Part shown: piece after piece, positions 1-64,000 of the stretch
Position numbering within the stretch: position 1 is the first letter of the stretch
Layout of the letters: each line of letters begins with the position of its first letter
Assembly (NCBI RefSeq): GCF_000013225.1
Contig: NC_007776.1
Coordinates: 1,455,001 to 1,519,000 of the forward strand
Reading direction: 5' to 3'
Length of the DNA stretch: 64,000 nt
Origin: Synechococcus sp. JA-2-3B'a(2-13)
Lineage (GTDB): Bacteria; Cyanobacteriota; Cyanobacteriia; Thermostichales; Thermostichaceae
The notes under the pieces: model-generated
The model's input: the letters and a program-made list of their open reading frames with translations, nothing else
Database searches by the model: none
Told to the model about the DNA's origin: nothing
Made by a program: the position numbers and the translations under genes

Positions 1-696
1 ACCGCCGCGGGCGCAGTTGATCAGGCGAGCGGTCGGCTTCATCATGCGAAAGGTTTCGGCGTTGAACAGGTTGGTGGTTTCAGGGGTTTTGGGAATGTGC
101 AAGGTGATGTAGTCGGATTCCTGGACCAAAGTTGTGAAGTCCACCAGGCGTACCCCCAGTTGCTCGGCCCGCTCCACGGATAGATAGGGGTCATAGGCCA
201 GCAGCTTCATCCCCATCGCCTTGGCAATCTGGGCCACATGGGATCCAATCCGACCCAATCCGACAATCCCCAGCGTTTTTTTGTAGACTTCTACGCCGAC
301 AAACTCTTGCCGATTCCACAGGCCCGACTTCAGAGAGGCATTGGCATCGGGTATGTGGCGGGAGAGGGCCATCATCAAGGCAATGGCGTGCTCGGCAGCG
401 GCAATGGTGTTGCCCTCTGGGGAGTTGACCACCAGGATCCCGGCTTTGGTTGCGGCAGGCACATCGATGTTATCGACACCAACGCCCGCCCGCCCGATGA
501 TTTTTAAGTTCGTCCCCGCCTCGATTACCTCTCGGGTAACCCGTGTACCGGAGCGCACCATGATGGCATCGTAGTTGGGGATGACCGCGATCAACTGCTC
601 TGGGGTGAGCTGGGTTTGCACATCCACCTGAGCGACTTGGGAGAGAATGTCGATCCCCGCCTGATCGATGGGATCTGTGACGATGACTCTGGGCAT
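1..696 (-). CDS. serA: D-3-phosphoglycerate dehydrogenase, N-terminal part (runs off window)
   Basis: First enzyme of the phosphorylated serine pathway; it oxidises 3-phosphoglycerate with NAD in the cytosol. The minus-strand frame opens with ATG at 696 (MPRVIVTDPIDQAG) and stays open for 232 codons to the window edge, so the C-terminal part is missing here. Visible family marks are the substrate-domain segment GRAGVGVDNID, the NAD-binding glycine loop GIVGLGRIGS and the catalytic-Arg region INCARGG at the cut end. Cyanobacterial SerA is normally about 525 residues with C-terminal ASB and ACT domains; these cannot be seen. The upstream region (697-929) is shared with the divergent ackA. Confidence 0.93.
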   Translation of the reverse strand, partial: MPRVIVTDPIDQAGIDILSQVAQVDVQTQLTPEQLIAVIPNYDAIMVRSGTRVTREVIEAGTNLKIIGRAGVGVDNIDVPAATKAGILVVNSPEGNTIAAAEHAIALMMALSRHIPDANASLKSGLWNRQEFVGVEVYKKTLGIVGLGRIGSHVAQIAKAMGMKLLAYDPYLSVERAEQLGVRLVDFTTLVQESDYITLHIPKTPETTNLFNAETFRMMKPTARLINCARGG

Positions 697-929
697 AAGC
701 AGCGTTAGTCCAGTGGGATGGAGGGCAACAGAAGTAGGGGAACAGATTACCCAAAAAATTGGGTCTAAAGCTCCGTCCTACCGCTACGCAGTTCGCCTTG
801 GCCTCAGGAAGCTGCAGGAGGGCTTTAATGCTATGGTCATCCTTAGCGGCAGGGTAGTCAACCGCTCTGTTCAAGCAAGCGGGCTATAGGCCTTAAGCCC
901 AGCAGTGCGAAGGCCAACGAAGACACGCT

Positions 930-2141
930 GTGAATATTCTGGTCGTCAATGCCGGTTCCAGCAGCCTCAAATCCTCCCTATTTCTGACGGTTGAGGGAAG
1001 GGTGGAGGCCACGCCCATCTGGCAAGCCCAGGTGGATTTCACCTACAAGCCGGGGGAGGCCCTCATCCAGACTCGTCGGCGAGGCGGTGGGTGGGAACCT
1101 TTTCCCTCCGCTTCACCTGAGGGAGGGATCGGCCAACTGGCCCCGCTGTTTCAAAGCCTCTGGCAAGGGGAGGGATCCCTGCTCCCGCAGGCGGCTGAGA
1201 TCGGCGGCGTCGGCCATCGGGTGGTGCATGGGGGATCCCTGTACCGGCAGCCCACCTTAATTACGCCAGAGGTGGAGAGGGCGATTGAGCAATTGATCCC
1301 CTTGGCCCCAGCCCACAACCCTGCTGCGCTGGCTGGCATCCGTCTGCTAAGGCAACTGTTGCCGGGGATCCCTCAGGTGGCCGTTTTCGACACCGCCTTC
1401 CACCAGCAAATGCCTCTGGCCGCAGCCCTTTACCCCCTTCCCTACGCTTGGGCTGAACAAGGGATCCGCCGCTACGGGTTTCATGGCATCAACCACGAGC
1501 ATTGCGCCCGTCGCGCTGCCGAGATCTTGAACCGACCCCTGGAGGAGTTGCGGCTGATCACTTGTCACCTGGGCAACGGCTGCTCGTTGGCGGCCATTCG
1601 CGGGGGCAGAAGTGTGGACACCACCATGGGCTACACCCCCCTGGAGGGCTTGATGATGGGATCCCGGTCGGGGTCGGTGGATCCGGGCATTTTGATCCAT
1701 CAGTTGCGCCAGGGCATGAGCGTGGATGAACTGGATCGGATCTTGAACCGAGAATCGGGGTTGAAGGGCGTTTCCGGCCTGAGCAGCGATATGCGGGTTG
1801 TGTTGGAGGCAATGGAGGCAGGCCATGCCCGGGCGGAGCTGGCTTTTGAGCTGTTTGTTCACCGTCTGCGCAGCCAGATTGGGGCGATGCTCATGAGCTT
1901 AGATCGGCTGGATGCGCTGGTGTTCTCTGGGGGGATTGGGGAAAACTCGGCGCCGGTGCGGGCAGCAGCCTGTGCAGATCTGGGTTTTTTGGGGATCCAG
2001 ATCGACCCGGTTTTGAATGCCGGATCCCCCCGCAACTGCGATATCAGCACTTCGGATGCTCCGGTGCGGGTTCTGGTGATCTCAGCCCAAGAGGACTGGG
2101 CCATTGCCACAGCTTGCCAAAACCTTTTGCAAGGGGAATAG
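930..2141 (+). CDS. ackA: Acetate kinase
   Basis: Interconverts acetate + ATP and acetyl phosphate + ADP; in a cyanobacterium it would serve dark fermentation or acetate overflow. The 403-residue length is normal for the family. Motifs in order: NAGSSSLK at the N terminus, GHRVVHGG (about residue 95), the HLGNGCS phosphate-binding loop (about 211) and FSGGIGEN (about 330). The start is GTG at 930, which is the only codon that preserves the conserved [12 protein letters not shown] beginning. No phosphotransacetylase gene is adjacent. Three GGGATCCC octamers fall within 200 bases (near 1172, 1232 and 1365), and several are read as Gly-Ile-Pro or Gly-Ser-Leu in the protein. Confidence 0.95.
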
Positions 2142-2259
2142 ACGAAGGATTCCAGGCTGCTTCTCGCCAGGTTCTCTCCTTTCCGCCCGCTGGCTTGGTG
2201 GAGACAAACTCTAGACAATAAGCTCAAAAAAAGAAGACCTTTTGGAGTGGAGGAAAACC

Positions 2260-2724
2260 ATGCAGCGAAGGCATGAACGGATCCCATTGCTGGTGCTGCT
2301 GAGCAGTGTTCTGGTGGGGTGTGGGGGCACGACCGGCAGCAGCGATCTTCTGCCCCTGCCGCCTCCCATACCTGCTCCATCCCTCACCATTACTGATCTC
2401 TCTCCGCGCACCGTCTCGGTGGGGCAAACTCCAACCTTTGTGGTGTCTTTCCGGGTAGAAGCCCCTGCCGGGATCCGGGGTTCCAACGCCTTTTTGGCTT
2501 CCGTCACCACCCCACTCGGCAATTTCGTAACTCTGGGAGCTTTTGATGCCGCTCAGTTGCCCGGCTGCTTCGTTGGGGCGACCACCTGCACCGTTACAGG
2601 GCTGACCCTGACCCAGAATCGCTTTACCCTCACTCAAACGGGATCCCATCAGCTCACCATCAGTGTGTTCGATCGGCAGGAGCGGCTGGGCAGCGGCAGT
2701 TTCACATTTACCGGAGTGCTTTGA
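2260..2724 (+). CDS. Small predicted lipoprotein, function unknown
   Basis: A 154-residue protein with a clear type II signal peptide: basic start MQRRHER, hydrophobic LLVLLSSVL, lipobox VLVGC with the lipidated Cys near residue 20, then a Gly/Thr/Pro-rich linker. The rest is predicted beta-rich (TITDLSPRTVSVGQ, later LTISVFDRQ), suggesting an Ig-like or cadherin-like fold on the outer face of a membrane. A GGAGG 7 bases upstream selects ATG 2260 over a TTG six codons earlier. A Cys pair (GCFVGATTC) could form a disulfide. It sits alone, 118 bases after ackA. No family is recognised. Confidence 0.75.
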   Translation: MQRRHERIPLLVLLSSVLVGCGGTTGSSDLLPLPPPIPAPSLTITDLSPRTVSVGQTPTFVVSFRVEAPAGIRGSNAFLASVTTPLGNFVTLGAFDAAQLPGCFVGATTCTVTGLTLTQNRFTLTQTGSHQLTISVFDRQERLGSGSFTFTGVL

Positions 2725-3013
2725 AAACGGTTTGGATAAAGACACAGAGGATACTAGTCTTGCAGGATCCCCAGAAACTCAAAACTCACTCTAGGCCCTA
2801 TCTCTCAGGTGGATTTCTGAGGCTTCCGGCCAAGGGATCAGGCCACCTCGGTCAAACTTGAACGGCCTCGCCGTTCCTGAGGAGATCGAGTTTTGTTGCT
2901 TCAAATCGGGTGGGGATAAAGTCGAGTATGTAGTCACTCTAAACATCATGGTCTAAACATCATGAATGAAACCTTTCCGTCTGGTTCTCCTCTCCCTCTG
3001 GAAGAGGAGCTGA

Positions 3014-3047
3014 GGGTGGTCGCGGAAGCGGCGCGGAGCGTTTGGGC
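3014..3047 (+). repeat. Dispersed palindromic repeat copy, 34 bases identical to 27040-27073
   Basis: This stretch is the exact reverse complement of 27040-27073, 24 kb away. It contains the family core AGCGGCGCGGAGCG. Both copies are intergenic. It is the longest perfect match I found between two copies of the repeat. Confidence 0.85.
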
Positions 3048-3133
3048 ACGGTCTCCAGCAGGAATGTAACTCGGAGATCCCAACTCAGGTGATCCGGATC
3101 AGCGCAAGCCTTTGGTCAGGGGAGTAGGTTATA

Positions 3134-3151
3134 GTTATCCAAAAAGATAAC
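3134..3151. promoter_or_regulatory. Inverted repeat GTTATC-N6-GATAAC
   Basis: Perfect 6-base arms around CAAAAA, about 90 bases upstream of the FHA gene start at 3239. It could be an operator half-site pair or a small hairpin. No regulator is assigned. Confidence 0.35.
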
Positions 3152-3238
3152 AATTTTGACGAAAAAGACATCTTCTGCTTTCCCCAAGCTGACCTTTCGA
3201 TATGCTGAAGCCGATCTAGGGAATGGAGGCGCTGAACT

Positions 3239-3796
3239 GTGGAGAATGGGATCGTGTGTCAACTCACTTTAGAATGGACCGAGGCCGACCGGCGCCGATC
3301 GCAAACGGTTTCGCCTGTTCCCTCCAAGCTGGTTACCATTGGACGGGATCCCAGCTGTGATGTGGTGCTCAATGACCCAACTCGCTCGGTCTCAGGAGTT
3401 CACGCCGGGCTTTATTTTGATCCCAAAACCTTAAACTTTCACATTCGCAACTTAACTCGGGATCGTTTGCCTCCTAAGCAGCCCAACCCCGTCTGGGTGA
3501 ATGGCCGAAAAATAATTCAGGAAGAGCTTGCGCTTGAGGCCAATAGCCAAATTCAATTGGGGCGCGTTGTGCTGAGGGTGAAGTCCATAGAAGTTGCCAG
3601 GAAGAATCAGGGGGTTCCCCTCAGCCGCGGCACTTTGGACGCCCTCAAGGTTAAGTGCAGCCGCCTGGAAAACCCTCACTACCTACCCCCGGAATATCAG
3701 GGCCAGAATTGTCCCTACTGTGGGCATTTGGTTTTGAGCGCTACCTTGGTGATCCCTCCTCCAGAAGCTGGCAAAGCCCCACAACCTCCTCTCTAG
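3239..3796 (+). CDS. FHA-domain protein with C-terminal Cys motif
   Basis: A 185-residue protein with a phosphothreonine-binding forkhead-associated domain at about residues 25-115. Key elements are IGRDPSCDVVL, then SVSGVHAGLYFD (Ser and His of the recognition loops) and WVNGRK. The tail carries NCPYCGHLV plus an isolated upstream Cys (VKCS), suggesting a small zinc ribbon. The start is GTG 3239 with GGAGG about 9 bases upstream. It lies just before a second FHA protein in the same direction, so the pair probably works in one Ser/Thr-phosphorylation signalling route; this is inferred from position only. No kinase gene is adjacent. Confidence 0.8.
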   Translation: MENGIVCQLTLEWTEADRRRSQTVSPVPSKLVTIGRDPSCDVVLNDPTRSVSGVHAGLYFDPKTLNFHIRNLTRDRLPPKQPNPVWVNGRKIIQEELALEANSQIQLGRVVLRVKSIEVARKNQGVPLSRGTLDALKVKCSRLENPHYLPPEYQGQNCPYCGHLVLSATLVIPPPEAGKAPQPPL

Positions 3797-3932
3797 AGGA
3801 CCAACCCTTTCTATTCTTCTTACAGATCCCAGTGGCTGATCCAAGTCCGTGGGGGATAGAAAAAAGGGATCCCGGGCAAACCAAAAGTGACCTGTGAGGT
3901 CGCGCTGTTCTGTGTTTTCTCAATGGCCTCTT

Positions 3933-3958
3933 CATGATCTTTGTACATGATCTTTGTA
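3933..3958. repeat. Perfect tandem 13-base direct repeat upstream of the FHA-oxidoreductase gene
   Basis: CATGATCTTTGTA occurs twice head-to-tail at 3933-3945 and 3946-3958, ending 16 bases before the ATG at 3975. Its place suggests either a tandem regulator site or slippage that sets leader length; function is unknown. Confidence 0.7.
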
Positions 3959-3974
3959 AAGGTGAGCAGAAGCT

Positions 3975-5996
3975 ATGCAAATTCAACTGAGCTGGGAAGA
4001 TCCCATCACCGAAGAACAGCAGGAGCTGATTTTTCCATTGCCTCTTGCCTTGGGCAGGGAGCTGGCCCAATTGCCACAGGAATGGCAAGGTCGAGAAGTG
4101 GCGCGGGCTGTGTTTGCCAGCCAGGAGATCTCCCGTTATCACGCCCTCGTCTATCTCGGTGAGGATGGCCAGGTCATCTATGAAGATCGCAGTGCCAACG
4201 GCAGCCGCATCAATGGGGAAAAAATCCGTCAGGCACGCCGGGTGCTCCAGGGGGGAGAAGTGGTGGAGCTTGGCCCCTACAGCATCACCGTGGGTTTGGT
4301 GTCCCCCAGGGATCCCAATGCCACCCTTCTGACCGCCACCCCTACTCTTTTGCTGGAGCCGCGCACCGAACTGATTCGCCCGGCCACCCAACCCGACACC
4401 GCATTTGAGGTTCCCCCGGCTTCCACGGTGGTTTTTGCCCCAGAGCAGCTTCCCGAGGTGCGGCCTGGCTCGGATTTTCCGCCGCCGGATTTGTTTCGAG
4501 CTGAGCAAATTGCCCTGAGCGCCCTCAAAGCCACCGGACTACCTGTGGAAGAGACCCTCTATTTGGCCTTGGGCGGCGGTATCGGCAGCTTTGTCTGGGT
4601 GGATACCCTGCGCATCTACGGGGTCAGACCGGAACACATCCGCGTCATCAGCATTGCCCGCAAACCCTACGAACGGTATGAACGGCTTTTGACCAACTGC
4701 CAGATCCCCCGCTGGAAGCGAATTCGCTCTGGCTCCGATTCTTGTCCAGACAACATTTGGGGCTGGCCTGGCTATGCTCTGCGGGATGCTTGGCGTTCCT
4801 TTTTCTCCGGCCGATTGTTGGAAGCATTCGGCTTTTTGTGGCAGGTATTTAGTGAGCCCTTGTTGGCAGATACCTATACGCCGCGGGCGGGGGATGTATT
4901 TGCCTCAATGGATCGGGAGGCAGCCCGAATTGGTTGGGAGCAAATGTTGTGTTACGGCCATATTCGCGCCATTCGCAAAACGGAGGATGGGCGATATGTG
5001 GTGGCCTATTCGGCAACGCGGCCCGGCCATACGGATCACCGTTTTATGGTGGCCAAGTATCTCCATTTGGCAACTGGATATCCGGCCATCAAGTTGCTCA
5101 ACGACCTGCAGGAGTTTCGCGAAAAAACAGGAGATTTGAGATCGGTGGTACACGGCTATGAGCCTCATGATCACGTTTATGAGCAGTTGGAGAAACAAGG
5201 TGGCACCGTCCTAATTCGGGGATTTGGGATCGTCGCCTCTCAGGTGATGGAACGCCTTTACGAAGCCCGCAAAGTCAACCCCCGCATCTCGGTGGTGCAT
5301 CTGAGCCGTGCGCCCAAAAGCGGTAATCGCTTCGGACGAGCCAAACGGGCAGTGGATAACCATTGGGAGTTTCAGCCCTTCAACTGGCCCAAGGGCACTT
5401 GGGGAGGAGTTCTGCGTGCCAAATTGGAAGCGGCGACCCCCCTGGAACGGCGCGAACTGCTGGAAGCTTGGGGCGGCACCACGACAGCAAGTCGGCGGAA
5501 ATGGCGGCGGATCGTGCGGCAAGGGTTGCGAGAGGGCTGGTACTCGATTGTGTTTGGCAAGGTGGAGCTGGTGGTTCCCGGCGACAAGGGTAAGCCGGTG
5601 ACCTACATTCGAGGTACCCACAACAACACACAATTAAAGGTGGAGGCCGATTTCGTTATCGACTGTACGGGTTTGGTTTCGGATCCCATGACCAATCCTC
5701 TCCTCAACGATCTAATTACCCACTACAACCTGCCCCTCAATCCTCACGGGCGCTTGCATGTCTCCAACGACTTTGAGCTGGTGGAGATGCGCAACCGGGA
5801 TGGGCGAATGTACGCCGCTGGGATCATCACCTTGGGCGGGCCCTATGCGCCGGTGGATACGTTTTTGGGTTTACAGTACTGTGCCCATCGCTCGGTGGAA
5901 CACCTGGCTCGACTGCGGGCACCGGGGGTCAAAGGTCTAGAAGGGATCCGATCCCTGTGGCAATGGTGCAAGTGGGCCCTAAACATCAGCCCCTAG
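3975..5996 (+). CDS. FHA domain fused to a flavoprotein/NAD(P)-binding oxidoreductase-like module
   Basis: A 673-residue protein. Residues about 25-110 are an FHA domain: LALGRELAQL, EISRYHALVYL (Ser-Arg and His loop) and SANGSRINGEKI. A Pro/Thr-rich linker follows to about 175. From about 190 a Rossmann-like module begins with LALGGGIGSFVWVDTL, with further GTVLIRGFGIVAS (about 415) and FVIDCTGLVSDP (about 562), typical of FAD/NAD(P)-dependent oxidoreductases. The substrate is unknown. ATG 3975 follows GGTGAGC. The FHA part implies recruitment to a phosphorylated partner, so redox activity could be tied to Ser/Thr kinase signalling. It is an unusual architecture. Confidence 0.75.
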   Translation: MQIQLSWEDPITEEQQELIFPLPLALGRELAQLPQEWQGREVARAVFASQEISRYHALVYLGEDGQVIYEDRSANGSRINGEKIRQARRVLQGGEVVELGPYSITVGLVSPRDPNATLLTATPTLLLEPRTELIRPATQPDTAFEVPPASTVVFAPEQLPEVRPGSDFPPPDLFRAEQIALSALKATGLPVEETLYLALGGGIGSFVWVDTLRIYGVRPEHIRVISIARKPYERYERLLTNCQIPRWKRIRSGSDSCPDNIWGWPGYALRDAWRSFFSGRLLEAFGFLWQVFSEPLLADTYTPRAGDVFASMDREAARIGWEQMLCYGHIRAIRKTEDGRYVVAYSATRPGHTDHRFMVAKYLHLATGYPAIKLLNDLQEFREKTGDLRSVVHGYEPHDHVYEQLEKQGGTVLIRGFGIVASQVMERLYEARKVNPRISVVHLSRAPKSGNRFGRAKRAVDNHWEFQPFNWPKGTWGGVLRAKLEAATPLERRELLEAWGGTTTASRRKWRRIVRQGLREGWYSIVFGKVELVVPGDKGKPVTYIRGTHNNTQLKVEADFVIDCTGLVSDPMTNPLLNDLITHYNLPLNPHGRLHVSNDFELVEMRNRDGRMYAAGIITLGGPYAPVDTFLGLQYCAHRSVEHLARLRAPGVKGLEGIRSLWQWCKWALNISP

Positions 5997-6254
5997 CTTG
6001 CCGACATTGGGCAACGCTTCTGGATTTTGTGAGATGTTTTTGGTTATCAACGCTGTCCCACACGTAAAACATTGGCGGCACACCATGGCCATTCCCCATC
6101 GCGCTAGCCTCATGAAAGTGGCGTTGCGCTGAGCCCTAACTCTTCTCTACCAAAGGGAGAACGGATGGGGGTGAAGGCCAGAAGATTCTCTCAAACAGAC
6201 TGGGGGCGACACGGATCCTGATGATCTCGATTGGCAAAACTGCGGGAGGAAAAA

Positions 6255-6707
6255 ATGACTCCGACCTTGATTGGCCGCTGGCAAACTCGCATTTTCTTAT
6301 TGGCCACCGTTGGTGTTTTGGCAAGTTTACCCTTTTATTTTGGGATCACCGGACATGGCGGCAGCCTCACCTATTTTTGGGTGCTGTTCTACGTGGGTCT
6401 GTTTGGCTGTGTTTGGGATGTCGTTTATAACTATCTGATGGGGTGGATGTGGGATCACGATTGGCCTGGGATCCTTCAGCTTTTGGCCGGCATTTGGGAG
6501 GGACTTTTTTTGGGTACAGTCTTGAAGGTGGTGGGTCTTCCTTATATCCCAACCCAACGGTTTGACTTGGGAGATTTTATTCTCCACTACAGTGTGGTCT
6601 GGGTTTGCCTTTACCTCAGCGCTTGGGTGGTAATGCGCATTTTGTTTCCCCGCTGGCGCTTTCGCGGTGGAGAGTGGCTGGGGCCATGGCCGCGCTCCGG
6701 CAGCTAG
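6255..6707 (+). CDS. Integral membrane protein, function unknown
   Basis: A 150-residue protein with about four hydrophobic segments: IFLLATVGVLASLPFYFG, LTYFWVLFYVGLFGCVWDVV, LLAGIWEGLFLGTVLKVVG and FILHYSVVWVCLYLSAWVVM. Trp- and Tyr-rich loops (YNYLMGWMWDHDWPG) lie between the first helices. GGGAGG seven bases before ATG 6255 fixes the start. It stands alone between the FHA-oxidoreductase and ispE with no obvious operon link. I do not recognise the family. Confidence 0.7.
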   Translation: MTPTLIGRWQTRIFLLATVGVLASLPFYFGITGHGGSLTYFWVLFYVGLFGCVWDVVYNYLMGWMWDHDWPGILQLLAGIWEGLFLGTVLKVVGLPYIPTQRFDLGDFILHYSVVWVCLYLSAWVVMRILFPRWRFRGGEWLGPWPRSGS

Positions 6708-6828
6708 AAAGGGGATCCATTGCCGTTAGAATCGGGCTGGGAGACCTCCCCGGATAAGTCTGTGTTTTGATCAGGTCTGTACAGGCTAAGGGGAGTTGAG
6801 ACTTGTTGCTGACCCAGATTTTCACCCC

Positions 6829-7764
6829 ATGCAAGCCTGTACCCTGATTGCCCGCGCCAAGATCAACCTCTACCTGGAAATCCTCGGCTCCCGTCCTGAT
6901 GGGTATTCAGAGGTGGCGATGGTGTTGCAGAGCATTCATTTGGCGGATCGCCTGCAGTTGAAGAGCCGTCCTCACGGGATCCACCTCACCTGCGATCGTC
7001 CAGAAGTGCCCACAGATGCCCGCAACCTTGCCTATCAAGCCGCTGAGCTGCTGCAAAAAGAGTGTCACTCTGCCGCTGGCGTGGAGATTCACATCGAAAA
7101 GCACATTCCGGTGGCAGCAGGTTTGGCGGGGGGCTCGGCTGATGCAGCGGCGGTTTTGGTGGGGTTAAACCAACTGTGGGGGCTGGGCCTGACGGTGGGA
7201 GAGTTGCAGAGTTTGGCAGCCCGTCTGGGATCCGACATTCCCTTCTGTATCCAGGGGGGAACGCAACTGGCCACCGGGCGCGGGGAAGTTTTGGAGCCGC
7301 TGGCCGATTGGGAAGGGATCCCTGTGCTGCTGGCCAAGCCCAAGCACCTGGGGGTTTCGACTGCCTGGGCCTATCAAGCCTTTCGTTCTCGCCGGGAGAT
7401 CTTGGGAGCGACTGCCCCATCTGAACCCGCGCTGCCCACCTTGCCGCAGGCGTTGGCGGCTCTCAGCCGTCAGGATCCGCCGGCGTTAGCCAGGAGTTTG
7501 CGCAATGACTTGGAACAGGTGGTTTTGCCGGAGTACGCGATTGTAGGGGAACTGCGCCAAGCTCTTCTCTCGGCGGGGGCACTGGGATCCCTGATGTCGG
7601 GGTCGGGGCCAACGGTCTTCGGAATCATGCCCAGCCTGGAGCTGGCCGCCCAAGCGCGCGACACCCTGCGTCGCCAGTTTCAAGATGTGGAGTTTTGGGT
7701 GACGCAGTTTGCCCCCACCGGGATTCTGCTGCAGCCGGATCCCTGTAGCCTCAGCCCCAGCTAG
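6829..7764 (+). CDS. ispE: 4-diphosphocytidyl-2-C-methyl-D-erythritol kinase
   Basis: GHMP-family kinase of the MEP pathway that phosphorylates the 2-hydroxyl of CDP-ME, on the way to the isoprenoids used for carotenoids, phytol and quinones. It has 311 residues, the usual length. Motifs: ARAKINLYLEILG at the N terminus, the ATP loop PVAAGLAGGSADAAA (about residue 92) and the C-terminal GSGPTVFG (about 270). ATG 6829 is chosen because it matches the normal family start; an in-frame TTG at 6796 would add 11 residues that do not look conserved. Confidence 0.95.
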   Translation: MQACTLIARAKINLYLEILGSRPDGYSEVAMVLQSIHLADRLQLKSRPHGIHLTCDRPEVPTDARNLAYQAAELLQKECHSAAGVEIHIEKHIPVAAGLAGGSADAAAVLVGLNQLWGLGLTVGELQSLAARLGSDIPFCIQGGTQLATGRGEVLEPLADWEGIPVLLAKPKHLGVSTAWAYQAFRSRREILGATAPSEPALPTLPQALAALSRQDPPALARSLRNDLEQVVLPEYAIVGELRQALLSAGALGSLMSGSGPTVFGIMPSLELAAQARDTLRRQFQDVEFWVTQFAPTGILLQPDPCSLSPS

Positions 7765-7918
7765 GTTGTCGGCTGGATTGGCCGGATGCGGGATCCCCAC
7801 CAGCCTTCTCTATTCTTCCCTCTGGTTGGCATAGTAGGATGAGCACCTAAACTTAACCTTGCGTTCACAGACTGCTGGCTTTAGCGGTCAAGTTATCTCT
7901 CTGCTCTGAACCTCCCTC

Positions 7919-9274
7919 ATGCCGCCCATCACCAAGATCCTGATCGCCAACCGGGGTGAGATTGCCCTGCGCATCATCCGCACCTGTCAGGAAATGGGGA
8001 TCCGAACGGTGGCCGTTTACTCCACTGCGGATCAGAACTCCCTGCACGTCCAACTGGCGGACGAGGCTGTTTGCGTAGGAGATGCCCCGGTGGCCAAAAG
8101 CTACCTCAACATTCCCAACATCATCTCGGCAGCCCTCACCCGCGGGGCCACTGCCATTCATCCGGGCTATGGGTTCTTGGCGGAGAATGCCAAATTTGCC
8201 GAGATGTGTGCCGACCACAACTTGATCTTCATCGGCCCCTCGCCAGAGGCGATGCGCAAGATGGGCGACAAGGCCACGGCCCGCGAGACCATGCAAGCGG
8301 TGGGGGTGCCGACGGTGCCGGGCAGCCGCGGGTTGATCACCTCTGAGGAGGAGGCAGTGAAGCTGGCGGAGAAAATCGGCTACCCCGTGATCATCAAAGC
8401 CACCGCCGGTGGCGGGGGGCGGGGTATGCGGGTGGCGCGGGATGCCCAGGAGCTGCTGAAGATGCTGCGCACCGCTCAGGGGGAAGCCCAAGCAGCCTTT
8501 GGCAACGGCGGGGTTTACTTGGAGAAGTTCATCGAGCGCCCCCGTCATGTGGAGTTTCAGATCTTGGCGGATAGCCAGGGCAATGTGGTGCATCTGTACG
8601 AGCGGGATTGCTCCATTCAACGGCGGCATCAAAAGCTGTTGGAAGAGGCCCCCAGCCCGGCTTTGACTGCAAGCTTGCGCGCCCGCATGGGAGCAGCGGC
8701 GGTGAAAGCGGCCAAGGTGGTGAATTACGTGGGAGCGGGCACGGTGGAGTTTTTGCTGGACAAAAATGGCCAGTTCTACTTCATCGAGATGAACACCCGC
8801 ATCCAGGTGGAGCACCCGGTTACCGAGATGGTGACAGGGCTGGATCTGATTGCCGAGCAGATTCGCATTGCCCAAGGTCAACCCCTCACCTTTCGCCAGA
8901 AGGATGTGGAGTTGCGGGGCCATGCTATCGAATGCCGCATCAACGCCGAGGATCCCAAGCAGCAGTTTCGGCCTTGCGCTGGCACGATCAGCGCCTATTT
9001 GCCCCCTGGGGGGCCGGGGGTGCGCATGGATTCCCACATCTACACCGACTACACCATTCCCCCCTACTACGATTCGCTGTTGGGCAAGCTGATCGTCTGG
9101 GGGCCTAACCGGGCGGCAGCCATCCGCCGCATGCAGCGGGCTTTGGGGGAATGTGCCATCACCGGGGTGCCCACCACGATCCCTTTCCACCAGCAGATCC
9201 TGCGCCACGAGGCTTTTTTGCGGGGCGAGGTGTACACGGATTTCATCACCCAACACCTGCTGCCCGGCCAGTAG
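7919..9274 (+). CDS. accC: Acetyl-CoA carboxylase, biotin carboxylase subunit
   Basis: Carboxylates biotin on AccB with ATP and bicarbonate, the first half-reaction of fatty acid synthesis. It has 451 residues, typical length. The biotin carboxylase N domain opens with [16 protein letters not shown]; the ATP-grasp glycine loop is [26 protein letters not shown] and [14 protein letters not shown] carry the metal and catalytic residues; the C domain includes [13 protein letters not shown]. It is monocistronic here; accB, accA and accD are not in the window, as is common in cyanobacteria. An open 463-codon frame on the opposite strand is a composition artefact. Confidence 0.97.
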
Positions 9275-9368
9275 CCATCGACTCTCAGGTCGGGATCCCT
9301 CTCTGGACAGCAGCTGGCCACAAGTTGAGGATAAAGTTAAGGGCTAGCAGAGGGATGGAGGTGGCAGG

Positions 9369-10361
9369 ATGAGGGAGCCTCGATCGGGCTGGGCTCAGGA
9401 GACCCATCCCCAGAGTCAGCCGACTGGCCCTGTTCCCAGCCTCAGCCATCTGGCGGCGCAATTTTTGCAGGAGCGGCAGCGGGATCTGGCCCCGGCTAGC
9501 CGCCGCACCTATCGCATCGCTCTGGAGCAGTTTGCCAAAACTTGCCCCGTGCCGCTGCCCCAGGTGCAGCCTGCCCACGTCCAGTCCTTTTTGAACAGCT
9601 TGAAGGGCCGTCCGTTTCGCAACCGCTCCGGCCAGCGGATCCACCCGCCCGCCTCTCCGGCCACCTACAACCTGAAGCGGTTGGCCTTGCAGCAATTTTT
9701 TGAATGGGCCAGCCAACGGGGCTACCTTCAGGATCCCCTGCCCACTCAAGCCATTCGACCTGCCCGCCTACCCGCTCGTTTGCCTCGCGATCTAGATCGG
9801 TTGTTGTTGCAGCGGGTGTTGCAGCGGGCCCAAAACCATTCTCTGCGCTACGCGGCTTTGATTCGCCTGATGCTGGAGTGCGGGCTGCGGGCCCAGGAGC
9901 TGTTGGACTTAACCGTTCAAGATTTTCAAATCAGCCCTGAGGGATCCCTGTTGGAAGTGCGCTGTGGCAAGGGGAGCAAACCCCGCGCTGTGGCAGTAGG
10001 GGATCCCCTCTCCGAGCTGTTGCAGCAGTATCTGAGCCGAGAACGGGGCCCGTGCGCGCCGACGGATCCCTTGTTTGTTTCCCAATCTCGCTGCTTGGCC
10101 TACCGGGGGCGCCCCCTCACCTACGATGGCCTGCGGCATATTGTGCTCAAGCTAACCGAGCCTGAGCCGGGACATCAAACCCCCCACCAGTTTCGCCACA
10201 GTTTTGCCACCTTGTTGCTGGATCGCGGCGTTGCCCCCGAACACATTCAGCACTTGCTGGGCCACACAACTGCCGCCATGACGATGCGCTACACCCAGCG
10301 GGCCAACTTGAGAGCAGCCATCGCCCGTTCCCGCGAGATCTTAAATCAGGGCTTGGTTTAG
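9369..10361 (+). CDS. Tyrosine recombinase (XerC/D-like integrase)
   Basis: A 330-residue site-specific recombinase. The N-terminal SAM-like DNA-binding domain spans about residues 25-120 (LAAQFLQERQRDLAPAS...). The catalytic domain shows LECGLRAQELLDL (first Arg), HQFRHSFATLL (His-x-x-Arg), HLLGHTTAAMTMRYTQ (His and the nucleophile Tyr). All expected catalytic residues are present, so it is probably active. It could be the housekeeping Xer protein or an integrase of the accessory patch that follows (10.5-12.5 kb). The neighbouring J-domain/HNH genes favour some mobility, but no att sites were found. Confidence 0.85.
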   Translation: MREPRSGWAQETHPQSQPTGPVPSLSHLAAQFLQERQRDLAPASRRTYRIALEQFAKTCPVPLPQVQPAHVQSFLNSLKGRPFRNRSGQRIHPPASPATYNLKRLALQQFFEWASQRGYLQDPLPTQAIRPARLPARLPRDLDRLLLQRVLQRAQNHSLRYAALIRLMLECGLRAQELLDLTVQDFQISPEGSLLEVRCGKGSKPRAVAVGDPLSELLQQYLSRERGPCAPTDPLFVSQSRCLAYRGRPLTYDGLRHIVLKLTEPEPGHQTPHQFRHSFATLLLDRGVAPEHIQHLLGHTTAAMTMRYTQRANLRAAIARSREILNQGLV

Positions 10362-10508
10362 GGATCCCTGGCTGTACTATGGCCTCTGTCGTTTCCAGTG
10401 AGACAGACGCGGATTGCTCGCAGAAAGAGGGATCCCCAAAAAGAGATCAAGGATCCTCAAGGACGGACAAACCTGACTAAGGTGGTTGGAATGACCTGAA
10501 AACAACCG

Positions 10509-10524
10509 ATAACCAATGGGTTAT
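10509..10524. terminator. Inverted repeat ATAACC-N4-GGTTAT after the HNH gene
   Basis: Perfect 6-base arms directly beyond the stop of the minus-strand gene at 10526, in the gap between two convergent genes. It is a weak candidate for a shared terminator: there is no strong T run on either side. Confidence 0.35.
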
Positions 10525-10525
10525 T

Positions 10526-11551
10526 TCAAGTTACACGCTGGAGAGGAATGTAGAGCACATGCTCTCTCCCCTTGCCAATGGGCAACTGCGGCCCAAGACT
10601 GGCCTTCTGTTGTCCCAACCAGATGATCAGGTTTTTGTTCTCAGGATAGTATTCCAAAACATACTTGATGAAGTCATCAATTGTACATGGCTCGTTGAAA
10701 CCTCCCATCCACTGATGAAAGTGGCTATGCACTTCGCTGGCTATAGTAATCAGGTTGGAAAGATTTGCTGCAATCTTTGGATAGTGCGCTTCAGAGTAGA
10801 GATGGTGAACCGTTAGGCTACTGGCTGTTTTTCGAGTAACTCTACAGAGATTTTTATCCCTTCTTCTTGCAAGCTCTTTTGCTCTTTCTATCTGCCTTTG
10901 TCTATCCTGGATTGTCTTGACGATTGCCTGAATCTGGGGTTCAATGCGTTCGCCAACATCTCGACACCAGTCTTTTCTGTGGTTTTGCTTGAGGACTTCT
11001 ACCATAATCTTGGCAAGCTCATAGATGCCTCGCAAAGAGAGGTAGACAGTGTCGTCGTTGCCAAAGCGTGTGTAATGAACGTCTTTGATGAGTTTACTTT
11101 GTTTTGATGCAATCTCAAGCGCTTTCTTAAGGTAATCAGTTCGAGTTCCAAAGATCGTCACAACATCTTGAAGAGATAGCCAAAACTGATCTTGTCTTCT
11201 GACCAGAGAGGAGCTGTTTTCGAGGATCCTATGATCCACCAGAGCCTTCTGCCTCTTGCGATACTCTTCCTTGAACCAATTCCTAATGCTTGTGCTAATG
11301 CTTGTGTCTGTAGAGTACTTACGACCTTGCTCTGACCTAGACCTTAAAAAGGATAAAATGGCGTAAGCACCAGACTGCGTGTATTCTCTCAGCCCCGAAC
11401 TTTTGTTGATAACGCGATAGTCTTTACCTTCCACCAGTTCCCACTCATCATCAGGGATACTGTCAAAGTAGGCTTCAATCTCCCTGAGTTCCTCAAGGCT
11501 GATACCCAAAAATTCGGCGAGCTTGTTTGAAGAAACATAGACTATAGCCAT
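10526..11551 (-). CDS. HNH nuclease-like protein with an antirepressor-like N-terminal region
   Basis: A 341-residue protein. The C-terminal third holds an HNH pattern: LCRVTRKTASSLTVHHL, then NLSNLITI and EVHSHFHQW, giving the His-His, Asn and His ligands; only one of the usual zinc Cys positions is visible. A Lys/Arg-rich helix precedes it (RQRQIERAKELARRRDKN). The first 200 residues (SSNKLAEFLGISLEEL..., VYLSLRGIYELAKIM) recall phage antirepressor or ANT-type modules, but this match is loose. Its ATG lies inside the end of the upstream J-domain gene, implying coupled translation. Base composition is lower in G+C than the neighbours, with only one GGATCC, suggesting transfer. Confidence 0.65.
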   Translation of the reverse strand: MAIVYVSSNKLAEFLGISLEELREIEAYFDSIPDDEWELVEGKDYRVINKSSGLREYTQSGAYAILSFLRSRSEQGRKYSTDTSISTSIRNWFKEEYRKRQKALVDHRILENSSSLVRRQDQFWLSLQDVVTIFGTRTDYLKKALEIASKQSKLIKDVHYTRFGNDDTVYLSLRGIYELAKIMVEVLKQNHRKDWCRDVGERIEPQIQAIVKTIQDRQRQIERAKELARRRDKNLCRVTRKTASSLTVHHLYSEAHYPKIAANLSNLITIASEVHSHFHQWMGGFNEPCTIDDFIKYVLEYYPENKNLIIWLGQQKASLGPQLPIGKGREHVLYIPLQRVT

Positions 11552-12144
11552 TGCTCAAATTTCTCCGTAAGGCTTTTGTAGAAGAGAGTCAATCGCTGGA
11601 AAATTTTGTCATCCCCGGTTGGAGAATCGGGATGGTAGATCTTGCTCAGGCGATAAAAGGCAGCTTTGATGTCCTCATTGGTAGCTCGATCGGGGTCAAG
11701 TCCAAAAACCCGCCATGGCAAGTCGTACTTGAAGATGTTGATCCCGTTGATGCAGCCATACCCCTCTTCCCCCTCTTCGTTGGGAAGGATCCCGATGTGC
11801 TGACGATAAATGCGCTCCAAATCGTCTATGTTGGATAAGCTCAGCTTGCCCATGCCGCTGGTTGCCAGTTTGAAGCTGGCTGACTTTCTCAGCTCGGCTG
11901 CGTTTTTAACGCCAAAGTGGTTGTAAATCGCTTTCTGCAGCTCTTTGACAGACAACCGAGGCGGTGGCTGTAGCTGCCTGACCACAAACCGCGCAAAATT
12001 CTCCAGGAGTTCCTTAGAGATGCCGTAGGTATCGGAAAGGCGCTGGATTTCTGCAGCAATCGCCCCTTGCGGATCGGGCTTGGTCTCTTCTCTTGAGGTT
12101 GCCCTAGTTGTTTTTGGTTTTGTGCTGGCGGCTTTTTTGGGCAT
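11542..12144 (-). CDS. J-domain (DnaJ-like) protein, partner of the HNH gene
   Basis: A 200-residue protein. The basic N terminus (MPKKAASTKPKTTRATSR) is followed by a helical region (IQRLSDTYGISKELLENFARF). A C-terminal J domain starts near residue 140: WRVFGLDPDRATNEDIKAAF, then the diagnostic His-Pro-Asp in IYHPDSPTGDD. Zinc-finger and client-binding regions of true DnaJ are absent, so it probably delivers Hsp70 to one partner. Its stop overlaps the start of the HNH gene by 10 bases, which makes that protein the obvious candidate partner. The upstream leader (12145-12235) has no clear promoter. Confidence 0.7.
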   Translation of the reverse strand: MPKKAASTKPKTTRATSREETKPDPQGAIAAEIQRLSDTYGISKELLENFARFVVRQLQPPPRLSVKELQKAIYNHFGVKNAAELRKSASFKLATSGMGKLSLSNIDDLERIYRQHIGILPNEEGEEGYGCINGINIFKYDLPWRVFGLDPDRATNEDIKAAFYRLSKIYHPDSPTGDDKIFQRLTLFYKSLTEKFEQWL

Positions 12145-12235
12145 GGCTTCCCCTCAAGTCAGTGATGCCAAGTGTAGATCCGCACAAAACTTATAGGCTG
12201 TCTGTGAATTTATTTGCACAATGATGCAGACAATC

Positions 12236-12480
12236 TTAGGTCAGTGTAACAATGTTGCCGGTACCTGTAAAGCCTTTGCACCACATAAGCTTCGCCATAC
12301 CGATGCCCAGTTGGATGGCTTGGTGTGGGGAGCAGATCCGCACTGGGCGGCCCCGCAGGCGAATCTCGCCAGCATCCGGCTGGTAGAGGCCCGCCAGCAT
12401 GTTCATCAGGGTGGTTTTCCCGGCGCCATTCTCCCCCCGGAGAGCGTAAATCTCCCCGGCCCGTAGTTCAAAGTCCACGC
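12236..12480 (-). pseudogene. Remnant of a sugar/nucleoside-type ABC transporter ATPase
   Basis: About 80 codons resemble the start of an RbsA/BmpA-type ATPase: [21 protein letters not shown] is Walker A and its lead-in, followed by [13 protein letters not shown] and [12 protein letters not shown]. After GIGM the expected VHQHF Q-loop region is replaced by unrelated residues and the frame ends, while an echo of the ENIVL motif appears as GTGNIVTLT. The signature motif and Walker B are missing and there is no rest of the gene on either side. It is a decayed fragment bordering the accessory patch. Confidence 0.75.
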
Positions 12481-12671
12481 TAGAGCGCCCCCAGCTTGCC
12501 TGTTCGGTTGAGTTCCCCCGCCAGGATCCCTACCAGACAGGCTCTCTCATAAAAAGGCTGATCATAAATGGAAGGCTCTCTGAAGAAAGAGGTACACAGG
12601 TTGAGTACCACCTTTCCTTGGCAGTGAACGTATTTCCGGCTACTTTTCAGCGCCAACTTGGGGCCGCCCCT

Positions 12672-13097
12672 TCAGCTTTTGGGGATCAGTCGCTTCGGAC
12701 AGGCAGCACGGATATGGGATTCGCTCAGGTCGGGCATGAGAGCCAAGGCCCGCTGAGCATCAATTTGCGCTTCGCACACTGCCTCCAGTACCTGCTCAGC
12801 CATCAGGGAAAGGGGCATATCGGCAGTTTGTTCGGGATCGGTATCCAGGGAAATTTGTCGGACTCCCACAGGGGGGGGTGGCAACACCGGCGGAGCTGCC
12901 TGCGGGGATAGGGTAGTGGAAGTGCCCACCTCCAACTGCGCTTCTGCCAGGGCCACACCGCGCCCCACCATCAACAGGGATCCCAGCAGCAGGAGCCATC
13001 CCAGCCCACGCCCCCCTTTGCGGAACTGAGTCGGAGCCTTCTGCTGTCGCTCAAGGCTGCTGATGTTTACGGCCCTCTTGAACCTGTCACCGAGCAT
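12672..13097 (-). CDS. Small secreted or membrane-anchored protein, unknown
   Basis: A 141-residue protein with a basic N terminus (residues 1-30), one hydrophobic segment GWLLLLGSLLMVGRGVALA ending in a possible AxA-like cleavage site, a Pro-rich stretch (APPVLPPPPVG) and an acidic, helical C-terminal half with two Cys. GGAG upstream of ATG 13097 supports the start. It is divergent from the ExoD-family gene. No family is recognised. Confidence 0.55.
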   Translation of the reverse strand: MLGDRFKRAVNISSLERQQKAPTQFRKGGRGLGWLLLLGSLLMVGRGVALAEAQLEVGTSTTLSPQAAPPVLPPPPVGVRQISLDTDPEQTADMPLSLMAEQVLEAVCEAQIDAQRALALMPDLSESHIRAACPKRLIPKS

Positions 13098-13227
13098 GTC
13101 ACCTCTCCGAAACCACCCCTTTGCTCAAGATATCCAACACAACTTGAATTTGCAGTAGGCTATCGTTGGCCCTCCAGGTAGTGCCCACCCGTTGCCAAAC
13201 TTTGCCCGCTCCAGCCCTGCCCCCTCT

Positions 13228-13863
13228 ATGGCCCGTCTGTCTCAAGAGCTAGCCCGGTTTTCCCGCCTTCCCGAGAGCCCAGAGCAACCCGAACCCTCCC
13301 CGGAAGGGTTGATCCGCATCGAAGACATTCTAAAACTGGCGGGCGAGCGCAGTTTTGGCTTGTTTTTGGCGGTGCTCTCTTTCCCTTCTGCTTTGCCTCT
13401 GCCGGCTCCCGGCTATTCCACTCCCTTTGGCGTGGTCATCCTGTTGCTGGCCGCACAAATGCTGGCAGGGCGAACCACTCCTTGGCTGCCGAAATGGGTG
13501 TTGCAGACCTCTATTGAACGGAAGCATTTTCAAAAGTGGGTGCAGGCTGGGATCCCATGGTTGCAGCGCATTGAAAAAATTGCCCGCCCCCGTTGGAAGC
13601 AGCTTTGCACCACACGGCTCGGCCAAGTCTGGCTGGGCACCTGGATCGGCTTGATGGGGATTTCCATGATCATCCCCGTTCCAGGCACCAACACCCTGCC
13701 GGCAATGGGGGTTTTCGTCACCGCCTTTGGCCTCCTGGAAGAAGACGGGATCCTGTGCAGCTTGGGATCCCTGATCTGTGTAGCAGGAGGACTGCTGACC
13801 ACTTCCATTTTGATCGGCCTGTGGTTGGGGGGAACAACCCTTTTGGATTGGCTGGGAAGATAG
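13228..13863 (+). CDS. ExoD-family membrane protein
   Basis: A 211-residue member of the exopolysaccharide synthesis ExoD family. It shows a soluble start (LIRIEDILKLAGERSFG), paired hydrophobic segments (FLAVLSFPSALPLPAPGYS, then FGVVILLLAAQMLAG), the re-entrant-like GISMIIPVPGTNTLPAMGVFV and two further helices at the C terminus (LGSLICVAGGLLTTSILIG). The family is linked to exopolysaccharide production in rhizobia; its biochemical role is unknown. ATG 13228 is preferred to TTG 13192. Confidence 0.8.
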   Translation: MARLSQELARFSRLPESPEQPEPSPEGLIRIEDILKLAGERSFGLFLAVLSFPSALPLPAPGYSTPFGVVILLLAAQMLAGRTTPWLPKWVLQTSIERKHFQKWVQAGIPWLQRIEKIARPRWKQLCTTRLGQVWLGTWIGLMGISMIIPVPGTNTLPAMGVFVTAFGLLEEDGILCSLGSLICVAGGLLTTSILIGLWLGGTTLLDWLGR

Positions 13864-13880
13864 CTATGCCAGCACCGCTT

Positions 13881-15101
13881 TTATCGGGATGCTGGGGTCA
13901 GCGCCAGATCCTGAGTGAGGCGCAGCTCGATCACCTGATTGGGATCCAGCACCACCACCTGTGGTGCCGTTACATTGCCAATTACCGCTCCGGCCACCCC
14001 TGCCCCCAGCACTTCCTCTGTGGCAATGGCATTGTCTCCGGTTACCAAGCCGAGAATAGCGCCTGCTGCTGCACCGATGGCCGCATCCTGAATGATTTTG
14101 CCTGTGGTGGTGTAGCGGGGATCCTTGACATCGTGGATGATGTCTGACTGGGCAGCCAAGGGGAACAGTTGGTTGTTGACAATGATGCTTTCCGCCACAA
14201 AACGGGTGCCCCCTGGGGCTGGCTCAAAGCGGCCATCCACCCGCGAGCCAAAAGGCACCAGAATATCCCCCTGGGCGTTGCGAATCGGGTTGCGGACGAT
14301 CAAAGACATGGGCCGGGTTTCGTTGGGGGCAATGAAGAGGCGCTCGTTGAAGGGGGTGGTGGTTTGCATCAGGGTGCCCGCCGCTAGGGTGGAAAGGCGC
14401 AGGTCAAAGCCTGGCTGGGAACCGGAGGGCAAGCCCCCTGGGTTTTGTGCCACCAAGGATCCCCGGCTGAGCATGGCCTGGTGGGTGAAGGCTGCCACCT
14501 CGGCACGGGTGGCGGGGCGGTTGGGTTCCAAGAGCATCGGGTCTGGATAATTGACAATCAACCCGGCGCGGTTGGCTGCCGCAAGTTGTGCCAGGGCCCA
14601 ATTGGGGATGGCTGCCGCATCTCGATAGCGGCTGAAGAGATCGCTGGGCTGAGCGGCTGGGATCGCTCCCGTGTTGCCAATGGCGTTGGTCAAAACCACC
14701 AGCGCTTCGGTGCGGGTAACGGGCTGTTCAGGACGGAAGGTGCCATCAGGAAAGCCTGCGACTAAGTTGTTGGCCGCTGCCGTCGAGATGGCACTGGCTG
14801 CCCAGTGGGTGGGGGGCACATCCCGAAAGCCGATAAAAGTACCGGAGGTATTGCGGAGGCGGAAAGCGGTATTGACAATGGTGGCAAACTGAGCGCGGGT
14901 AACCGGCTCATTGGGGCGGAAGGTACCATCGGGGAAGCCGTTCAACACGCCCTGAGCGGAGAGGGTCTCAATGTAGGCTTGGGCCCAGTGGCCAAAGGTG
15001 TCGCGAAAAGGGGCGGCCATGGCCACCTGGCAGTGGATGCCCAAGACAGCTCCCGATAGGAGTATGCCTGCTGCACGTGGATTTAAAAGAGAGGGAAACA
15101 T
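13881..15101 (-). CDS. S-layer homology (SLH) domain envelope protein
   Basis: A 406-residue exported protein. A signal peptide (ILLSGAVLGIHCQVAMAAP) is followed by two to three SLH repeats to about residue 200: FGHWAQAYIETLSAQGVLNG, FPDGTFRPNEPVTRAQFA, then NNLVAGFPDGTFRPEQPVTR. SLH domains bind pyruvylated wall polymers. After a linker, the C-terminal half includes a beta-rich region and a glycine-zipper-like stretch (AAIGAAAGAILGLVTG), rather than the long beta barrel of cyanobacterial SomA-type porins, so it is not a standard porin. It is transcribed away from sufD across a 279-base gap. Confidence 0.85.
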   Translation of the reverse strand: MFPSLLNPRAAGILLSGAVLGIHCQVAMAAPFRDTFGHWAQAYIETLSAQGVLNGFPDGTFRPNEPVTRAQFATIVNTAFRLRNTSGTFIGFRDVPPTHWAASAISTAAANNLVAGFPDGTFRPEQPVTRTEALVVLTNAIGNTGAIPAAQPSDLFSRYRDAAAIPNWALAQLAAANRAGLIVNYPDPMLLEPNRPATRAEVAAFTHQAMLSRGSLVAQNPGGLPSGSQPGFDLRLSTLAAGTLMQTTTPFNERLFIAPNETRPMSLIVRNPIRNAQGDILVPFGSRVDGRFEPAPGGTRFVAESIIVNNQLFPLAAQSDIIHDVKDPRYTTTGKIIQDAAIGAAAGAILGLVTGDNAIATEEVLGAGVAGAVIGNVTAPQVVVLDPNQVIELRLTQDLALTPASR

Positions 15102-15380
15102 CGTTCGTTCACCGAGTTGTCGTAGCGCCCATTGCTGGGTCGATGGCTACTTTTATTCTGGCTATTTCCTCAGTGATGACAATGGCTAAAACCCTTGCTC
15201 TGTGGTAATTTGAGCGTTTCTAACCCAAGATTTGCAGCAAAACGCAACTGCAGAGGATTGATAAGGAAGCTCCTAAATCTCTGTCGCGTCAGTGATGCCT
15301 ATCCATCACGCCCAAGTCTGGTCACTCTTGAGGGTCATGGGGGAGCAACAACTTATTATTGTTATTGGAATTGATTGGAT
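15102..15380. other. Intergenic region between sufD end and SLH gene start
   Basis: 279 bases that should hold the SLH gene promoter on the minus strand and the end of the suf transcript. I see no gene and no strong terminator hairpin. Confidence 0.5.
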
Positions 15381-16673
15381 TCACGGGATCCCAGCCAACT
15401 GGCGGGCCACCAGGGCGGGAAGTTGAGCCAACGGGATCCCTTCCAGAACTTCTGCCGCAAAAGCGCAGGTGAGAAGTTGCCTGGCATCAGCTTGGGGAAT
15501 ACCCCGGCTTTGCAGATAAAAGATCTCTTCTGCCTCCAGTTGGCTGACGGTGGCCCCATGGGCGCATTTGACGTTGTCGGCAAAGATCTCCAGTTGCGGC
15601 TGGGTGTCGACCCGCGCTTTGGGGCCTAGGAGCAGGTTGCGGTTGGTCTGGGCGGCGTCCGTCAGTTGGGCCTCTCGGCTCACCAGAATCCGTCCGCTGA
15701 AGACCGCATGGGCCGTCTCGTCAACGATGCACTTGTGCAATTGGCGGCTGCTGCCGTGGGGGGCCTGATGCACCAGGCGGGAGTGGGTGTCGCTGTGCTG
15801 GGATCCCTTCAGCAGCGTTAGCCCCTGCAGTTGGGTGTGGGCCTGGGCTCCGGCTTGGGTGATCTCCAGGTTGTGGCGAGAAAACTGGGATCCCCACTGA
15901 ATCGACTGGAGGCGGTAGTGGCTGTTGCGGCTTTGGCGCACGGCGGTCTGGTTGATGTGGAAGGCTGGGGATCCCTGCCTTTGCAAAATCACATGGTGCA
16001 AGCGGGATCCCTCTGCCAGGGCGATCTCCGTAACCGCGTTGCCAAAGGGGATCCCGGATCCCAGGGATACATGATCTTCGATCAGCGTGAGGGAGCTGTG
16101 GGCTTGCAAAGACAGCAGGCAGCGGGGCTGGGCCAAAACGGCCTCTCCCTCAGGAGCCACCGTTATGAACAGCAGGTGCAGCGGTGACGGAACTTCCTGG
16201 CCGGGCTGTAGGCCAATCTGGATCCCATCTCCCAGATGAGCGGTGTTGAGGGCCGTAAACACATCCGTCTTGGCCAGGGTTTGCAGCAACTCCCCTGGGG
16301 CTTGGGCTAAAGGGATCACCTGCAAAGCGGTGGGCAGGCCGCTCAAATCAGAAAGCTGGGGGGCAAAGTAGCCGTTGACGAACACGGCGCGGCTATAGCT
16401 GGTTTCCGGCCAAAGCCAAGGTTCTAGGGTTGCTGCATCCAGAGACGGATCCCCCGCGGCAGCCAGGCGAAACTTGTGGGCCAGCAGTGGCGAGAGATCG
16501 CTGTATTTCCAATCCTCTTCCCGTGGGGTCGGGATCCCCAGTTCGGCCAATTGGGCGCGGGCCTGCTGCCTAAGGGTGGTGTAGGGATCCTGCCTTTCCG
16601 GGATTTGGCCGAGGATGTGCTCCAGGAATAGGCGGCTCTCTGGGGCAAAAGGTTTGGGCAAGGTGGCGCTCAT
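15381..16673 (-). CDS. sufD: Fe-S cluster assembly protein SufD
   Basis: Partner of SufB and SufC in the SufBC2D scaffold that builds Fe-S clusters, the main system in cyanobacteria, used for photosystem I and ferredoxins. It has 430 residues, normal length. The N-terminal helical part contains [16 protein letters not shown], the central beta-helix contains [17 protein letters not shown] and the C-terminal part contains [22 protein letters not shown] with the conserved Cys-Ala-His. Its ATG overlaps the sufC stop by 4 bases, so it is translationally coupled. The sequence is dense in GGGATCCC. Confidence 0.95.
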
Positions 16674-17485
16674 CCCTCTTTCTCCTGCCGAGATGTCGCA
16701 GCTGCCGGTTCTTGACCCGACTGAGTTTTGATCCAGTCGTAGCCCCGTTCTTCCAGCTCCAGCGCCAAGGTCTTGTCCCCACTGATGACGATACGACCCC
16801 CCTCCATCACGTGCACGTAGTCGGGGGTAACATAGTCCAGCAAGCGTTGGTAGTGGGTGATCAAGAGCATGGCATTCTCAGAGCCGGCCAGTCGGTTGAT
16901 GCCCTGGGCGACAATGCGCAGCGCGTCGATATCCAGGCCGGAATCCGTCTCGTCCAAAATGGCCAGCGTGGGCTCCAACACCGCCATTTGCAGGATCTCG
17001 TTGCGCTTTTTCTCACCGCCGGAAAAGCCCTCGTTCACAGAGCGCTCCAAAAAAACGGGATCCATTTTGACAATATCCAACTTTTCCCGTACCAGGTCGT
17101 CAAAATCCAGAGCATCCAGTTCCGGCTGATCCCGATATTTCTGGCGAGCGTTGTAGGCGGCGCGCAGGAAATCCAAGTTGCTCACCCCCGGAACCTCGAT
17201 GGGGTATTGAAACGCCAAGAAGATCCCTGCCCAAGCCCGCTCCTCCGGTTCCATTTCCAGAAGATTCTTGCCCAGATAGAGGATCTCGCCTCCTGTCACC
17301 CGGTAGTCGGGGTGGCCAGCCAAGATCTTGGAAAAAGTGCTTTTTCCAGAACCATTGGGGCCCATGATGGCGTGGATTTCTCCGGCGCGAATTTCCAGGC
17401 TCAACCCCTTGAGAATGGGGGTGCCATCGATCTCGGCGCTGAGATCTCGAACGGATAAGATGACAGGGCTGTTTTCACGGATCAT
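16670..17485 (-). CDS. sufC: Fe-S cluster assembly ATPase SufC
   Basis: ABC-type ATPase driving the SufBCD scaffold. It has 271 residues. Walker [11 protein letters not shown]-loop FLAFQYP, signature [11 protein letters not shown] and Walker [17 protein letters not shown] are all intact; the GGEKKRNE and DETDSGLD forms are specific to SufC among ABC ATPases. The extended N terminus [14 protein letters not shown] starts at ATG 17485. It is separated from sufB by the mscL gene, an atypical break in the cluster. Confidence 0.97.
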
Positions 17486-17582
17486 GGCTAGACTCTAGGG
17501 TTGACACCGAAGGGCAGGAGCTGAAAAGTTAAGGGATCCCTAAACCAGGTTTGGATTTTGGGCCTAAGGATCCCCTATAGCT

Positions 17583-17981
17583 CTATTGGGAGTGGCGATT
17601 GAGGATATCCCGGATCTCTGTCAGCAAAACCACTTCTGGTGGGGGCAATGTGGGAGGAGATTCTTCCTCCTTTCGCTGTAGGGTGTTGATCGCCTTCACC
17701 AGTAAGAAGATGGCAAAAGCGATAATCACAAAATCAAACACAGCTTGCAGAAAGCTACCGTAGTTAATCGTAACTGGGTCTTCAGGACTTCCACCGATTT
17801 CCCAGGCCAAGTGCTGGAAGTTCACTCCACCAATCATCAAGCCTAAAACCGGAGTAAATAGATCTGCTACGAAAGAAGTCACTATCTTCCCAAAAGCACC
17901 TCCAATAACAACGCCAACAGCCAAATCTAAGGCATTGCCCCGGCTAATAAAGTTTTTGAACTCCTCCAGAAATGCCCGCAT
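17583..17981 (-). CDS. mscL: Large-conductance mechanosensitive channel
   Basis: Pentameric inner-membrane channel that opens under osmotic down-shock. It has 132 residues. It shows the amphipathic N-terminal helix FLEEFKNFISRGNALDL, TM1 AVGVVIGGAFGKIVTSFVAD, and TM2 VFDFVIIAFAIFLLVKAI with a charged C-terminal helix (RKEEESPPTLPPPEVVLLTEIRDIL). GGAGAAG upstream supports ATG 17981. It lies between sufB and sufC on the same strand (128 and 97 bases from them), so it may be co-transcribed with the suf genes under SufR, an odd functional pairing. Confidence 0.95.
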   Translation of the reverse strand: MRAFLEEFKNFISRGNALDLAVGVVIGGAFGKIVTSFVADLFTPVLGLMIGGVNFQHLAWEIGGSPEDPVTINYGSFLQAVFDFVIIAFAIFLLVKAINTLQRKEEESPPTLPPPEVVLLTEIRDILNRHSQ

Positions 17982-18109
17982 AGGGAACTTCTCCTGCCTA
18001 GCCTTTATAGTTCAAAACCTCTCTGCCTTGGGAGTCACCCCTCTCCTGAAATCCCACTGATGTCAGTAGCCTCTCCCCAGCTGCTTAGCTTCACGTCGGG
18101 AACAATCCC

Positions 18110-19546
18110 CTAGCCGACGGATCCCTCTAACTTCAGGCTCAGCAACCGATCGGCTTCTACAGCAAACTCCATCGGCAGTTGGTTGAACACTTCTCGGCAG
18201 AAGCCGCTGATGATCATGGACACAGCATCTTCCGCAGAGATGCCGCGGGACTGGAAGTAGAACAATTGCTCTTCTCCAATCTTAGAGGTGGAAGCTTCGT
18301 GCTCCACTTTGGCGGTGTTGTTTTGCACCTCGATATAGGGGAAGGTGTTGGCGCTGCACTGATCCCCGATCAACATGGAATCGCACTGGGAAAAATTGCG
18401 GGCCCCTTCTGCTTTCGGCCCGATTTTGACCAGGCCGCGGTAGCTGTTTTTGGAGTGCCCAGCCGAGATGCCCTTGGAAATGATTTTGCTGCGGGTGTTG
18501 CGGCCCACGTGAATCATCTTGGTGCCGGTATCGGCCTGCTGGTAGTTGTTGGTTAGGGCAACCGAGTAAAACTCGCCCACCGAGTTTTCCCCCACCAACA
18601 CGCAGCTAGGATATTTCCAAGTGATGGCCGAGCCGGTCTCCACTTGCGTCCAGGAGATCTTGGAGTTTGCTCCCTGACACAGGCCGCGCTTGGTTACAAA
18701 GTTGTAAATGCCCCCTTTGCCGTTTTCGTCGCCGGCATACCAGTTCTGCACCGTCGAGTACTTGATCTCGGCATTGTCTAGGACAATTAACTCCACCACC
18801 GCCGCATGCAGTTGGTTGGTGTCGAACATGGGGGCAGTACACCCTTCCAAGTAGCTGACGTAGGATCCCTCGTCGGCAATGATCAGGGTGCGCTCAAACT
18901 GGCCCGATTCGCCGTTGTTGATGCGGAAATAGGTGGAGAGCTCCATGGGACAGCGCACCCCTTTGGGCACATAGACAAAGGAGCCATCGCTAAACACCGC
19001 CGAGTTCAGCGCAGCGTAGTAGTTATCGGCAATGGGAACCACACTGCCCAAGTACTTGCGCACCAGCTCTGGATACTCCCGCAGTGCCTCCGACATGGAG
19101 CAGAAGATCACGCCTTCCTTGGCCAGCTTTTCCCGGAAGGTGGTGGCTACCGAAACGCTGTCGAAGATGGCATCCACCGCCACATTGGCCAGCCGCTTTT
19201 GCTCTGACAAGGGGATCCCCAATTTCTCGAAGGTCTCCAACAGCACCGGATCCACTTCGTCCAGGCTCTTTTTCTTGGGCTGCACCTTAGGGGCCGAGTA
19301 GTAGACAATGTTTTGGTAGTCAATGGGCGGGTAGCTGACGTTGGGCCAGGTGGGCTCGCTCATCTTCAGCCACTGGCGGTAGGCCCGCAGCCGGAACTCT
19401 AGCATAAAGTCCGGCTCCCCTTTCTTGGCCCAGATCTGCCGAATCACCTCTTCGTTCAAGCCTTTGCCAATCGACTCAGAGGGGATGTCGGTTACAAAGC
19501 CGTACTTGTAGGGCTGGTTGACCAGGGCGCGGACGCTCGTAGACAT
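18110..19546 (-). CDS. sufB: Fe-S cluster assembly protein SufB
   Basis: Scaffold subunit on which new Fe-S clusters form. It has 478 residues, the expected length. Recognisable blocks: [18 protein letters not shown] at the N terminus, [57 protein letters not shown], and the C-terminal [20 protein letters not shown]. The start is ATG 19546. The divergent sufR and the operator at 19606-19619 lie directly upstream, so transcription should rise when SufR loses its cluster. No sufS follows in this window. Confidence 0.97.
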
Positions 19547-19605
19547 GGATGGCTCTCGGGTAGTGACAGGGTAGAAACGCGACTAAGACAGATGGCCAAA
19601 TAAAA

Positions 19606-19619
19606 CAACAGAGTTGTTG
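19606..19619. promoter_or_regulatory. Probable SufR operator CAAC-N6-GTTG
   Basis: CAAC AGAGTT GTTG lies between the divergent sufB and sufR starts. From knowledge of Synechocystis SufR, the repressor binds CAAC-N6-GTTG sites in this same intergenic position. The match here is exact at the eight conserved positions. The site is 60 bases upstream of the sufB ATG and 107 bases upstream of the sufR GTG. Confidence 0.85.
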
Positions 19620-19725
19620 TTTAACTGATCCTCAGGTTACTTTAGCAATGATCCCGTTGTCAAAATAGCAGAGAGCTGTGCTGGCAGCGGCAGCCGATTA
19701 ACCCAGTCTAACCAGGAGGGCGAGG

Positions 19726-20442
19726 GTGGACAGCACGCGCAAGATCACCGGGCAGGTCGCTCAACCCGCTTCGAGTAAGCAGGCCATCTTGGTCTATCTG
19801 CGCAAGGCGGGGCAGGCCAACGCCCAAACTCTGGCAGAGCACCTGCGCATTTCTCCCCAGGCCATCCGCCGCCACCTCAAGGATCTGGAGGCAGAGGGGT
19901 TGATCAAACATATCGCTCAACCCAATGGTCTAGGGCGACCCCAGCATCTCTATCAGCTCAGCCCCTTGGGAGAAGAGCAATTTCCCGCCAGCTACGATGA
20001 GTTTGCCCTTGGTCTGCTCAACACCCTGGCCGAAACTCTGGGATCCGAACAGATGGGATCCCTTCTCCACCATCAGTGGCAGCGCAAAGCCCGGGAATAT
20101 CAGGCCCAGCTGGGATCTGGATCCCTACGGGAGCGGCTGGAGCGTTTGGTGCAGTTGCGCCAGGCAGAGGGTTACATGGCGGAGTACTACCCCTATCCTG
20201 CCGACCTGACTGTGCCGCTGGCAGCAGAGGGATCCGAGCCTTACGTCGAGCAGTATGTGTTGGTCGAGCACAATTGCGCCATTGCCCAGATTGCCCACAC
20301 CTTTCCCAGCGTCTGCGGCCACGAGCTGGAGATGTTTGCTGCCGCCTTGCCCGATTGCCGGGTAGAGCGCATCACCTGGCAGGTGCAGGGAGAACACCCC
20401 TGCGGCTACTGGATTGCCAAGCCAGCGGCTCGGTCGACTTAA
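19726..20442 (+). CDS. sufR: Fe-S cluster-sensing repressor of the suf operon
   Basis: A 238-residue DeoR/winged-helix type regulator. The N-terminal helix-turn-helix covers about residues 15-75 (AILVYLRKAGQANAQTLAEH, then ISPQAIRRHLKDLEAEGLI). The C-terminal half carries the Cys residues expected to ligate a 4Fe-4S cluster: EHNCAIAQIAHTFPSVCG, then LPDC and EHPCGYW. The start is GTG 19726 with AGGAGG about six bases upstream. It is divergent from sufB with the operator between, as in other cyanobacteria, so it should repress sufBCD (and here possibly mscL) and itself when cluster supply is adequate. Confidence 0.93.
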   Translation: MDSTRKITGQVAQPASSKQAILVYLRKAGQANAQTLAEHLRISPQAIRRHLKDLEAEGLIKHIAQPNGLGRPQHLYQLSPLGEEQFPASYDEFALGLLNTLAETLGSEQMGSLLHHQWQRKAREYQAQLGSGSLRERLERLVQLRQAEGYMAEYYPYPADLTVPLAAEGSEPYVEQYVLVEHNCAIAQIAHTFPSVCGHELEMFAAALPDCRVERITWQVQGEHPCGYWIAKPAARST

Positions 20443-20507
20443 GACTTCCCGCTGGTCTCTCCGCCAGGAAACCGGATCCCTGAGGTGTCAAACGAGGTTT
20501 TTTCGGG

Positions 20508-20513
20508 TATAGT
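20508..20513 (+). promoter_or_regulatory. Candidate -10 element for the DAHP synthase leader
   Basis: TATAGT at 20508-20513, with TGTCAA about 17 bases upstream as a weak -35. It would start a transcript near 20520, just before the leader peptide. This is a tentative assignment. Confidence 0.35.
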
Positions 20514-20545
20514 TATCTCGTACAGGTTTTAAGTTTGTTCTCCGC

Positions 20546-20620
20546 ATGGTCTGGCGCGCTTCCTTTTTTGGCTACTTTAGCTTTCCCTGGCAACGACCAG
20601 GGCAGAAGGGTGGCGCGTAA
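20546..20620 (+). CDS. Aromatic-rich leader peptide of the DAHP synthase gene (putative)
   Basis: A 24-codon frame, ATG 20546 to TAA 20620. The first 15 residues are MVWRASFFGYFSFPW: Trp at 3 and 15, Phe at 7, 8, 11 and 13, Tyr at 10. Seven of fifteen residues are aromatic, including all three products of the shikimate pathway. The following residues (QRPGQKGGA) are not aromatic. There is no strong Shine-Dalgarno. It ends about 110 bases before the DAHP synthase ATG and overlaps the first hairpin of the attenuator. By analogy with trpL/pheL leaders, its translation rate should report charging of tRNA-Phe, -Tyr and -Trp. The inference rests on sequence alone. Confidence 0.8.
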   Translation: MVWRASFFGYFSFPWQRPGQKGGA

Positions 20621-20683
20621 ACAAAGACCTACAGTTTACCCGAGTCAGTCCTGAAGCCCTGAGCCCAGCGCCAGGGCTTTTTT
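20585..20683 (+). terminator. Transcription attenuator: alternative hairpins and an intrinsic terminator
   Basis: Four segments can be paired by eye. Segment 1 CCCTGG (20585-20590, the Pro-Trp codons of the leader) pairs with segment 2 CCAGGG (20597-20602). Segment 3 AAGCCCTG (20654-20661) pairs with segment 4 CAGGGCTT (20672-20679), an 8-base stem followed by T's to 20683: an intrinsic terminator. Segment 2 as CAGGGC (20598-20603) is also complementary to GCCCTG of segment 3 (20656-20661), giving an antiterminator. A further hairpin GTAAAC/GTTTAC (20617-20622, 20634-20639) would bring 2 and 3 together. A ribosome stalled on the Phe/Tyr/Trp codons would free segment 2 and allow readthrough. 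Confidence 0.8.
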
Positions 20684-20731
20684 GATGGCTCGACGACCCC
20701 ATCTACCCACTTGCACGCTGAGGACAGTTCC

Positions 20732-21802
20732 ATGCCCCCTCAAACCGACAATTGCAATATCCAAGAGGTGACTCCCTTGATTGCCCCTGCTGCTGTCAAG
20801 GCCAAGCTGCCCCTTACGGAAACGGCAGCCCAGGTGGTGCTCTCCACTCGGCAAGCCATCCGCGACATCATCCACGGACGGGATCTCCATCGCTTGGTGG
20901 TGATCGTCGGCCCCTGTTCCATCCACGATCCCGCAGCGGCTCTGGAGTATGCCCATCGCCTCAAGCGGGTGGCCGACCAAACTCGGGAGCACCTAGTGGT
21001 TGTCATGCGTACGTATTTTGAGAAACCCCGCACCACGGTGGGCTGGAAGGGCCTGATCAACGATCCCCACCTGGATGGCTCCTGCGACATTGCCACCGGC
21101 CTGCAACTGGCCCGTTCCATTCTCTTGCAGATCAACGAGCTGGGCCTGGCCTGTGCCACCGAGATGCTGGATCCGGTGACCCCTCAGTACACGGCAGATC
21201 TGGTGAGCTGGGCGGCCATTGGCGCCAGAACCATCGAAAGCCAAACTCACCGGGAAATGGCCAGCGGCCTCTCCATGCCTGTGGGCTTCAAAAACGGCAC
21301 CGACGGGCGGCTGGAAATTGCGCTCAATGCCATTCTCTCCGCCAGCCATCCCCACAGTTTCCTGGGCATCGGCCAAGATGGCATGACGGCTCTGGTGAAA
21401 ACCACCGGCAACCCGGATCGGCACATCGTGTTGCGGGGGGGAGGGGGCAAGACCAACTACGGCCCGGAAGATGTGGCGCGGGCGGCACTGCTGATGAAGG
21501 ATCAAGGGATCCCTCGCTCGGTGATGGTGGACTGCTCCCATGACAACTCCCACAAAAATTACCGCAAGCAGGGATCCGTCTGTCGAGCGGTGCTACAGCA
21601 GTACCAGGCGGGGCAGCGGGCTCTGATGGGGCTGATGCTGGAGAGCAACCTCTACCCGGGCAAGCAAACCTGGCAGGAAGGGGCGCCGCTCCAGTACGGG
21701 GTTTCCATCACCGATGGCTGCATCGGCTGGGAAGAGACGGAAGCTCTGTTGTGGGAGATGGCAGCGACCGTAGAGGGGAGAGCGTTGGCCCTCAGCCATT
21801 GA
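20732..21802 (+). CDS. 3-deoxy-7-phosphoheptulonate (DAHP) synthase, class I AroFGH type
   Basis: Condenses phosphoenolpyruvate and erythrose 4-phosphate, the entry step to Phe, Tyr and Trp. It has 356 residues, like E. coli AroG. Motifs: VIVGPCSIHDP (about residue 60), MRTYFEKPRTTVGWKG (about 95, PEP and E4P binding), ESQTHREMASGLSMPVGFKN (about 170) and MVDCSHDNSHKNY (about 270, metal-binding His). ATG 20732 is preceded by TGAGGA at seven bases; an upstream TTG (20711) is less likely. Expression is probably set by the leader and attenuator directly upstream. Which E. coli paralogue it resembles in feedback control cannot be told by eye. Confidence 0.93.
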   Translation: MPPQTDNCNIQEVTPLIAPAAVKAKLPLTETAAQVVLSTRQAIRDIIHGRDLHRLVVIVGPCSIHDPAAALEYAHRLKRVADQTREHLVVVMRTYFEKPRTTVGWKGLINDPHLDGSCDIATGLQLARSILLQINELGLACATEMLDPVTPQYTADLVSWAAIGARTIESQTHREMASGLSMPVGFKNGTDGRLEIALNAILSASHPHSFLGIGQDGMTALVKTTGNPDRHIVLRGGGGKTNYGPEDVARAALLMKDQGIPRSVMVDCSHDNSHKNYRKQGSVCRAVLQQYQAGQRALMGLMLESNLYPGKQTWQEGAPLQYGVSITDGCIGWEETEALLWEMAATVEGRALALSH

Positions 21803-21943
21803 GGGATGGGGATCCCGGAGTTTGTTAAAGAATCAAAAAGGAAATGGGGACAAGGGGCAGCCTGCTCCTAGGGTCGAGCCAAGGTTTCGTTGTTTCGCCA
21901 GGCCCTGCGGGATAGGGTCTCCAGGTCGAGCTGGGAGGTTGTG

Positions 21944-22390
21944 ATGGAGCTACAGATCCCCACCAGTGTTAGCAGCGACGGTCAGCAGCCCTATCCAGAT
22001 CCCGATCGGATCCCTCGGCAACCCCCTGAGCAGTTGCGAGATCGGCTGATCGTCTCCGGCCTGCGCTACTACGGTTATACCGGCCTTGATGAGGCGGAAC
22101 GGGCTTTGGGGCAATGGTTTGAGGTGGATTTCGAGTTGTGGGCGGATCTGCGCCCGGCTGCTCTCAGCGGCCAACTGTGTGATAGCCTCGACTACCGTTC
22201 TGCAGTGGCCGGGATTGCGGAACTGGTGAAAAGCAATCAGTTTGTGCTGATCGAGAGCTTGGCGGAGGCGATTGCCGAAATGGTGCTGCGGGAGACAGGG
22301 GCCAGCAAAGCTAAGATCCGATTGACCAAGTGTCATCCCCCGATCCCGGAGCTGACGGGGCGGGTTACTGTGGAGATTGTTCGTCCCTAG
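21944..22390 (+). CDS. folB: Dihydroneopterin aldolase
   Basis: Cleaves 7,8-dihydroneopterin to 6-hydroxymethyl-dihydropterin in folate synthesis. It has 148 residues; the conserved domain starts at about residue 30 (RLIVSGLRYYGYTGLDEAE) and includes VDFELWADLR, DSLDYRSAVAGIAELV, FVLIESLAEAIAEMVL and the C-terminal KCHPPIPELTGRV. It carries about 28 extra N-terminal residues compared with the normal ~120. GGGAGG eight bases upstream supports ATG 21944 over a TTG at 21890. The next gene begins 30 bases downstream, so the two may be co-transcribed. Confidence 0.9.
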   Translation: MELQIPTSVSSDGQQPYPDPDRIPRQPPEQLRDRLIVSGLRYYGYTGLDEAERALGQWFEVDFELWADLRPAALSGQLCDSLDYRSAVAGIAELVKSNQFVLIESLAEAIAEMVLRETGASKAKIRLTKCHPPIPELTGRVTVEIVRP

Positions 22391-22420
22391 AACTTCTCTT
22401 AACCCTTTCCTACCGACCCT

Positions 22421-23002
22421 GTGCTTGCTCTAGAACTTGCTTCTCGTACCTCTGAGGACTGGATCGAACAGGCTACCCGGCACATCGATCTGGTCTTGCT
22501 AGACCACGCCAATTGTGAGAAAAAAGCAGCGGGCAACGCCCTCAGCTTGCTGTTTCGCTACCCGGCTAATGGGCGTTTGGTGGAAACCCTCTCGCCGCTG
22601 GCGCGGGAGGAGCTGCAGCATTTTGAGCGGGTGCATCGCCACCTGCAACGGCTGGGGATCCCCATCAAGCCCTTGTCGGCTGCGCCCTATGCGGGTCGCC
22701 TAAACCAACACCTGCGCCGCTCTGAGCCAGAGCATCTGCTCGACACCTTGCTGGTGGCAGCCATTATCGAGGCCCGCAGCCACGAACGCTTGGGCCTGTT
22801 GGGGATCCACGCGCCCGACCCAGAGCTGCGGCAGTTTTATCTCTGGCTGGCGGCTGCGGAGGAGCGCCATTGGCAGCTTTACTTGGATTTGGCGTTGGAG
22901 CAGTTTCCCGCCGATCAGGTGCAGGATCGGCTCGATACTCTACTCCAGGTGGAGGCCGAGATCTTGTCTTCCCTTCACCCCGAACCCCGTGTTCACAGCT
23001 AG
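22421..23002 (+). CDS. miaE: tRNA-(ms2io6A)-hydroxylase-like protein (MiaE family)
   Basis: Non-heme diiron ferritin-like protein that hydroxylates the isopentenyl group of modified A37 in tRNAs reading UNN codons. It has 193 residues. Diiron ligand motifs are visible: LLDHANCEKKAAGNA (Glu), EELQHFERVH (Glu-x-x-His), EARSHERLGLL and EERHWQLYLDLA. The start is GTG 22421. It lies 30 bases after folB and just before the histidine kinase, so the three may share a transcript. Confidence 0.88.
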   Translation: MLALELASRTSEDWIEQATRHIDLVLLDHANCEKKAAGNALSLLFRYPANGRLVETLSPLAREELQHFERVHRHLQRLGIPIKPLSAAPYAGRLNQHLRRSEPEHLLDTLLVAAIIEARSHERLGLLGIHAPDPELRQFYLWLAAAEERHWQLYLDLALEQFPADQVQDRLDTLLQVEAEILSSLHPEPRVHS

Positions 23003-23036
23003 CCCCACTCCGTTCTCCCCCCGCGGTGCAGCTCCC

Positions 23037-24386
23037 ATGTTCCAAGCGACGCGACAGTGGTTGGCCTTCTGGTATACAACGGTTACGGCAGTGTTGCTGC
23101 TGTTGTTTGCCGGCAGCTTCTATTGGTACGTGCAGTCAACCCTGATCGAGCGGGTGGACGATACCCTTGGCCATGTGGTGGAGATTGTCGAGCGGTCTTT
23201 GGTGGTGGATGAGAGCCTCTTGGATCCGCAGCAGGCCCGCCGCAGCTTAGAGGCCAGCTTTCGGGATGATCCCAGCACCCTAGAGGACGATCACATCGAC
23301 TTGGAGTGGTTCGGCCCTCAAGGAACGCTCATCTGGTCCACGGTACCCGGCGGGATCCCTGCCCCCCTATTGACCGAGGGATCCCTGCACACTGCCCGCA
23401 TCGCTCCTGGGTATTGGCTGCGTCAGTTCACCGAGCCGATCGTGGCCCATGGGAAGCTGCTGGGCTATCTGCGGGTCAGCCATCCTTGGTTTGAGGTGAG
23501 CAAGCCAACGCGACAGTTGATCCGGGATCTTTCCCTGTGGGTGGTGGCCGGCTTGACGAGTGTGGGAGCCATTGGCTGGATGCTCTCCGGTTTGGCCATG
23601 CAACCCATCCGGCAGTCTTATCAGCAGCTCAAGCAATTTACCGCCGACGCCTCTCACGAGCTGCGCAGCCCCTTGGCCAGCATTCAAACCGCGGTACAGG
23701 TGGCTTTGGCGGATTCCCAATTGGATGCCGACACCCGGCAGCGCTGGCAGATGGTGGAGCGGCTGTGTTTGCGGCTGGGTCGCCTGGTGGATGACCTGCT
23801 GTTTCTGGCCCGCCACGACAGCGGTATGGTGCCTTTCCAACCCCGTTGCTGTGCGCTGGATGCTCTGCTGCTGCAGGTGGTGGAGGAGCTGCAGGGCTTG
23901 GCCAACCAAAAGCAGATCCGCTTGAAGCTGGAGATTGCTGCCCCTGAGAGCGGGAAGGAACCTTCTCCCGCCCAAGTGGATCCCTTCGGTTTTTGGGGAG
24001 ATGAAGATCAATTGGCCCGCCTGTTCACCAACCTGATTGAAAACGCCCTTCTCCACACTCCCCCGCAAGGAGAGGTGCAGGTGAGGCTGGAACAACGGCT
24101 GCGCTCCGGATCCCCAGAGCTGGTGGTACGGGTACAAGATACCGGGCCAGGGATCCCGCCTCAGGCTCTGCCCCATGTGTTCGATCGCTTTTATCGAGCA
24201 GATCCGGCTCGCAGCGGGGATCCCGGTCGCCTCTCGGGGTCAGGTTTGGGGCTGGCGATCGTCAAAAGCATTGCCCAGCAGCATCAAGGTCAGGTGCAGG
24301 TGGAGAGTAAGCTGGGCCAGGGATCCAGCTTTGAAGTTATTTTGCCCCAGCGGCAGTTGGAAATCTGTACCCCAGAGAGAGTCTAA
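23037..24386 (+). CDS. Sensor histidine kinase (HisKA/HATPase_c)
   Basis: A 449-residue two-component sensor kinase. It has two membrane helices: VTAVLLLLFAGSFYWYV near the N terminus and WVVAGLTSVGAIGWMLSGLA near residue 170, with an extracytoplasmic domain of about 130 residues between. The H box is FTADASHELRSPLASI (about 210), the N box LFTNLIENALLHTP, G1 VRVQDTGPGIP and G2 GSGLGLAIVKSI. All catalytic motifs are intact. No response regulator gene is adjacent, so it is an orphan kinase and its signal is unknown. ATG 23037 is chosen; a GTG at 22989 would overlap the miaE end. Confidence 0.9.
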   Translation: MFQATRQWLAFWYTTVTAVLLLLFAGSFYWYVQSTLIERVDDTLGHVVEIVERSLVVDESLLDPQQARRSLEASFRDDPSTLEDDHIDLEWFGPQGTLIWSTVPGGIPAPLLTEGSLHTARIAPGYWLRQFTEPIVAHGKLLGYLRVSHPWFEVSKPTRQLIRDLSLWVVAGLTSVGAIGWMLSGLAMQPIRQSYQQLKQFTADASHELRSPLASIQTAVQVALADSQLDADTRQRWQMVERLCLRLGRLVDDLLFLARHDSGMVPFQPRCCALDALLLQVVEELQGLANQKQIRLKLEIAAPESGKEPSPAQVDPFGFWGDEDQLARLFTNLIENALLHTPPQGEVQVRLEQRLRSGSPELVVRVQDTGPGIPPQALPHVFDRFYRADPARSGDPGRLSGSGLGLAIVKSIAQQHQGQVQVESKLGQGSSFEVILPQRQLEICTPERV

Positions 24387-24695
24387 AAGTGCTCTGGAAA
24401 ACAGACAGCCCTCGGTCAATATGCTAGCTTTAAGCCAAGATTGACTGAGTCTTTATTCAGAACTGTATTAAGAACCGTATTGGCCCAGTTGAACTGGATT
24501 TTTGGGTACTAGAGATCTTTCCTTTCCAGATTTAAGAACTTCTCTTTTTCCCGGATAAAACAGCAGAGATGGGATCAGCTCCCAGGCTCTTGCCCTTCTC
24601 AGCCGGCTGCTGAGCTGTTGATTGGGTGATGAGTGAGTGCAGTCCGCCCGCACAGCCCCACAATTTCCCATTGAATCCTGTGCCAGGAAAACGTT
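24387..24695. other. Intergenic region, 309 bases, A+T-rich
   Basis: No gene seen. It is more A+T-rich than its surroundings and contains short imperfect direct repeats (AACTGTATTAAGAACCGTATT near 24461). It probably contains the promoter of the three-domain protein at 24696. Confidence 0.45.
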
Positions 24696-26996
24696 ATGTA
24701 TCGCTTCCAGGTTCGTGCCATCACCCAGCCGGGCGAGAGAATTGCCTTGGTGGGATCCAGCGCAAAATTGGGCTCCTGGGATCCCTGCCATTGCATTTGG
24801 CTGCAGACGGATCCCGCTCATTATCCGCTGTGGTGGGTAGAGTTGCCGTTGAGCCCAGCAGACGGCACGCCCGGCCCGTTGTTGCCCTATAGCGGGTGTT
24901 CAAAAGAAATCCCTCGAGTAGAGTACCGGTATCTGCGCGTGCAAGCCGGTGGCGAAGTGATTTGGGAATCCACCGCTGTCAATCGCTGGGTGCCACTTGA
25001 GCCAGAACCTTTACCGGCAGTTTTGATTGTCGAGGATGGGGAGTTTGGCCAGATCCCTGCCTATCCTTACGGCTATTTTGCCGATCCCATTCCTGAGGTC
25101 GAACCGGAAAATCCGCAAGGGCTAAAAGTCGTCATTTTGGGCAGCTCCGTTGCCCTGGGGTGCAGCGCCTGGCTGTTGCGAGGTTGGGCTTGGCTGTTGC
25201 AGAAAGCTCTACAAGAGCGCTATGGCCATCAAGTGCGAAATCTCTCCCAATTGGGGGCCAATGTCAGCCGAACTCTGTTGCGGTTTGAGCAGGCGGTGAT
25301 CCCTGAACATCCCGATGTCGTTATTGTTGCTTTGTCTTTGGGAAATGAAGGCTTGGCATCGGCCTTGCCCCAGCATCGCCGCGCCCTGCAGAGACGGTTT
25401 GAAAACGGCCTGCAGCGGCTAATTCAGCGAATTCAAGACATTGGAGCCTTGCCAGTTCTGGGAGGGGTTTATCCCCATGCAAACTACGGCCCAGAACAGC
25501 ATCTTCTTTTGCAAGAAACTCAGCAAAGAATGCTCAGCTGGGGATGCCCTGTGTTCAATTGGCTGCCTCATTTGGAAGATGGACAGAGCCGCTGGAAACC
25601 AGACCTTGCTTTTGACCCAGCTCACCCCAATTCCAAGGGTCATCAGGTCATGTTTGAGGCCATCGATCTCTCTCTTTTGGATCCCGGCCAAGTTAGTTCA
25701 GCTCGTAGAAAGCTTGCTCAACCCGTTGGAGAACGGGTCGTTTTTGCAGATGAGCATGGTTTTTGGGTGACTGCAGAAACAGGCAAAAACCAATTTCGCA
25801 TCGTGAATATAACTCCCTACCCTTATACCATCACGCCCACTTGGCAACCTTTGCAAGCCGCTTTCCAAAAAGCAGGTCTACAGCCGGGTCTGTATATTGG
25901 CAAAAGCGATGAAAGGCTAGGGGATGCTACCTTATATTCCCTTTCCGTACAAGAAGATGGTTCGGTGCAAACCACCCTCTCCATTCCTGCGGATGCCGAT
26001 CTTGTCTTCTCCCCAGTAGCCCAGTTCTTTTCCTCGGAATCAGTAGAAACGATCTTCGAGGATGGATCGTTGATCCTTCTCAAGCTCAGTGGATCCTCAG
26101 AAGGCTCTTCTGATCCCATGCCTCGCCTGTGCGTGATCAACCAGAGCAGTCACGAGTACAACATCCACCCCATGTGGAAGGAAGTGCGGGCCGCTCTCAA
26201 AGCCATGCCAGCGGGTGTTTATGAAGATCCGAGCCACCGCGAAGCTCTCTTCCGAACCCTGATGATCGGGGAAGGTGGCCTCGAAAGTCGGGTAAAGGCT
26301 GCTCCTGGATCGGTCATGCTGCTGGAATACACCTGCAAATTATCGGATATTCATCGCTTTGCCATTGTACCGTTAGGGGATCGCTGCGCGGTGCGAATGC
26401 TGCTCTACAAGTTGGAATATGACGGGCCTGCCTTTCCTTTTGATTTGACACGCACCAGCAATTTGGCTGATGTGGCCGATATGATCCACAACGAGTTTCA
26501 GGGCATGTGGGATCCGCAATATTTGCACTACAGCCCTGAAGATCGGCGAATTTACCACAGCAAGTGGACGGGCCTCTCCTTTGGCCATGAGGTGGAAGAG
26601 GGGGAGGATCCACTTCAGAATATGCACCCCATCCATGAGCGAATGCGAACTCGCTACACTGCTCGCGCCAAGCGTTTTATGTATGTTTTGGAAAAAGCCG
26701 ATAAAGTCTTGTTTGTGCGCACAGGGGGTTGCCGGCGAGAGGCCGTTGTTGACTTAATGGATAAGCTGGCGGCTAAGCGCAGGGGCAAGCCTTTTCTGCT
26801 GCTGATTGTTTCTCCTCAGTCTTCTGATGAGTTTGCCGGGATCCCCAATGTTATCCATTATGAGATGGAGTTAAATCCCGACCGCATGTGTGCAGATCCT
26901 GAGCATTGGAAGTACTGCACAGGGGTAATGAGAGATATTCTCCATTCTTTGGGGGTCTCTACCCGAAATCTTTTCTGGTGCCCTCCACAACTGTAG
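24696..26996 (+). CDS. Three-module protein: CBM20 starch-binding + SGNH hydrolase + DUF1796 papain-like
   Basis: A 766-residue protein without a signal peptide. Residues 1-105 look like a CBM20 starch/glycogen-binding domain (MYRFQVRAITQPGERIALVG, then LGSWDP, and VEYRYLR). Residues about 145-330 form an SGNH/GDSL-type esterase: nucleophile block VILGSSVALG, GNEG block, and FDPAHPNSKGHQ with the Asp-x-x-His. A middle region (about 350-540) has two similar halves (FRIVNITPYPYTITPTWQPL and CVINQSSHEYNIHPMWKEV). Residues about 545-766 match DUF1796, a predicted papain-like peptidase fold: LGDRCAVRMLL (Cys), GPAFPFDLTR, IYHSKWTGLSFGHE (His). The sequence suggests something acting on an intracellular glycan, but the substrate is unknown. 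Confidence 0.72.
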   Translation: MYRFQVRAITQPGERIALVGSSAKLGSWDPCHCIWLQTDPAHYPLWWVELPLSPADGTPGPLLPYSGCSKEIPRVEYRYLRVQAGGEVIWESTAVNRWVPLEPEPLPAVLIVEDGEFGQIPAYPYGYFADPIPEVEPENPQGLKVVILGSSVALGCSAWLLRGWAWLLQKALQERYGHQVRNLSQLGANVSRTLLRFEQAVIPEHPDVVIVALSLGNEGLASALPQHRRALQRRFENGLQRLIQRIQDIGALPVLGGVYPHANYGPEQHLLLQETQQRMLSWGCPVFNWLPHLEDGQSRWKPDLAFDPAHPNSKGHQVMFEAIDLSLLDPGQVSSARRKLAQPVGERVVFADEHGFWVTAETGKNQFRIVNITPYPYTITPTWQPLQAAFQKAGLQPGLYIGKSDERLGDATLYSLSVQEDGSVQTTLSIPADADLVFSPVAQFFSSESVETIFEDGSLILLKLSGSSEGSSDPMPRLCVINQSSHEYNIHPMWKEVRAALKAMPAGVYEDPSHREALFRTLMIGEGGLESRVKAAPGSVMLLEYTCKLSDIHRFAIVPLGDRCAVRMLLYKLEYDGPAFPFDLTRTSNLADVADMIHNEFQGMWDPQYLHYSPEDRRIYHSKWTGLSFGHEVEEGEDPLQNMHPIHERMRTRYTARAKRFMYVLEKADKVLFVRTGGCRREAVVDLMDKLAAKRRGKPFLLLIVSPQSSDEFAGIPNVIHYEMELNPDRMCADPEHWKYCTGVMRDILHSLGVSTRNLFWCPPQL

Positions 26997-27039
26997 CCGT
27001 TCCAAGGTTTCACTGCAATTCGAAAGAATGATCGCTGCT

Positions 27040-27073
27040 GCCCAAACGCTCCGCGCCGCTTCCGCGACCACCC
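27040..27073 (-). repeat. Dispersed palindromic repeat copy
   Basis: Reverse complement of 3014-3047 over 34 bases without mismatch. It lies between the gene ending at 26996 and the tRNA gene, and is followed by CTCTTCTCCCAAAGGGA, a hairpin-like stretch similar to one beside several other copies. Confidence 0.85.
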
Positions 27074-27117
27074 CCAACTCTTCTCCCAAAGGGACTCTGA
27101 GGTGTTCAACTCCAGAA

Positions 27118-27190
27118 AGCTGATGATCGGACTCGAACCGACGACCTGCTCATTACGAGTGAGCTGCTCTACCAACTGAGCTACATCAGC
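27118..27190 (-). tRNA. tRNA-Thr (anticodon CGU)
   Basis: A 73-base cloverleaf on the minus strand. Acceptor arms GCTGATG (27190-27184) and CATCAGC (27125-27119) pair fully. The D arm is GCTC-AGTTGGTA-GAGC. The anticodon stem GCTCA/TGAGC encloses loop CTCGTAA with anticodon CGT, reading ACG. The T arm contains GGTTCGAGTCC. The discriminator is T and CCA is not encoded. Confidence 0.95.
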
Positions 27191-27256
27191 AGGGCTTTGA
27201 AGTGAGGACTGGATAGGAGAATCCGCAGACCCACCGGTGGGCCTATCGATTCTAAC

Positions 27257-28870
27257 TCATCCTTGCCTTGCTCGGGATCCCCAGCGCCATAGCCCCAAAG
27301 ATAGCCCCAACGTCAGCCACGCCAGCCAATCCCCCGCGCGATTGTAGAAAGTTGTCTCAGAACGCCGCTTCACTTCTCCCGTAATCACCCCCCGCTGAAA
27401 GATGGGGCCAACCTGCTGGAGCCGACCTGAGGGATCCACCACCAGATTGCCGCCTGTGTTATTGACAAACACCACGCCCCGCCGATTTTCCACAGCCCGG
27501 AAAACCGAGAGCTGGCCATGCAACATCGGCCAGTGGCTATTACCAAACCAGCTATCATCCGAAATCACGATCAAAGACTCGGCGCCGCGACGGGTTAAAG
27601 TTCGGCTGGGCGCAGGCAAGACGCTCTCCAAGCAGATCATCACCCCCAAAGGCCCGAAAAGCTCCCCTCCGTCCAGAGGCCGATAGCCATCGGGTGAAGG
27701 CACGTAGCGCCCCGACTCGAAATAGGGAAAGATCCACTGCTTGCCAAACCCATCCAGCAAGTTGCCCCGGGCGTCAAACAACAGGGCCGTGTTAAAAAAT
27801 CGCTGCTCTGGCTCCGGCAAATGGGCTGTGCGGGGATCCGGCTCTGTTGCCCCCGTAATCAAAGCGCCTTCCGGCGGCAGAATCGCTTGCATTGGCTCGA
27901 TCACGTAGGGTTCCAGGCCAGTATTCAGCAGCCGTGCCCGCAGCGCCCCCTCCGGCCAAACCACCAACTGTGCCCCAGCAGCCACCCCCTGGGCAGAAAG
28001 CTGATGCAGCTCCCGGTAGCGCTCCAGGCGGTAGTTCCAACTGCGATCGGCTTCCAGCCAAGCCACCTGCTGCACCGCCGCCACCCGAAAGTCAGGATCC
28101 CTGTTTTCGACGGCCAAGGCATCGAAGTAGGCCAGGCGTGCGCTTCCATAGGCCAAGACCAGCCCCGTCAACCCCAGGCCGCAGGCGAGCGTACCCCAGA
28201 AATCCCTGTTCCTGAGCATCTCACCCAAAACGTTTCTCAGGGATCCCCCAGCCGCCTGCCACCGGCTAGAAATCTGCCTGGCCATCTGCCAAAGAACCCC
28301 ATTGACGAACACGGCAAAAAAGGTAACCCCCCAGATCCCCGTAACATCGGCTACTTGGATCCCGAGGGGCCAGTCGAACAACAGGGATCCCCAGTGGAAA
28401 GGGATGGGCCACCAGAGCAAGCCCAACAGCCCATCCAAGCCTGTCCAGACCGTGGCCAAGCCCAGCGGACGTGCCCAAGCCGGCAGGGGGCGGCTCAGCT
28501 CCAAACTGAGGAGCGTAGCGGTGGTGAAAAAGAGGGGGATCAGGGGAGCCACCACCACGCCCCCTAGGATCTCCCAGGCGCTCAACACCTCAACCGAGAA
28601 GGGATCCACCCAGAAGGCATACAGGCAAACCCAAAACCAGAGGCCATAGGCCAAACGCCACCGCGCCCACCCTTGCCGTTGCTCGCACAGGCCAAACAGC
28701 AGGGCTAGGCCCAGCAGCGCTCCCGGAAACCAGTGCAGCCAGCGGTTGGGGGATCCCAGACAGAGCAGCAGGATGGCTAGACCCATCAGCCAGCGGGATC
28801 CCTCGCCTGGATTTCTCTTTTGGGGCAGATCCTGCTGTTGAGTTGAAGATTTCAGTTCCGGCTTCATCAC
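27257..28870 (-). CDS. lnt: Apolipoprotein N-acyltransferase
   Basis: Inner-membrane enzyme adding the third acyl chain to lipoproteins. It has 537 residues. The N-terminal half has about six to seven membrane helices (LMGLAILLLCLG, LLGLALLFGL, LAYGLWFWVCLYAFWV and others). The nitrilase domain begins near residue 250 and shows the triad: Glu in VVWPEGALRA, Lys in GFGKQWIFPYFESGRYV and Cys in GVMICLESVLP. One C-terminal helix follows (LAWLTLGLSLGLWRW). ATG 28870 is the first of two Met codons. It would process lipoproteins such as the one at 2260. Confidence 0.92.
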   Translation of the reverse strand: MMKPELKSSTQQQDLPQKRNPGEGSRWLMGLAILLLCLGSPNRWLHWFPGALLGLALLFGLCEQRQGWARWRLAYGLWFWVCLYAFWVDPFSVEVLSAWEILGGVVVAPLIPLFFTTATLLSLELSRPLPAWARPLGLATVWTGLDGLLGLLWWPIPFHWGSLLFDWPLGIQVADVTGIWGVTFFAVFVNGVLWQMARQISSRWQAAGGSLRNVLGEMLRNRDFWGTLACGLGLTGLVLAYGSARLAYFDALAVENRDPDFRVAAVQQVAWLEADRSWNYRLERYRELHQLSAQGVAAGAQLVVWPEGALRARLLNTGLEPYVIEPMQAILPPEGALITGATEPDPRTAHLPEPEQRFFNTALLFDARGNLLDGFGKQWIFPYFESGRYVPSPDGYRPLDGGELFGPLGVMICLESVLPAPSRTLTRRGAESLIVISDDSWFGNSHWPMLHGQLSVFRAVENRRGVVFVNNTGGNLVVDPSGRLQQVGPIFQRGVITGEVKRRSETTFYNRAGDWLAWLTLGLSLGLWRWGSRARQG

Positions 28871-29098
28871 CTCAATAAAGTTCAGCCTATTCGGGAAACC
28901 CCACGTAATGCCCTAGGATTGAACACGCCCTTGCCAACAGCTCTTCTCCAGAGTAGCGTTTTGCAGCAGCCGGGAATATCTCCTGGAGCACAGAACTCCT
29001 ACTGCTTGAATCTAAAGCTGTGTTAACATTTTGCATAACTTCAGGGGGCTGGCGCCTTCCGGCTTAGGTTGGGGATCCCGTCAGCGGTGCGCGGCACT

Positions 29099-29635
29099 AT
29101 GGGCAAGGTTTTGGTTTTGAATGCCTCCTACGAGCCGCTCAACATCACCAGTTGGCGCAGGGCAGTCGTTCTTTTGCTTAAGGGCAAGGCCGAGCAAATC
29201 GAGCACAATGGCCGAGTGGTGTACGGCAACATTCCCTTGCCCACTGTCATTCGTCTGCGCCACTATGTCCACGTTCCCCACAAGGAGATCCCACTTACGC
29301 GCCGCAACGTCCTCTACCGGGATGGGCATCGTTGTCAGTACTGCGGCTGCTTCGGCGAAGATCTCACCCTGGATCACGTGATCCCTCGGTCTCGTGGCGG
29401 CGGGGATACATGGGAAAATGTGGTCAGTGCCTGTGTGCGTTGCAACGTGAAAAAAGGGAACCGCACCCCCCGCGAAGCCGGTATGCCCCTGCTGCGCCAA
29501 CCCCGCCGTCCCCACAGCACTCTTTACTTTGAAATCTCCAAAGCCGTCGGCAGTGGTTCCCATCGAGAATGGTCTAAGTACACCATCGGCCTAGAAGGGG
29601 ATCCCCAGGAGGAATTGTTGGATAGCCCAAGCTAG
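29099..29635 (+). CDS. HNH endonuclease-family protein, conserved cyanobacterial type
   Basis: A 178-residue protein. The N terminus [19 protein letters not shown] is the hallmark of a widespread HNH family whose role is not established. The zinc/HNH core covers about residues 75-125: [24 protein letters not shown] (His-Asn) and [11 protein letters not shown], giving two Cys pairs. Unlike the HNH protein at 10526, the zinc site is complete. ATG 29099 is preferred to TTG 29069. A degenerate repeat copy (CGTCAGCGGTGCGCGGCAC) lies directly upstream at 29079-29097. Confidence 0.88.
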
Positions 29636-29644
29636 ACGGGCCGC

Positions 29645-30580
29645 CTAGGGATGGACTTCCGATACAGGGGCAGCTTTGGAAATGGGGGGAGAAGTGGTGG
29701 CTGGGATCCCGGTCTCGATCCACCGGTGAATCAGGGCATTGACCTCTTCGGGGCGCTCATCGTGGGGGCAGTGGCCAGCCTCCAGGAAGTATTCCACTGC
29801 TTGAGGGTAGTGGGCCCGGTACAGCTTAGAGCGTTCCCGAGCCCGCATCCAGGGATCCCGTTCTCCCCAGATCAACAACAGCGGGCGCACCAAGCTGCAC
29901 AGCAGCTCATCTACATACCGTCCCTTCTGCCCACCTCGCATCAAGGCCACAAACACATCGGCAGCCCCCGGATCCTGGGTGGGGCGATGGATGGCCTCGA
30001 CCAGCTGATCGGTCACGGCTGCCGGGTCGTAGTAAACCTGCTTCAGCTTGGCTCGGATCACGTGCGGCTGCCGCAAATACTGAAACAGCAGGTAAGACAC
30101 CAGGCGCTGGCGCAGGCCCCAGCCCACCAATCCGCCTATCCATTGCCGCCATCCGGTCGGGGATCCTTTGAGCGTGGAAAACCCACCTGCCCCATTCAAG
30201 AGCACCACGCCCCGCACCCACTCCGGCCACTCCGCCGCAAAACTGAGCACCACGTAGCCGCCCAGGGAGTTGCCGATCCCCACCACAGGCCGACGGATTA
30301 CCTGTTGGCAAAAGTCCCGCAGCTGATCCCGCCAGATTTCGGCGCGGTAGTCCCAGTTGGGCTTGGCGGAGCGACCGAAACCCAGCAAATCGATGGCGTA
30401 CACCTGGTAGTGTTGAGCCAATTCGGGAATGTTCTTGCGCCAGTGGTCGGTGGAGGCTCCAAAGCCGTGCACCAGAAGCAGAGGCTGCCCCTGCTCACCC
30501 TGTTTGACGTAATGAACTGACTGCCCCCGCCAGATCCACTGCGCCGAAATGGGAGTGGCCGATGCCGATGTCGAAGCCAT
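29645..30580 (-). CDS. Alpha/beta hydrolase fold protein
   Basis: A 311-residue single-domain hydrolase. Oxyanion region LLLVHGFGASTDHW, conserved DLLGFGRSAKP, nucleophile elbow GIGNSLGGYV (Ser about 115), acid in IWGERDPWM and catalytic His in EAGHCPHDE. This pattern resembles the chloroplast/cyanobacterial hydrolase group near magnesium-chelatase-associated BchO and pheophytinase-like proteins, but the substrate cannot be named. It lies 96 bases downstream of cysC on the same strand. Confidence 0.85.
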   Translation of the reverse strand: MASTSASATPISAQWIWRGQSVHYVKQGEQGQPLLLVHGFGASTDHWRKNIPELAQHYQVYAIDLLGFGRSAKPNWDYRAEIWRDQLRDFCQQVIRRPVVGIGNSLGGYVVLSFAAEWPEWVRGVVLLNGAGGFSTLKGSPTGWRQWIGGLVGWGLRQRLVSYLLFQYLRQPHVIRAKLKQVYYDPAAVTDQLVEAIHRPTQDPGAADVFVALMRGGQKGRYVDELLCSLVRPLLLIWGERDPWMRARERSKLYRAHYPQAVEYFLEAGHCPHDERPEEVNALIHRWIETGIPATTSPPISKAAPVSEVHP

Positions 30581-30676
30581 AGGAGTTGCTTGTAAGCCTT
30601 TCTTAATTCTAGGTTCTTTGCAGCTACTCCGGGGGGAAGCCCACCCTCTACGGGCAACGTAAGAGCAGGGGGCCTG

Positions 30677-31204
30677 TTAGACATAACCTCTGCTTTTTAG
30701 GCTTTGTATCACCAGGTCAATACATTCGGGGATGCTTTGCTCGGCAGTTTTGCACACCACCTCCGGCTGTTCCGGCGGCTCGTAGGGATCGTCAATACCG
30801 GTAAAGTGCTGGATTAAGCCTGCCCGCGCCTTTCGATAGAGGCCCTTCACATCCCGGCGTTCGCACACCTCCAAAGGGGCATCCACAAAGACCTCGATGA
30901 AGCTGCCAATATATCGCCGTACCTCCTGCCGTGCTGCCCGATAGGGGGAAATGGCCGACACCAGCACAATCACCCCGTGCCGAGTCAGCATCTCCGCCAC
31001 AAAGCCGATGCGGCGAATGTTCTCCTCCCGATCCACTTTGCTGAAGCCCAGACCCTTGGTGAGATGTTGCCGCACCAGGTCCCCATCGAGCACTTCCACC
31101 GGCAGCCCCCAAGCGCGCAACTGCTGGGCCACGCCGCAGCTCAGGGTGGTTTTGCCCGCCCCGCTCAATCCCGTAAACCAGACCGTTACCCCCCGCCGCG
31201 ACAT
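30677..31204 (-). CDS. cysC: Adenylyl-sulfate kinase
   Basis: Phosphorylates adenosine 5'-phosphosulfate to PAPS in sulfate assimilation. It has 175 residues, standard length. P-loop TGLSGAGKTT, APS-binding DGDLVRQHLTKGLGFSK with DREENIRRIGFVAE, and SFIEVFVDAPLEVCERRDVK with GLYRKARAG are all present. The start is ATG 31204. It is divergent from argD over 154 bases that contain a copy of the palindromic repeat (about 31314-31340). Confidence 0.96.
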   Translation of the reverse strand: MSRRGVTVWFTGLSGAGKTTLSCGVAQQLRAWGLPVEVLDGDLVRQHLTKGLGFSKVDREENIRRIGFVAEMLTRHGVIVLVSAISPYRAARQEVRRYIGSFIEVFVDAPLEVCERRDVKGLYRKARAGLIQHFTGIDDPYEPPEQPEVVCKTAEQSIPECIDLVIQSLKSRGYV

Positions 31205-31313
31205 CTGTCTGTTTGCTTCTGTCTGTTTGCTGTGGATCCCTGAATCTTTGGCCCCGCCAGAATATCATCTCCAAAGCAGGGTGGTACACTCGAAACACGG
31301 CTTGCGCCAGCCC

Positions 31314-31340
31314 CAAAGCGCTCCGCGCCGCCAACACGAC
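31314..31340 (-). repeat. Palindromic repeat copy between cysC and argD
   Basis: On the minus strand it reads GGCGGCGCGGAGCGCTTTGG; the GCGC-GGA-GCGC core is perfectly self-complementary. It ends about 20 bases before the argD ATG. Confidence 0.75.
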
Positions 31341-31358
31341 AGCAATCTTTTACCGGCC

Positions 31359-32624
31359 ATGTCTCCTCTAACTTCGCCTCTTGCCAGTGCCCCCTCGGGA
31401 TCCCCGACAACTGCCGAGCTGTTTGCCGAGCATGTGATGGCCACCTATGGGCGCTATCCCCTGACCTTGGTGCGCGGGCAGGGGTGTCGGGTTTGGGATG
31501 AGCAGGGGCGCGAGTACCTGGACTTTGTGGCCGGCATTGCCACCTGTACCCTGGGGCATGCCCACCCGCTGTGGATTCAGGCGCTCACCGAGCAGGCACA
31601 ACAGTTGCACCATGTTTCCAACCTTTACTACAACCAGCCGCAGGCACAACTGGCTCAATGGCTGACCCAGCACTCCTGTGCCGACAAGGTGTTTTTCTGC
31701 AACTCAGGGGCGGAAGCCAATGAGGGAGCCATTAAGCTGGCTCGCAAGTATGCCCACACGGTGCGCGGGATCCAAGATCCGATGATCCTCACCGCCCATG
31801 CCAGCTTCCATGGCCGCACCCTGGCCACCATTACCGCCACCGGCCAGCCCAAATACCAAAAAGACTTTGCCCCTCTGGTGCCCGGCTTTGATTACGTTCC
31901 CTACAACGACATCGAGGGCACAGCAGCGGTGTTGGAGCGCTGGGGCGAGCGGGTGTGTGCCGTGCTGTTGGAGCCGTTGCAGGGGGAAGGGGGGGTTGTG
32001 CCGGGGGATCCCGCCTATTTTCAATGGTTGCGCCGGATCTGCAGCGAGCGGGGCATTCTGCTGATTTTGGATGAGGTGCAGGTGGGCATGGGCCGTACTG
32101 GCATGCTGTGGGGCCACTGTAACCTGGGGGTGGAGCCGGATGTGTTCACCTTGGCCAAGGGCCTGGCCGGTGGGATCCCCATCGGGGCCTTGTTGGCGAA
32201 AGACTTTTGCGCCGTGTTTCAGCCGGGGGATCACGCCAGCACCTTTGGGGGCAACCCCTTGGCTTGTGCGGTGGGCCTGGCGGTTTGCCGCACGCTAATG
32301 TCGGAGAGTTTGGTTTGGAATGCCCAGCAGACAGGGGTGTATCTGCGTCAGGGGCTGTCCCGCTTGGCGGAGCAGTTTCCGCAGCTCGTTGAGCAAGTGC
32401 GGGGCTGGGGCCTGATTCAGGGCTTGGTGGTGCGCATCCCGGCGGCTGAAGTGGTCAAGGCAGCCATGGACTGCGGGCTGTTGTTGGTGCCGGCAGGATC
32501 CCAGGTGGTGCGCTTTGTGCCCCCCTTGATCGTCACCCCGGCAGAAATTGACGCGGCTCTAGCGATGTTGGCATCGGCTTTGCAAAGGTTGGCCGCCTCC
32601 CTTGGCCATTCCGGGGCAGCCTAG
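31359..32624 (+). CDS. argD: Acetylornithine aminotransferase
   Basis: PLP-dependent class III aminotransferase of arginine synthesis, converting N-acetylglutamate semialdehyde to N2-acetylornithine. It has 421 residues. ELFAEHVMATYGRYPLTLVRG at the start, FFCNSGAEANEGAIKLARKY for PLP phosphate binding, LILDEVQVGMGRTG and TLAKGLAGGIPIGALLA with the Schiff-base Lys. ATG 31359 gives the normal N terminus; the frame is open further upstream but that part is the cysC antisense strand. The 3' end overlaps the convergent gene by 4 bases. Confidence 0.95.
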   Translation: MSPLTSPLASAPSGSPTTAELFAEHVMATYGRYPLTLVRGQGCRVWDEQGREYLDFVAGIATCTLGHAHPLWIQALTEQAQQLHHVSNLYYNQPQAQLAQWLTQHSCADKVFFCNSGAEANEGAIKLARKYAHTVRGIQDPMILTAHASFHGRTLATITATGQPKYQKDFAPLVPGFDYVPYNDIEGTAAVLERWGERVCAVLLEPLQGEGGVVPGDPAYFQWLRRICSERGILLILDEVQVGMGRTGMLWGHCNLGVEPDVFTLAKGLAGGIPIGALLAKDFCAVFQPGDHASTFGGNPLACAVGLAVCRTLMSESLVWNAQQTGVYLRQGLSRLAEQFPQLVEQVRGWGLIQGLVVRIPAAEVVKAAMDCGLLLVPAGSQVVRFVPPLIVTPAEIDAALAMLASALQRLAASLGHSGAA

Positions 32625-33043
32625 CCTCGCCAGACTTGCCGCAGAAATGCCTGCAACTGCTGTCGGGCAGGGAGCTCGTGGGGAGCGGGATCCCTTGCCT
32701 GTTTCAGAAGGGGCAATACCTCCTCCGCATAGGCCGGAACAAAGCCGGCAGCAGGCCAGAGCAAATCCGAGGTGGCCCGCAGGTTGAAGACTTGGGATCC
32801 CTGCCTGAGCAGGAGAGGCCGCACCCAGAGCAGCGGCGGGGTGTCAGAGCCTGCCTCAAGACTGTGGCGAGAAACCTGAATCAGCTCCACATAGAGGGTG
32901 GCTTGCGACCCTGGCAGGGCGAGGATGGGACGGGGTGAGGGTGGAGTGCTGCCCACCTCCACCGGGGCAGGCAAAGGGCGGCTTCTGAAAGGGATATTCT
33001 CCACAGAGCCACATCGGGCGGGCAAACGAGGCAACAGGGTCAT
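32621..33043 (-). CDS. Conserved-looking cyanobacterial hypothetical protein
   Basis: A 140-residue soluble protein with no signal peptide or membrane helix. The region PGSQATLYVELIQVSRHSLE followed by WVRPLLLR and LRATSDLLWPAAGFVPAYAEE reads like a structured domain, ending in the helix PARQQLQAFLRQVWRG. Its stop overlaps the argD stop by 4 bases (convergent). I cannot name the family; GC-skewed shadow frames are common here, so reality is likely but not certain. Confidence 0.6.
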   Translation of the reverse strand: MTLLPRLPARCGSVENIPFRSRPLPAPVEVGSTPPSPRPILALPGSQATLYVELIQVSRHSLEAGSDTPPLLWVRPLLLRQGSQVFNLRATSDLLWPAAGFVPAYAEEVLPLLKQARDPAPHELPARQQLQAFLRQVWRG

Positions 33044-33214
33044 GCAATCGTTAACTGAAGACGATATGGACTGTACTGATCCTAATCGATGGCCTCCTTA
33101 CTTTTCTTTGGCAGGCGGGTTGGCCGGGGATCCCGTCTTTGCGGGCATTTCGTGAACCCGATTTTGTGGCATGGTGCTAGGTAGCTTTCTGATCAAACTT
33201 GAACGGATCCCGCC

Positions 33215-34042
33215 ATGATGCACACTTTTGTCCCGCCCCACCGCTTTTTCCCCTACCTGACCTGGACGGAGATCCAGGCCATGCCCGACAAAGAGAACGT
33301 GGTGATCATTCAGCCGGTTGCCTCAATCGAGCAACATGGGCCCCACCTGCCCCTGGTGGTGGATGCCTGCATCGGCACCGCGATCATTGGGCGCGCCATG
33401 GAGAAGCTGGAGCCTGAGATCCCGGCCTATGTTTTGCCCACCCAATGTTACGGCAAAGCCAACGAGCATTGGCATTTCCCCGGCACCATTACCCTCTCGG
33501 CTCAAACCCTGATGGCGGTGCTGACAGAAGTGGCAGAGAGCATCTACCGAGCTGGGTTTCGCAAGCTGGTGTTCCTCAATTCCCACGGTGGCCAGCCACA
33601 GGTCCTGGAGATTGTTGCCCGCGATCTGCACCAGAAGTATGAAGATTTCATGCTGTTTCCGGTGTCGGTCTGGCGCGTTCCCCACGAAGGACGAGAGCTG
33701 TTTACCGAGAAAGAACGGGAATTGGGCATTCACGCCGGCGATGGGGAGACCAGTATGCTGATGCACCTTTTGCCGGACACGGTGCGAACCGACCGATTGG
33801 TCTGCGAATATCCCCACGATCTGCCGGAAAACAGCCTGCTCAGCATGGAAGGGCGGATCCCTTTCGCTTGGGCAACTCGCGATCTCACCCAGAGCGGAGT
33901 TTTGGGCGATGCCACCGCCGCCACGCCGGAGAAAGGCAAAGTTTTGGTGGAGTCCATGTCTGACGGCTGGGTGCGGCTGATCCGAGATCTGCACCGGTTC
34001 CAGCAGCCCAAGGCTTGGCGCAAAGCCCCGCTGCTGGTCTAG
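33215..34042 (+). CDS. Creatininase-family amidohydrolase
   Basis: A 275-residue metal-dependent amidohydrolase. Metal-binding and catalytic motifs are present: VASIEQHGPHLPLVVDACIG (Glu, His, Asp), FLNSHGGQPQVLE, and GIHAGDGETSMLMHLLPD (His, Glu). The family includes creatininase, the riboflavin/F420 enzyme ArfB and mycofactocin MftE; the true substrate here is unknown. ATG 33215 is followed by another ATG, so the start is uncertain by one residue. Confidence 0.85.
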   Translation: MMHTFVPPHRFFPYLTWTEIQAMPDKENVVIIQPVASIEQHGPHLPLVVDACIGTAIIGRAMEKLEPEIPAYVLPTQCYGKANEHWHFPGTITLSAQTLMAVLTEVAESIYRAGFRKLVFLNSHGGQPQVLEIVARDLHQKYEDFMLFPVSVWRVPHEGRELFTEKERELGIHAGDGETSMLMHLLPDTVRTDRLVCEYPHDLPENSLLSMEGRIPFAWATRDLTQSGVLGDATAATPEKGKVLVESMSDGWVRLIRDLHRFQQPKAWRKAPLLV

Positions 34043-34189
34043 GGATCCAGGCAAAAGACCTACGGCCTGCTTTGTGAAAGGCTTTCGCCAGAACTGGCCG
34101 ACCAAGATACGACCTGCTGACGCGATCAGGGCAGCTTTTTGCTGGGCTGCTGCGAACTCTATCTGCCCAATGAGAAAGGGTGATACCTT

Positions 34190-34440
34190 GGCCCCAGAAC
34201 ACACCCGTTCTGGTGGAAATGGGGTGGATTTGGGCAAAGTTCACCTGGCCACTGCCCATGAGGGTATGGATATCTTCATCGCTAACGGTCAGGAGCTGCA
34301 GTCGAAGCGGCAGTACCCGGAAAGCCGAAGGGGAAGCTGGCCCAGTTGCTGCGTTGCAGGCAAAAGGGTTCGCGGCGGTATCGCCGACTGGTTCGTCATC
34401 TTTCCTGTCGGGCCCAAGCTGTTCGCCTCTGGCGGCGGGG
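34190..34440 (+). pseudogene. Relic of an IS200/IS605-type TnpB gene
   Basis: A short stretch resembles the central part of TnpB: GGNGVDLGKVHLATAHEG keeps the RuvC-I like G-V-D-L-G, followed by FIANGQELQSKRQYPESRRGS. The homology then continues in a second frame from about 34346 (LRCRQKGSRRYRRLVRHL), so at least one frameshift is present. The N-terminal domain, RuvC-II, zinc ribbon and RuvC-III are absent. It lies between the creatininase-family gene and dapL and is now only 250 bases long. Confidence 0.7.
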
Positions 34441-34480
34441 AGCGCTTGAAAGAATCCTCGCCCTCTGGGTCAAGACTCAA

Positions 34481-35731
34481 TTAACCAACGGCTCCAGCCC
34501 CCGCAAACACGCTGCCAATGCGGCGCATTGCCTCTTCCACGTTGGCGCGGCTGTTGAAAGCGGACAGGCGCAGATAGCCCTCTCCGGCGCTGCCGAAGCC
34601 AGAGCCGGGGGTACCCACCACATGGCAGGTGTGCAGCAGCTTGTCGAAAAACTCCCAACTGCTCAGCCCATCGGGTGTTTTCACCCAGACGTAGGGGGCA
34701 TTCACGCCGCCATAGACTTGGATCCCCACTTCGGCCAACTGCTGGCGAATGATGCGGGCATTTTCCAGGTAAAACTGCACCAGACCTTGCACCTGCGCTT
34801 GCCCCGCTTCGGAATAGACCGCCTCCGCCCCCCGCTGCACAATGTAGGACACCCCGTTGAACTTGGTGGATTGACGGCGATACCACAAGCTCCACAGATC
34901 CACCCAGGATCCATCGGCAGCTTGCCCCCGCAAAGACTTGGGCACCACCGTAAAGGCACAGCGGGTGCCGGTAAACCCAGCGGTTTTGGAAAAGGAGCGG
35001 AACTCGATGGCACATTCCCGCGCCCCTGGAATCTCGTAAATGGAGTGGGGGATCCCGGGCTCGGTGATATAGGCTTCGTAGGCGGCATCGAACAGGATCA
35101 GGGAGCCGTGGGCACGGGCATAGTCCACCCAGTTTTGCAGATGCTCCCGTGTGGCCACTGCGCCTGTGGGGTTATTGGGGAAGCAGAGGTAGATCACATC
35201 CACCTTTTGGCTGGGCAGGCTGGCGGTGAAGTGATTTTCGGCAGTGATGGGCAGATAGACCAGGCCCTCGTATTCGCCGCGTTCGTTGGCCGGCCCCGTA
35301 TGGCCCGCCATCACGTTGGTGTCCACATAAACCGGATAGACAGGATCCGTGATGGCGATGGTGTTGTCGTGGCCGAGGATATCCAGGATGTTGCCGCAAT
35401 CGCACTTGGAGCCATCGGAGACGAAGATCTCGGAAGCGTCGATATCGCAGTTGCGGGCCTGGAAGTCGTGCCGGGCAATGGCCTGGCGCAGCCACTCGTA
35501 GCCCTGCTCTGGCCCATAGCCGCGAAAGGTGGCCCGTTCCCCCATTTCCTCCACCGCCCGGATCATGGCCGTTCGACAGGCTTCCGGCAGCGGCTCGGTG
35601 ACATCGCCAATGCCCATTTTGATAATTTGAGCTTCGGGATGGGCGGTGGCAAAAGCCTGCACCCGCCGGGCGATCTCGGGAAAGAGATAGCCGGTCTTGA
35701 GCTTGAGGAAGTGGTCGTTGATCCTGGCCAT
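34481..35731 (-). CDS. dapL: LL-diaminopimelate aminotransferase
   Basis: Converts tetrahydrodipicolinate directly to LL-diaminopimelate, the plant/cyanobacterial/chlamydial shortcut to lysine and peptidoglycan precursor. It has 416 residues. The N terminus [20 protein letters not shown] and [16 protein letters not shown] are diagnostic; PLP-binding elements are [26 protein letters not shown], and [14 protein letters not shown] with the Lys. It shares the theme of amino-acid synthesis with hom downstream but is not in an operon with it. Confidence 0.96.
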
Positions 35732-35774
35732 GGAGGTTTGCCGAAGAGGAGGTCATCGGCTTTTCAGTGTAGCT

Positions 35775-35801
35775 GCTCGCGCTAGCGGGACGGAGTCCTT
35801 A
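35775..35801 (+). repeat. Palindromic repeat copy, GGAC/GTCC subtype
   Basis: Reads CTCGCGCTAGCGGGACGGAG then TCCTTA. The core GGAC-GGA-GTCC is self-complementary. A weaker second copy follows at about 35862-35880 (GCGGGACGGAGTA). Both are in the dapL-LRR intergenic region. Confidence 0.8.
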
Positions 35802-35917
35802 GCCGGTTCCGGGCCAGAACTCTTCTACGTCGCGGTTCCCCTGCCCATAGCAACAACCCCGGCGGAGGCGGGACGGAGTAGGATGCTACCTTGGCAAAGA
35901 TCCTTTGGAGAGCAGGG

Positions 35918-36823
35918 ATGAAGCAGCAGAGGGGAATGGCTCGGCACGAGAGGTGGGCGGTGGGCCTGTTGGCGATCTGGGTTTGGCTGAGCTGGGGGAT
36001 GGGGGCCTGGTCTGCTCCCCTTTGTCGGGATCCCCTCTTGCTGCGGCAGATCTTGGCAGCTCTGGGCCGTCCGGAGGTGAAGGTAGAGGAGGTGGCCCTT
36101 TTTGATCCGGATCAGTGTCTTGTCCAACTGGTGTTGGATCGCCAGGGGTTGAGCGGCTCCTTGCCGCCCGAAATAGGCCAATTTCGCCGGTTGCGAGCCT
36201 TGTCCCTCAGCCACAACCAACTTTCCGGCCCCCTGCCGCCCGAGCTGGGGCAACTCGGCCAGTTGGAAAACCTGTTTCTCGACTACAACGAATTCTCCGG
36301 CTCCATTCCATCCGAGCTGGGGCAGCTGCGCAACCTGCGCGGCCTGTTTTTGGATCACAACCAGCTCTCTGGGCCTATTCCCCCCCAGCTGGGGCAACTG
36401 CGCCACCTGGAAAACCTCATCCTGCAAAACAACCGCCTCAGCGGCACCCTTCCCGGCCAACTGGGCCAGATGAGCTCCCTCAAGGGCCTGTTTTTGGATC
36501 GCAATCAGCTCTCTGGGCCTATCCCCCCTCAACTGGGGCAACTGCACCATCTGGAAAACCTCTACTTGTCGGACAATCGCCTCAGCGGATCCCTGCCCCC
36601 CGAGCTGGCTCAGCTGAATCAGTTACGGGATCTGCGCCTGGCACGTAACCAATTCACGGGAGAACTGCCGACCTTTTTGGCAGAACTGCCCCGACTGGAG
36701 CGGCTGCACATCGAGGGAAACCCCGGCCTCTGCTTGCCGGCCGCCCTGTCGGAGTGGTTTGCCGGCCTAAACCCGGCGGATCCCCTGCCATCTCCCCTCT
36801 GCTCATGGACTCCGTCCCGCTAA
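35918..36823 (+). CDS. Secreted leucine-rich-repeat protein (plant-type LRR)
   Basis: A 301-residue protein. A signal peptide (WAVGLLAIWVWLSWGMGAWS-A) is followed by an N-terminal cap with Cys pair and about seven 24-residue repeats of the form LSGPLPPELGQLxxLxxLxL, i.e. the plant-specific LxGxIPxxLGxL class, then a C-terminal cap (GNPGLCLPAAL). Such repeats bind proteins or peptides outside the cell. GGAGAG upstream supports ATG 35918. The last residues (CSWTPSR and the TAA stop) are encoded by a copy of the palindromic repeat, so the tail is repeat-derived. The internal DNA repeats also invite recombination. Confidence 0.85.
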   Translation: MKQQRGMARHERWAVGLLAIWVWLSWGMGAWSAPLCRDPLLLRQILAALGRPEVKVEEVALFDPDQCLVQLVLDRQGLSGSLPPEIGQFRRLRALSLSHNQLSGPLPPELGQLGQLENLFLDYNEFSGSIPSELGQLRNLRGLFLDHNQLSGPIPPQLGQLRHLENLILQNNRLSGTLPGQLGQMSSLKGLFLDRNQLSGPIPPQLGQLHHLENLYLSDNRLSGSLPPELAQLNQLRDLRLARNQFTGELPTFLAELPRLERLHIEGNPGLCLPAALSEWFAGLNPADPLPSPLCSWTPSR

Positions 36824-36884
36824 CGCGACCGGTAGCCTACTGGGACTCCGTCCCGCTCAAGTGCTCCGCACCGCGACCGCGAAC
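36807..36884 (-). repeat. Cluster of three palindromic repeat copies at the LRR/DUF3326 convergent ends
   Basis: GGACTCCGTCCCGCTAACGC at 36807-36826, a second GGACTCCGTCCCGCTC at 36843-36858 and an AAGTGCTCCGCACCGCGAC copy at 36859-36884. The first gives the LRR gene its TAA stop; the others are read inside the end of the DUF3326 gene. Confidence 0.85.
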
Positions 36885-38015
36885 GGCGCAAGTGTGGGAT
36901 CCCAGCTTTTCCGGGGTGGAGGGGGAGAGCCGTAGCGACGACCAGGCCACTCCTGCTCGATGGGCCACCACCACTCCAATCGCCTCTAGATAGGAGGTTA
37001 CCGATACATGAGGGATCCCCAACTGGCGGGGATGCACCTGCATCACGGTGGTGTTTTCCTCGACGGCAATGAAAAGCGGAGGACGAGTAAGAACTCCGTC
37101 CGTTCGCGTCAGCGGCGGAGCATTGTGGCGCGGTCGCGACAGCATTGCGGAGCCATAACGGCTGGCCAGGTGCAGCAAGCCAGGCCCCCCAAAGGCAGTG
37201 GCCGGGGCAATGACGCTGTCCACCTGCTCTGCTGTCAGGTCGCCCGGTTGGGCGGGATCCCCGCTCTTGACGAACTGGGGAGCGTAGCTGAGGCCCACCA
37301 AAACCGAAGGCAAGAAGGTAAACCCCACCTCTTCAGCAGCAGCGCGGGGGTGAACCGGCTTGGGGAAAGTCTCAGGGTAGAAAGCGGGGGCATGGGCACA
37401 AGGGATCCGCAACTCCCGCACCACCAGGTGGCTGATCAGGGCTTCGACGCCGGCCAGGGGATCCACCCCCCTTCCCTGCTCGTACTGGCTGAAGTCCAAG
37501 TCATCCGGAAAGCGGGCCACCACGGCAATGGCCTCTGCCCCCAGGCGAACCAGCTCCTGGGCAGTCTCCAAGAGAGCATCGGGCCGGGCTAGGGATCCCT
37601 GGCTGGCCCCGGAGGGGGAGAAGCTGACGGAAACGCCCAAGGGTTGGCGGGTCAAGCGCCAGGGGCCGATGTTGAGCCCCAAGGTGGCCTGAGCGGCTTG
37701 CATCACCTGCAGGTGGCGTTGTTGCAGATCAGGGGGGATCCCGGCATCCAGCACCACCCCAACACAGTTTTGGCGCACTGGCCGCAAATTCCACACTCCC
37801 GCACAGAACTGATCCAGGCCGTACCCTTCCACGTACAACACGTTCCCCATCGGCCAAAACAAACTGGCTCCGTTTAACACGTTGGGATGGGTAATGACCC
37901 GCTCTGCGGCTGCTGCCAGGGTGCGGGCAACAGGCAGGGCATCCCCGGCAAAACCACCGATGCGGGCACCAATGCCGGTGGGGATGAGCAGGAGGCTGGT
38001 GTAGGGATGGCTCAT
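36837..38015 (-). CDS. DUF3326-type protein, cyanobacteria/plastid lineage
   Basis: A 392-residue protein of unknown function. The N terminus SHPYTSLLLIPTGIGARIGGFAGDALP and later ERVITHPNVLNGASLFWP, LYVEGYGLDQF, VVLDAGIP and LFIAVEENTTVMQV are the recognisable family blocks. ATG 38015 is used because upstream codons read through the repeat and the next gene. Two regions come from the palindromic repeat: an insert of about 20 residues (MLSRPRHNAPPLTRTDGVLT) directly before PLFIAVEENTT, where related proteins are expected to be continuous, and the C-terminal RGRGAEHLSGTESQ. No catalytic motif is evident. Confidence 0.8.
   Translation of the reverse strand: MSHPYTSLLLIPTGIGARIGGFAGDALPVARTLAAAAERVITHPNVLNGASLFWPMGNVLYVEGYGLDQFCAGVWNLRPVRQNCVGVVLDAGIPPDLQQRHLQVMQAAQATLGLNIGPWRLTRQPLGVSVSFSPSGASQGSLARPDALLETAQELVRLGAEAIAVVARFPDDLDFSQYEQGRGVDPLAGVEALISHLVVRELRIPCAHAPAFYPETFPKPVHPRAAAEEVGFTFLPSVLVGLSYAPQFVKSGDPAQPGDLTAEQVDSVIAPATAFGGPGLLHLASRYGSAMLSRPRHNAPPLTRTDGVLTRPPLFIAVEENTTVMQVHPRQLGIPHVSVTSYLEAIGVVVAHRAGVAWSSLRLSPSTPEKLGSHTCAVRGRGAEHLSGTESQ
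37089..37153 (+). repeat. Two palindromic repeat copies inside the DUF3326 gene
   Basis: GTTCGCGTCAGCGGCGGAGC at 37102-37121 and GGTCGCGACAGCATTGCGGA at 37132-37151, preceded by AACTCCGTCC. They stay in frame with the host gene and account for an extra segment of about 20 residues. Confidence 0.8.
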
Positions 38016-38040
38016 GCTGCTATGTCTACAGCACTCTATG

Positions 38041-38068
38041 CTGCTACACGCGAACGGGAACCGCACCG
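38041..38068 (-). repeat. Palindromic repeat copy at the stop of the protoporphyrinogen oxidase gene
   Basis: On the minus strand it reads GGCGTTAGCGGTGCGGTTCC then CGTTCGCG. The TAG stop of the gene (38069-38071) lies within the TTAGCGG portion at the repeat border. Confidence 0.75.
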
Positions 38069-39604
38069 CTAACGCCGGACGGACAGGATCTGCTGGGCTA
38101 GGGCCTCGGCCCGCCGCACACAATCTCCCAAGGCCACGCCATCCAGGTAGTTGGCACACACCCACACCCCTGGGGTTTGGTCGGCCAGGCTGGCCTGCAA
38201 TTGGGCAATCCGCTGCCGGTGGCCAAGCGTATATTGCGGGATAGCCTGGGGCCACAGGCGCTCTCCCAGGCGGATGGGTTCGACAGGGCGGGTGAGCAGG
38301 ATCTGGCTGAGTTCTGCATGCACAATTTGGGCCCGCTCGTCAGGGGAGAGCGCCGTAATGGGCGGGATCCCTTTCTGGCGGGCAAAAGCCGCATCGGTAG
38401 CTCCCCCGATGAAGCTGATCAGGCAGTGATAGCCCTGAGGAGCCCGCTCTGGGAAGAGGGAGGAGGCCCAGATGGTGCCCAGGGTGCGCAGGCCCTGAGA
38501 GCGAGGGATCAGATGGCCAAACCCTCGCAGCGGTTGGGGGAGGGCTTCTTCTGGATAGGCCAAAGCCACCACCGCCACAGGCGGGTAGGGGATTTCCCTC
38601 AGCAGCCGGCTGGCCTGGGGGTTGAGATCCTGCAGGAGGGTGGCAGCAGCGTAGGCAGGGAGGGTGAGCACCACCTGTTGAGCCGCCACCCAGTGGATTT
38701 CTTCTGGGGCCGTGTGCTCCGCGCCGCTGTCGTGTATGACGAAGCCCACCCGGTAGCCCGTCTCATCCCGCTTGAGATGCACAGCCCGCCAGCCCAGCCG
38801 CAGCGCACTGCCCAGTTTCTGGGCAATCGCCTCAGGTAGCTGCTGCAACCCCTGCCGCAGGTTACCCAGTTGGCCCCGCTTGGGAGGAGGCTGGATGGGG
38901 GAGTTGGCGCTGTCCTGGTGACGGGTTCGCGGGAGCGTCGCGTAGCGATAACGGCTGCGCAAAGCCTGCACAGCACCGGCAAAGAGGCTGCCGTAGCGTT
39001 CTTCCAAGCCGGCAATGCGGGGGAAGGCTGCCAAGGCGCTGAGCTGATCCGGATCCCCGGCATACACCCCTGAGGTGAAAGGTTCGACCAGCCGTTCCAC
39101 CACCTCGGATCCCAGTTGCCGCCGGAAGAATTGCCGCACCGTTTCCTCTCCGCCTGGCGGCGGCGCGACAAACCCCAACAACCCACGTAAGGCCCGCAAC
39201 TTGCCGCCCACGCTCAACAGCCGCGAGCCAATGGCTGCAGAAGGGCTCAGGGGCACCGGCAGCAGCTCTTTTTCCCAGTAGATGTAGCGGGGCAGCTTGG
39301 CATCGGCCAGCACCAGGTGCTCCGCCAAGCCCACCTCGGCAATGAGGTTAAGCAGGGCGGGGACGGGGGTAAAGCTGTTGGGGCCCTCTTCCCAGCGATA
39401 GCTGTCTTTGGATTGGGTGGAGATACAGCCCCCCACGCGGGAGCTGGCCTCGGCCAGGAGCAGCGGCTGGGTGGATTCATCCTTGGGGGATAAGCCCTGT
39501 TGTAATCGCAAGGCCAACGTTAGGCCGCTGATGCCCGCCCCCACCACCACCACCTCGGCCTGCAAGGACTGCGTCCCGCTAAAGTGCTCAACAGAAGAGT
39601 TCAT
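38069..39604 (-). CDS. hemG: Protoporphyrinogen IX oxidase, oxygen-dependent (HemY/PPOX type)
   Basis: FAD enzyme oxidising protoporphyrinogen IX to protoporphyrin IX for heme and chlorophyll. It has 511 residues. The dinucleotide motif VVVVGAGISGLTLALRL follows a short leader; RVGGCISTQ and RWEEGPNSF are the FAD and substrate blocks of PPOX; the C terminus contains YTLGHRQRIAQLQ and GVWVCANYLDGVALGDCV. ATG 39604 is chosen; a TTG at 39637 is also possible. Repeat-derived residues are seen at the N terminus (SVEHFSGTQSLQ) and mid-protein (HDSGAEHTAPE, near 38711-38735). Naming varies (hemG or hemY) for this type. Confidence 0.9.
   Translation of the reverse strand: MNSSVEHFSGTQSLQAEVVVVGAGISGLTLALRLQQGLSPKDESTQPLLLAEASSRVGGCISTQSKDSYRWEEGPNSFTPVPALLNLIAEVGLAEHLVLADAKLPRYIYWEKELLPVPLSPSAAIGSRLLSVGGKLRALRGLLGFVAPPPGGEETVRQFFRRQLGSEVVERLVEPFTSGVYAGDPDQLSALAAFPRIAGLEERYGSLFAGAVQALRSRYRYATLPRTRHQDSANSPIQPPPKRGQLGNLRQGLQQLPEAIAQKLGSALRLGWRAVHLKRDETGYRVGFVIHDSGAEHTAPEEIHWVAAQQVVLTLPAYAAATLLQDLNPQASRLLREIPYPPVAVVALAYPEEALPQPLRGFGHLIPRSQGLRTLGTIWASSLFPERAPQGYHCLISFIGGATDAAFARQKGIPPITALSPDERAQIVHAELSQILLTRPVEPIRLGERLWPQAIPQYTLGHRQRIAQLQASLADQTPGVWVCANYLDGVALGDCVRRAEALAQQILSVRR
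38711..38735 (-). repeat. Palindromic repeat copy inside the protoporphyrinogen oxidase gene
   Basis: Minus strand: CGACAGCGGCGCGGAGCACA. It is translated as HDSGAEHT. The SGAEH peptide recurs in the CHASE2 kinase at 61617, where it is also repeat-encoded. Confidence 0.8.
39563..39590 (-). repeat. Palindromic repeat copy at the start of the protoporphyrinogen oxidase gene
   Basis: On the + strand AAGGACTGCGTCCCGCTAAA then GTGCTCAA. It encodes the residues just before the FAD-binding strand, so the N-terminal leader of this enzyme is repeat-derived. Confidence 0.7.
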
Positions 39605-39680
39605 CTTTTGGGTTCCAACGGGGTTTTCAATCCTCAAGAGTCAAACAATTATGCTCTGAGCCGCTCCCCGTCCCACCAGC

Positions 39681-39709
39681 GCGTTCGCGTCAGCGGTGCG
39701 GAGCATTTT
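39681..39709 (+). repeat. Palindromic repeat copy, GTGC/GCAC subtype
   Basis: GCGTTCGCGTCAGCGGTGCG followed by GAGCATTTT. Intergenic, just beyond the hom stop codon (39723). Confidence 0.85.
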
Positions 39710-39722
39710 GGATCTATAGCAG

Positions 39723-41033
39723 CTAGCGCAGCACCCGAAATAGGCTGGGGATCCCGGCCACCTGGGGCAGTTGTTGGATCTCGGCCAGCGCCTGTCGGCA
39801 ATCGGCCTCGCGGACGGTGTGGGTGAGGATGACGATCTCCGCCTGCTCTTGGTGACATTCCTTTTGGGTAATGCTCTCCAGGCTAACCCGGTGGCGACCG
39901 AAGCAGGTGCCAATCGCCCCCATTACCCCCGGCTGATCCTGAGCCAACACCCGCACGTAAAACTCCGACTCCAATTCCGAGAGAGGGATCAAAGAGGCGG
40001 CAGCGGGGAAGCAGGAGAATCCCCACAGCGGATTGGGGGCATCAGCCCCCGTTTGCCGGTGGGCAATCAGGGTCAGCAGATCGCCAACAACGGCACTGGC
40101 AGTCGGCCCCCGCCCCGCCCCCGGCCCCGACAGCACCACCTGCCCCAAGGGATCCCCCTGCACCAGGACGGCATTGTCCACACCGTTGATGTTGGCCAAG
40201 GGGTGGGTAGAGGGCAGAAGGGTGGGGTGAACCCGGATATCCAAAGCCATCTTCGCTGCCTCCCCGCCAGAGTTGGCCCTTTGGGCGATGGCCAAGAGCT
40301 TGAAGGTGTAGCCCCACTCGCGGGCATAGCGAATGTCGGTGGGGCTGATGCCGCGGATCCCTTCGCAGGGGATGGCTTCCCGCTTCACAGACACCCCGAA
40401 AGCAAGGCTGGCCAAAATGGCGATCTTGTCGGCGGCATCCCACCCTTCCACATCGGCGCTGGGATCCGCCTCGGCGTAGCCGTGGGCCTGGGCCAGGGCC
40501 AGGGCTTCCTCAAACGAGCTGGCCGCCTGGGTCATCTGGCTGAGGATGAAGTTGGTGGTGCCGTTCACAATGCCCCAGACCGCCTGGATGTGGCTGGCCT
40601 GCAGGGACTGTTGCAAGGGCTGCAGAATCGGGATCCCGCCCCCGACTGCCGCTTCCAAGAGCACCGAGACTTTGGCTTGGGCTGCCGCCTGAAAGATCTC
40701 CTCCCCGTGGCGGGCGATCACCGCTTTGTTGGCTGTGATCACCGGTTTGCCGTGGTCAAGGGCTTTTAAGATCAAGGTGCGGGCCGGCTCCAAGCCCCCC
40801 ATCAGCTCGATGACCACGTCGATTTCCGGATCCGACACGATTTGCTCCAGATTGGTGGTCAGGCGCTCAGGTGGGATCCGCACTTGCCGCGGCTTATCCA
40901 AAGAGCGCACCCCCACCGCCGCAATCTCAACTGACTGCAAGAGAGGATGCCGGGGTTGCTGCAGAATTTGCACAACACCCGTGCCAACCGTGCCCAGCCC
41001 CAATAGCCCAACTCGTTCGCGGTAGCGGCGCAT
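39723..41033 (-). CDS. hom: Homoserine dehydrogenase
   Basis: Reduces aspartate semialdehyde to homoserine, the branch to Thr and Met. It has 436 residues. The NAD(P) motif VGLLGLGTVGTGVV at the N terminus, VIELMGGLEPA, the substrate region WGIVNGTTNFILSQMT and EGWDAADKIAILASLAFG, and a C-terminal ACT domain (VLAQDQPGVMGAIGTCFGRH) with expected Thr regulation. The start is ATG 41033. Repeats flank the gene on both sides. Confidence 0.96.
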   Translation of the reverse strand: MRRYRERVGLLGLGTVGTGVVQILQQPRHPLLQSVEIAAVGVRSLDKPRQVRIPPERLTTNLEQIVSDPEIDVVIELMGGLEPARTLILKALDHGKPVITANKAVIARHGEEIFQAAAQAKVSVLLEAAVGGGIPILQPLQQSLQASHIQAVWGIVNGTTNFILSQMTQAASSFEEALALAQAHGYAEADPSADVEGWDAADKIAILASLAFGVSVKREAIPCEGIRGISPTDIRYAREWGYTFKLLAIAQRANSGGEAAKMALDIRVHPTLLPSTHPLANINGVDNAVLVQGDPLGQVVLSGPGAGRGPTASAVVGDLLTLIAHRQTGADAPNPLWGFSCFPAAASLIPLSELESEFYVRVLAQDQPGVMGAIGTCFGRHRVSLESITQKECHQEQAEIVILTHTVREADCRQALAEIQQLPQVAGIPSLFRVLR

Positions 41034-41068
41034 AGCGCTTTAGACCACAACTCTTCCTTTTGCCTGCT

Positions 41069-41240
41069 GTTCCCGTTAGCGGGACGGAGTCCTTTGCCCT
41101 GTGAGGGCTCCGCCTCGCCAATGCAAACAGGAAGCGGACGGGATCCCCTCACCATTATCACGCTTGGATCCACGCTCTGCTAACGCGACCATGATCCGCA
41201 TGCAGAGCACTTTGTTCGCGCTAGCGGGACGGCGTCCTTA
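41069..41240 (+). repeat. Palindromic repeat array between hom and the GvpL/F-like gene
   Basis: At least three copies in 172 bases: GTTCCCGTTAGCGGGACGGA at 41069-41088, partial halves near 41174-41212 (CTCTGCTAACGCGACC and GCATGCAGAGCACTTT) and GTTCGCGCTAGCGGGACGGC at 41214-41233 with GTCCTTA. The first has two nested hairpins: GTTCCCG with CGGGAC, and GGAC with GTCC around GGA. The last copy supplies the TAA stop of the minus-strand gene that ends at 41238. Confidence 0.85.
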
Positions 41241-42044
41241 GTTGGGATCTATACACTTGTCCGCCAGAGAATCCCGCAAGGCACGGACAAAGTGATAGGG
41301 GGGCAAAGGGGCGCTCCAATCCAGTTGCCAATGGGGGTGCTGATCCAGCCAGGTTTGGGTGAGCTGAGCGGCGGCTTCCCACTCGGCAGGGGTGAGCAAA
41401 AAGTAAAGCCGCAAGGCTTCTCCTGGCTGGGGATCCCCCCTTTGCACAGGCCAGGTGGAAGGCCAAAGCTGCTGTAGGGCTTGCTGCTCCTGCTCTTGCT
41501 GCTCTTGGGCCTGTCGTTGCTGGAGATAGGCTTGCTTGCGGGCCAACAGATAGGCCGTCCCGCTTAGGGAGGGCTGTGGCTCCGGTTGGGGCTGAGGTTG
41601 AACCCTTCCTTTGAGACAGTACTCGGCCCGCCCCCCAATGGCTGCGAGGGCTTGTTCGTACTCCGTCTGCCGGGACAGCAGATGGGATCCCAGCTTTTCT
41701 GCTGAGAGGAAGCAGGTGCCGAAGCGCAGGGGCAGCACCGGCATCTGGGCGAACAGTCGGCAGATCACCTGGTCGTGGCGCAGGGCAGAGCGCACCAACA
41801 CCTCATCCGAGACTTGCAGCGACTCCGGATCCGGCATCGGCTCCACAGCAGCGGCAATTCGGCTGCCTGTCGGGGAGAACACCTGCACCGACCGATGGAT
41901 CCCCTCGGTTTGCCGGATGAAGGGCAAAAGTTCTGGAGCTGGCTGCGGGAAGAAGGCGTAGGTGTAAAGGGGGCTGTTGATACTCTGCTCATTCCCGTCA
42001 GCAGTACGGAGCACTTGGGGTTCTGGCTGAGCTGGGAAGGTCAT
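41238..42044 (-). CDS. GvpL/GvpF-family protein (gas vesicle accessory)
   Basis: A 268-residue protein. The family pattern is visible as LYTYAFFPQP at the start, VRSALRHDQVICRLFAQMPVLPLRFGTCF in the middle, and the C-terminal ferredoxin-like region LRLYFLLTPAEWEAAAQ with PYHFV. A Gln-rich helix (residues about 170-195, QQRQAQEQQEQEQQALQQ) is probably coiled coil. Other gvp genes are not in the window. Repeat-derived residues occur near the N terminus (VLRTADGNEQSI) and the stop codon lies in a repeat. Whether vesicles are made cannot be judged. Confidence 0.75.
   Translation of the reverse strand: MTFPAQPEPQVLRTADGNEQSINSPLYTYAFFPQPAPELLPFIRQTEGIHRSVQVFSPTGSRIAAAVEPMPDPESLQVSDEVLVRSALRHDQVICRLFAQMPVLPLRFGTCFLSAEKLGSHLLSRQTEYEQALAAIGGRAEYCLKGRVQPQPQPEPQPSLSGTAYLLARKQAYLQQRQAQEQQEQEQQALQQLWPSTWPVQRGDPQPGEALRLYFLLTPAEWEAAAQLTQTWLDQHPHWQLDWSAPLPPYHFVRALRDSLADKCIDPN
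41992..42017 (+). repeat. Palindromic repeat copy inside the GvpL/F-like gene
   Basis: ATTCCCGTCAGCAGTACGGA followed by GCACTTGG. It encodes residues 12-20 of the protein on the opposite strand. Confidence 0.7.
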
Positions 42045-42293
42045 GGTCTCGGATTTAAGACGAGTAGGTAAGACGGGTAGGCTCGCCTTCCCAGTCTACG
42101 CAACCTAGGATTGGGATCTTTGAAACCTACAGGGTTCCACCTATAGAGTTCCACGGCCAGAGTTCCACGGCCAGCCTGGAGATGCGATAGACTAACCTCG
42201 CATTGGTTCTACACAGGGCTGTGGTGTCGGGGGCCGGAACAGCGCCCGTGTTCAGGCGGGCTCCCCGCCTCAATGCCCCTAACAGGTGAGGCC

Positions 42294-42911
42294 ATGAACA
42301 GCCGCCCAGATTTCAAATCCTTTGAAAAAGAAGAAACCGAACGGTTGCGGGATCTGCTCCCCGCTTCTTTCCGACCCTTGATCAGCGTCGTTCCCCACTT
42401 CGGGGGTGAAGCCCTGCTCATCTCCCGCCGCAAAGCCCCTTGGCAGCCCCAGGGCACCATCGCCATCGATTTTCGCCGTTGGCAAGGGATCCCTCAGCCA
42501 CAGCGGGATCTGTTGTTTCTGCGGGAGGTGGGCTGGCTGGGCAACCGCAATTGGTTGCAGCCGGGGTTTTACCAATCGCTGGCCTTGATGGGGGGCATCA
42601 CCACCGTGGCGGAGCTCTCTTTGCAGCACCCCTTTTCCGCTCTGTTGGCAGGTGGCATTACGGCTCTCTCCGTCCGGCAGATCTGGCAAAACCTGAACCG
42701 GGAGAGCGCCCATTTCGATGCCGATGAATTTGCCCTGCGCCGTGCTCAGTTTCGCGGCTACACCCGACAGGAGGCCGCTCAACACCTGGCAGATGCCATA
42801 GAACAGGTTCTGAAGCTGGATCCCACCGATATCCTGACGGCGCTACGGCTGCAACGGCTGAGAACCATTGCCCGCAACCTGGCTTCTACCCCCCCCAGCG
42901 GAAACGCCTGA
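42294..42911 (+). CDS. DUF3318-type cyanobacterial protein
   Basis: A 205-residue protein. The N-terminal acidic/basic segment (FKSFEKEETERLRDLLPASF) and the block FRRWQGIPQPQRDLLFLREVGWL mark a cyanobacteria-only family of unknown function. A weak hydrophobic pair follows (SLALMGGITTVAELSLQ and FSALLAGGITALSV), which could be a membrane hairpin. The C-terminal helix RQEAAQHLADAIEQVL precedes a basic end. Its last 69 bases overlap the convergent surE gene in antisense. ATG 42294 fits better than the ATG at 42273. Confidence 0.75.
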   Translation: MNSRPDFKSFEKEETERLRDLLPASFRPLISVVPHFGGEALLISRRKAPWQPQGTIAIDFRRWQGIPQPQRDLLFLREVGWLGNRNWLQPGFYQSLALMGGITTVAELSLQHPFSALLAGGITALSVRQIWQNLNRESAHFDADEFALRRAQFRGYTRQEAAQHLADAIEQVLKLDPTDILTALRLQRLRTIARNLASTPPSGNA

Positions 42912-43625
42912 GGCCAGTTGCACTTGGGTGATGGCCACCCGACCGGAGAAGCAGATGTCGGTATCGGTTTGGGGATCCCGAGCGCGCTCCGCATAGCGGC
43001 CCTGATAGCGAAACCACAGCGACTCTGCCCCATTTCCCTCGGCTTCCACCGCATAATCGAGCGGCAGGGGTTGGGTGCAGAGGGGACAATAAACCCGCTC
43101 CGGCAGAGGGGATCCGGCGGGCAAGTGAGGCAGGTTCACATTCCAAAACGCCCCCCTGGGCAGGGATTGTTCCATCAGCTCCGCCAAGATTTCCCGCGTC
43201 CACCGCTGGGCTTGCTCCCAGTCGATGGGTTGGCCCCCTGCTCGGTATTGGGAAATGGCAATTCCCGGGATCCCGCGCATCGCTGCTTCCCGTACCGCCG
43301 CCACCGTTCCCGACAGATACACATCCGATCCAAGATTTCCCCCCTCGTTGATACCGGAAAGCACCCAATCCACCGCTGGGGCCAGCTTGAATAGGGCCAC
43401 CCGCACACAGTCGGCAGGGGATCCCTCGACGGCAAAGGTGCGCTCGCCGCGGGCCAAGGCTCGAAAAGGTCGCCCCGTCGTCACCTGGTGGCTGCAGCCG
43501 GAAATCGGTTGGTGGGGGGCCACAATCCAACAGTGTTCTTCCGGGATGAGGGCGCTGAGGGCCAACTTGAGGTTGGCCAGCCCGGCAGCCTCGATGCCGT
43601 CATCGTTGGTCAGCAATACCTTCAT
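42843..43625 (-). CDS. surE: 5'-nucleotidase SurE
   Basis: Metal-dependent phosphatase acting on nucleoside 5'/3'-monophosphates and polyphosphate, linked to stationary-phase survival. It has 260 residues. MKVLLTNDDGIEAAGL contributes the Asp-Asp metal site; WIVAPHQPISGCSHQVT has the Ser/Asn region; GTPADCVR-like EGSPADCVRVAL and VLSGINEGGNLGSDVYLSGTVAAVREA are standard. The last ~25 codons (LASGVSAGGGRSQVAG) overlap the 3' end of the DUF3318 gene and look less conserved. The start is ATG 43625. Confidence 0.94.
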   Translation of the reverse strand: MKVLLTNDDGIEAAGLANLKLALSALIPEEHCWIVAPHQPISGCSHQVTTGRPFRALARGERTFAVEGSPADCVRVALFKLAPAVDWVLSGINEGGNLGSDVYLSGTVAAVREAAMRGIPGIAISQYRAGGQPIDWEQAQRWTREILAELMEQSLPRGAFWNVNLPHLPAGSPLPERVYCPLCTQPLPLDYAVEAEGNGAESLWFRYQGRYAERARDPQTDTDICFSGRVAITQVQLASGVSAGGGRSQVAGNGSQPLQP

Positions 43626-43812
43626 TCCTACTTTTCCCTTCTGCCGGCAACTTCTTGGGTGAGTCCTTTTGCAAGTCCCAGTGGCAAATCTGGAGATCTT
43701 GGGTGCAAAAGCGATGTGGATCCCGTTCTTCTTTTACCCTATCCCTAGGGGGGCAGCGTCTCCCATGCCGCGTCCCCTGATCCATCGTATAAACTGATAC
43801 CGGAGGATTGCG

Positions 43813-44829
43813 ATGACCACACGGGTAGCCATTAACGGATTTGGTCGCATTGGGCGGGCCTTCCTGCGGGTGCTGCTGTCTCAGCCAGCTCCAGAGCTGG
43901 AGGTGGTGGCAGTCAATGACCTGACCGAACCCGACAACTTGGCCTACCTGCTCCAGTTCGACTCGGCCTATGGGCGCCTTCCCCAAACCGTGAGCGCGGT
44001 GGACGGGCATCTGCAAATCGGCAACCACCTGAAAGTCCGAGTTTTGGCAGAGCGGGATCCGGCACAACTGCCCTGGAAAGATCTGGGGGTTGACCTGGTG
44101 GTGGAATCAACCGGCTTGTTCACCAAACGAGAGGGGGCGGCCAAACACCTGGAAGCCGGGGCCAAAAAGGTGATCATCTCTGCTCCCGCCAAAGGCCCCG
44201 ACTTGACGGTGGTGATGGGGGTCAACGACGACCAATACGACCCGGAGCGGCATCACATCGTCTCCAATGCTTCCTGCACCACCAATTGCTTGGCGCCGCT
44301 GGCCAAGGTTTTGTTGGATCGCTTCGGCATCGAGACCGGCTTTCTCACCACTTGCCATGCCTATACCGCCACCCAGGCGATTGTGGATCGCCCGGATCCC
44401 AAAGATTACCGGCGGGGCCGCTCAGCAGCAGTGTCGATCGTGCCTTCCACCACCGGGGCCGCCACGGCAGTGGCCGAGGTTTTGCCCGCCCTGAGAGGGA
44501 AGATGGATGGCCTGGCGCTGCGGGTGCCCACCTTGACCGGCTCGATTGTGGACTTTGTGGTGCGTACCGAGCAGCCCATCACCAGAGAAGCCGTCAACCA
44601 AGCCTTTGTCGAGGCTGCAGAAGGCCCGCTGCGCGGCATCCTGGCCATTGCTCCACCGGAGATCGTCTCGGCGGATATCGTCGGGGATCCCCACTCTTCC
44701 ATTGTGGATTTGGGATCCACCCTGACCTTAGGGGATCGCACGGTGAAGGTGCTCTCCTGGTATGACAACGAGTACGGCTATGCGGCGCGGCTGGTGGATC
44801 TGGCGGCCAAAATCGGGGCTGCGCTGTAG
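43813..44829 (+). CDS. gap: Glyceraldehyde-3-phosphate dehydrogenase
   Basis: Type I GAPDH of 338 residues. NAD(P)-binding start VAINGFGRIGRAFLRVL, catalytic Cys in SNASCTTNCLAP (about 155), HAYTATQ with the His, and WYDNEYGYAARLVDL. The cofactor-selectivity segment is VNDLTEPDNLAYLL; Leu after the Asp is typical of NAD-specific glycolytic forms rather than the photosynthetic Gap2 type, so this is more likely Gap1 or Gap3; that assignment is inference. RBS GGAGG at 43802 precedes ATG 43813. The gene is divergent from surE. Confidence 0.94.
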   Translation: MTTRVAINGFGRIGRAFLRVLLSQPAPELEVVAVNDLTEPDNLAYLLQFDSAYGRLPQTVSAVDGHLQIGNHLKVRVLAERDPAQLPWKDLGVDLVVESTGLFTKREGAAKHLEAGAKKVIISAPAKGPDLTVVMGVNDDQYDPERHHIVSNASCTTNCLAPLAKVLLDRFGIETGFLTTCHAYTATQAIVDRPDPKDYRRGRSAAVSIVPSTTGAATAVAEVLPALRGKMDGLALRVPTLTGSIVDFVVRTEQPITREAVNQAFVEAAEGPLRGILAIAPPEIVSADIVGDPHSSIVDLGSTLTLGDRTVKVLSWYDNEYGYAARLVDLAAKIGAAL

Positions 44830-44888
44830 GCGGCCATCCTTGTTGCGTTCAAGGCAAGGCTATTAGAACCGGATTTGCGGTGGGGCAG

Positions 44889-46235
44889 TTACGGTTCAGA
44901 TGCGGTTGTGGCCGGGGTTGCAGGCGATGAAGGGGGGCCGAGCCACAGCAGGATCACCATTGCCGGAGCGGCTGTCATCGCCGTGATCAGATAAAACAAA
45001 GGCCAATTGACTGCAGCCGCCAAATAGCCTGACACAGCCCCGGCCAAGGTTCCCCCCACGGCAAACACACTGGTGAGCAAAGCATACTGAGTGGCACTAA
45101 ATTGCCGGTCGCAGAGGCTCATCAAAAAAGCCAGAAAAGCAGCCGTGCCCATGCCCCCGGCCATGTTGTCGAAAATGGTTGCCCCCAGCAGCAGCGGATA
45201 GTTTTGCCCCACCAACCCAATCGCTCCCAGGCCCAAATTGCCGATCCCTTGCAAGGCTGCGAAAATGAACAGACAGCGGTAGGTGCCGATGCGGCTGACC
45301 CACTCCCCCCCCACAAAAGCCCCAGCCAAGGTGGCCAACAAGCCTATCCAACTGCGGATAATGCCCAGATCGCTGGTGCTAAACCCCGTCTGCAACAAAA
45401 ATGTGGGGGTCATTTGCCCTGCCAAGCTATCCGGCAACTTGAAGCAGACCACAAACAGCAGGATCGCCCAGGCCAAGCGGTGCCGCCAAAAAGATTGAAA
45501 CGGCTCGAGGATAGCCGACCGCAAAGAGGTAGGCTTGAGGGCGCTGTTTTCCGGCTCGGGAGCCAAAAACGAGGTGACCACCCCGATTGACATCAGCAGT
45601 GCCATGATCCCGTACACCTGCCACCAGGGCAAATAGTCCGCCAAGATCAAACTCACGCCACTGCTGACCAGCAGCGCGATACGGTAGCCGAATACGAAAA
45701 TGGCTACCCCTGCCCCCATCTCCCGCTCTGCCAAGATATCGGTACGGTAGGCATCCACCGCGATGTCCTGAGAGGCGCTCAAAAAAGCCACCAGCAACCC
45801 CACCAGAAAGATCGGGCGGGTGAAAACCGTGATTCCCGGCCAAGTCTGGGCCAGCTCTTCCCATCCCAGAGCTTCCAGCCAGGTTTGGGTCGGATCCTGA
45901 AAACCCAGTAGCCCTATGCTGAGCAGCAACAGCACTTGGGTCAGGGCCATCCACCCCCGCCGCCGACTGCCCCGCAGGGATCCCGGTGCCGGCAACAGAA
46001 ATCGATCCAGAACAGGCGACCACAGAAACTTAAAGGAGTAGGGCAAATTGAGCAGGTTAAACAAGCCGATGGCAATGGTGGTCAAGCCCGCTTGGGTCAG
46101 CCAAGCATTCAAGGTGGTGTTGATCAGCAGCAGCGGCAAACCCGAAGAAAACCCCAACAGCAGCAGAACGCCCATCTTAGAGCTGCCGTAGACGCCCAAC
46201 ATCCGCCTCAAGACGCTTGCCCCCGCCTCAATCAT
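44889..46235 (-). CDS. AmpG-like major facilitator transporter
   Basis: A 448-residue inner-membrane protein with 12 predicted helices. The start MGVLLLLGFSSGLPLLLINTTLNAW and LLNLPYSFKFLWSPVLDRF are typical of the AmpG permease family, which imports anhydromuropeptides from peptidoglycan turnover. The QDIAVDAYRTDIL block is another family hallmark. It is convergent with gap and shows no operon context that would test the substrate. Confidence 0.88.
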   Translation of the reverse strand: MIEAGASVLRRMLGVYGSSKMGVLLLLGFSSGLPLLLINTTLNAWLTQAGLTTIAIGLFNLLNLPYSFKFLWSPVLDRFLLPAPGSLRGSRRRGWMALTQVLLLLSIGLLGFQDPTQTWLEALGWEELAQTWPGITVFTRPIFLVGLLVAFLSASQDIAVDAYRTDILAEREMGAGVAIFVFGYRIALLVSSGVSLILADYLPWWQVYGIMALLMSIGVVTSFLAPEPENSALKPTSLRSAILEPFQSFWRHRLAWAILLFVVCFKLPDSLAGQMTPTFLLQTGFSTSDLGIIRSWIGLLATLAGAFVGGEWVSRIGTYRCLFIFAALQGIGNLGLGAIGLVGQNYPLLLGATIFDNMAGGMGTAAFLAFLMSLCDRQFSATQYALLTSVFAVGGTLAGAVSGYLAAAVNWPLFYLITAMTAAPAMVILLWLGPPSSPATPATTASEP

Positions 46236-46287
46236 AACTAGCCCTCCCCGCCATCCTGTCTATTTTCAGGGATCCCTGTATTGCCAG

Positions 46288-46427
46288 TATGGTCATTTCA
46301 ATTAAACTAGGGCACTGCACCCACACCTAAAACTCTGAGTGCAGCAGGCTATAGGGCTTTTCAAGGACTCCGTCCCACTGGCGCGATCAGCAGCCCAGGC
46401 GTCTCACCTTAACCTGAAATGACCATA
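46288..46427. mobile_element. MITE-like element with TA-flanked terminal inverted repeats
   Basis: TATGGTCATTTCA at 46288-46300 is the exact reverse complement of 46415-46427. Taking the outer TA as a target-site duplication leaves an 11-base TIR (TGGTCATTTCA) and an element of 136 bases, the pattern of IS630/Tc1-mariner derived MITEs. TTAA follows close inside both ends. It has no coding capacity and contains a palindromic repeat copy at 46363-46387. Confidence 0.65.
46363..46387 (-). repeat. Palindromic repeat copy inside the MITE-like element
   Basis: AAGGACTCCGTCCCACTGGC then GCGAT on the + strand; GGAC-TCC-GTCC core intact (reverse orientation). Confidence 0.8.
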
Positions 46428-46790
46428 ACATCCCAGTGAAACTCCCCATTGCGTAGCTCCCCTCTCTCAAGGGGAGAGCATGACTCTAGTCAATAATAAG
46501 CTCAACTATACTGAAAATAATGTATAATATGTTCAGTACGGATTACTACCAGTTGATCTTTCTGTTTACTTTCGAGTCTGCCAACATGGTAGCCAAAGCA
46601 AAGCAGAAAATTGGTAGTAAGACGACACGGAAACTGCGCTTTGGGTATTCTACTCAAAGCTTTGCGGGATACCGCCATTCTGTTTGGACTCCGTCCCGCT
46701 AACGCGAATGGAAACAAACAGAATGCTATCGCTGCATAGTTGAACAGTGATGTTCAGCAGTGTTCAGCGTAAATGTATCAGGGACTTCCC
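46428..46790. other. A+T-rich intergenic region with inverted repeats, no credible gene
   Basis: It contains CTCCCCTCTCTCAAGGGGAG (46457-46476), a hairpin of a second dispersed family, and a 9-base inverted repeat TTACTACCA/TGGTAGTAA (46543-46551, 46612-46620). A 60-codon frame (46520-46702) ends in a repeat copy (WTPSR) and has no recognisable family. The composition differs from the surrounding genes, suggesting a decayed mobile element. Confidence 0.5.
46686..46709 (-). repeat. Palindromic repeat copy
   Basis: GGACTCCGTCCCGCTAACGC then GAAT on the + strand, nearly identical to the copy at 36807-36830 that ends the LRR gene. Confidence 0.85.
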
Positions 46791-47765
46791 TTAGGGCCAA
46801 TCCTGAACGCAAACCACCTGCTGGGTTTGGGCAGATCGCTCGGCTGCCTCGGCCACCGCCAGGGCGTGGAGCATGTTTTCAGTATGGATATAGAGGGGTC
46901 TGCCGTGGCGCAGGTGATCCAGCACCATGCGGGTGTCTTGCTCGAACAGGCCGTGGCGGGATCCCGTCTCTAGAGGGTGGGCGCTGCCGGGCCGCAGCAA
47001 CGTTGCCTCTTCGCCGTTGATCAATAGGCCCCCCCGTTGACCGTGGAACTCCAGTAGCCGCTGCGAGCACCACAGGGAATCCCCCTTGCCATAGGTCAAC
47101 ACCGCCAGCAACCCACTGGCAAAACTCAGCTGGGCTGTGCAGTAGCAACTGCTGTAGCGGTGGGGCAGATCCGGCCCGTCGTAGCGCAGTTGGCAGCTCA
47201 CCCGTTCTACCCTGCCCAACAAGTCCACCAAGCGGTGGATGCGAGAAACGGCCCCCATGAGGGGGAAGCCAAACAACTCAGGCCGATAGGTCCAGCGATC
47301 GGGGGCGGGGTGGGTGGCGGTGAGAGTGATGTAGCGAACGGCAAACAGCTTGCCCAACCCTTCCAGCTCTTGTTTCAGCAACCGGTGAACGCCGCTAATT
47401 AGCTCGATGTGTTCGACGTGCAGCAGCACTTGCCGCTCGGCTGCCAATTGCACCAAGGAACGCGCTTCGGCAGCGCTGAGGGCGAGGGGATATTCCACGA
47501 CGGTGTGGATCCCTGCCTCCAGAGCAGCACGGGCAATGGCGGCATGATCCCGATTGATGGTGCTGACAAAAACCAGATCCAGCCGCTGCTCGCCCAACAG
47601 AGAAGACCAGTCCGAATAGGCGACGGCCCCCAACTCGGCGGCAAAAGCATCGCTCCGGTCGGGAGCTCGACCGGCAACAGCGACAATCTGCACTTGCCCA
47701 TCTTTGCGCAAGGCCTCGGCCCGTGAGCGAGCTGCGTAGCCGGTGCCGATGATCCCCACCCGCAA
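46791..47765 (-). CDS. bvdR: Biliverdin reductase, Gfo/Idh/MocA family
   Basis: NAD(P)H-dependent reduction of biliverdin to bilirubin. It has 324 residues. The Rossmann start VGIIGTGYAARSRAEAL is followed by LVFVSTINRDHAAIARAALE, VVEYPLALSAAEA, VLLHVEHIELISGVHRLL, WTYRPELFGFPLMGAVSRI and GSRHGLFEQDTRMVLDHL; these blocks agree with what I remember of the Synechocystis BvdR protein rather than general sugar dehydrogenases. In a phycobilisome-containing cell it would influence bilin supply. It is not linked to the apc genes at 53.4 kb. Confidence 0.85.
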   Translation of the reverse strand: MRVGIIGTGYAARSRAEALRKDGQVQIVAVAGRAPDRSDAFAAELGAVAYSDWSSLLGEQRLDLVFVSTINRDHAAIARAALEAGIHTVVEYPLALSAAEARSLVQLAAERQVLLHVEHIELISGVHRLLKQELEGLGKLFAVRYITLTATHPAPDRWTYRPELFGFPLMGAVSRIHRLVDLLGRVERVSCQLRYDGPDLPHRYSSCYCTAQLSFASGLLAVLTYGKGDSLWCSQRLLEFHGQRGGLLINGEEATLLRPGSAHPLETGSRHGLFEQDTRMVLDHLRHGRPLYIHTENMLHALAVAEAAERSAQTQQVVCVQDWP

Positions 47766-47939
47766 GGTTTGTTCCCTCCCCTAGCCTGCCTCTGTCTGTA
47801 GCATCACACAGGAGGGATCCTTTGTACCACCCGGCAATCCGGATCTCGCTCCGCCTAGGTTTGCCGGAAAACTCCTGCTGCACCCTTTGATTTTGTGCCT
47901 ACCTCACAGAGCTGTTCGCCGGTGGGGATCCCATGGGCG

Positions 47940-48590
47940 TTAGGAAGAAGCTGCTGCTTCAACCTCTTGGGGTTGCGGCGAGGAAAGCGGAAAATGCCGC
48001 TCCAACAAAGCCGGGATCCCCTGGGGGGAAACGCCGCTATAACGAGCCTTGTCGGGCATAAACACCACATGGGGGCCCCGTTTACAATCTTTCATGCAGC
48101 CCACCCCCTGCACGCAAATCGAACCAGAGTAGGCGGCCAAGTGGGCGTTCAGGGCTTGCATCACCGCTCCGGCCCCACGCCGATAACAGTCGGATTTCTG
48201 GCAGACCAGCACCTTACCTTTGATGTCTGTACCTTTGATATCTCCTTTGATATCTGTGATGTTTGGAGCAACCGGTTCGGAAGCTGCCTCAGCCCCAGAA
48301 GCCGAAGACAAACCCCCCGCCCTCTCTCCGAGGGGAACCACCCGGTAAAGCACCCACTTCTCTCGCCCTTTGTGCGGATCCACCTCCCGCTCCCCACAGA
48401 TCTGCACGGTGTCTCCAGGTTTGAGGGTGCGGTAAAGGGCAGAACGCAGGGGCTTGGGGATCTTGCCGGAAAAAACGTCCGCTCCGGCTTGCCAACGCAG
48501 GTACTTGAGCTTGCCGTCTTTATCGGGAAGAAATCCCAAAAACTGGCCCTCCGACTCAAACGGGATCCCTTGCTTAGGAAACTTGCTCAT
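47940..48590 (-). CDS. Thioredoxin-like [2Fe-2S] ferredoxin-domain protein
   Basis: A 216-residue protein. The C-terminal half holds the Cys set of thioredoxin-like 2Fe-2S proteins: VCQKSDCYRRGA and GVGCMKDCKRGPHVV. The N-terminal half (KLKYLRWQAGADVFSGKIPK, ALYRTLKPGDTVQICGER) looks like a beta-rich nucleic-acid- or ligand-binding module. The two are joined by a linker with the tandem peptide DIKGDIKGTDIKG, encoded by a short tandem DNA repeat near 48216-48260. Its start overlaps the end of the next upstream gene by 17 bases. Confidence 0.8.
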   Translation of the reverse strand: MSKFPKQGIPFESEGQFLGFLPDKDGKLKYLRWQAGADVFSGKIPKPLRSALYRTLKPGDTVQICGEREVDPHKGREKWVLYRVVPLGERAGGLSSASGAEAASEPVAPNITDIKGDIKGTDIKGKVLVCQKSDCYRRGAGAVMQALNAHLAAYSGSICVQGVGCMKDCKRGPHVVFMPDKARYSGVSPQGIPALLERHFPLSSPQPQEVEAAASS

Positions 48591-48852
48591 CTTGACCCCC
48601 AGCCTCCGTGTTGAGCTGCCAACAAACCTCTAGGCCATCCAATAACTCCTGTCGCCGCGCTGTGTGCTGACGGATCACACTGCGCACCTGTAGAACGGCC
48701 AACGGAGTACTCACCTCCACCCGCAGACGACCATCTCCTGTACAAATCGCCGGGATCCCCAATTCCATCAGCCGCCGACCAACGCGCCAGCGCTCGCCCA
48801 GAGGAATGTTCAAGAGATAGCCGCGCTCAGAGTCCAGAAAGACGGGGTTCAT
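48574..48852 (-). CDS. Small conserved cyanobacterial protein (Asr1405/Asl0597-like)
   Basis: A 92-residue soluble protein. MNPVFLDSERGYLLNIPLGERW and RLMELGIPAICTGDGRLRVEV are the recognisable family blocks. Function unknown. ATG 48852 gives the normal length; an upstream ATG at 48900 would add 16 residues. The stop region overlaps the start of the ferredoxin-like gene, so the two are probably translated together. Confidence 0.75.
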   Translation of the reverse strand: MNPVFLDSERGYLLNIPLGERWRVGRRLMELGIPAICTGDGRLRVEVSTPLAVLQVRSVIRQHTARRQELLDGLEVCWQLNTEAGGQDEQVS

Positions 48853-48975
48853 GGCCGGGATCAGCACCTCAGAGTAAAGAATAGTGAAGAGATGAAACAA
48901 ATTCTCAATAGCCTTTCAAAAAAAAGCCAGAGGCCGGAAGCTAGGCAGGCTCAAGCCCACCTGTGGACCTTCTGG

Positions 48976-49527
48976 CTAGGCTCTGCCGTTCATCAAGCCG
49001 AACACCAGGCTGTCGTTGGCCAGGAAGTGATGGAGATGGAAAGCGCGATCCTCTGTTTTCAACAGGATTTGCTCGTAGAGGTAGCGAGTGGCCCGATCCC
49101 CAAGGCTCTCCGCCTGGGCTGCCTGTCGCCGCAGCAGATCGATGATGGCCTGCTCTGCCGCCAGGTCGTTCATTAACATTTGCCGCGCCCCAAAAGCTCC
49201 ATCCGGCTCAGGGGTAAAGCAGCAAAGCTGGGCCAAGGTGGCAAAGCTGGCTACCGGCACACCTCCCAGCCCTTCTAGGCGTTCTCCCAGGTCGTGGACA
49301 TGCTCCCTCGCCTGCTCGTAGTGATCTTTGAAGAGTTGGTGCAGCGGATAGAACTCAGTGCCTTCTACCACGAAGTGATGCTTCTGGTACTGCAAGTACA
49401 GCCCCTGGAAGCTGGCCAGCAGGGCGTTCATCCCCTCGCAAACCGGCTGGGTTACCTCGGTGCCGAGCAGGACGGGATTGTCGCGCACGCTGTTGAAAGA
49501 CTGGCGCAGGGTTGAAGTTTCGGACAT
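48976..49527 (-). CDS. Dps/ferritin-like protein
   Basis: A 183-residue four-helix protein of the Dps group, which store iron or protect DNA. The helix containing [20 protein letters not shown] and [23 protein letters not shown] carries the His/Asp/Glu positions of the intersubunit ferroxidase site. The N-terminal part ([21 protein letters not shown]) is a short tail without Lys-rich DNA-binding character. GGAG seven bases upstream selects ATG 49527. No peroxide regulator gene is nearby. Confidence 0.85.
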
Positions 49528-49814
49528 AAAATTCTCCAGCACAAGTTAAGAGGAGCTGCGAATCCTAAACTGCCCGCCATAGCGGGCCTGGGATCCCTGG
49601 GTGTTTGCCTCCAAATCTAGCATAGTGCAGAAAATGGCTCTTGTGAATAACTCTCAATAAGCCCGTTGTTGCGGATCCCTTTGGAGTGGGATCAGGGCGC
49701 AGACAGATTGGCTCTTGGCTAGGTCAGTCTCCGGTATCGGAAGAAACTTGGCAGTAGGATCCGCCCTGAACTACCTTTGTGGGGCTATCGGCCTTAGGGG
49801 AAGAAGCAAGAAGC

Positions 49815-51077
49815 ATGTCTCAGAAAAGCCCATCCTTCTTAGAGAAACTGACTGACCTAACCCGCCAAATTGTTGACCGTGCCCGAGGGATCCCAGAAGC
49901 TTCTGAATCTCTCGAGAAGCCAGAAGCCTTTAAGTCTTTCTGGAATTCGGTGTCTCAGATACTACAGAAGGACCTCCTAGAGGCGCAGACAGAGTTGGGC
50001 CACTGCAACATCCTGGTCATTGGCAAAAGCGGGGTGGGCAAGAGCACCTTGGTCAATGCAGTGTTTAGAGATGAGCTGGCCCGTACCGGTGTTGGCAGCC
50101 CCGTCACCCGCCACATTCGTCAGTATTCCAAGCCAGGTTGCCCAATCACCATCTACGATACACCTGGCATGGAACTAGACGGTGAACAGAATCAGCAAGT
50201 TCGCCTGGAGGTTTCCCAGCTTATCGAGGAGCTGCGCTTTAAGGATCCTGAACATCACATCCATCTTGTTTGGTACTGCCTCCACCACGAACTGAAGCGG
50301 TTGGAGGAAGTTGAACGCAAATGGCTAAAGGAGTTGGAACTCAAAGACGTTCCCGTCATCTTGGTCTTAACCCAATGCTTGGAATATCCCAATCCTGAAG
50401 AGAGCGAGTTTTTCCGGTATTTGCAGCATCAAAATTTGCCTGTCCGCTACATTGTTCCCGTTTTGGCCCGCAACAAGGCGATTAACCGGCAAATTACCAT
50501 TCCTGCCCACGGGCTGGAGCACCTAATTGGCTGCACGCTAGAGCTTTTGCCGGAAGTGGCTCGCCTTGCCTTTATCCGCCAGCAATTGCTGCGGGTGGAT
50601 CTCAAAGCCGAGGCTGCCTTTAAGTACGTATCAGGCTATGTGGCCAGTGCAGCGTTTATCGGGGCAGTGCCCCTTCCCTTTGCAGATGCCCCTCTGTTGG
50701 TTACAGCCCAAGCAGGCATGATTGCCAATATCAGCTTTATTTTTGGCTTCGAGGCTTCCCCTTCTTTTTACTACTCTTTGATAGCCGCTTTGGCAGGCAC
50801 TACAATTACAACAGCAATCGGGCGAACGATTGTGTCCAACTTGCTGAAGATGATTCCCGGCCCGGGGATTGTAGGCAGCGCTATCCAATCCACTACGGCA
50901 GCCACCCTCACTCTCTCTCTGGGCCTGGCCTATATCGAGCTGATGAAGGCCATCGCCCGCGCCAAAATCCAAGGGATCCAGCTATCTCCAGAAGAGATGA
51001 AAGATATCTTTACACGCGAGTACCAAAGTTATGTTGCCTCGGGATCCAAAACTCTGAAAGATGACTTTTCATCCTAG
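49815..51077 (+). CDS. GTPase with C-terminal membrane-associated DUF697-like domain
   Basis: A 420-residue protein. The N-terminal GTPase domain has P-loop VIGKSGVGKSTLVN (about residue 75), switch region TRHIRQYS and DTPGMELDG (G3). The G4 position reads VLTQCLEYP, so the usual N/T-K-x-D is missing its Asp, which should weaken guanine specificity. The C-terminal part (about 270-400) has several hydrophobic segments (YVASAAFIGAVPLPFADAPL, ALAGTTITTAIGRTIVSNLL, TLSLGLAYIELM), resembling the DUF697 domain of YcjF-like proteins. Function unknown. ATG 49815 is preferred to GTG 49779. Confidence 0.8.
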   Translation: MSQKSPSFLEKLTDLTRQIVDRARGIPEASESLEKPEAFKSFWNSVSQILQKDLLEAQTELGHCNILVIGKSGVGKSTLVNAVFRDELARTGVGSPVTRHIRQYSKPGCPITIYDTPGMELDGEQNQQVRLEVSQLIEELRFKDPEHHIHLVWYCLHHELKRLEEVERKWLKELELKDVPVILVLTQCLEYPNPEESEFFRYLQHQNLPVRYIVPVLARNKAINRQITIPAHGLEHLIGCTLELLPEVARLAFIRQQLLRVDLKAEAAFKYVSGYVASAAFIGAVPLPFADAPLLVTAQAGMIANISFIFGFEASPSFYYSLIAALAGTTITTAIGRTIVSNLLKMIPGPGIVGSAIQSTTAATLTLSLGLAYIELMKAIARAKIQGIQLSPEEMKDIFTREYQSYVASGSKTLKDDFSS

Positions 51078-52073
51078 CTTTTGCGTAGGTACTGAATCTA
51101 GGGCAGGGGAAGGTCGTGGGGTCTCAAACCCAAAGGTGCCATCGACCAGGTAGAGGGGGCGGCCTTTCACTTCTTCAAAAACGCGGCCTAAATACTCGCC
51201 AATCACGCCCAAGCTGATCAGCTGGATCCCGCCCAAAAACAAGATCATCACCGCTAAAGAGGCATAGCCAGGTACATCGGAGCCAAAGAGCAAGGTGCGG
51301 ATGATGAGAAAAAGGCCATACAAAAAGGCTGGAACCGAGATCGCCAACCCTATGTAGCTCCACACCCGCAACGGCCAAGAGCTAAAAGAGGTGATGCCTT
51401 CTATGGCTAGGTTCCACAGCCGCCAGTAGTTCCACTGGGTTTTGCCGCGAAAGCGGGGGGCGCGATCGTAAAAAATGGCCGTTTGCCGGTAGCCCACCCA
51501 GGCAAAGATCCCTTTCATAAAGCGGGTGCGCTCTCGCAGCTGTTTAACTGCCTCCACCACCTGCCGATCCAGCAGTCGAAAATCCCCCGTATTGCGCGGG
51601 ATCCGCACCTGGCTGAGTTGATCAATCAACCAATAGAAGCCGTTGGCTGTAAAGCGTTTCAGCCAGCTTTCCCCTTGGCGGCTGCGACGCACTGCATAAA
51701 CCACCTGATAGCCTTGCCGCCACTGCTGCAGCATCTCCGGGATCAGCTCTGGCGGATCTTGCAGGTCGGCATCGATGGGAACGACAGCGTTGCCAGAGGC
51801 GTGATCGAGGCCGGCGGTGAGGGCGATCTCCTTGCCAAAACACCGGGAAAGGTTCACCACTTTGATGCGGGGATCCTGATGGTGAAAGGCGATCAGCTTT
51901 TCCAGTGTGTCGTCTTGGCTGCCATCGTTGACACAAATGATCTCGTAGGGAATCCCTAAAGGATCCAAGGTCTGCCGCAGACGCTCAAACAGGTGTTCCA
52001 GGTTGTCCGCCTCATTTTTGCAGGGGACAACAACCGATAATTCAACCAACTCAACCGGGGGCTCAGACAACAT
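51069..52073 (-). CDS. Family 2 glycosyltransferase (DPMS/GtrB-like)
   Basis: A 334-residue membrane enzyme using a nucleotide sugar to load a polyprenyl phosphate carrier. The GT-A domain shows LSVVVPCKNEADNLEHLFE, VPIDADLQDPPELIPEM with the metal-binding Asp residues and RIPRNTGDFRLLDRQVVEAV. Two C-terminal helices follow (YIGLAISVPAFLYGLFLIIRTLLFG, YASLAVMILFLGGIQLISLGVIG) as in GtrB-type proteins. It converges with the GTPase, overlapping it by 9 bases. Confidence 0.9.
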   Translation of the reverse strand: MLSEPPVELVELSVVVPCKNEADNLEHLFERLRQTLDPLGIPYEIICVNDGSQDDTLEKLIAFHHQDPRIKVVNLSRCFGKEIALTAGLDHASGNAVVPIDADLQDPPELIPEMLQQWRQGYQVVYAVRRSRQGESWLKRFTANGFYWLIDQLSQVRIPRNTGDFRLLDRQVVEAVKQLRERTRFMKGIFAWVGYRQTAIFYDRAPRFRGKTQWNYWRLWNLAIEGITSFSSWPLRVWSYIGLAISVPAFLYGLFLIIRTLLFGSDVPGYASLAVMILFLGGIQLISLGVIGEYLGRVFEEVKGRPLYLVDGTFGFETPRPSPALDSVPTQKLG

Positions 52074-52120
52074 CGAGAGGTGTCAGAATCGGGATCCCGT
52101 AGTTGGCCATCATTGTGCCA

Positions 52121-53080
52121 TCAGGGGGTGGCCGACATCTCCGCCACAATCGAGCGCAGCTCGTCTTCCGAGATGCGGTAGACCTCGTTGCAGAATTGGC
52201 AAACCGCTTCTGCCCCCTTGTCGGTGTGGATCATATCGAGCAACTCGTCCCGCCCCAGCATGCGCAGGGCCCCCTTCACTCGGTCGGAATTGCACTTGCA
52301 GTAGAAGCGGATGGTGCGCATTTCCGGCGCAATTTTCAGATCCAGGTCGCCCAGGCAAAGTTGCAACAGCTCCCGCAAGCCGCCGCCGCAAGCCAACATC
52401 GGGCTAAATTCTTCCACTTTGGCCAAACGGGCTTCCATCTCTGGGATCAGACTGGCCGGCGCCCCTGGCATCAGCTGCAACAACACTCCGCCGGCGGCGC
52501 GTACCCGCTGTGAGTCGAGATTTACTCCCAGAAGGACTGCCGAGGGAATCTGCTCTGAGGAGGAGAGGTAGTAGGTGATGTCGTCTCCCACCTCTCCCGA
52601 AACCAGCTCCACCGCGCTGGTGTAAGGCTGGCCATACCCCAGATCCCGCAGCACATGGAGGTAGCCATAGCGCCCAACGGCTTGGCCCACATCCAACTTG
52701 CTCTCGGCAGTGAGAGGAAGCTCAATGGCGGGGTTGCTCACATACCCGCGTACCGTGCCATCCAAGCCGGCATCCACCCAGATGTTGCCCAAGGGGCCAT
52801 TCCCTTTCAGTTGCAGGTTAATCCGCGCCTGGCGTCGCTTCAAGTTGGCCGCCAGCAACAGGGCTGCGCTCATGGCCCGCCCCAAGGCCACTGTCGCCAC
52901 ATAGGAGAGCTTGTGCCGCTCCCTTGCCTCTTGTACCGCCTGGGTGGCCACCAAGCCCACCACTCGGATTTTGCCTTCTGCCGCCGTGGCCCGGATGAGG
53001 TGATCCGGCAGAGATGAGGGCGTACCCTCAGAAATACCTTTCGCTCGCTTCAATCGTTCTGACCCAGAGGCATCCGTCAT
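52121..53080 (-). CDS. hslO: Redox-regulated chaperone Hsp33
   Basis: A 319-residue cytosolic holdase activated by oxidation. The N-terminal domain runs from DHLIRATAAEGKIRVVGLVA to about residue 230. The zinc centre is complete: FYCKCNSDR (Cys-x-Cys) and AVCQFCNEVY (Cys-x-x-Cys) near the C terminus. It is preceded by a short tail of extra residues (MTDASGSERLKRAKG). The start is ATG 53080. It is useful in a photosynthetic cell under oxidative and heat stress. Confidence 0.95.
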   Translation of the reverse strand: MTDASGSERLKRAKGISEGTPSSLPDHLIRATAAEGKIRVVGLVATQAVQEARERHKLSYVATVALGRAMSAALLLAANLKRRQARINLQLKGNGPLGNIWVDAGLDGTVRGYVSNPAIELPLTAESKLDVGQAVGRYGYLHVLRDLGYGQPYTSAVELVSGEVGDDITYYLSSSEQIPSAVLLGVNLDSQRVRAAGGVLLQLMPGAPASLIPEMEARLAKVEEFSPMLACGGGLRELLQLCLGDLDLKIAPEMRTIRFYCKCNSDRVKGALRMLGRDELLDMIHTDKGAEAVCQFCNEVYRISEDELRSIVAEMSATP

Positions 53081-53398
53081 CGCAACCTCAACGCATGTCT
53101 TAAACCAAGCCTGCAGGGATCCCCTGGCGACTCAGCCTTCATTCTAAGTGAGTCTAAGTGAGATTGTAGCCCCTCTCTTGCCGGACTTTGGGGAGGGAAC
53201 TGCCCTGTCGGGGCGGGAATGAGACTGTCCGCTCTGAAAGACCTACGCAACACTGGTCGCGCCAGCGGGACGGCCCTTTTCTGGGAGAGATTTTAAGAAG
53301 TGTGAAGATCTGAGATGGCAGACGGCAAGCATATCGGAAAATAACTTGCGGGTATGCTCGTCATACTCTTTAAAAAATCGACTTGAGGATGGATATCC
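53081..53398. other. apcA upstream region with repeats
   Basis: 318 bases. It contains a short tandem TCTAAGTGAG repeat (53143-53162), an 18-base match to the sequence at 63795-63812 (CCGCTCTGAAAGACCTAC at 53229-53246) and a palindromic repeat copy at 53255-53280. A strong apc promoter must lie here, but its -10 cannot be chosen with confidence. Confidence 0.5.
53255..53280 (+). repeat. Palindromic repeat copy upstream of apcA
   Basis: GGTCGCGCCAGCGGGACGGC then CCTTTT. The stem is imperfect in this copy. It lies about 120 bases before the apcA ATG, in the likely promoter or 5' leader. Confidence 0.75.
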
Positions 53399-53884
53399 AT
53401 GAGTGTTGTTACGAAATCGATTGTGAACGCGGACGCGGAGGCCCGCTACCTCAGCCCGGGGGAACTGGATCGGATCAAGTCCTTTGTCACCTCGGGCGAG
53501 AAGCGGTTGCGCATTGCTCAAGTCTTAACCGAGTCTCGTGAGCGCATCGTCAAACAAGCTGCCGACCAACTCTTCCAGAAGCGCCCCGACATTGTCTCTC
53601 CGGGGGGCAATGCCTACGGGGAAGAGATGACGGCGACTTGCCTGCGCGATATGGACTACTACCTGCGCCTGATCACTTACGGCATCATTGCCGGCGATGT
53701 CACCCCGATTGAAGAGATCGGCCTGGTGGGTGTCCGCGAGATGTACAACTCCCTGGGCACACCCATTCCGGCGGTGGCCGAGAGCATTCGTCAAATGAAG
53801 CAGGTGGCCATGGGTCTGCTCTCTCCTGACGATGCGGCTGAAGCCGGCTACTACTTCGACTTTGTGGTGGGGGCAATGAGCTAA
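53399..53884 (+). CDS. apcA: Allophycocyanin alpha subunit
   Basis: Core phycobiliprotein that passes light energy from phycocyanin rods to photosystem II. It has 161 residues, standard. The phycocyanobilin-attaching Cys is in [18 protein letters not shown] (about 81). [21 protein letters not shown] is the usual N terminus. RBS GAGG precedes ATG 53399. It is first in apcA-apcB-apcC; apcE is not adjacent. Confidence 0.97.
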
Positions 53885-53947
53885 TCCCTCATTGTTTTTG
53901 CCGCACAACCCTTTGCTGTTCGTCGATTTGGATTTAGGAAGCTCATC

Positions 53948-54433
53948 ATGCAAGACGCAATTACTGCTGTAATCAACAGCTACGATGTTCAAGGCAAGTA
54001 TCTGGACAGCTCGGCCATGGAGAAGTTGAAAGCCTTCTTCGCCACAGGCGAGCTGCGGGTGCGGGCGGCTGCCACCATCGCGGCCAATGCCTCCACCATC
54101 GTCAAGGATGCTGCTGCCAAGGCGTTGCTGTACTCTGATCTCACCCGTCCTGGCGGCAACATGTACACCACCCGTCGCTATGCTGCCTGCATCCGCGACA
54201 TGGACTACTACCTGCGCTACGCCACCTACGCCATGCTGGCCGGGGATCCCTCCATTCTGGACGAGCGGGTGCTGAACGGGCTCAAGGAGACCTACAATTC
54301 CCTGGGAGTGCCCATTGGGGCAACCATCCAGGCCATCCAAGCCATGAAAGAGGTAACTGCCGCTCTGGTGGGTGCTGAGGCCGGCAAGGAAATGGGGGTG
54401 TACTTCGATTACATCTGCTCTGGCCTGAGCTAA
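53948..54433 (+). CDS. apcB: Allophycocyanin beta subunit
   Basis: Partner of ApcA in the phycobilisome core trimer. It has 161 residues. Bilin Cys in [18 protein letters not shown]; the Asn that is methylated in beta subunits lies in [30 protein letters not shown] is the normal start. It begins 63 bases after apcA with RBS AGGAAG, consistent with one transcript. Confidence 0.97.
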
Positions 54434-54599
54434 CTCCCGGCGTCATTGCCTCAGGGGAGGTGCATTCTTCAACGAGCACGGCGGGCGATTTGCCACAGGG
54501 ATCTGGTGTGCTAGCTGAAGTACGCGAGCTTTCTGGGGTGAGTCGCCTGTTTTGCTGGTCAAGATAGCCCATTTTGTTGTTGAGCGGGGATCCCATATC

Positions 54600-54803
54600 A
54601 TGCGCATGTTCAAGATCACGGCCTGTGTGCCCAGCCAAACCCGAATTCGCACCCAGCGGGAGCTGCAAAATACCTACTTCACCAAGCTGGTGCCCTATGA
54701 GAACTGGTTTCGGGAACAGCAGCGCATCCAGAAATCGGGTGGCCGCATCCTGAAGGTGGAGCTGGCCACGGGTAAGCCTGGGATGGACGTAGGACTGCTG
54801 TAG
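54600..54803 (+). CDS. apcC: Phycobilisome 7.8-kDa core linker
   Basis: A 67-residue capping linker inside the allophycocyanin core. The entire sequence from MRMFKITACVPSQTRIRTQR to the C terminus is typical of the family. ATG 54600 is used because the Met-Arg-Met start is standard; the gap to apcB is 166 bases, wider than the apcA-apcB gap. Confidence 0.96.
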   Translation: MRMFKITACVPSQTRIRTQRELQNTYFTKLVPYENWFREQQRIQKSGGRILKVELATGKPGMDVGLL

Positions 54804-54936
54804 TTCCCCTATTCGTTCGTTGCTTTCCCTCGGATACTGAGAAATAGCCCTCTGCAGATCCGGTATGCCCAGCTCTGGAAGCTCTGTTCTTGGGGTTGGG
54901 GTAGCGGATCTGGCCGTTTTGTAGGGGTGGGGGTAG

Positions 54937-55965
54937 ATGTTGCCTGATGTGCCGACCCGGTTGGAGCCAATCATCGCTGCCCACAACCTGAGCAAGGTTT
55001 ACCCGGTGGCCGTCAAGGATCCCGGAGTGGTTGGCACCCTGCGCCACTTTTTTCGCCGCACCTATCGCCACATCCCGGCGGTGCAGTCCGTGAGCTTTCA
55101 AGTTCAGCCGGGGGAGATGGTGGGATTCTTGGGGCCCAACGGGGCGGGCAAGACCACGACCCTCAAGATGTTGACCGGTTTGATCTATCCGTCCGGCGGC
55201 ACGGTGCAGGTGGTCGGCCATGTGCCTTACCGCCGGGAGCCGGCGTTTTTGCGGCAGATCACCCTGGTGATGGGACAGAAGCAGCAGCTCATTTGGGATC
55301 TGCCGGCAATGGACTCTCTGCGCATCAACGCTGCCGTTTACGAGATCCCTGAGAAGGAGTTTCGGGAGCGGGTGGGGGAGCTGGCAGAGCTGCTCGACCT
55401 AGAAAGCAAGCTGAAGCAACCGGTGCGCAAGCTCTCGCTGGGGGAGCGGATGAAGGCGGAGCTGTTGGCGGCTCTGTTGCACCGCCCGCAGATCTTGTTT
55501 TTGGACGAGCCCACCTTGGGGTTGGATGTCAACGCCCAGGCCGGCGTGCGGCAATTTCTGCGGGACTACAACCGCCGCTATGGAGCAACGGTGCTGTTGA
55601 CCAGCCATTACATGGCCGATATTACTGCGCTGTGCCAACGGGTGCTGGTCATCAACGCGGGGCAGCTCATGTACGATGGCGACCTCGAGGCATTGCTGGA
55701 GCGCTTTGCCCCCTACCGAGAGGTGAGGTTGAAATTGGCTCGCCCTTGCCCTGTTGCCCAACTGCAGCTCTATGGAGAGGTGCGCACGGACGGGGATCCG
55801 GGCAGCTGTGAGGCGCGGCTGTGGGTGCAGCGGGAGCAGCTCACCCAAACGGTGGCCAAGCTCTTGGCAGAGCTGGATGTGCTGGATCTAACGGTAACCG
55901 ACCCGCCCATCGAGGAAGTGATCGGGCGGGTGTTTGCGGATGGGATCCCTTCGGCCAGCCCATAG
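54937..55965 (+). CDS. ABC transporter ATP-binding protein (ABC-2 type)
   Basis: A 342-residue ATPase. Walker A GPNGAGKTT, the Q-loop GQKQQLIWDLPAMDSL, signature LSLGERMKAELLAALL and Walker B ILFLDEPTLGLD are intact. The long N-terminal insert before Walker A (VKDPGVVGTLRHFFRRTYRH) and the C-terminal ~80-residue domain are typical of NatA/YhbF-like ATPases that pair with ABC-2 membrane proteins. No permease gene follows in the window, so its partner is elsewhere. Substrate unknown. Confidence 0.88.
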   Translation: MLPDVPTRLEPIIAAHNLSKVYPVAVKDPGVVGTLRHFFRRTYRHIPAVQSVSFQVQPGEMVGFLGPNGAGKTTTLKMLTGLIYPSGGTVQVVGHVPYRREPAFLRQITLVMGQKQQLIWDLPAMDSLRINAAVYEIPEKEFRERVGELAELLDLESKLKQPVRKLSLGERMKAELLAALLHRPQILFLDEPTLGLDVNAQAGVRQFLRDYNRRYGATVLLTSHYMADITALCQRVLVINAGQLMYDGDLEALLERFAPYREVRLKLARPCPVAQLQLYGEVRTDGDPGSCEARLWVQREQLTQTVAKLLAELDVLDLTVTDPPIEEVIGRVFADGIPSASP

Positions 55966-56095
55966 GGTCATTTGCAACAGGGTTAGGTTGAGCGTGGGCT
56001 CCCTTCTTCCCCAAGAGGAGAGGGGCTGGGGGTGAGGGTCAGCAGCGAAGGATCCCAGCTTTGTTGGAAACGACTGGGATTCCCTAACCCTTCCC

Positions 56096-57736
56096 TCAGA
56101 TCTTCTGGGCAGCAGCCTCGCGCTGGTCAGCCGTCGAGCGTGCCGCGTGCAGCGCAGAGTAGAGCTTGTTGAGGGCATTCATGTAGGCTTGGGCCGAAGC
56201 GACGATGATGTCGGTGTTGGCGGCATGGCCGGAAAAGATGCGGTCTTCGTGGCGCAGGCGGATGGTGACTTCCCCAATGGCGTCGATGCCGGCAGTAACC
56301 GATTGGACAGAAAACTCGATTAACTTGTTGGGGATATTGACAATGCGGTTGATGGCCTTGTACACCGCATCCACCGGGCCTGTGCCCACGGCAGCGTCCA
56401 CCCGCTCTTCCCCTTCCGGGGTTACCAGGCGCACCGTGGCAGTGGGAGCCTCTCGATTGCCACACACCACTTGGACATGCTCCAGGCGGTAGAGTTCGGG
56501 CACCGGGCGAGTTTCGTCGTTAACAATCGCTTCCAGATCCAGGTCGGAGATTTCTTTTTTCTTGTCAGCCAGCTCTTTGAAGCGCAAGAAGGCCTTGTTC
56601 AGATCCTGCTCCGACAGCTCGAACCCCAGTTCTTTGAGGCGGTTGCGAAAGGCGTTGCGGCCCGAGTGCTTGCCCAACACCAAGGTGCTCGATTGCAGGC
56701 CGATGGTCTGTGCATCCATGATCTCATAGGTCTGGCGGTTCTTCAACATGCCGTCCTGGTGGATGCCAGATTCGTGGGCAAAGGCGTTGGAGCCGACGAT
56801 AGCCTTGTTGGGCTGCACCAACATGCCAGTGAGGTTGGAGACGAGGCGCGAGGTGCGATAGATCTCCTGAGTTTTGATGTGGGTGAGGGGCTTCTCGGAG
56901 TCCACCGGCAGGCCGAAGTAGGGGTTGAAGTAGCTGCGCCGCACATGCAAGGCCATCACCAACTCTTCCAGGGCTGTGTTGCCGGCCCGCTCACCAATGC
57001 CGTTGACCGTCACTTCCACCTGACGGGCGCCCTGCTTAATCGCTTCCAAGAAGTTGGCCACCGAGACGCCCAGATCGTCGTGGCCGTGCACAGAAAGGAT
57101 CGCTTGCTTGATGTTGGGCACATTTTCGCGGATGCCCTTGATCAGTTGGCCGAACTCCTCCGGCATGACGTAGCCGACGGTATCGGGGATGTTGATGGTT
57201 TTGGCCCCCGCCCGAATGGCCGCCTCGACGACCTGGTATAGGAACTCTGGGTCAGAGCGGGTGGCATCCATCATGGAAAACTCCACATCCTCCACGAAGG
57301 ACTTGGCGTAGGCCACCATCTCTTCGGCAATTTGCAGCACCTCAGCGCGGGTTTTGCGCAACTGATACTTCAGGTGAATGTCGGAGGTGGAGATGAAGGT
57401 GTGGATGCGGGGCTTGGCAGCAGGCTTTAGGGCGGCGGCGGCGGCCTCAATGTCCGGCTTGAGGGCGCGGGCCAGGCTGCAAATCACAGGGCCATCGGGG
57501 GTTCCCACCTGCTCGGCCACCTTCTGCACGGCCTCAAAGTCACCAGGGCTGGCATAGGCAAATCCCGCTTCGATGATATCGACGCCCAGCCGGGCCAACT
57601 GCCGGGCAATGGCCAGCTTTTCTTCGGTGTTGAGGGTGGCGCCGGGGCACTGCTCCCCGTCTCGCAGGGTGGTGTCGAAAATGAGTACATGATCCAAAGC
57701 TTGGCCATCAAACCCGGCGACCGCGGCAGCATCCAT
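56096..57736 (-). CDS. leuA: 2-isopropylmalate synthase
   Basis: Condenses 2-oxoisovalerate with acetyl-CoA, the first committed step to leucine. It has 546 residues. The TIM-barrel start [18 protein letters not shown], catalytic region [18 protein letters not shown] (metal-binding His), [12 protein letters not shown], and a C-terminal regulatory domain that should bind leucine (about 400-530). The start is ATG 57736. It follows the N-acetyltransferase gene by 59 bases on the same strand. Confidence 0.96.
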
Positions 57737-57795
57737 AACGGTTACTGAGATAACGAAACATTGCCTTACTATTTTGACATTAACTGGCAGGGGTT

Positions 57796-58710
57796 CTAGC
57801 CTTGTTTGGGGAAGATTTGGGTGGGCTCTGTTGAGACGTCATTGGGCTTGGGTCTTGCAACCTTTCCCCTCGGATCCCCAGCGGCGGCAGGAGATGGGGG
57901 AAGGCAGATCCCGAAGGCGCAGGCGAGCAGTTGTTCATACTCTTTTTCATCCCTGAGAGGGCGTTCCCAGCGGCCTTCTGGGGTGGTCTCGATCCACTTA
58001 AAAGAGCCATTGGCGCGGGCGGTGAGGGTGACCCGTCCGGTCGGAGTGGCCAGGGTGCAAAGGCGCAGCCGGGTAAACATCGATTCTGGCGAAGTTTGGT
58101 GAAAGTGGCACATGGGCTCGAACTCCTGCAGGGAGCGTGGGATCCGATCCAGAAGAAATAGAGTTTTCCAGGTGCGATCCGGCTGTTCCTGCTGAATGAG
58201 CCAATAACGGCAAGCAGTGGGATCCCCTGGCCAAAGGGTGAGGCGGTAGCGTCCTTCAGCCTGGGCTTGAATCCCGGGATCCCCCAGCCGCAACGGCTCG
58301 CGAAAGGCCTCCCCATACCCCACATCTGCCAGCCAGGCTTCATCGCCGATGTTCACCTGCACAGCCAAGTGGTTGCACTCAGGTCCAAAGCGGACATCGG
58401 ACTCCGACCGGCTCACCTGTCCTGAGAGTAGGTGTACCGAAAACCCCATTCCCTGCAAGGCAGCGGCCAGCAGGCTGTTCAGCTCAAAGCAAAAGCCGCC
58501 CCGCCGCTCTCGGACGATTTTTTGGAACAAGAAATCCCGCTCCAGGCGAATGGCACGACCCCGATGAATGTCCAGATTTTCAAACGGCACCCGCAGCAGG
58601 TGGGCTAGGTGGATCTGGCGGAGGGTTTGCAGGGTGGGCTGGGTGGGGCCAACGTAGCCAATCCGATCCAAGTAGGCCCTGATTTGGGAGGGGGTCAGTG
58701 GCTCTAGCAT
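57796..58710 (-). CDS. Arylamine N-acetyltransferase
   Basis: A 304-residue NAT. The catalytic triad is visible: Cys in [12 protein letters not shown], His in [11 protein letters not shown] and Asp in WLADVGYGE. It would transfer acetyl from acetyl-CoA to aromatic amines or hydrazines; the physiological substrate is unknown. ATG 58710 starts the conserved [13 protein letters not shown] region; a TTG at 58740 adds 10 residues. The C-terminal ~30 residues ([18 protein letters not shown]) look like a non-conserved extension. Confidence 0.88.
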
Positions 58711-58961
58711 CAGCACAGAAGCCGGTTGGCTGCCAAGCAAGCTTTTGGCCTACCCTAGCCTTGCCCCGGATCCCCGGCCAGAGCCAGAAGAACAGTTCAC
58801 TGGAATCTGAAAGACGGCATCTTTTCCCCGGAGCCGATTTTTCTGTGGCTGTAGGGATCCCTGATGAGTAGGAGATGGGCAGAGGATTCTGGTGGACAAA
58901 CCGGCCAAAGATTGCCCAAGATTGTCCACAAGATCGTTCAAAGCAGGTGGGAGCACTGTCA

Positions 58962-59243
58962 ATGGTTGCTGCCCAAAATCCAGCCCCCGATGAGCTTTTT
59001 CCCATCACGCTGAAGCTCTTTGCCATCTATCAAGAAGTGATCGGACAAACTGAAATGTGCCTGCAGGTGAGCCCCGGTACCACCGTCGGGCAGCTGTGCG
59101 ATCAACTGATCCAGCGCTACCCCAGCTTGGCTCCTTGGCGCTCCCAAACGCGCTTCGGTCTCAACCTCAATTTTGTAGCTGCCGACACTCCCCTATCGGC
59201 GGGAGACGAAGTCGTCCTGATCCCTCCGGTCAGCGGGGGCTGA
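58962..59243 (+). CDS. moaD: MoaD/ThiS-family sulfur-carrier protein (molybdopterin synthase small subunit)
   Basis: A 93-residue ubiquitin-like protein. LKLFAIYQEVIGQTEMCLQV and VGQLCDQLIQRYP lead to the C-terminal LIPPVSGG, the Gly-Gly that is thiocarboxylated. In MoaD it donates sulfur to precursor Z. moaE is not adjacent. ATG 58962 gives the normal length; an earlier ATG at 58875 is less likely. Confidence 0.88.
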   Translation: MVAAQNPAPDELFPITLKLFAIYQEVIGQTEMCLQVSPGTTVGQLCDQLIQRYPSLAPWRSQTRFGLNLNFVAADTPLSAGDEVVLIPPVSGG

Positions 59244-59302
59244 AAAGGAGCAAAAGGAGAATGCTACGATAGCGGCAAGAAAAAAAGAAGGCGAAGCGTT
59301 AC

Positions 59303-61441
59303 ATGGCAGAATACACTCGGTCGATTTCCTTTTATGGGCGGGAAATTGACATCAATATTGGGCTGATGGCCCCCCAGGCAGGGTGTGGGGTTTGGCTGAC
59401 TTCGGGCGAAACCTCGATTTTGGTTACCGCCACACGGCAGCCAGGCCGGCCTGGCGTTGATTTTATGCCCTTGTTGGTCGATTACGAAGAGCGCCTCTAC
59501 GCAGCGGGGCGGATCCCAGGGGGATATCTGCGGCGAGAAGGCCGGCCACCGGAACGGGCCACTTTGATCTCTCGCTTAATAGACCGACCCATTCGTCCGT
59601 TGTTCCCGGAATGGCTGCGGGATGATGTGCAGGTGGTGGCCACCACCCTCTCGGTGGACGATACGGTGCCGCCCGATGTGTTGTGTATTTTGGGAGCCTC
59701 GTTAGCCATTCACGGCGCTCGCATCCCCTTCAATGGCCCCGTGGCGGCGGTGCGGGTGGGCTTGGTCAAGGATGAATTTATCCTCAACCCCACCTATGCC
59801 GAAATTGAGGCGGGCGATCTGGATCTGGTGGTGGCCGGCTGTGCCGATGGCGTGATCATGGTGGAAGCCGGGGCCAACCAACTGCCGGAAAAGGATGTGG
59901 TGGAGGCCATCGAGTTTGGTTTTGAGGCCATCCAGGAGCTGCTCAAAGCCCAACAGCAAGTCCTGGCGGATCTCAACATCACCCCGGTAGAGCTGCCCCC
60001 TCCCCCCAAAAACGAGGAGCTGATTGCCTTTGTAGAAGAGCAGGCTCAGGAGGGCATTCGCTCCATTCTCAGGCAGTTTTTGGACAAGACCAGCCGGGAA
60101 CAGCAACTGGAGGAGCTCAAGGCCAAGCTGGAGGCCCAAATCCAGGAACGGCCAGAGGGGGATCCCTTGCGGCTCTATCTTCTGGAAAACCCCAAAGAGT
60201 TGGACAACCAGTTCAAGGCTCTGCTCAAGAAGCTGATGCGCCAGCAAATCCTGCAAGAGGGGGTGCGGGTAGATGGACGCAAGCTGGACGAGGTGCGACC
60301 GGTCTCTTGCCGGGTGGGTTTGATCCCAAGGGTTCACGGCAGTGCCTTGTTCAATCGCGGCCTCACCCAAGTCCTTTCCATCACTACCCTCGGCACGCCC
60401 GGCGATGCCCAGGAGCTGGACGACTTGCACCCGGTGGATGAGAAGCGCTACATGCACCACTACAATTTTCCGGGCTTTTCGGTGGGAGAAACGCGGCCTT
60501 CACGCTCGCCGGGACGGCGGGAGATTGGTCATGGGGCGCTGGCGGAGCGGGCCTTGGTGCCGGTGCTGCCCAAGGAAGAGGAGTTTCCCTACGTGGTGAG
60601 GGTGGTGTCGGAAGTGCTCTCCTCCAACGGCTCCACCTCGATGGGATCCGTCTGTGGCTCTACCCTTTCTCTGATGGATGCCGGGGTGCCGATCAAAGCG
60701 CCGGTCAGCGGGGTGGCCATGGGCCTTATTAAGGAGGGGGATGAGGTGCGCATCCTCACCGACATCCAGGGGATCGAGGACTTTCTGGGCGACATGGACT
60801 TCAAGGTGGCCGGTACGCGGGCGGGGATCACCGCTCTGCAAATGGACATGAAAATCACCGGCATCACCGTTGACGTGGTGGAACAGGCCATCCGGCAAGC
60901 CAAGGCCGGACGCGAGTTCATCCTCGACAAGATGCTGGAGACGATTGCTGCGCCTCGACCCCAGTTGGCCAAAACGGCTCCCCGTCTGCTCACGTTCAAG
61001 GTGGATCCCGAGGATATCGGCAAGATCATCGGCCCCGGTGGCAAGACCGTGCGCGGCATCACCGAAGCGACAGGGGCCAAGGTGGACATCAGCGACGACG
61101 GCACAATCACCGTGTCTTCCTCGGTGGGCGGCCAGGCGGAGGCGGCGCGGGCGATGATCGAAAATCTGGTGCGGCGGGTGGAAGAGGGGCAGGTGTATTT
61201 GGGCAAGGTGACCCGCATCATCCCCATCGGCGCTTTTGTGGAGTTTTTGCCCGGCAAAGAGGGCATGATCCACATTTCGCAACTGGCGGAGTACCGCGTC
61301 GGCAGGGTGGAAGACGAGGTGGCTGTGGAAGATGAGGTGGTGGTCAAGGTGCGCAGCATCGATCACAAAGGCCGTATCAACCTCACTCGCCTCGGCATTA
61401 GCCCTGAGGAAGCAGCGCGGGTGCGCAACCATCACCACTGA
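59303..61441 (+). CDS. pnp: Polynucleotide phosphorylase
   Basis: 3'-to-5' exoribonuclease and polymerase; in cyanobacteria it also makes RNA tails. It has 712 residues. Two RNase PH-like domains are linked by a helical segment; the second contains [20 protein letters not shown] (phosphate-binding). Then KH domain [20 protein letters not shown] (about 565) and S1 domain [20 protein letters not shown] (about 630). It ends in three His codons. It lies 59 bases after moaD. Confidence 0.97.
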
Positions 61442-61524
61442 GGCTGCGGTTTTCCCCCAGCAACGGGGGGGCCAGGGATCCCCTCGACAGCCGCCGGCAG
61501 CGGCCAAAATGGCAGAGAAAACTC

Positions 61525-61611
61525 CATCGCGACAGCGGTGCGGAGCGCTTTTTAGCTGGCTCGCGTCTGCACTGCCGTTCGTGTGGTCGCGTCAGCGGTG
61601 CAAAGCCCTTT
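61525..61611 (+). repeat. Two palindromic repeat copies between pnp and the CHASE2 kinase
   Basis: CATCGCGACAGCGGTGCGGA then GCGCTTTT at 61525-61552 and GGTCGCGTCAGCGGTGCAAA then GCCCTTT at 61585-61611. They may have displaced the original start of the downstream gene; they are open in its frame (TPSRQRCGAL and WSRQRCKAL). Confidence 0.85.
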
Positions 61612-61616
61612 GCAAT

Positions 61617-63803
61617 ATGCCGGATCCCGTCCCTCCCTTTCTCGTTGGCCAAGGCTATACTTCTCCAGCTCGACTGTCCCCCTCCCGGCGACGGCTGGGC
61701 TGGGCGTTGGCTTGGGGCTTGGGTTGGGCTGCTCTGCTTAACCTTTCTGCTCAGCATCCTTTGTTGGTGCGGATGGAGAGCGACGCCCAGGAGTGGCTGT
61801 ACGCTTGGCGTGGCCCTCAGCAGCCTTCTCCCGAGGTGGTGATCGTCGGCATTGATGGTCGTATAGGACTCGATCGCGACAGCGGTGCGGAGCACGTTCC
61901 CGCTAACGGGAACAGCGGACAGGGGGAAAGCAATGGCCGCACCAGTGGTGCAGAGCACCTTGGCCAACATCAAGTTGACTTCCTTCTGGAACGGGCCAAC
62001 TACGCCGGCCTGACGTTGCGTCTACTGGAAGAAGCTGAGGCCAGGGTGGTGGTGCTAAACCTGCCCAGCAGCTTTGTGGTACCTCAAAACCTGGGCAACG
62101 AGAACTTAGATGCCCCTCTGCGTCAGGTGGTGCAGCGCTACCCAGATCGCTTGGTCTTGGCCACCCGCAGCAGCGAGAGCTTTGGCCGCTCCGAGATTAA
62201 CATCTACAACCATTTTCTGCCCTTCTCTTCTCTGCGGCTGGAGTACCTGGTGCCGCCAGAGCATGTGCAGGGGGTGGTGCAACATCGGGTAGACAGTGCC
62301 GGGATCCTGCGCCAGGCCCAGTTGCGGGGGCTCTACCTGCGCCGCGACAGCCAAGAGGAGCAGATGTTCGCCTCGGTCGAGGCTCTGGCTTTTGCCAAAT
62401 ACGACCCGGAGCGGGCCAGCCGCTGGTTTCGCGAGCGGGGGTTGCAGCCGATCCAATTCAACCCCCTCGGATCCCAGCACGGGATCCCCATCATCCCCAT
62501 CGAACGGGTTTGCCCTCCAGCTGTTCTCCAGGCAGGATCCGGGTCTGTTGCCCCGATGATCAACCCCAGCCAAGCCTGCCGCGGCCAAGAAGGGATCCCT
62601 CCCCTCGATCCCGAAGTTGCCGACCAATTGCGGGACAAAATTGTCCTGGTGGGTTTTGTGGGCGGCTACCCCGAAACCTTCCCAGTGCGGACTGCGGATG
62701 GATCCCAGATTGCGGCGGTGGAGCTGCAGGCGCAAGTCCTCTCCAGCCTGCTCACCGGGGAGGTCTACCAATCCGTGCCGGGGGGGGTGGCGGTTGCGGT
62801 GGTCTTGCTGCTGGGAGTGGGAACGGGACTGCTTTTGGTGCTTTATCGTCCCCCCCTACGTTCGCGTCAGCGGTGCGGAGCACTTTTGAGCCCTTGGGGC
62901 TGGAAGCAACAGCAGTTTCTCCTGCGGCCTGTGGTGGGGCTTGCCGTTTACGAAGGGTGGGCTGTGGCCCAGTTTCTACTGGGGCGTTGGGTTTGGCCTC
63001 TCGTCTTGCCGGCCCTGGCCAGTGGGCTAACGGGGGTGAGCCTGCTGCTCACTTTGGTCATTGTGGAGAATCAAGAACGGCTCTTGGCCCAGCAACAGGA
63101 ACTGGAGCGCCTGCGCCGAGCCGAACAGGAGGCCGCCATTGACCAGGCTCGCAAGCTGCTCTACCGAGTAGCCACCGACATTCACGATCGCGAGCTGCAG
63201 GAGCTGAAGGTGGTGATGGACAACTTGGAGAGCTTGCAATGGCAGCAGCACCAGGGAAAAGCTCCCGATCCCACCGTCTACGACCACCTGCTCGAGCAAC
63301 TGGAGAGGATCGGACGCGGGATCCGGAATCAGCTCAACGATGTGCGCACCCTAGCCGCCAAGCTGCGCATCTCCCCCAGCTTGCGAGAGGGGTTGCATCG
63401 CGGCATCGAGATCTATCTGGACGAGCTGATCCAAGCGGGCAGCCTGACGCTGTCTGTGGAGCGCCAACTGCAACCTCTGCAGGAGCCCAACACCGGCGAG
63501 TGGTTTGATCAGCGAGAAGACATCTTGCGCTTTTTGCGGGAGGCCATCGGCAATGTCATCGCCCATGTACAACCCCCCAAAGGCAATGCTTCCTTTGTCA
63601 AGGTGTCGCTGGCCCAAACGGAGCGCCACTGCTGCCTTTCCGTGGTCAACGATGGTATCGAGTACGCTCCCGGCCTCAGCGGCGGCTACGGCAGCAAGGC
63701 CATGAACACCATCGCCCGCTATCTACCCAAGGGATCTTGGCACCGCACCCGCACCCCGGAAGGCCATACCCATGTCGAGCTGCACTGGGAGATGCCGCTC
63801 TGA
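61617..63803 (+). CDS. CHASE2-domain sensor kinase with degenerate ATPase, repeat-invaded
   Basis: A 728-residue membrane sensor. One N-terminal helix (LGWALAWGLGWAALLNL), a CHASE2 extracytoplasmic domain to about residue 380 (VVIVGIDGRIGLDR..., LRDKIVLVGFVGG), then three helices (VAVAVVLLLGVGTGLLLVL, LPALASGLTGVSLLLTLVIV). The cytoplasmic part has a long coiled-coil (RLLAQQQELERLRRAEQEAA) and an H box of the NarX/LiaS kind, ATDIHDRELQELKVVMDNLE (about 518). ATPase motifs are weak: EAIGNVIAHV for the N box and VVNDGIEYAPG for G1. At least three repeat copies are read in frame, adding DSGAEHVPANGNSGQ, RTSGAEHLGQ and RSRQRCGALL. Start uncertain: earlier frames run through repeats. Confidence 0.8.
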   Translation: MPDPVPPFLVGQGYTSPARLSPSRRRLGWALAWGLGWAALLNLSAQHPLLVRMESDAQEWLYAWRGPQQPSPEVVIVGIDGRIGLDRDSGAEHVPANGNSGQGESNGRTSGAEHLGQHQVDFLLERANYAGLTLRLLEEAEARVVVLNLPSSFVVPQNLGNENLDAPLRQVVQRYPDRLVLATRSSESFGRSEINIYNHFLPFSSLRLEYLVPPEHVQGVVQHRVDSAGILRQAQLRGLYLRRDSQEEQMFASVEALAFAKYDPERASRWFRERGLQPIQFNPLGSQHGIPIIPIERVCPPAVLQAGSGSVAPMINPSQACRGQEGIPPLDPEVADQLRDKIVLVGFVGGYPETFPVRTADGSQIAAVELQAQVLSSLLTGEVYQSVPGGVAVAVVLLLGVGTGLLLVLYRPPLRSRQRCGALLSPWGWKQQQFLLRPVVGLAVYEGWAVAQFLLGRWVWPLVLPALASGLTGVSLLLTLVIVENQERLLAQQQELERLRRAEQEAAIDQARKLLYRVATDIHDRELQELKVVMDNLESLQWQQHQGKAPDPTVYDHLLEQLERIGRGIRNQLNDVRTLAAKLRISPSLREGLHRGIEIYLDELIQAGSLTLSVERQLQPLQEPNTGEWFDQREDILRFLREAIGNVIAHVQPPKGNASFVKVSLAQTERHCCLSVVNDGIEYAPGLSGGYGSKAMNTIARYLPKGSWHRTRTPEGHTHVELHWEMPL
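61872..61961 (+). repeat. Three palindromic repeat units inside the CHASE2 kinase gene
   Basis: GATCGCGACAGCGGTGCGGA then GCAC (61872-61895), GTTCCCGCTAACGGGAAC (61896-61913, a perfect 7-base stem with CTAA loop) and GGCCGCACCAGTGGTGCAGA then GCACC (61935-61959), where GGTGC-AGA-GCACC pairs. They encode about 30 extra residues directly after the CHASE2 motif VGIDGR. Confidence 0.85.
62860..62887 (+). repeat. Palindromic repeat copy inside the CHASE2 kinase gene
   Basis: GTTCGCGTCAGCGGTGCGGA followed by GCACTTTT; in frame, giving RSRQRCGALL in a loop between membrane helices. Confidence 0.85.
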
Positions 63804-64000
63804 AAGACCTACACAGCACTGAACAGAACAGATTTTTGCTCAGCGCTGTTGCTTTCTTCCTGCTTCAGCAACCCTTGACTAGCGGTAGGTTTTAGACCTA
63901 CCACCCCGCCAGAGGAGTCTCCACAGGCGTTAGCTTGTCGGGGTGTGGGGTTAGCTAAGCCCCGCACTGTACCCGTAGCGTCAGTGTCGGGATACAGATA
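63804..64000. other. Structured non-coding region at window end, possible IS200/IS605 right end
   Basis: Several hairpins follow one another: GGTAGGT/ACCTACC (63884-63902), CACCCCG/CGGGGTG (63902-63908 with 63939-63945, enclosing GGAG/CTCC) and GGGGTTAG/CTAAGCCCC (63947-63963). Such a stack of stems beyond a mobile-element gene is typical of IS605-type ends or TnpB guide RNAs, but no transposase is visible before the window ends. No gene is called. Confidence 0.35.

Follow-up and report, generated by a model that had tools for sequence, protein, structure and literature searches.

The DAHP synthase locus and its leader

The window, that is, the whole stretch of 64,000 nucleotides analysed here, belongs to a genome made of one 3,046,682-base contig (2,932,766 bases in the near relative G001) and carries at positions 20732-21802 the gene of a type I (AroFGH) DAHP synthase of 356 aa including the stop, which matches TIGR00034 with 482 bits for a cut-off of 173.2. 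This gene and the leader elements described below lie on the + strand. The enzyme is the sole DAHP synthase of the genome, PF00793 giving one match and PF01474 none. We compare it throughout with a family set of eight genomes, six of the genus (the window's own included) and two from other genera; 96 genomes were searched with the enzyme. Among five family genomes tested, only G007 holds a second DAHP synthase gene, located at G007:C227:32303-33040.

Between the DAHP synthase gene and the upstream gene, which codes for a SufR regulator, lies a short open reading frame (20546-20620) of 24 codons, MVWRASFFGYFSFPWQRPGQKGGA*, running from an ATG at 20546 to a TAA at 20618-20620. Direct reading of the sequence bears out what the first-pass annotation had described here: the frame itself, a composition in which 7 of the first 15 codons specify Phe, Tyr or Trp (W3, F7, F8, Y10, F11, F13 and W15), and the position of the DAHP synthase ATG at 20732 together with its spacing from an upstream T run. 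A candidate promoter matching the consensus (20485-20513) combines a -35-like GTGTCA at 20485-20490 with a -10 box TATAGT at 20508-20513, from which transcription is predicted to start around position 20520; a GGGTATANT -10 box occurs at or near the same position in six of six genus members. No Shine-Dalgarno sequence was seen ahead of the leader frame, which is nonetheless probably translated by the ribosome, as the conservation of the frame indirectly suggests.

Alternative pairings in the leader RNA

Four short segments had been proposed to pair in mutually exclusive ways, and their positions are correct. Segment 1 (CCCTGG, 20585-20590) consists of the Pro-Trp codons and pairs with 20597-20602 (CCAGGG) of segment 2 (CCAGGGC, 20597-20603), of which 20598-20603 can alternatively pair with segment 3 (GCCCTG, 20656-20661). 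Segment 3, which lies inside AGCCCTGAG, invariant in 8/8 leaders, can in turn pair with segment 4 (CAGGGCTT, 20672-20679, read directly from the sequence). The extents proposed for these segments fall short of the full helices. In the 1:2 (anti-antiterminator) hairpin, an outer arm joins 20556-20568 to 20604-20616. The 2:3 antiterminator forms a long rod in which CAGGGC/GCCCTG is followed by an internal loop, by AGGGTGGC paired with GTCA-TCCT and, at the apex, by a hairpin that spans the leader stop codon. The middle and apical part of the rod (20607-20652) pairs 20607-20614 with 20644-20652 and forms the hairpin 20617-20622/20634-20639, whose GTAAAC/GTTTAC stem carries the stop codon. The 3:4 pairing belongs to an intrinsic terminator (20653-20683) with a stem of 20653-20661 plus 20663-20664 against 20670-20680 and a T run at 20678-20683, at which termination likely occurs. 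The terminator is in turn surrounded by a 7-bp outer helix (20641-20647 with 20686-20692), whose formation requires that the T run has been passed.

All six pairs of the inner 1:2 helix are kept in 8/8 family leaders, with G-U changes confined to segment 2, and 3 of the 12 pairs of the outer arm have changed on both sides in a compensatory manner. The terminator stem and T run are present by sequence in every family genome, 94% of the terminator cells being paired, and for the 1:2 hairpin plus terminator the share of paired cells exceeds that of all 500 of 500 shuffles and of all slid versions. For the antiterminator, 91% of cells pair; its pairs seldom vary and so offer no covariation evidence. 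A rod of the antiterminator type is predicted in 8/8 leaders when a ribosome masks the RNA up to Phe13; in L007 and L008 the rod sequence differs, yet a hairpin persists. The free leader RNA folds better than its shuffles, with a z of -2.3.

Ribosome position and the predicted choice of fold

A translating ribosome was modelled as a mask that begins at the start codon and extends 12 bases beyond the A-site codon's first base. The RNA was folded through segment 3 and no further, corresponding to the transcript present before segment 4 is synthesized. With this footprint (+12), the probability of the 2:3 pairing in the eight leaders is 0.76-0.99 for a ribosome at codon 10, 0.85-1.00 at codon 11 and 1.00 at codon 13, and drops to 0.00 from codon 16 onward in 8/8. 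In seven of the eight leaders it is 0.00-0.04 without a ribosome, the exception being L008, in which the antiterminator forms to 0.77 even then. The switch boundary lies between codons 15 and 16 in every leader, W15 being the last aromatic codon, and masking up to the control codons F8, Y10, F11, F13 and W15 (codons 8-15, 20567-20590) switches the fold. Across footprints between +8 and +14, the value for codon 13 holds at 0.95-1.00 in every leader; those for codons 10 and 11 remain high in most leaders but fall in L006, where the smaller footprints bring them down to about 0.35.

In the window, the energy required to free segment 3 amounts to 0.2 kcal/mol without a ribosome, 7.2 with a stall at F13 and 1.3 with a ribosome at the stop codon, and it goes up on stalling in 8/8 leaders. 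When synonymous codons and the spacer were randomised, 11 of the 500 resulting leaders matched the switch amplitude by this free-energy measure. Folding with and without a ribosome mask, the check suggested by the first-pass annotation, thus gave the anticipated switch, ribosomes at codons 10-13 leading to 2:3 pairing and those past codon 16 leaving segment 3 free, and the masked folds support the prediction that the 1:2, 2:3 and 3:4 pairings exclude one another under control of the ribosome. In the full-length window RNA at equilibrium, the terminator beats the antiterminator at the stall positions tested; the model therefore depends on the order of co-transcriptional folding.

Conservation and distribution

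The leader lies directly upstream of the DAHP synthase gene in 8/8 family genomes, with a length of 24-28 codons and a start codon always 13 codons ahead of the Pro-Trp pair. Residues F8, Y10, F11, P14, W15 and G19 are invariant, G19 being part of segment 2, and the codons TAC-TTT and CCC-TGG are fixed even at their third positions, in a context where the two most distant leader peptides share just 33-38% identity with that of the window. Position 13 is occupied by F, Y or S across the family, and W3 is found only in the window and in its nearest relative (L002). Close relatives lacking the frame, or keeping neither the aromatic codons nor the alternative pairing, would have spoken against an attenuator; alignment of the relatives instead revealed the frame, the aromatic codons and both pairings in all eight.

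A covariance model, R1, built from the eight family leaders finds one match per family genome with an E-value of 6e-18 or better. Over 382 other cyanobacterial genomes of the class it gave nothing convincing, with five weak matches (E 0.007-0.09), two of which, in G014 and G255, look unrelated on reading. No comparable leader was found upstream of DAHP synthase in about 55 other cyanobacterial regions, among them that of the sole further genome from the order, and the five family genomes inspected show no conserved attenuator at trpE, pheA, leuA or ilvB. A scan of Rfam returned no match at gathering score and none meaningful at E up to 5, which speaks against a known riboswitch or an Rfam amino acid leader such as the Trp, Leu, His and Thr leaders. 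The leader-plus-terminator arrangement occurs once in the window versus none in 20 Markov-shuffled windows, and aromatic-rich short reading frames alone arise about 0.35 times per shuffled 64-kb window. Taken alone, the shuffle test is of moderate weight, and conservation is the strong argument against a chance origin.

A model for attenuation and its alternatives

The leader, its conservation, both alternative folds and the location of the switch boundary come directly from sequence and computation; the response of the element to aromatic amino acids is what we infer from them. Very probably, the element acts as a ribosome-mediated transcription attenuator of the classical kind, with a multivalent response to aromatic amino acids, and the textbook layout recognized by the first-pass annotation is supported in its essentials by the leader, the terminator and the predicted exclusive pairings. 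In this model, transcription would begin near position 20520 and a ribosome would translate the 24-codon leader. When charged tRNA-Phe and tRNA-Tyr, and possibly tRNA-Trp, are plentiful, the ribosome would reach the stop codon and either cover segment 2 or depart and let the 1:2 hairpin form; segment 3 would then pair with segment 4, and RNA polymerase would halt at the T run (around 20683). Under a shortage of Phe or Tyr, the ribosome would instead stall within codons 10-13 and mask both the outer arm and segment 1; segments 2 and 3 would then form the long antiterminator rod, allowing readthrough into the only DAHP synthase gene.

Two explanations that dispense with a sensing leader peptide fare poorly. 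A constitutive terminator preceded by a chance reading frame, with no regulation at all, could draw on the frequency at which aromatic-rich short frames turn up in shuffled windows, but the joint arrangement of leader and terminator was never recovered in the 20 shuffles and the whole is conserved in 8/8 genomes, two other genera included, which makes this the least credible reading. Hardly more plausible is a terminator governed by another regulator, be it a riboswitch that binds a metabolite or an attenuator under protein control, with the aromatic frame being incidental. The conserved, structured 5' UTR with its terminator would suit such a regulator, as would a leader frame devoid of a Shine-Dalgarno sequence and translation steps that are predicted only. 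However, the Rfam scan offers no candidate, F8-Y10-F11-P14-W15 is invariant in a fixed frame whose start is always 13 codons upstream, and the fold-switch boundary coincides with the last residue of this invariant block.

The identity of the amino acids sensed is a more delicate question. The first-pass annotation had the leader reading all three aromatic amino acids at once, and this stands for Phe and Tyr, whose codons 10-13 are placed where a stall frees segment 2; it is less secure for Trp, as W15 sits on the switch boundary and W3 is poorly kept. Predicted sensing of Phe and Tyr is thus well supported by the masked folds, whereas sensing of Trp would depend on the exact ribosome footprint. 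A realistic alternative, although one we consider distinctly less probable than not, is that the same attenuator responds to Phe and Tyr only, Trp15 being kept as part of the CCC-TGG that forms segment 1, and a stall at W15 covering segment 2 and favouring termination. Segment 1 indeed does not vary and finds its partner in segment 2 in 8/8 leaders, and aroR of Corynebacterium glutamicum reads Phe-Tyr-Phe (PMC11802643). The outcome of a W15 stall is split by footprint: the antiterminator probability is 1.0 at +8 to +9 and 0.82 to 0.67 at +10 to +11, which argues for Trp sensing, but the 2:3 probability declines from 0.5 to about 0.3 at +12 to +13, as the Phe/Tyr reading would have it, and is near 0 by +14. 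The Pro-Trp codons also remain fixed despite G-U changes opposite them in segment 2, which speaks against the Phe/Tyr-only alternative.

Origin of the DAHP synthase gene

In a tree of 127 proteins, the family's DAHP synthase branches with those of Nitrospirota and Binatota with full support, apart from other cyanobacterial enzymes, and its identity is about 65% to the former versus about 55% to the latter. The simple reading is that the gene was replaced through horizontal transfer. The leader is absent from the sampled Nitrospirota and Binatota DAHP synthase loci, which removes these loci as its donor; the switch therefore either arose as an addition in this family or was brought in from a donor outside the sample. 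A single DAHP synthase without isoenzymes would have to respond to every aromatic end product, and a mixed leader would suit such a gene.

At L103, L067, L110 and L064, too, the DAHP synthase gene is preceded by a candidate aromatic leader peptide with a strong terminator after it. Such candidates occur at single loci in Deltaproteobacteria/Myxococcota and in Chloroflexi MAGs, with peptides containing for example ATYFGFYFYF, AYRYYYCYYY or FFWFGYW. Aromatic attenuators at DAHP synthase genes may have arisen repeatedly.

Relation to known attenuators

The trp, pheA and ilvGMEDA leaders of E. coli share a four-segment layout, and ilvGMEDA offers the classical case of several amino acids being read by a single leader. 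The leader described here follows this layout and differs from those three by its mixed Phe/Tyr/Trp block and by its target, the common entry to the pathway. No relation to them was detected by the Rfam scan, which covers only some of these leaders.

According to a survey of leader peptides published in 2016, reliable data on cyanobacterial attenuation did not exist (PMC4833913); no later case was found in the open-licence literature, in keeping with the initial remark that no described cyanobacterial example of this kind was known. The composite proposal that this is the first cyanobacterial ribosome-mediated attenuator found, sensing Phe, Tyr and Trp together in one leader, and that a single family acquired or evolved it in association with the exchange of its DAHP synthase for a Nitrospirota/Binatota-type gene, is one that we hold tentatively, at slightly under an even chance. 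If true, it would imply that transcription and translation are coupled tightly enough for attenuation in a cyanobacterium. The conserved leader provides a direct test of whether ribosomes trail RNA polymerase closely enough for this in cyanobacteria, and would constitute a native control point for the flux into the shikimate pathway.

Attenuation of DAHP synthase has precedents in other bacteria, so that the novelty first ascribed to the element holds for the phylum and not for the regulated gene. The aroR leader ahead of aroF in C. glutamicum is reported to exert ribosome-mediated transcription attenuation of DAHP synthase through Phe-Tyr-Phe codons (PMC11802643 citing Neshat et al., 2014; PMC4046766), and an early attenuation proposal for E. 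coli aroF is cited in PMC8632094. Judged by function and layout from these accounts, our element resembles aroR as a leader-peptide transcription attenuator at a DAHP synthase gene. Unlike aroR, its aromatic block ends in an invariant Trp codon, and C. glutamicum, a member of another phylum, has two DAHP synthases (PMC4046766) where the present genome has one. The uORFC-13-1 motif ahead of aroF, predicted in Acholeplasma and in unassigned environmental sequences, likewise joins an upstream frame with at least one Phe codon to a terminator ahead of DAHP synthase (PMC8632094), whereas the block described here contains three kinds of aromatic residue. The mechanism is thus a textbook one, and within the literature that could be searched, what is new is the RNA family, which has no Rfam match, and the phylum in which it resides.
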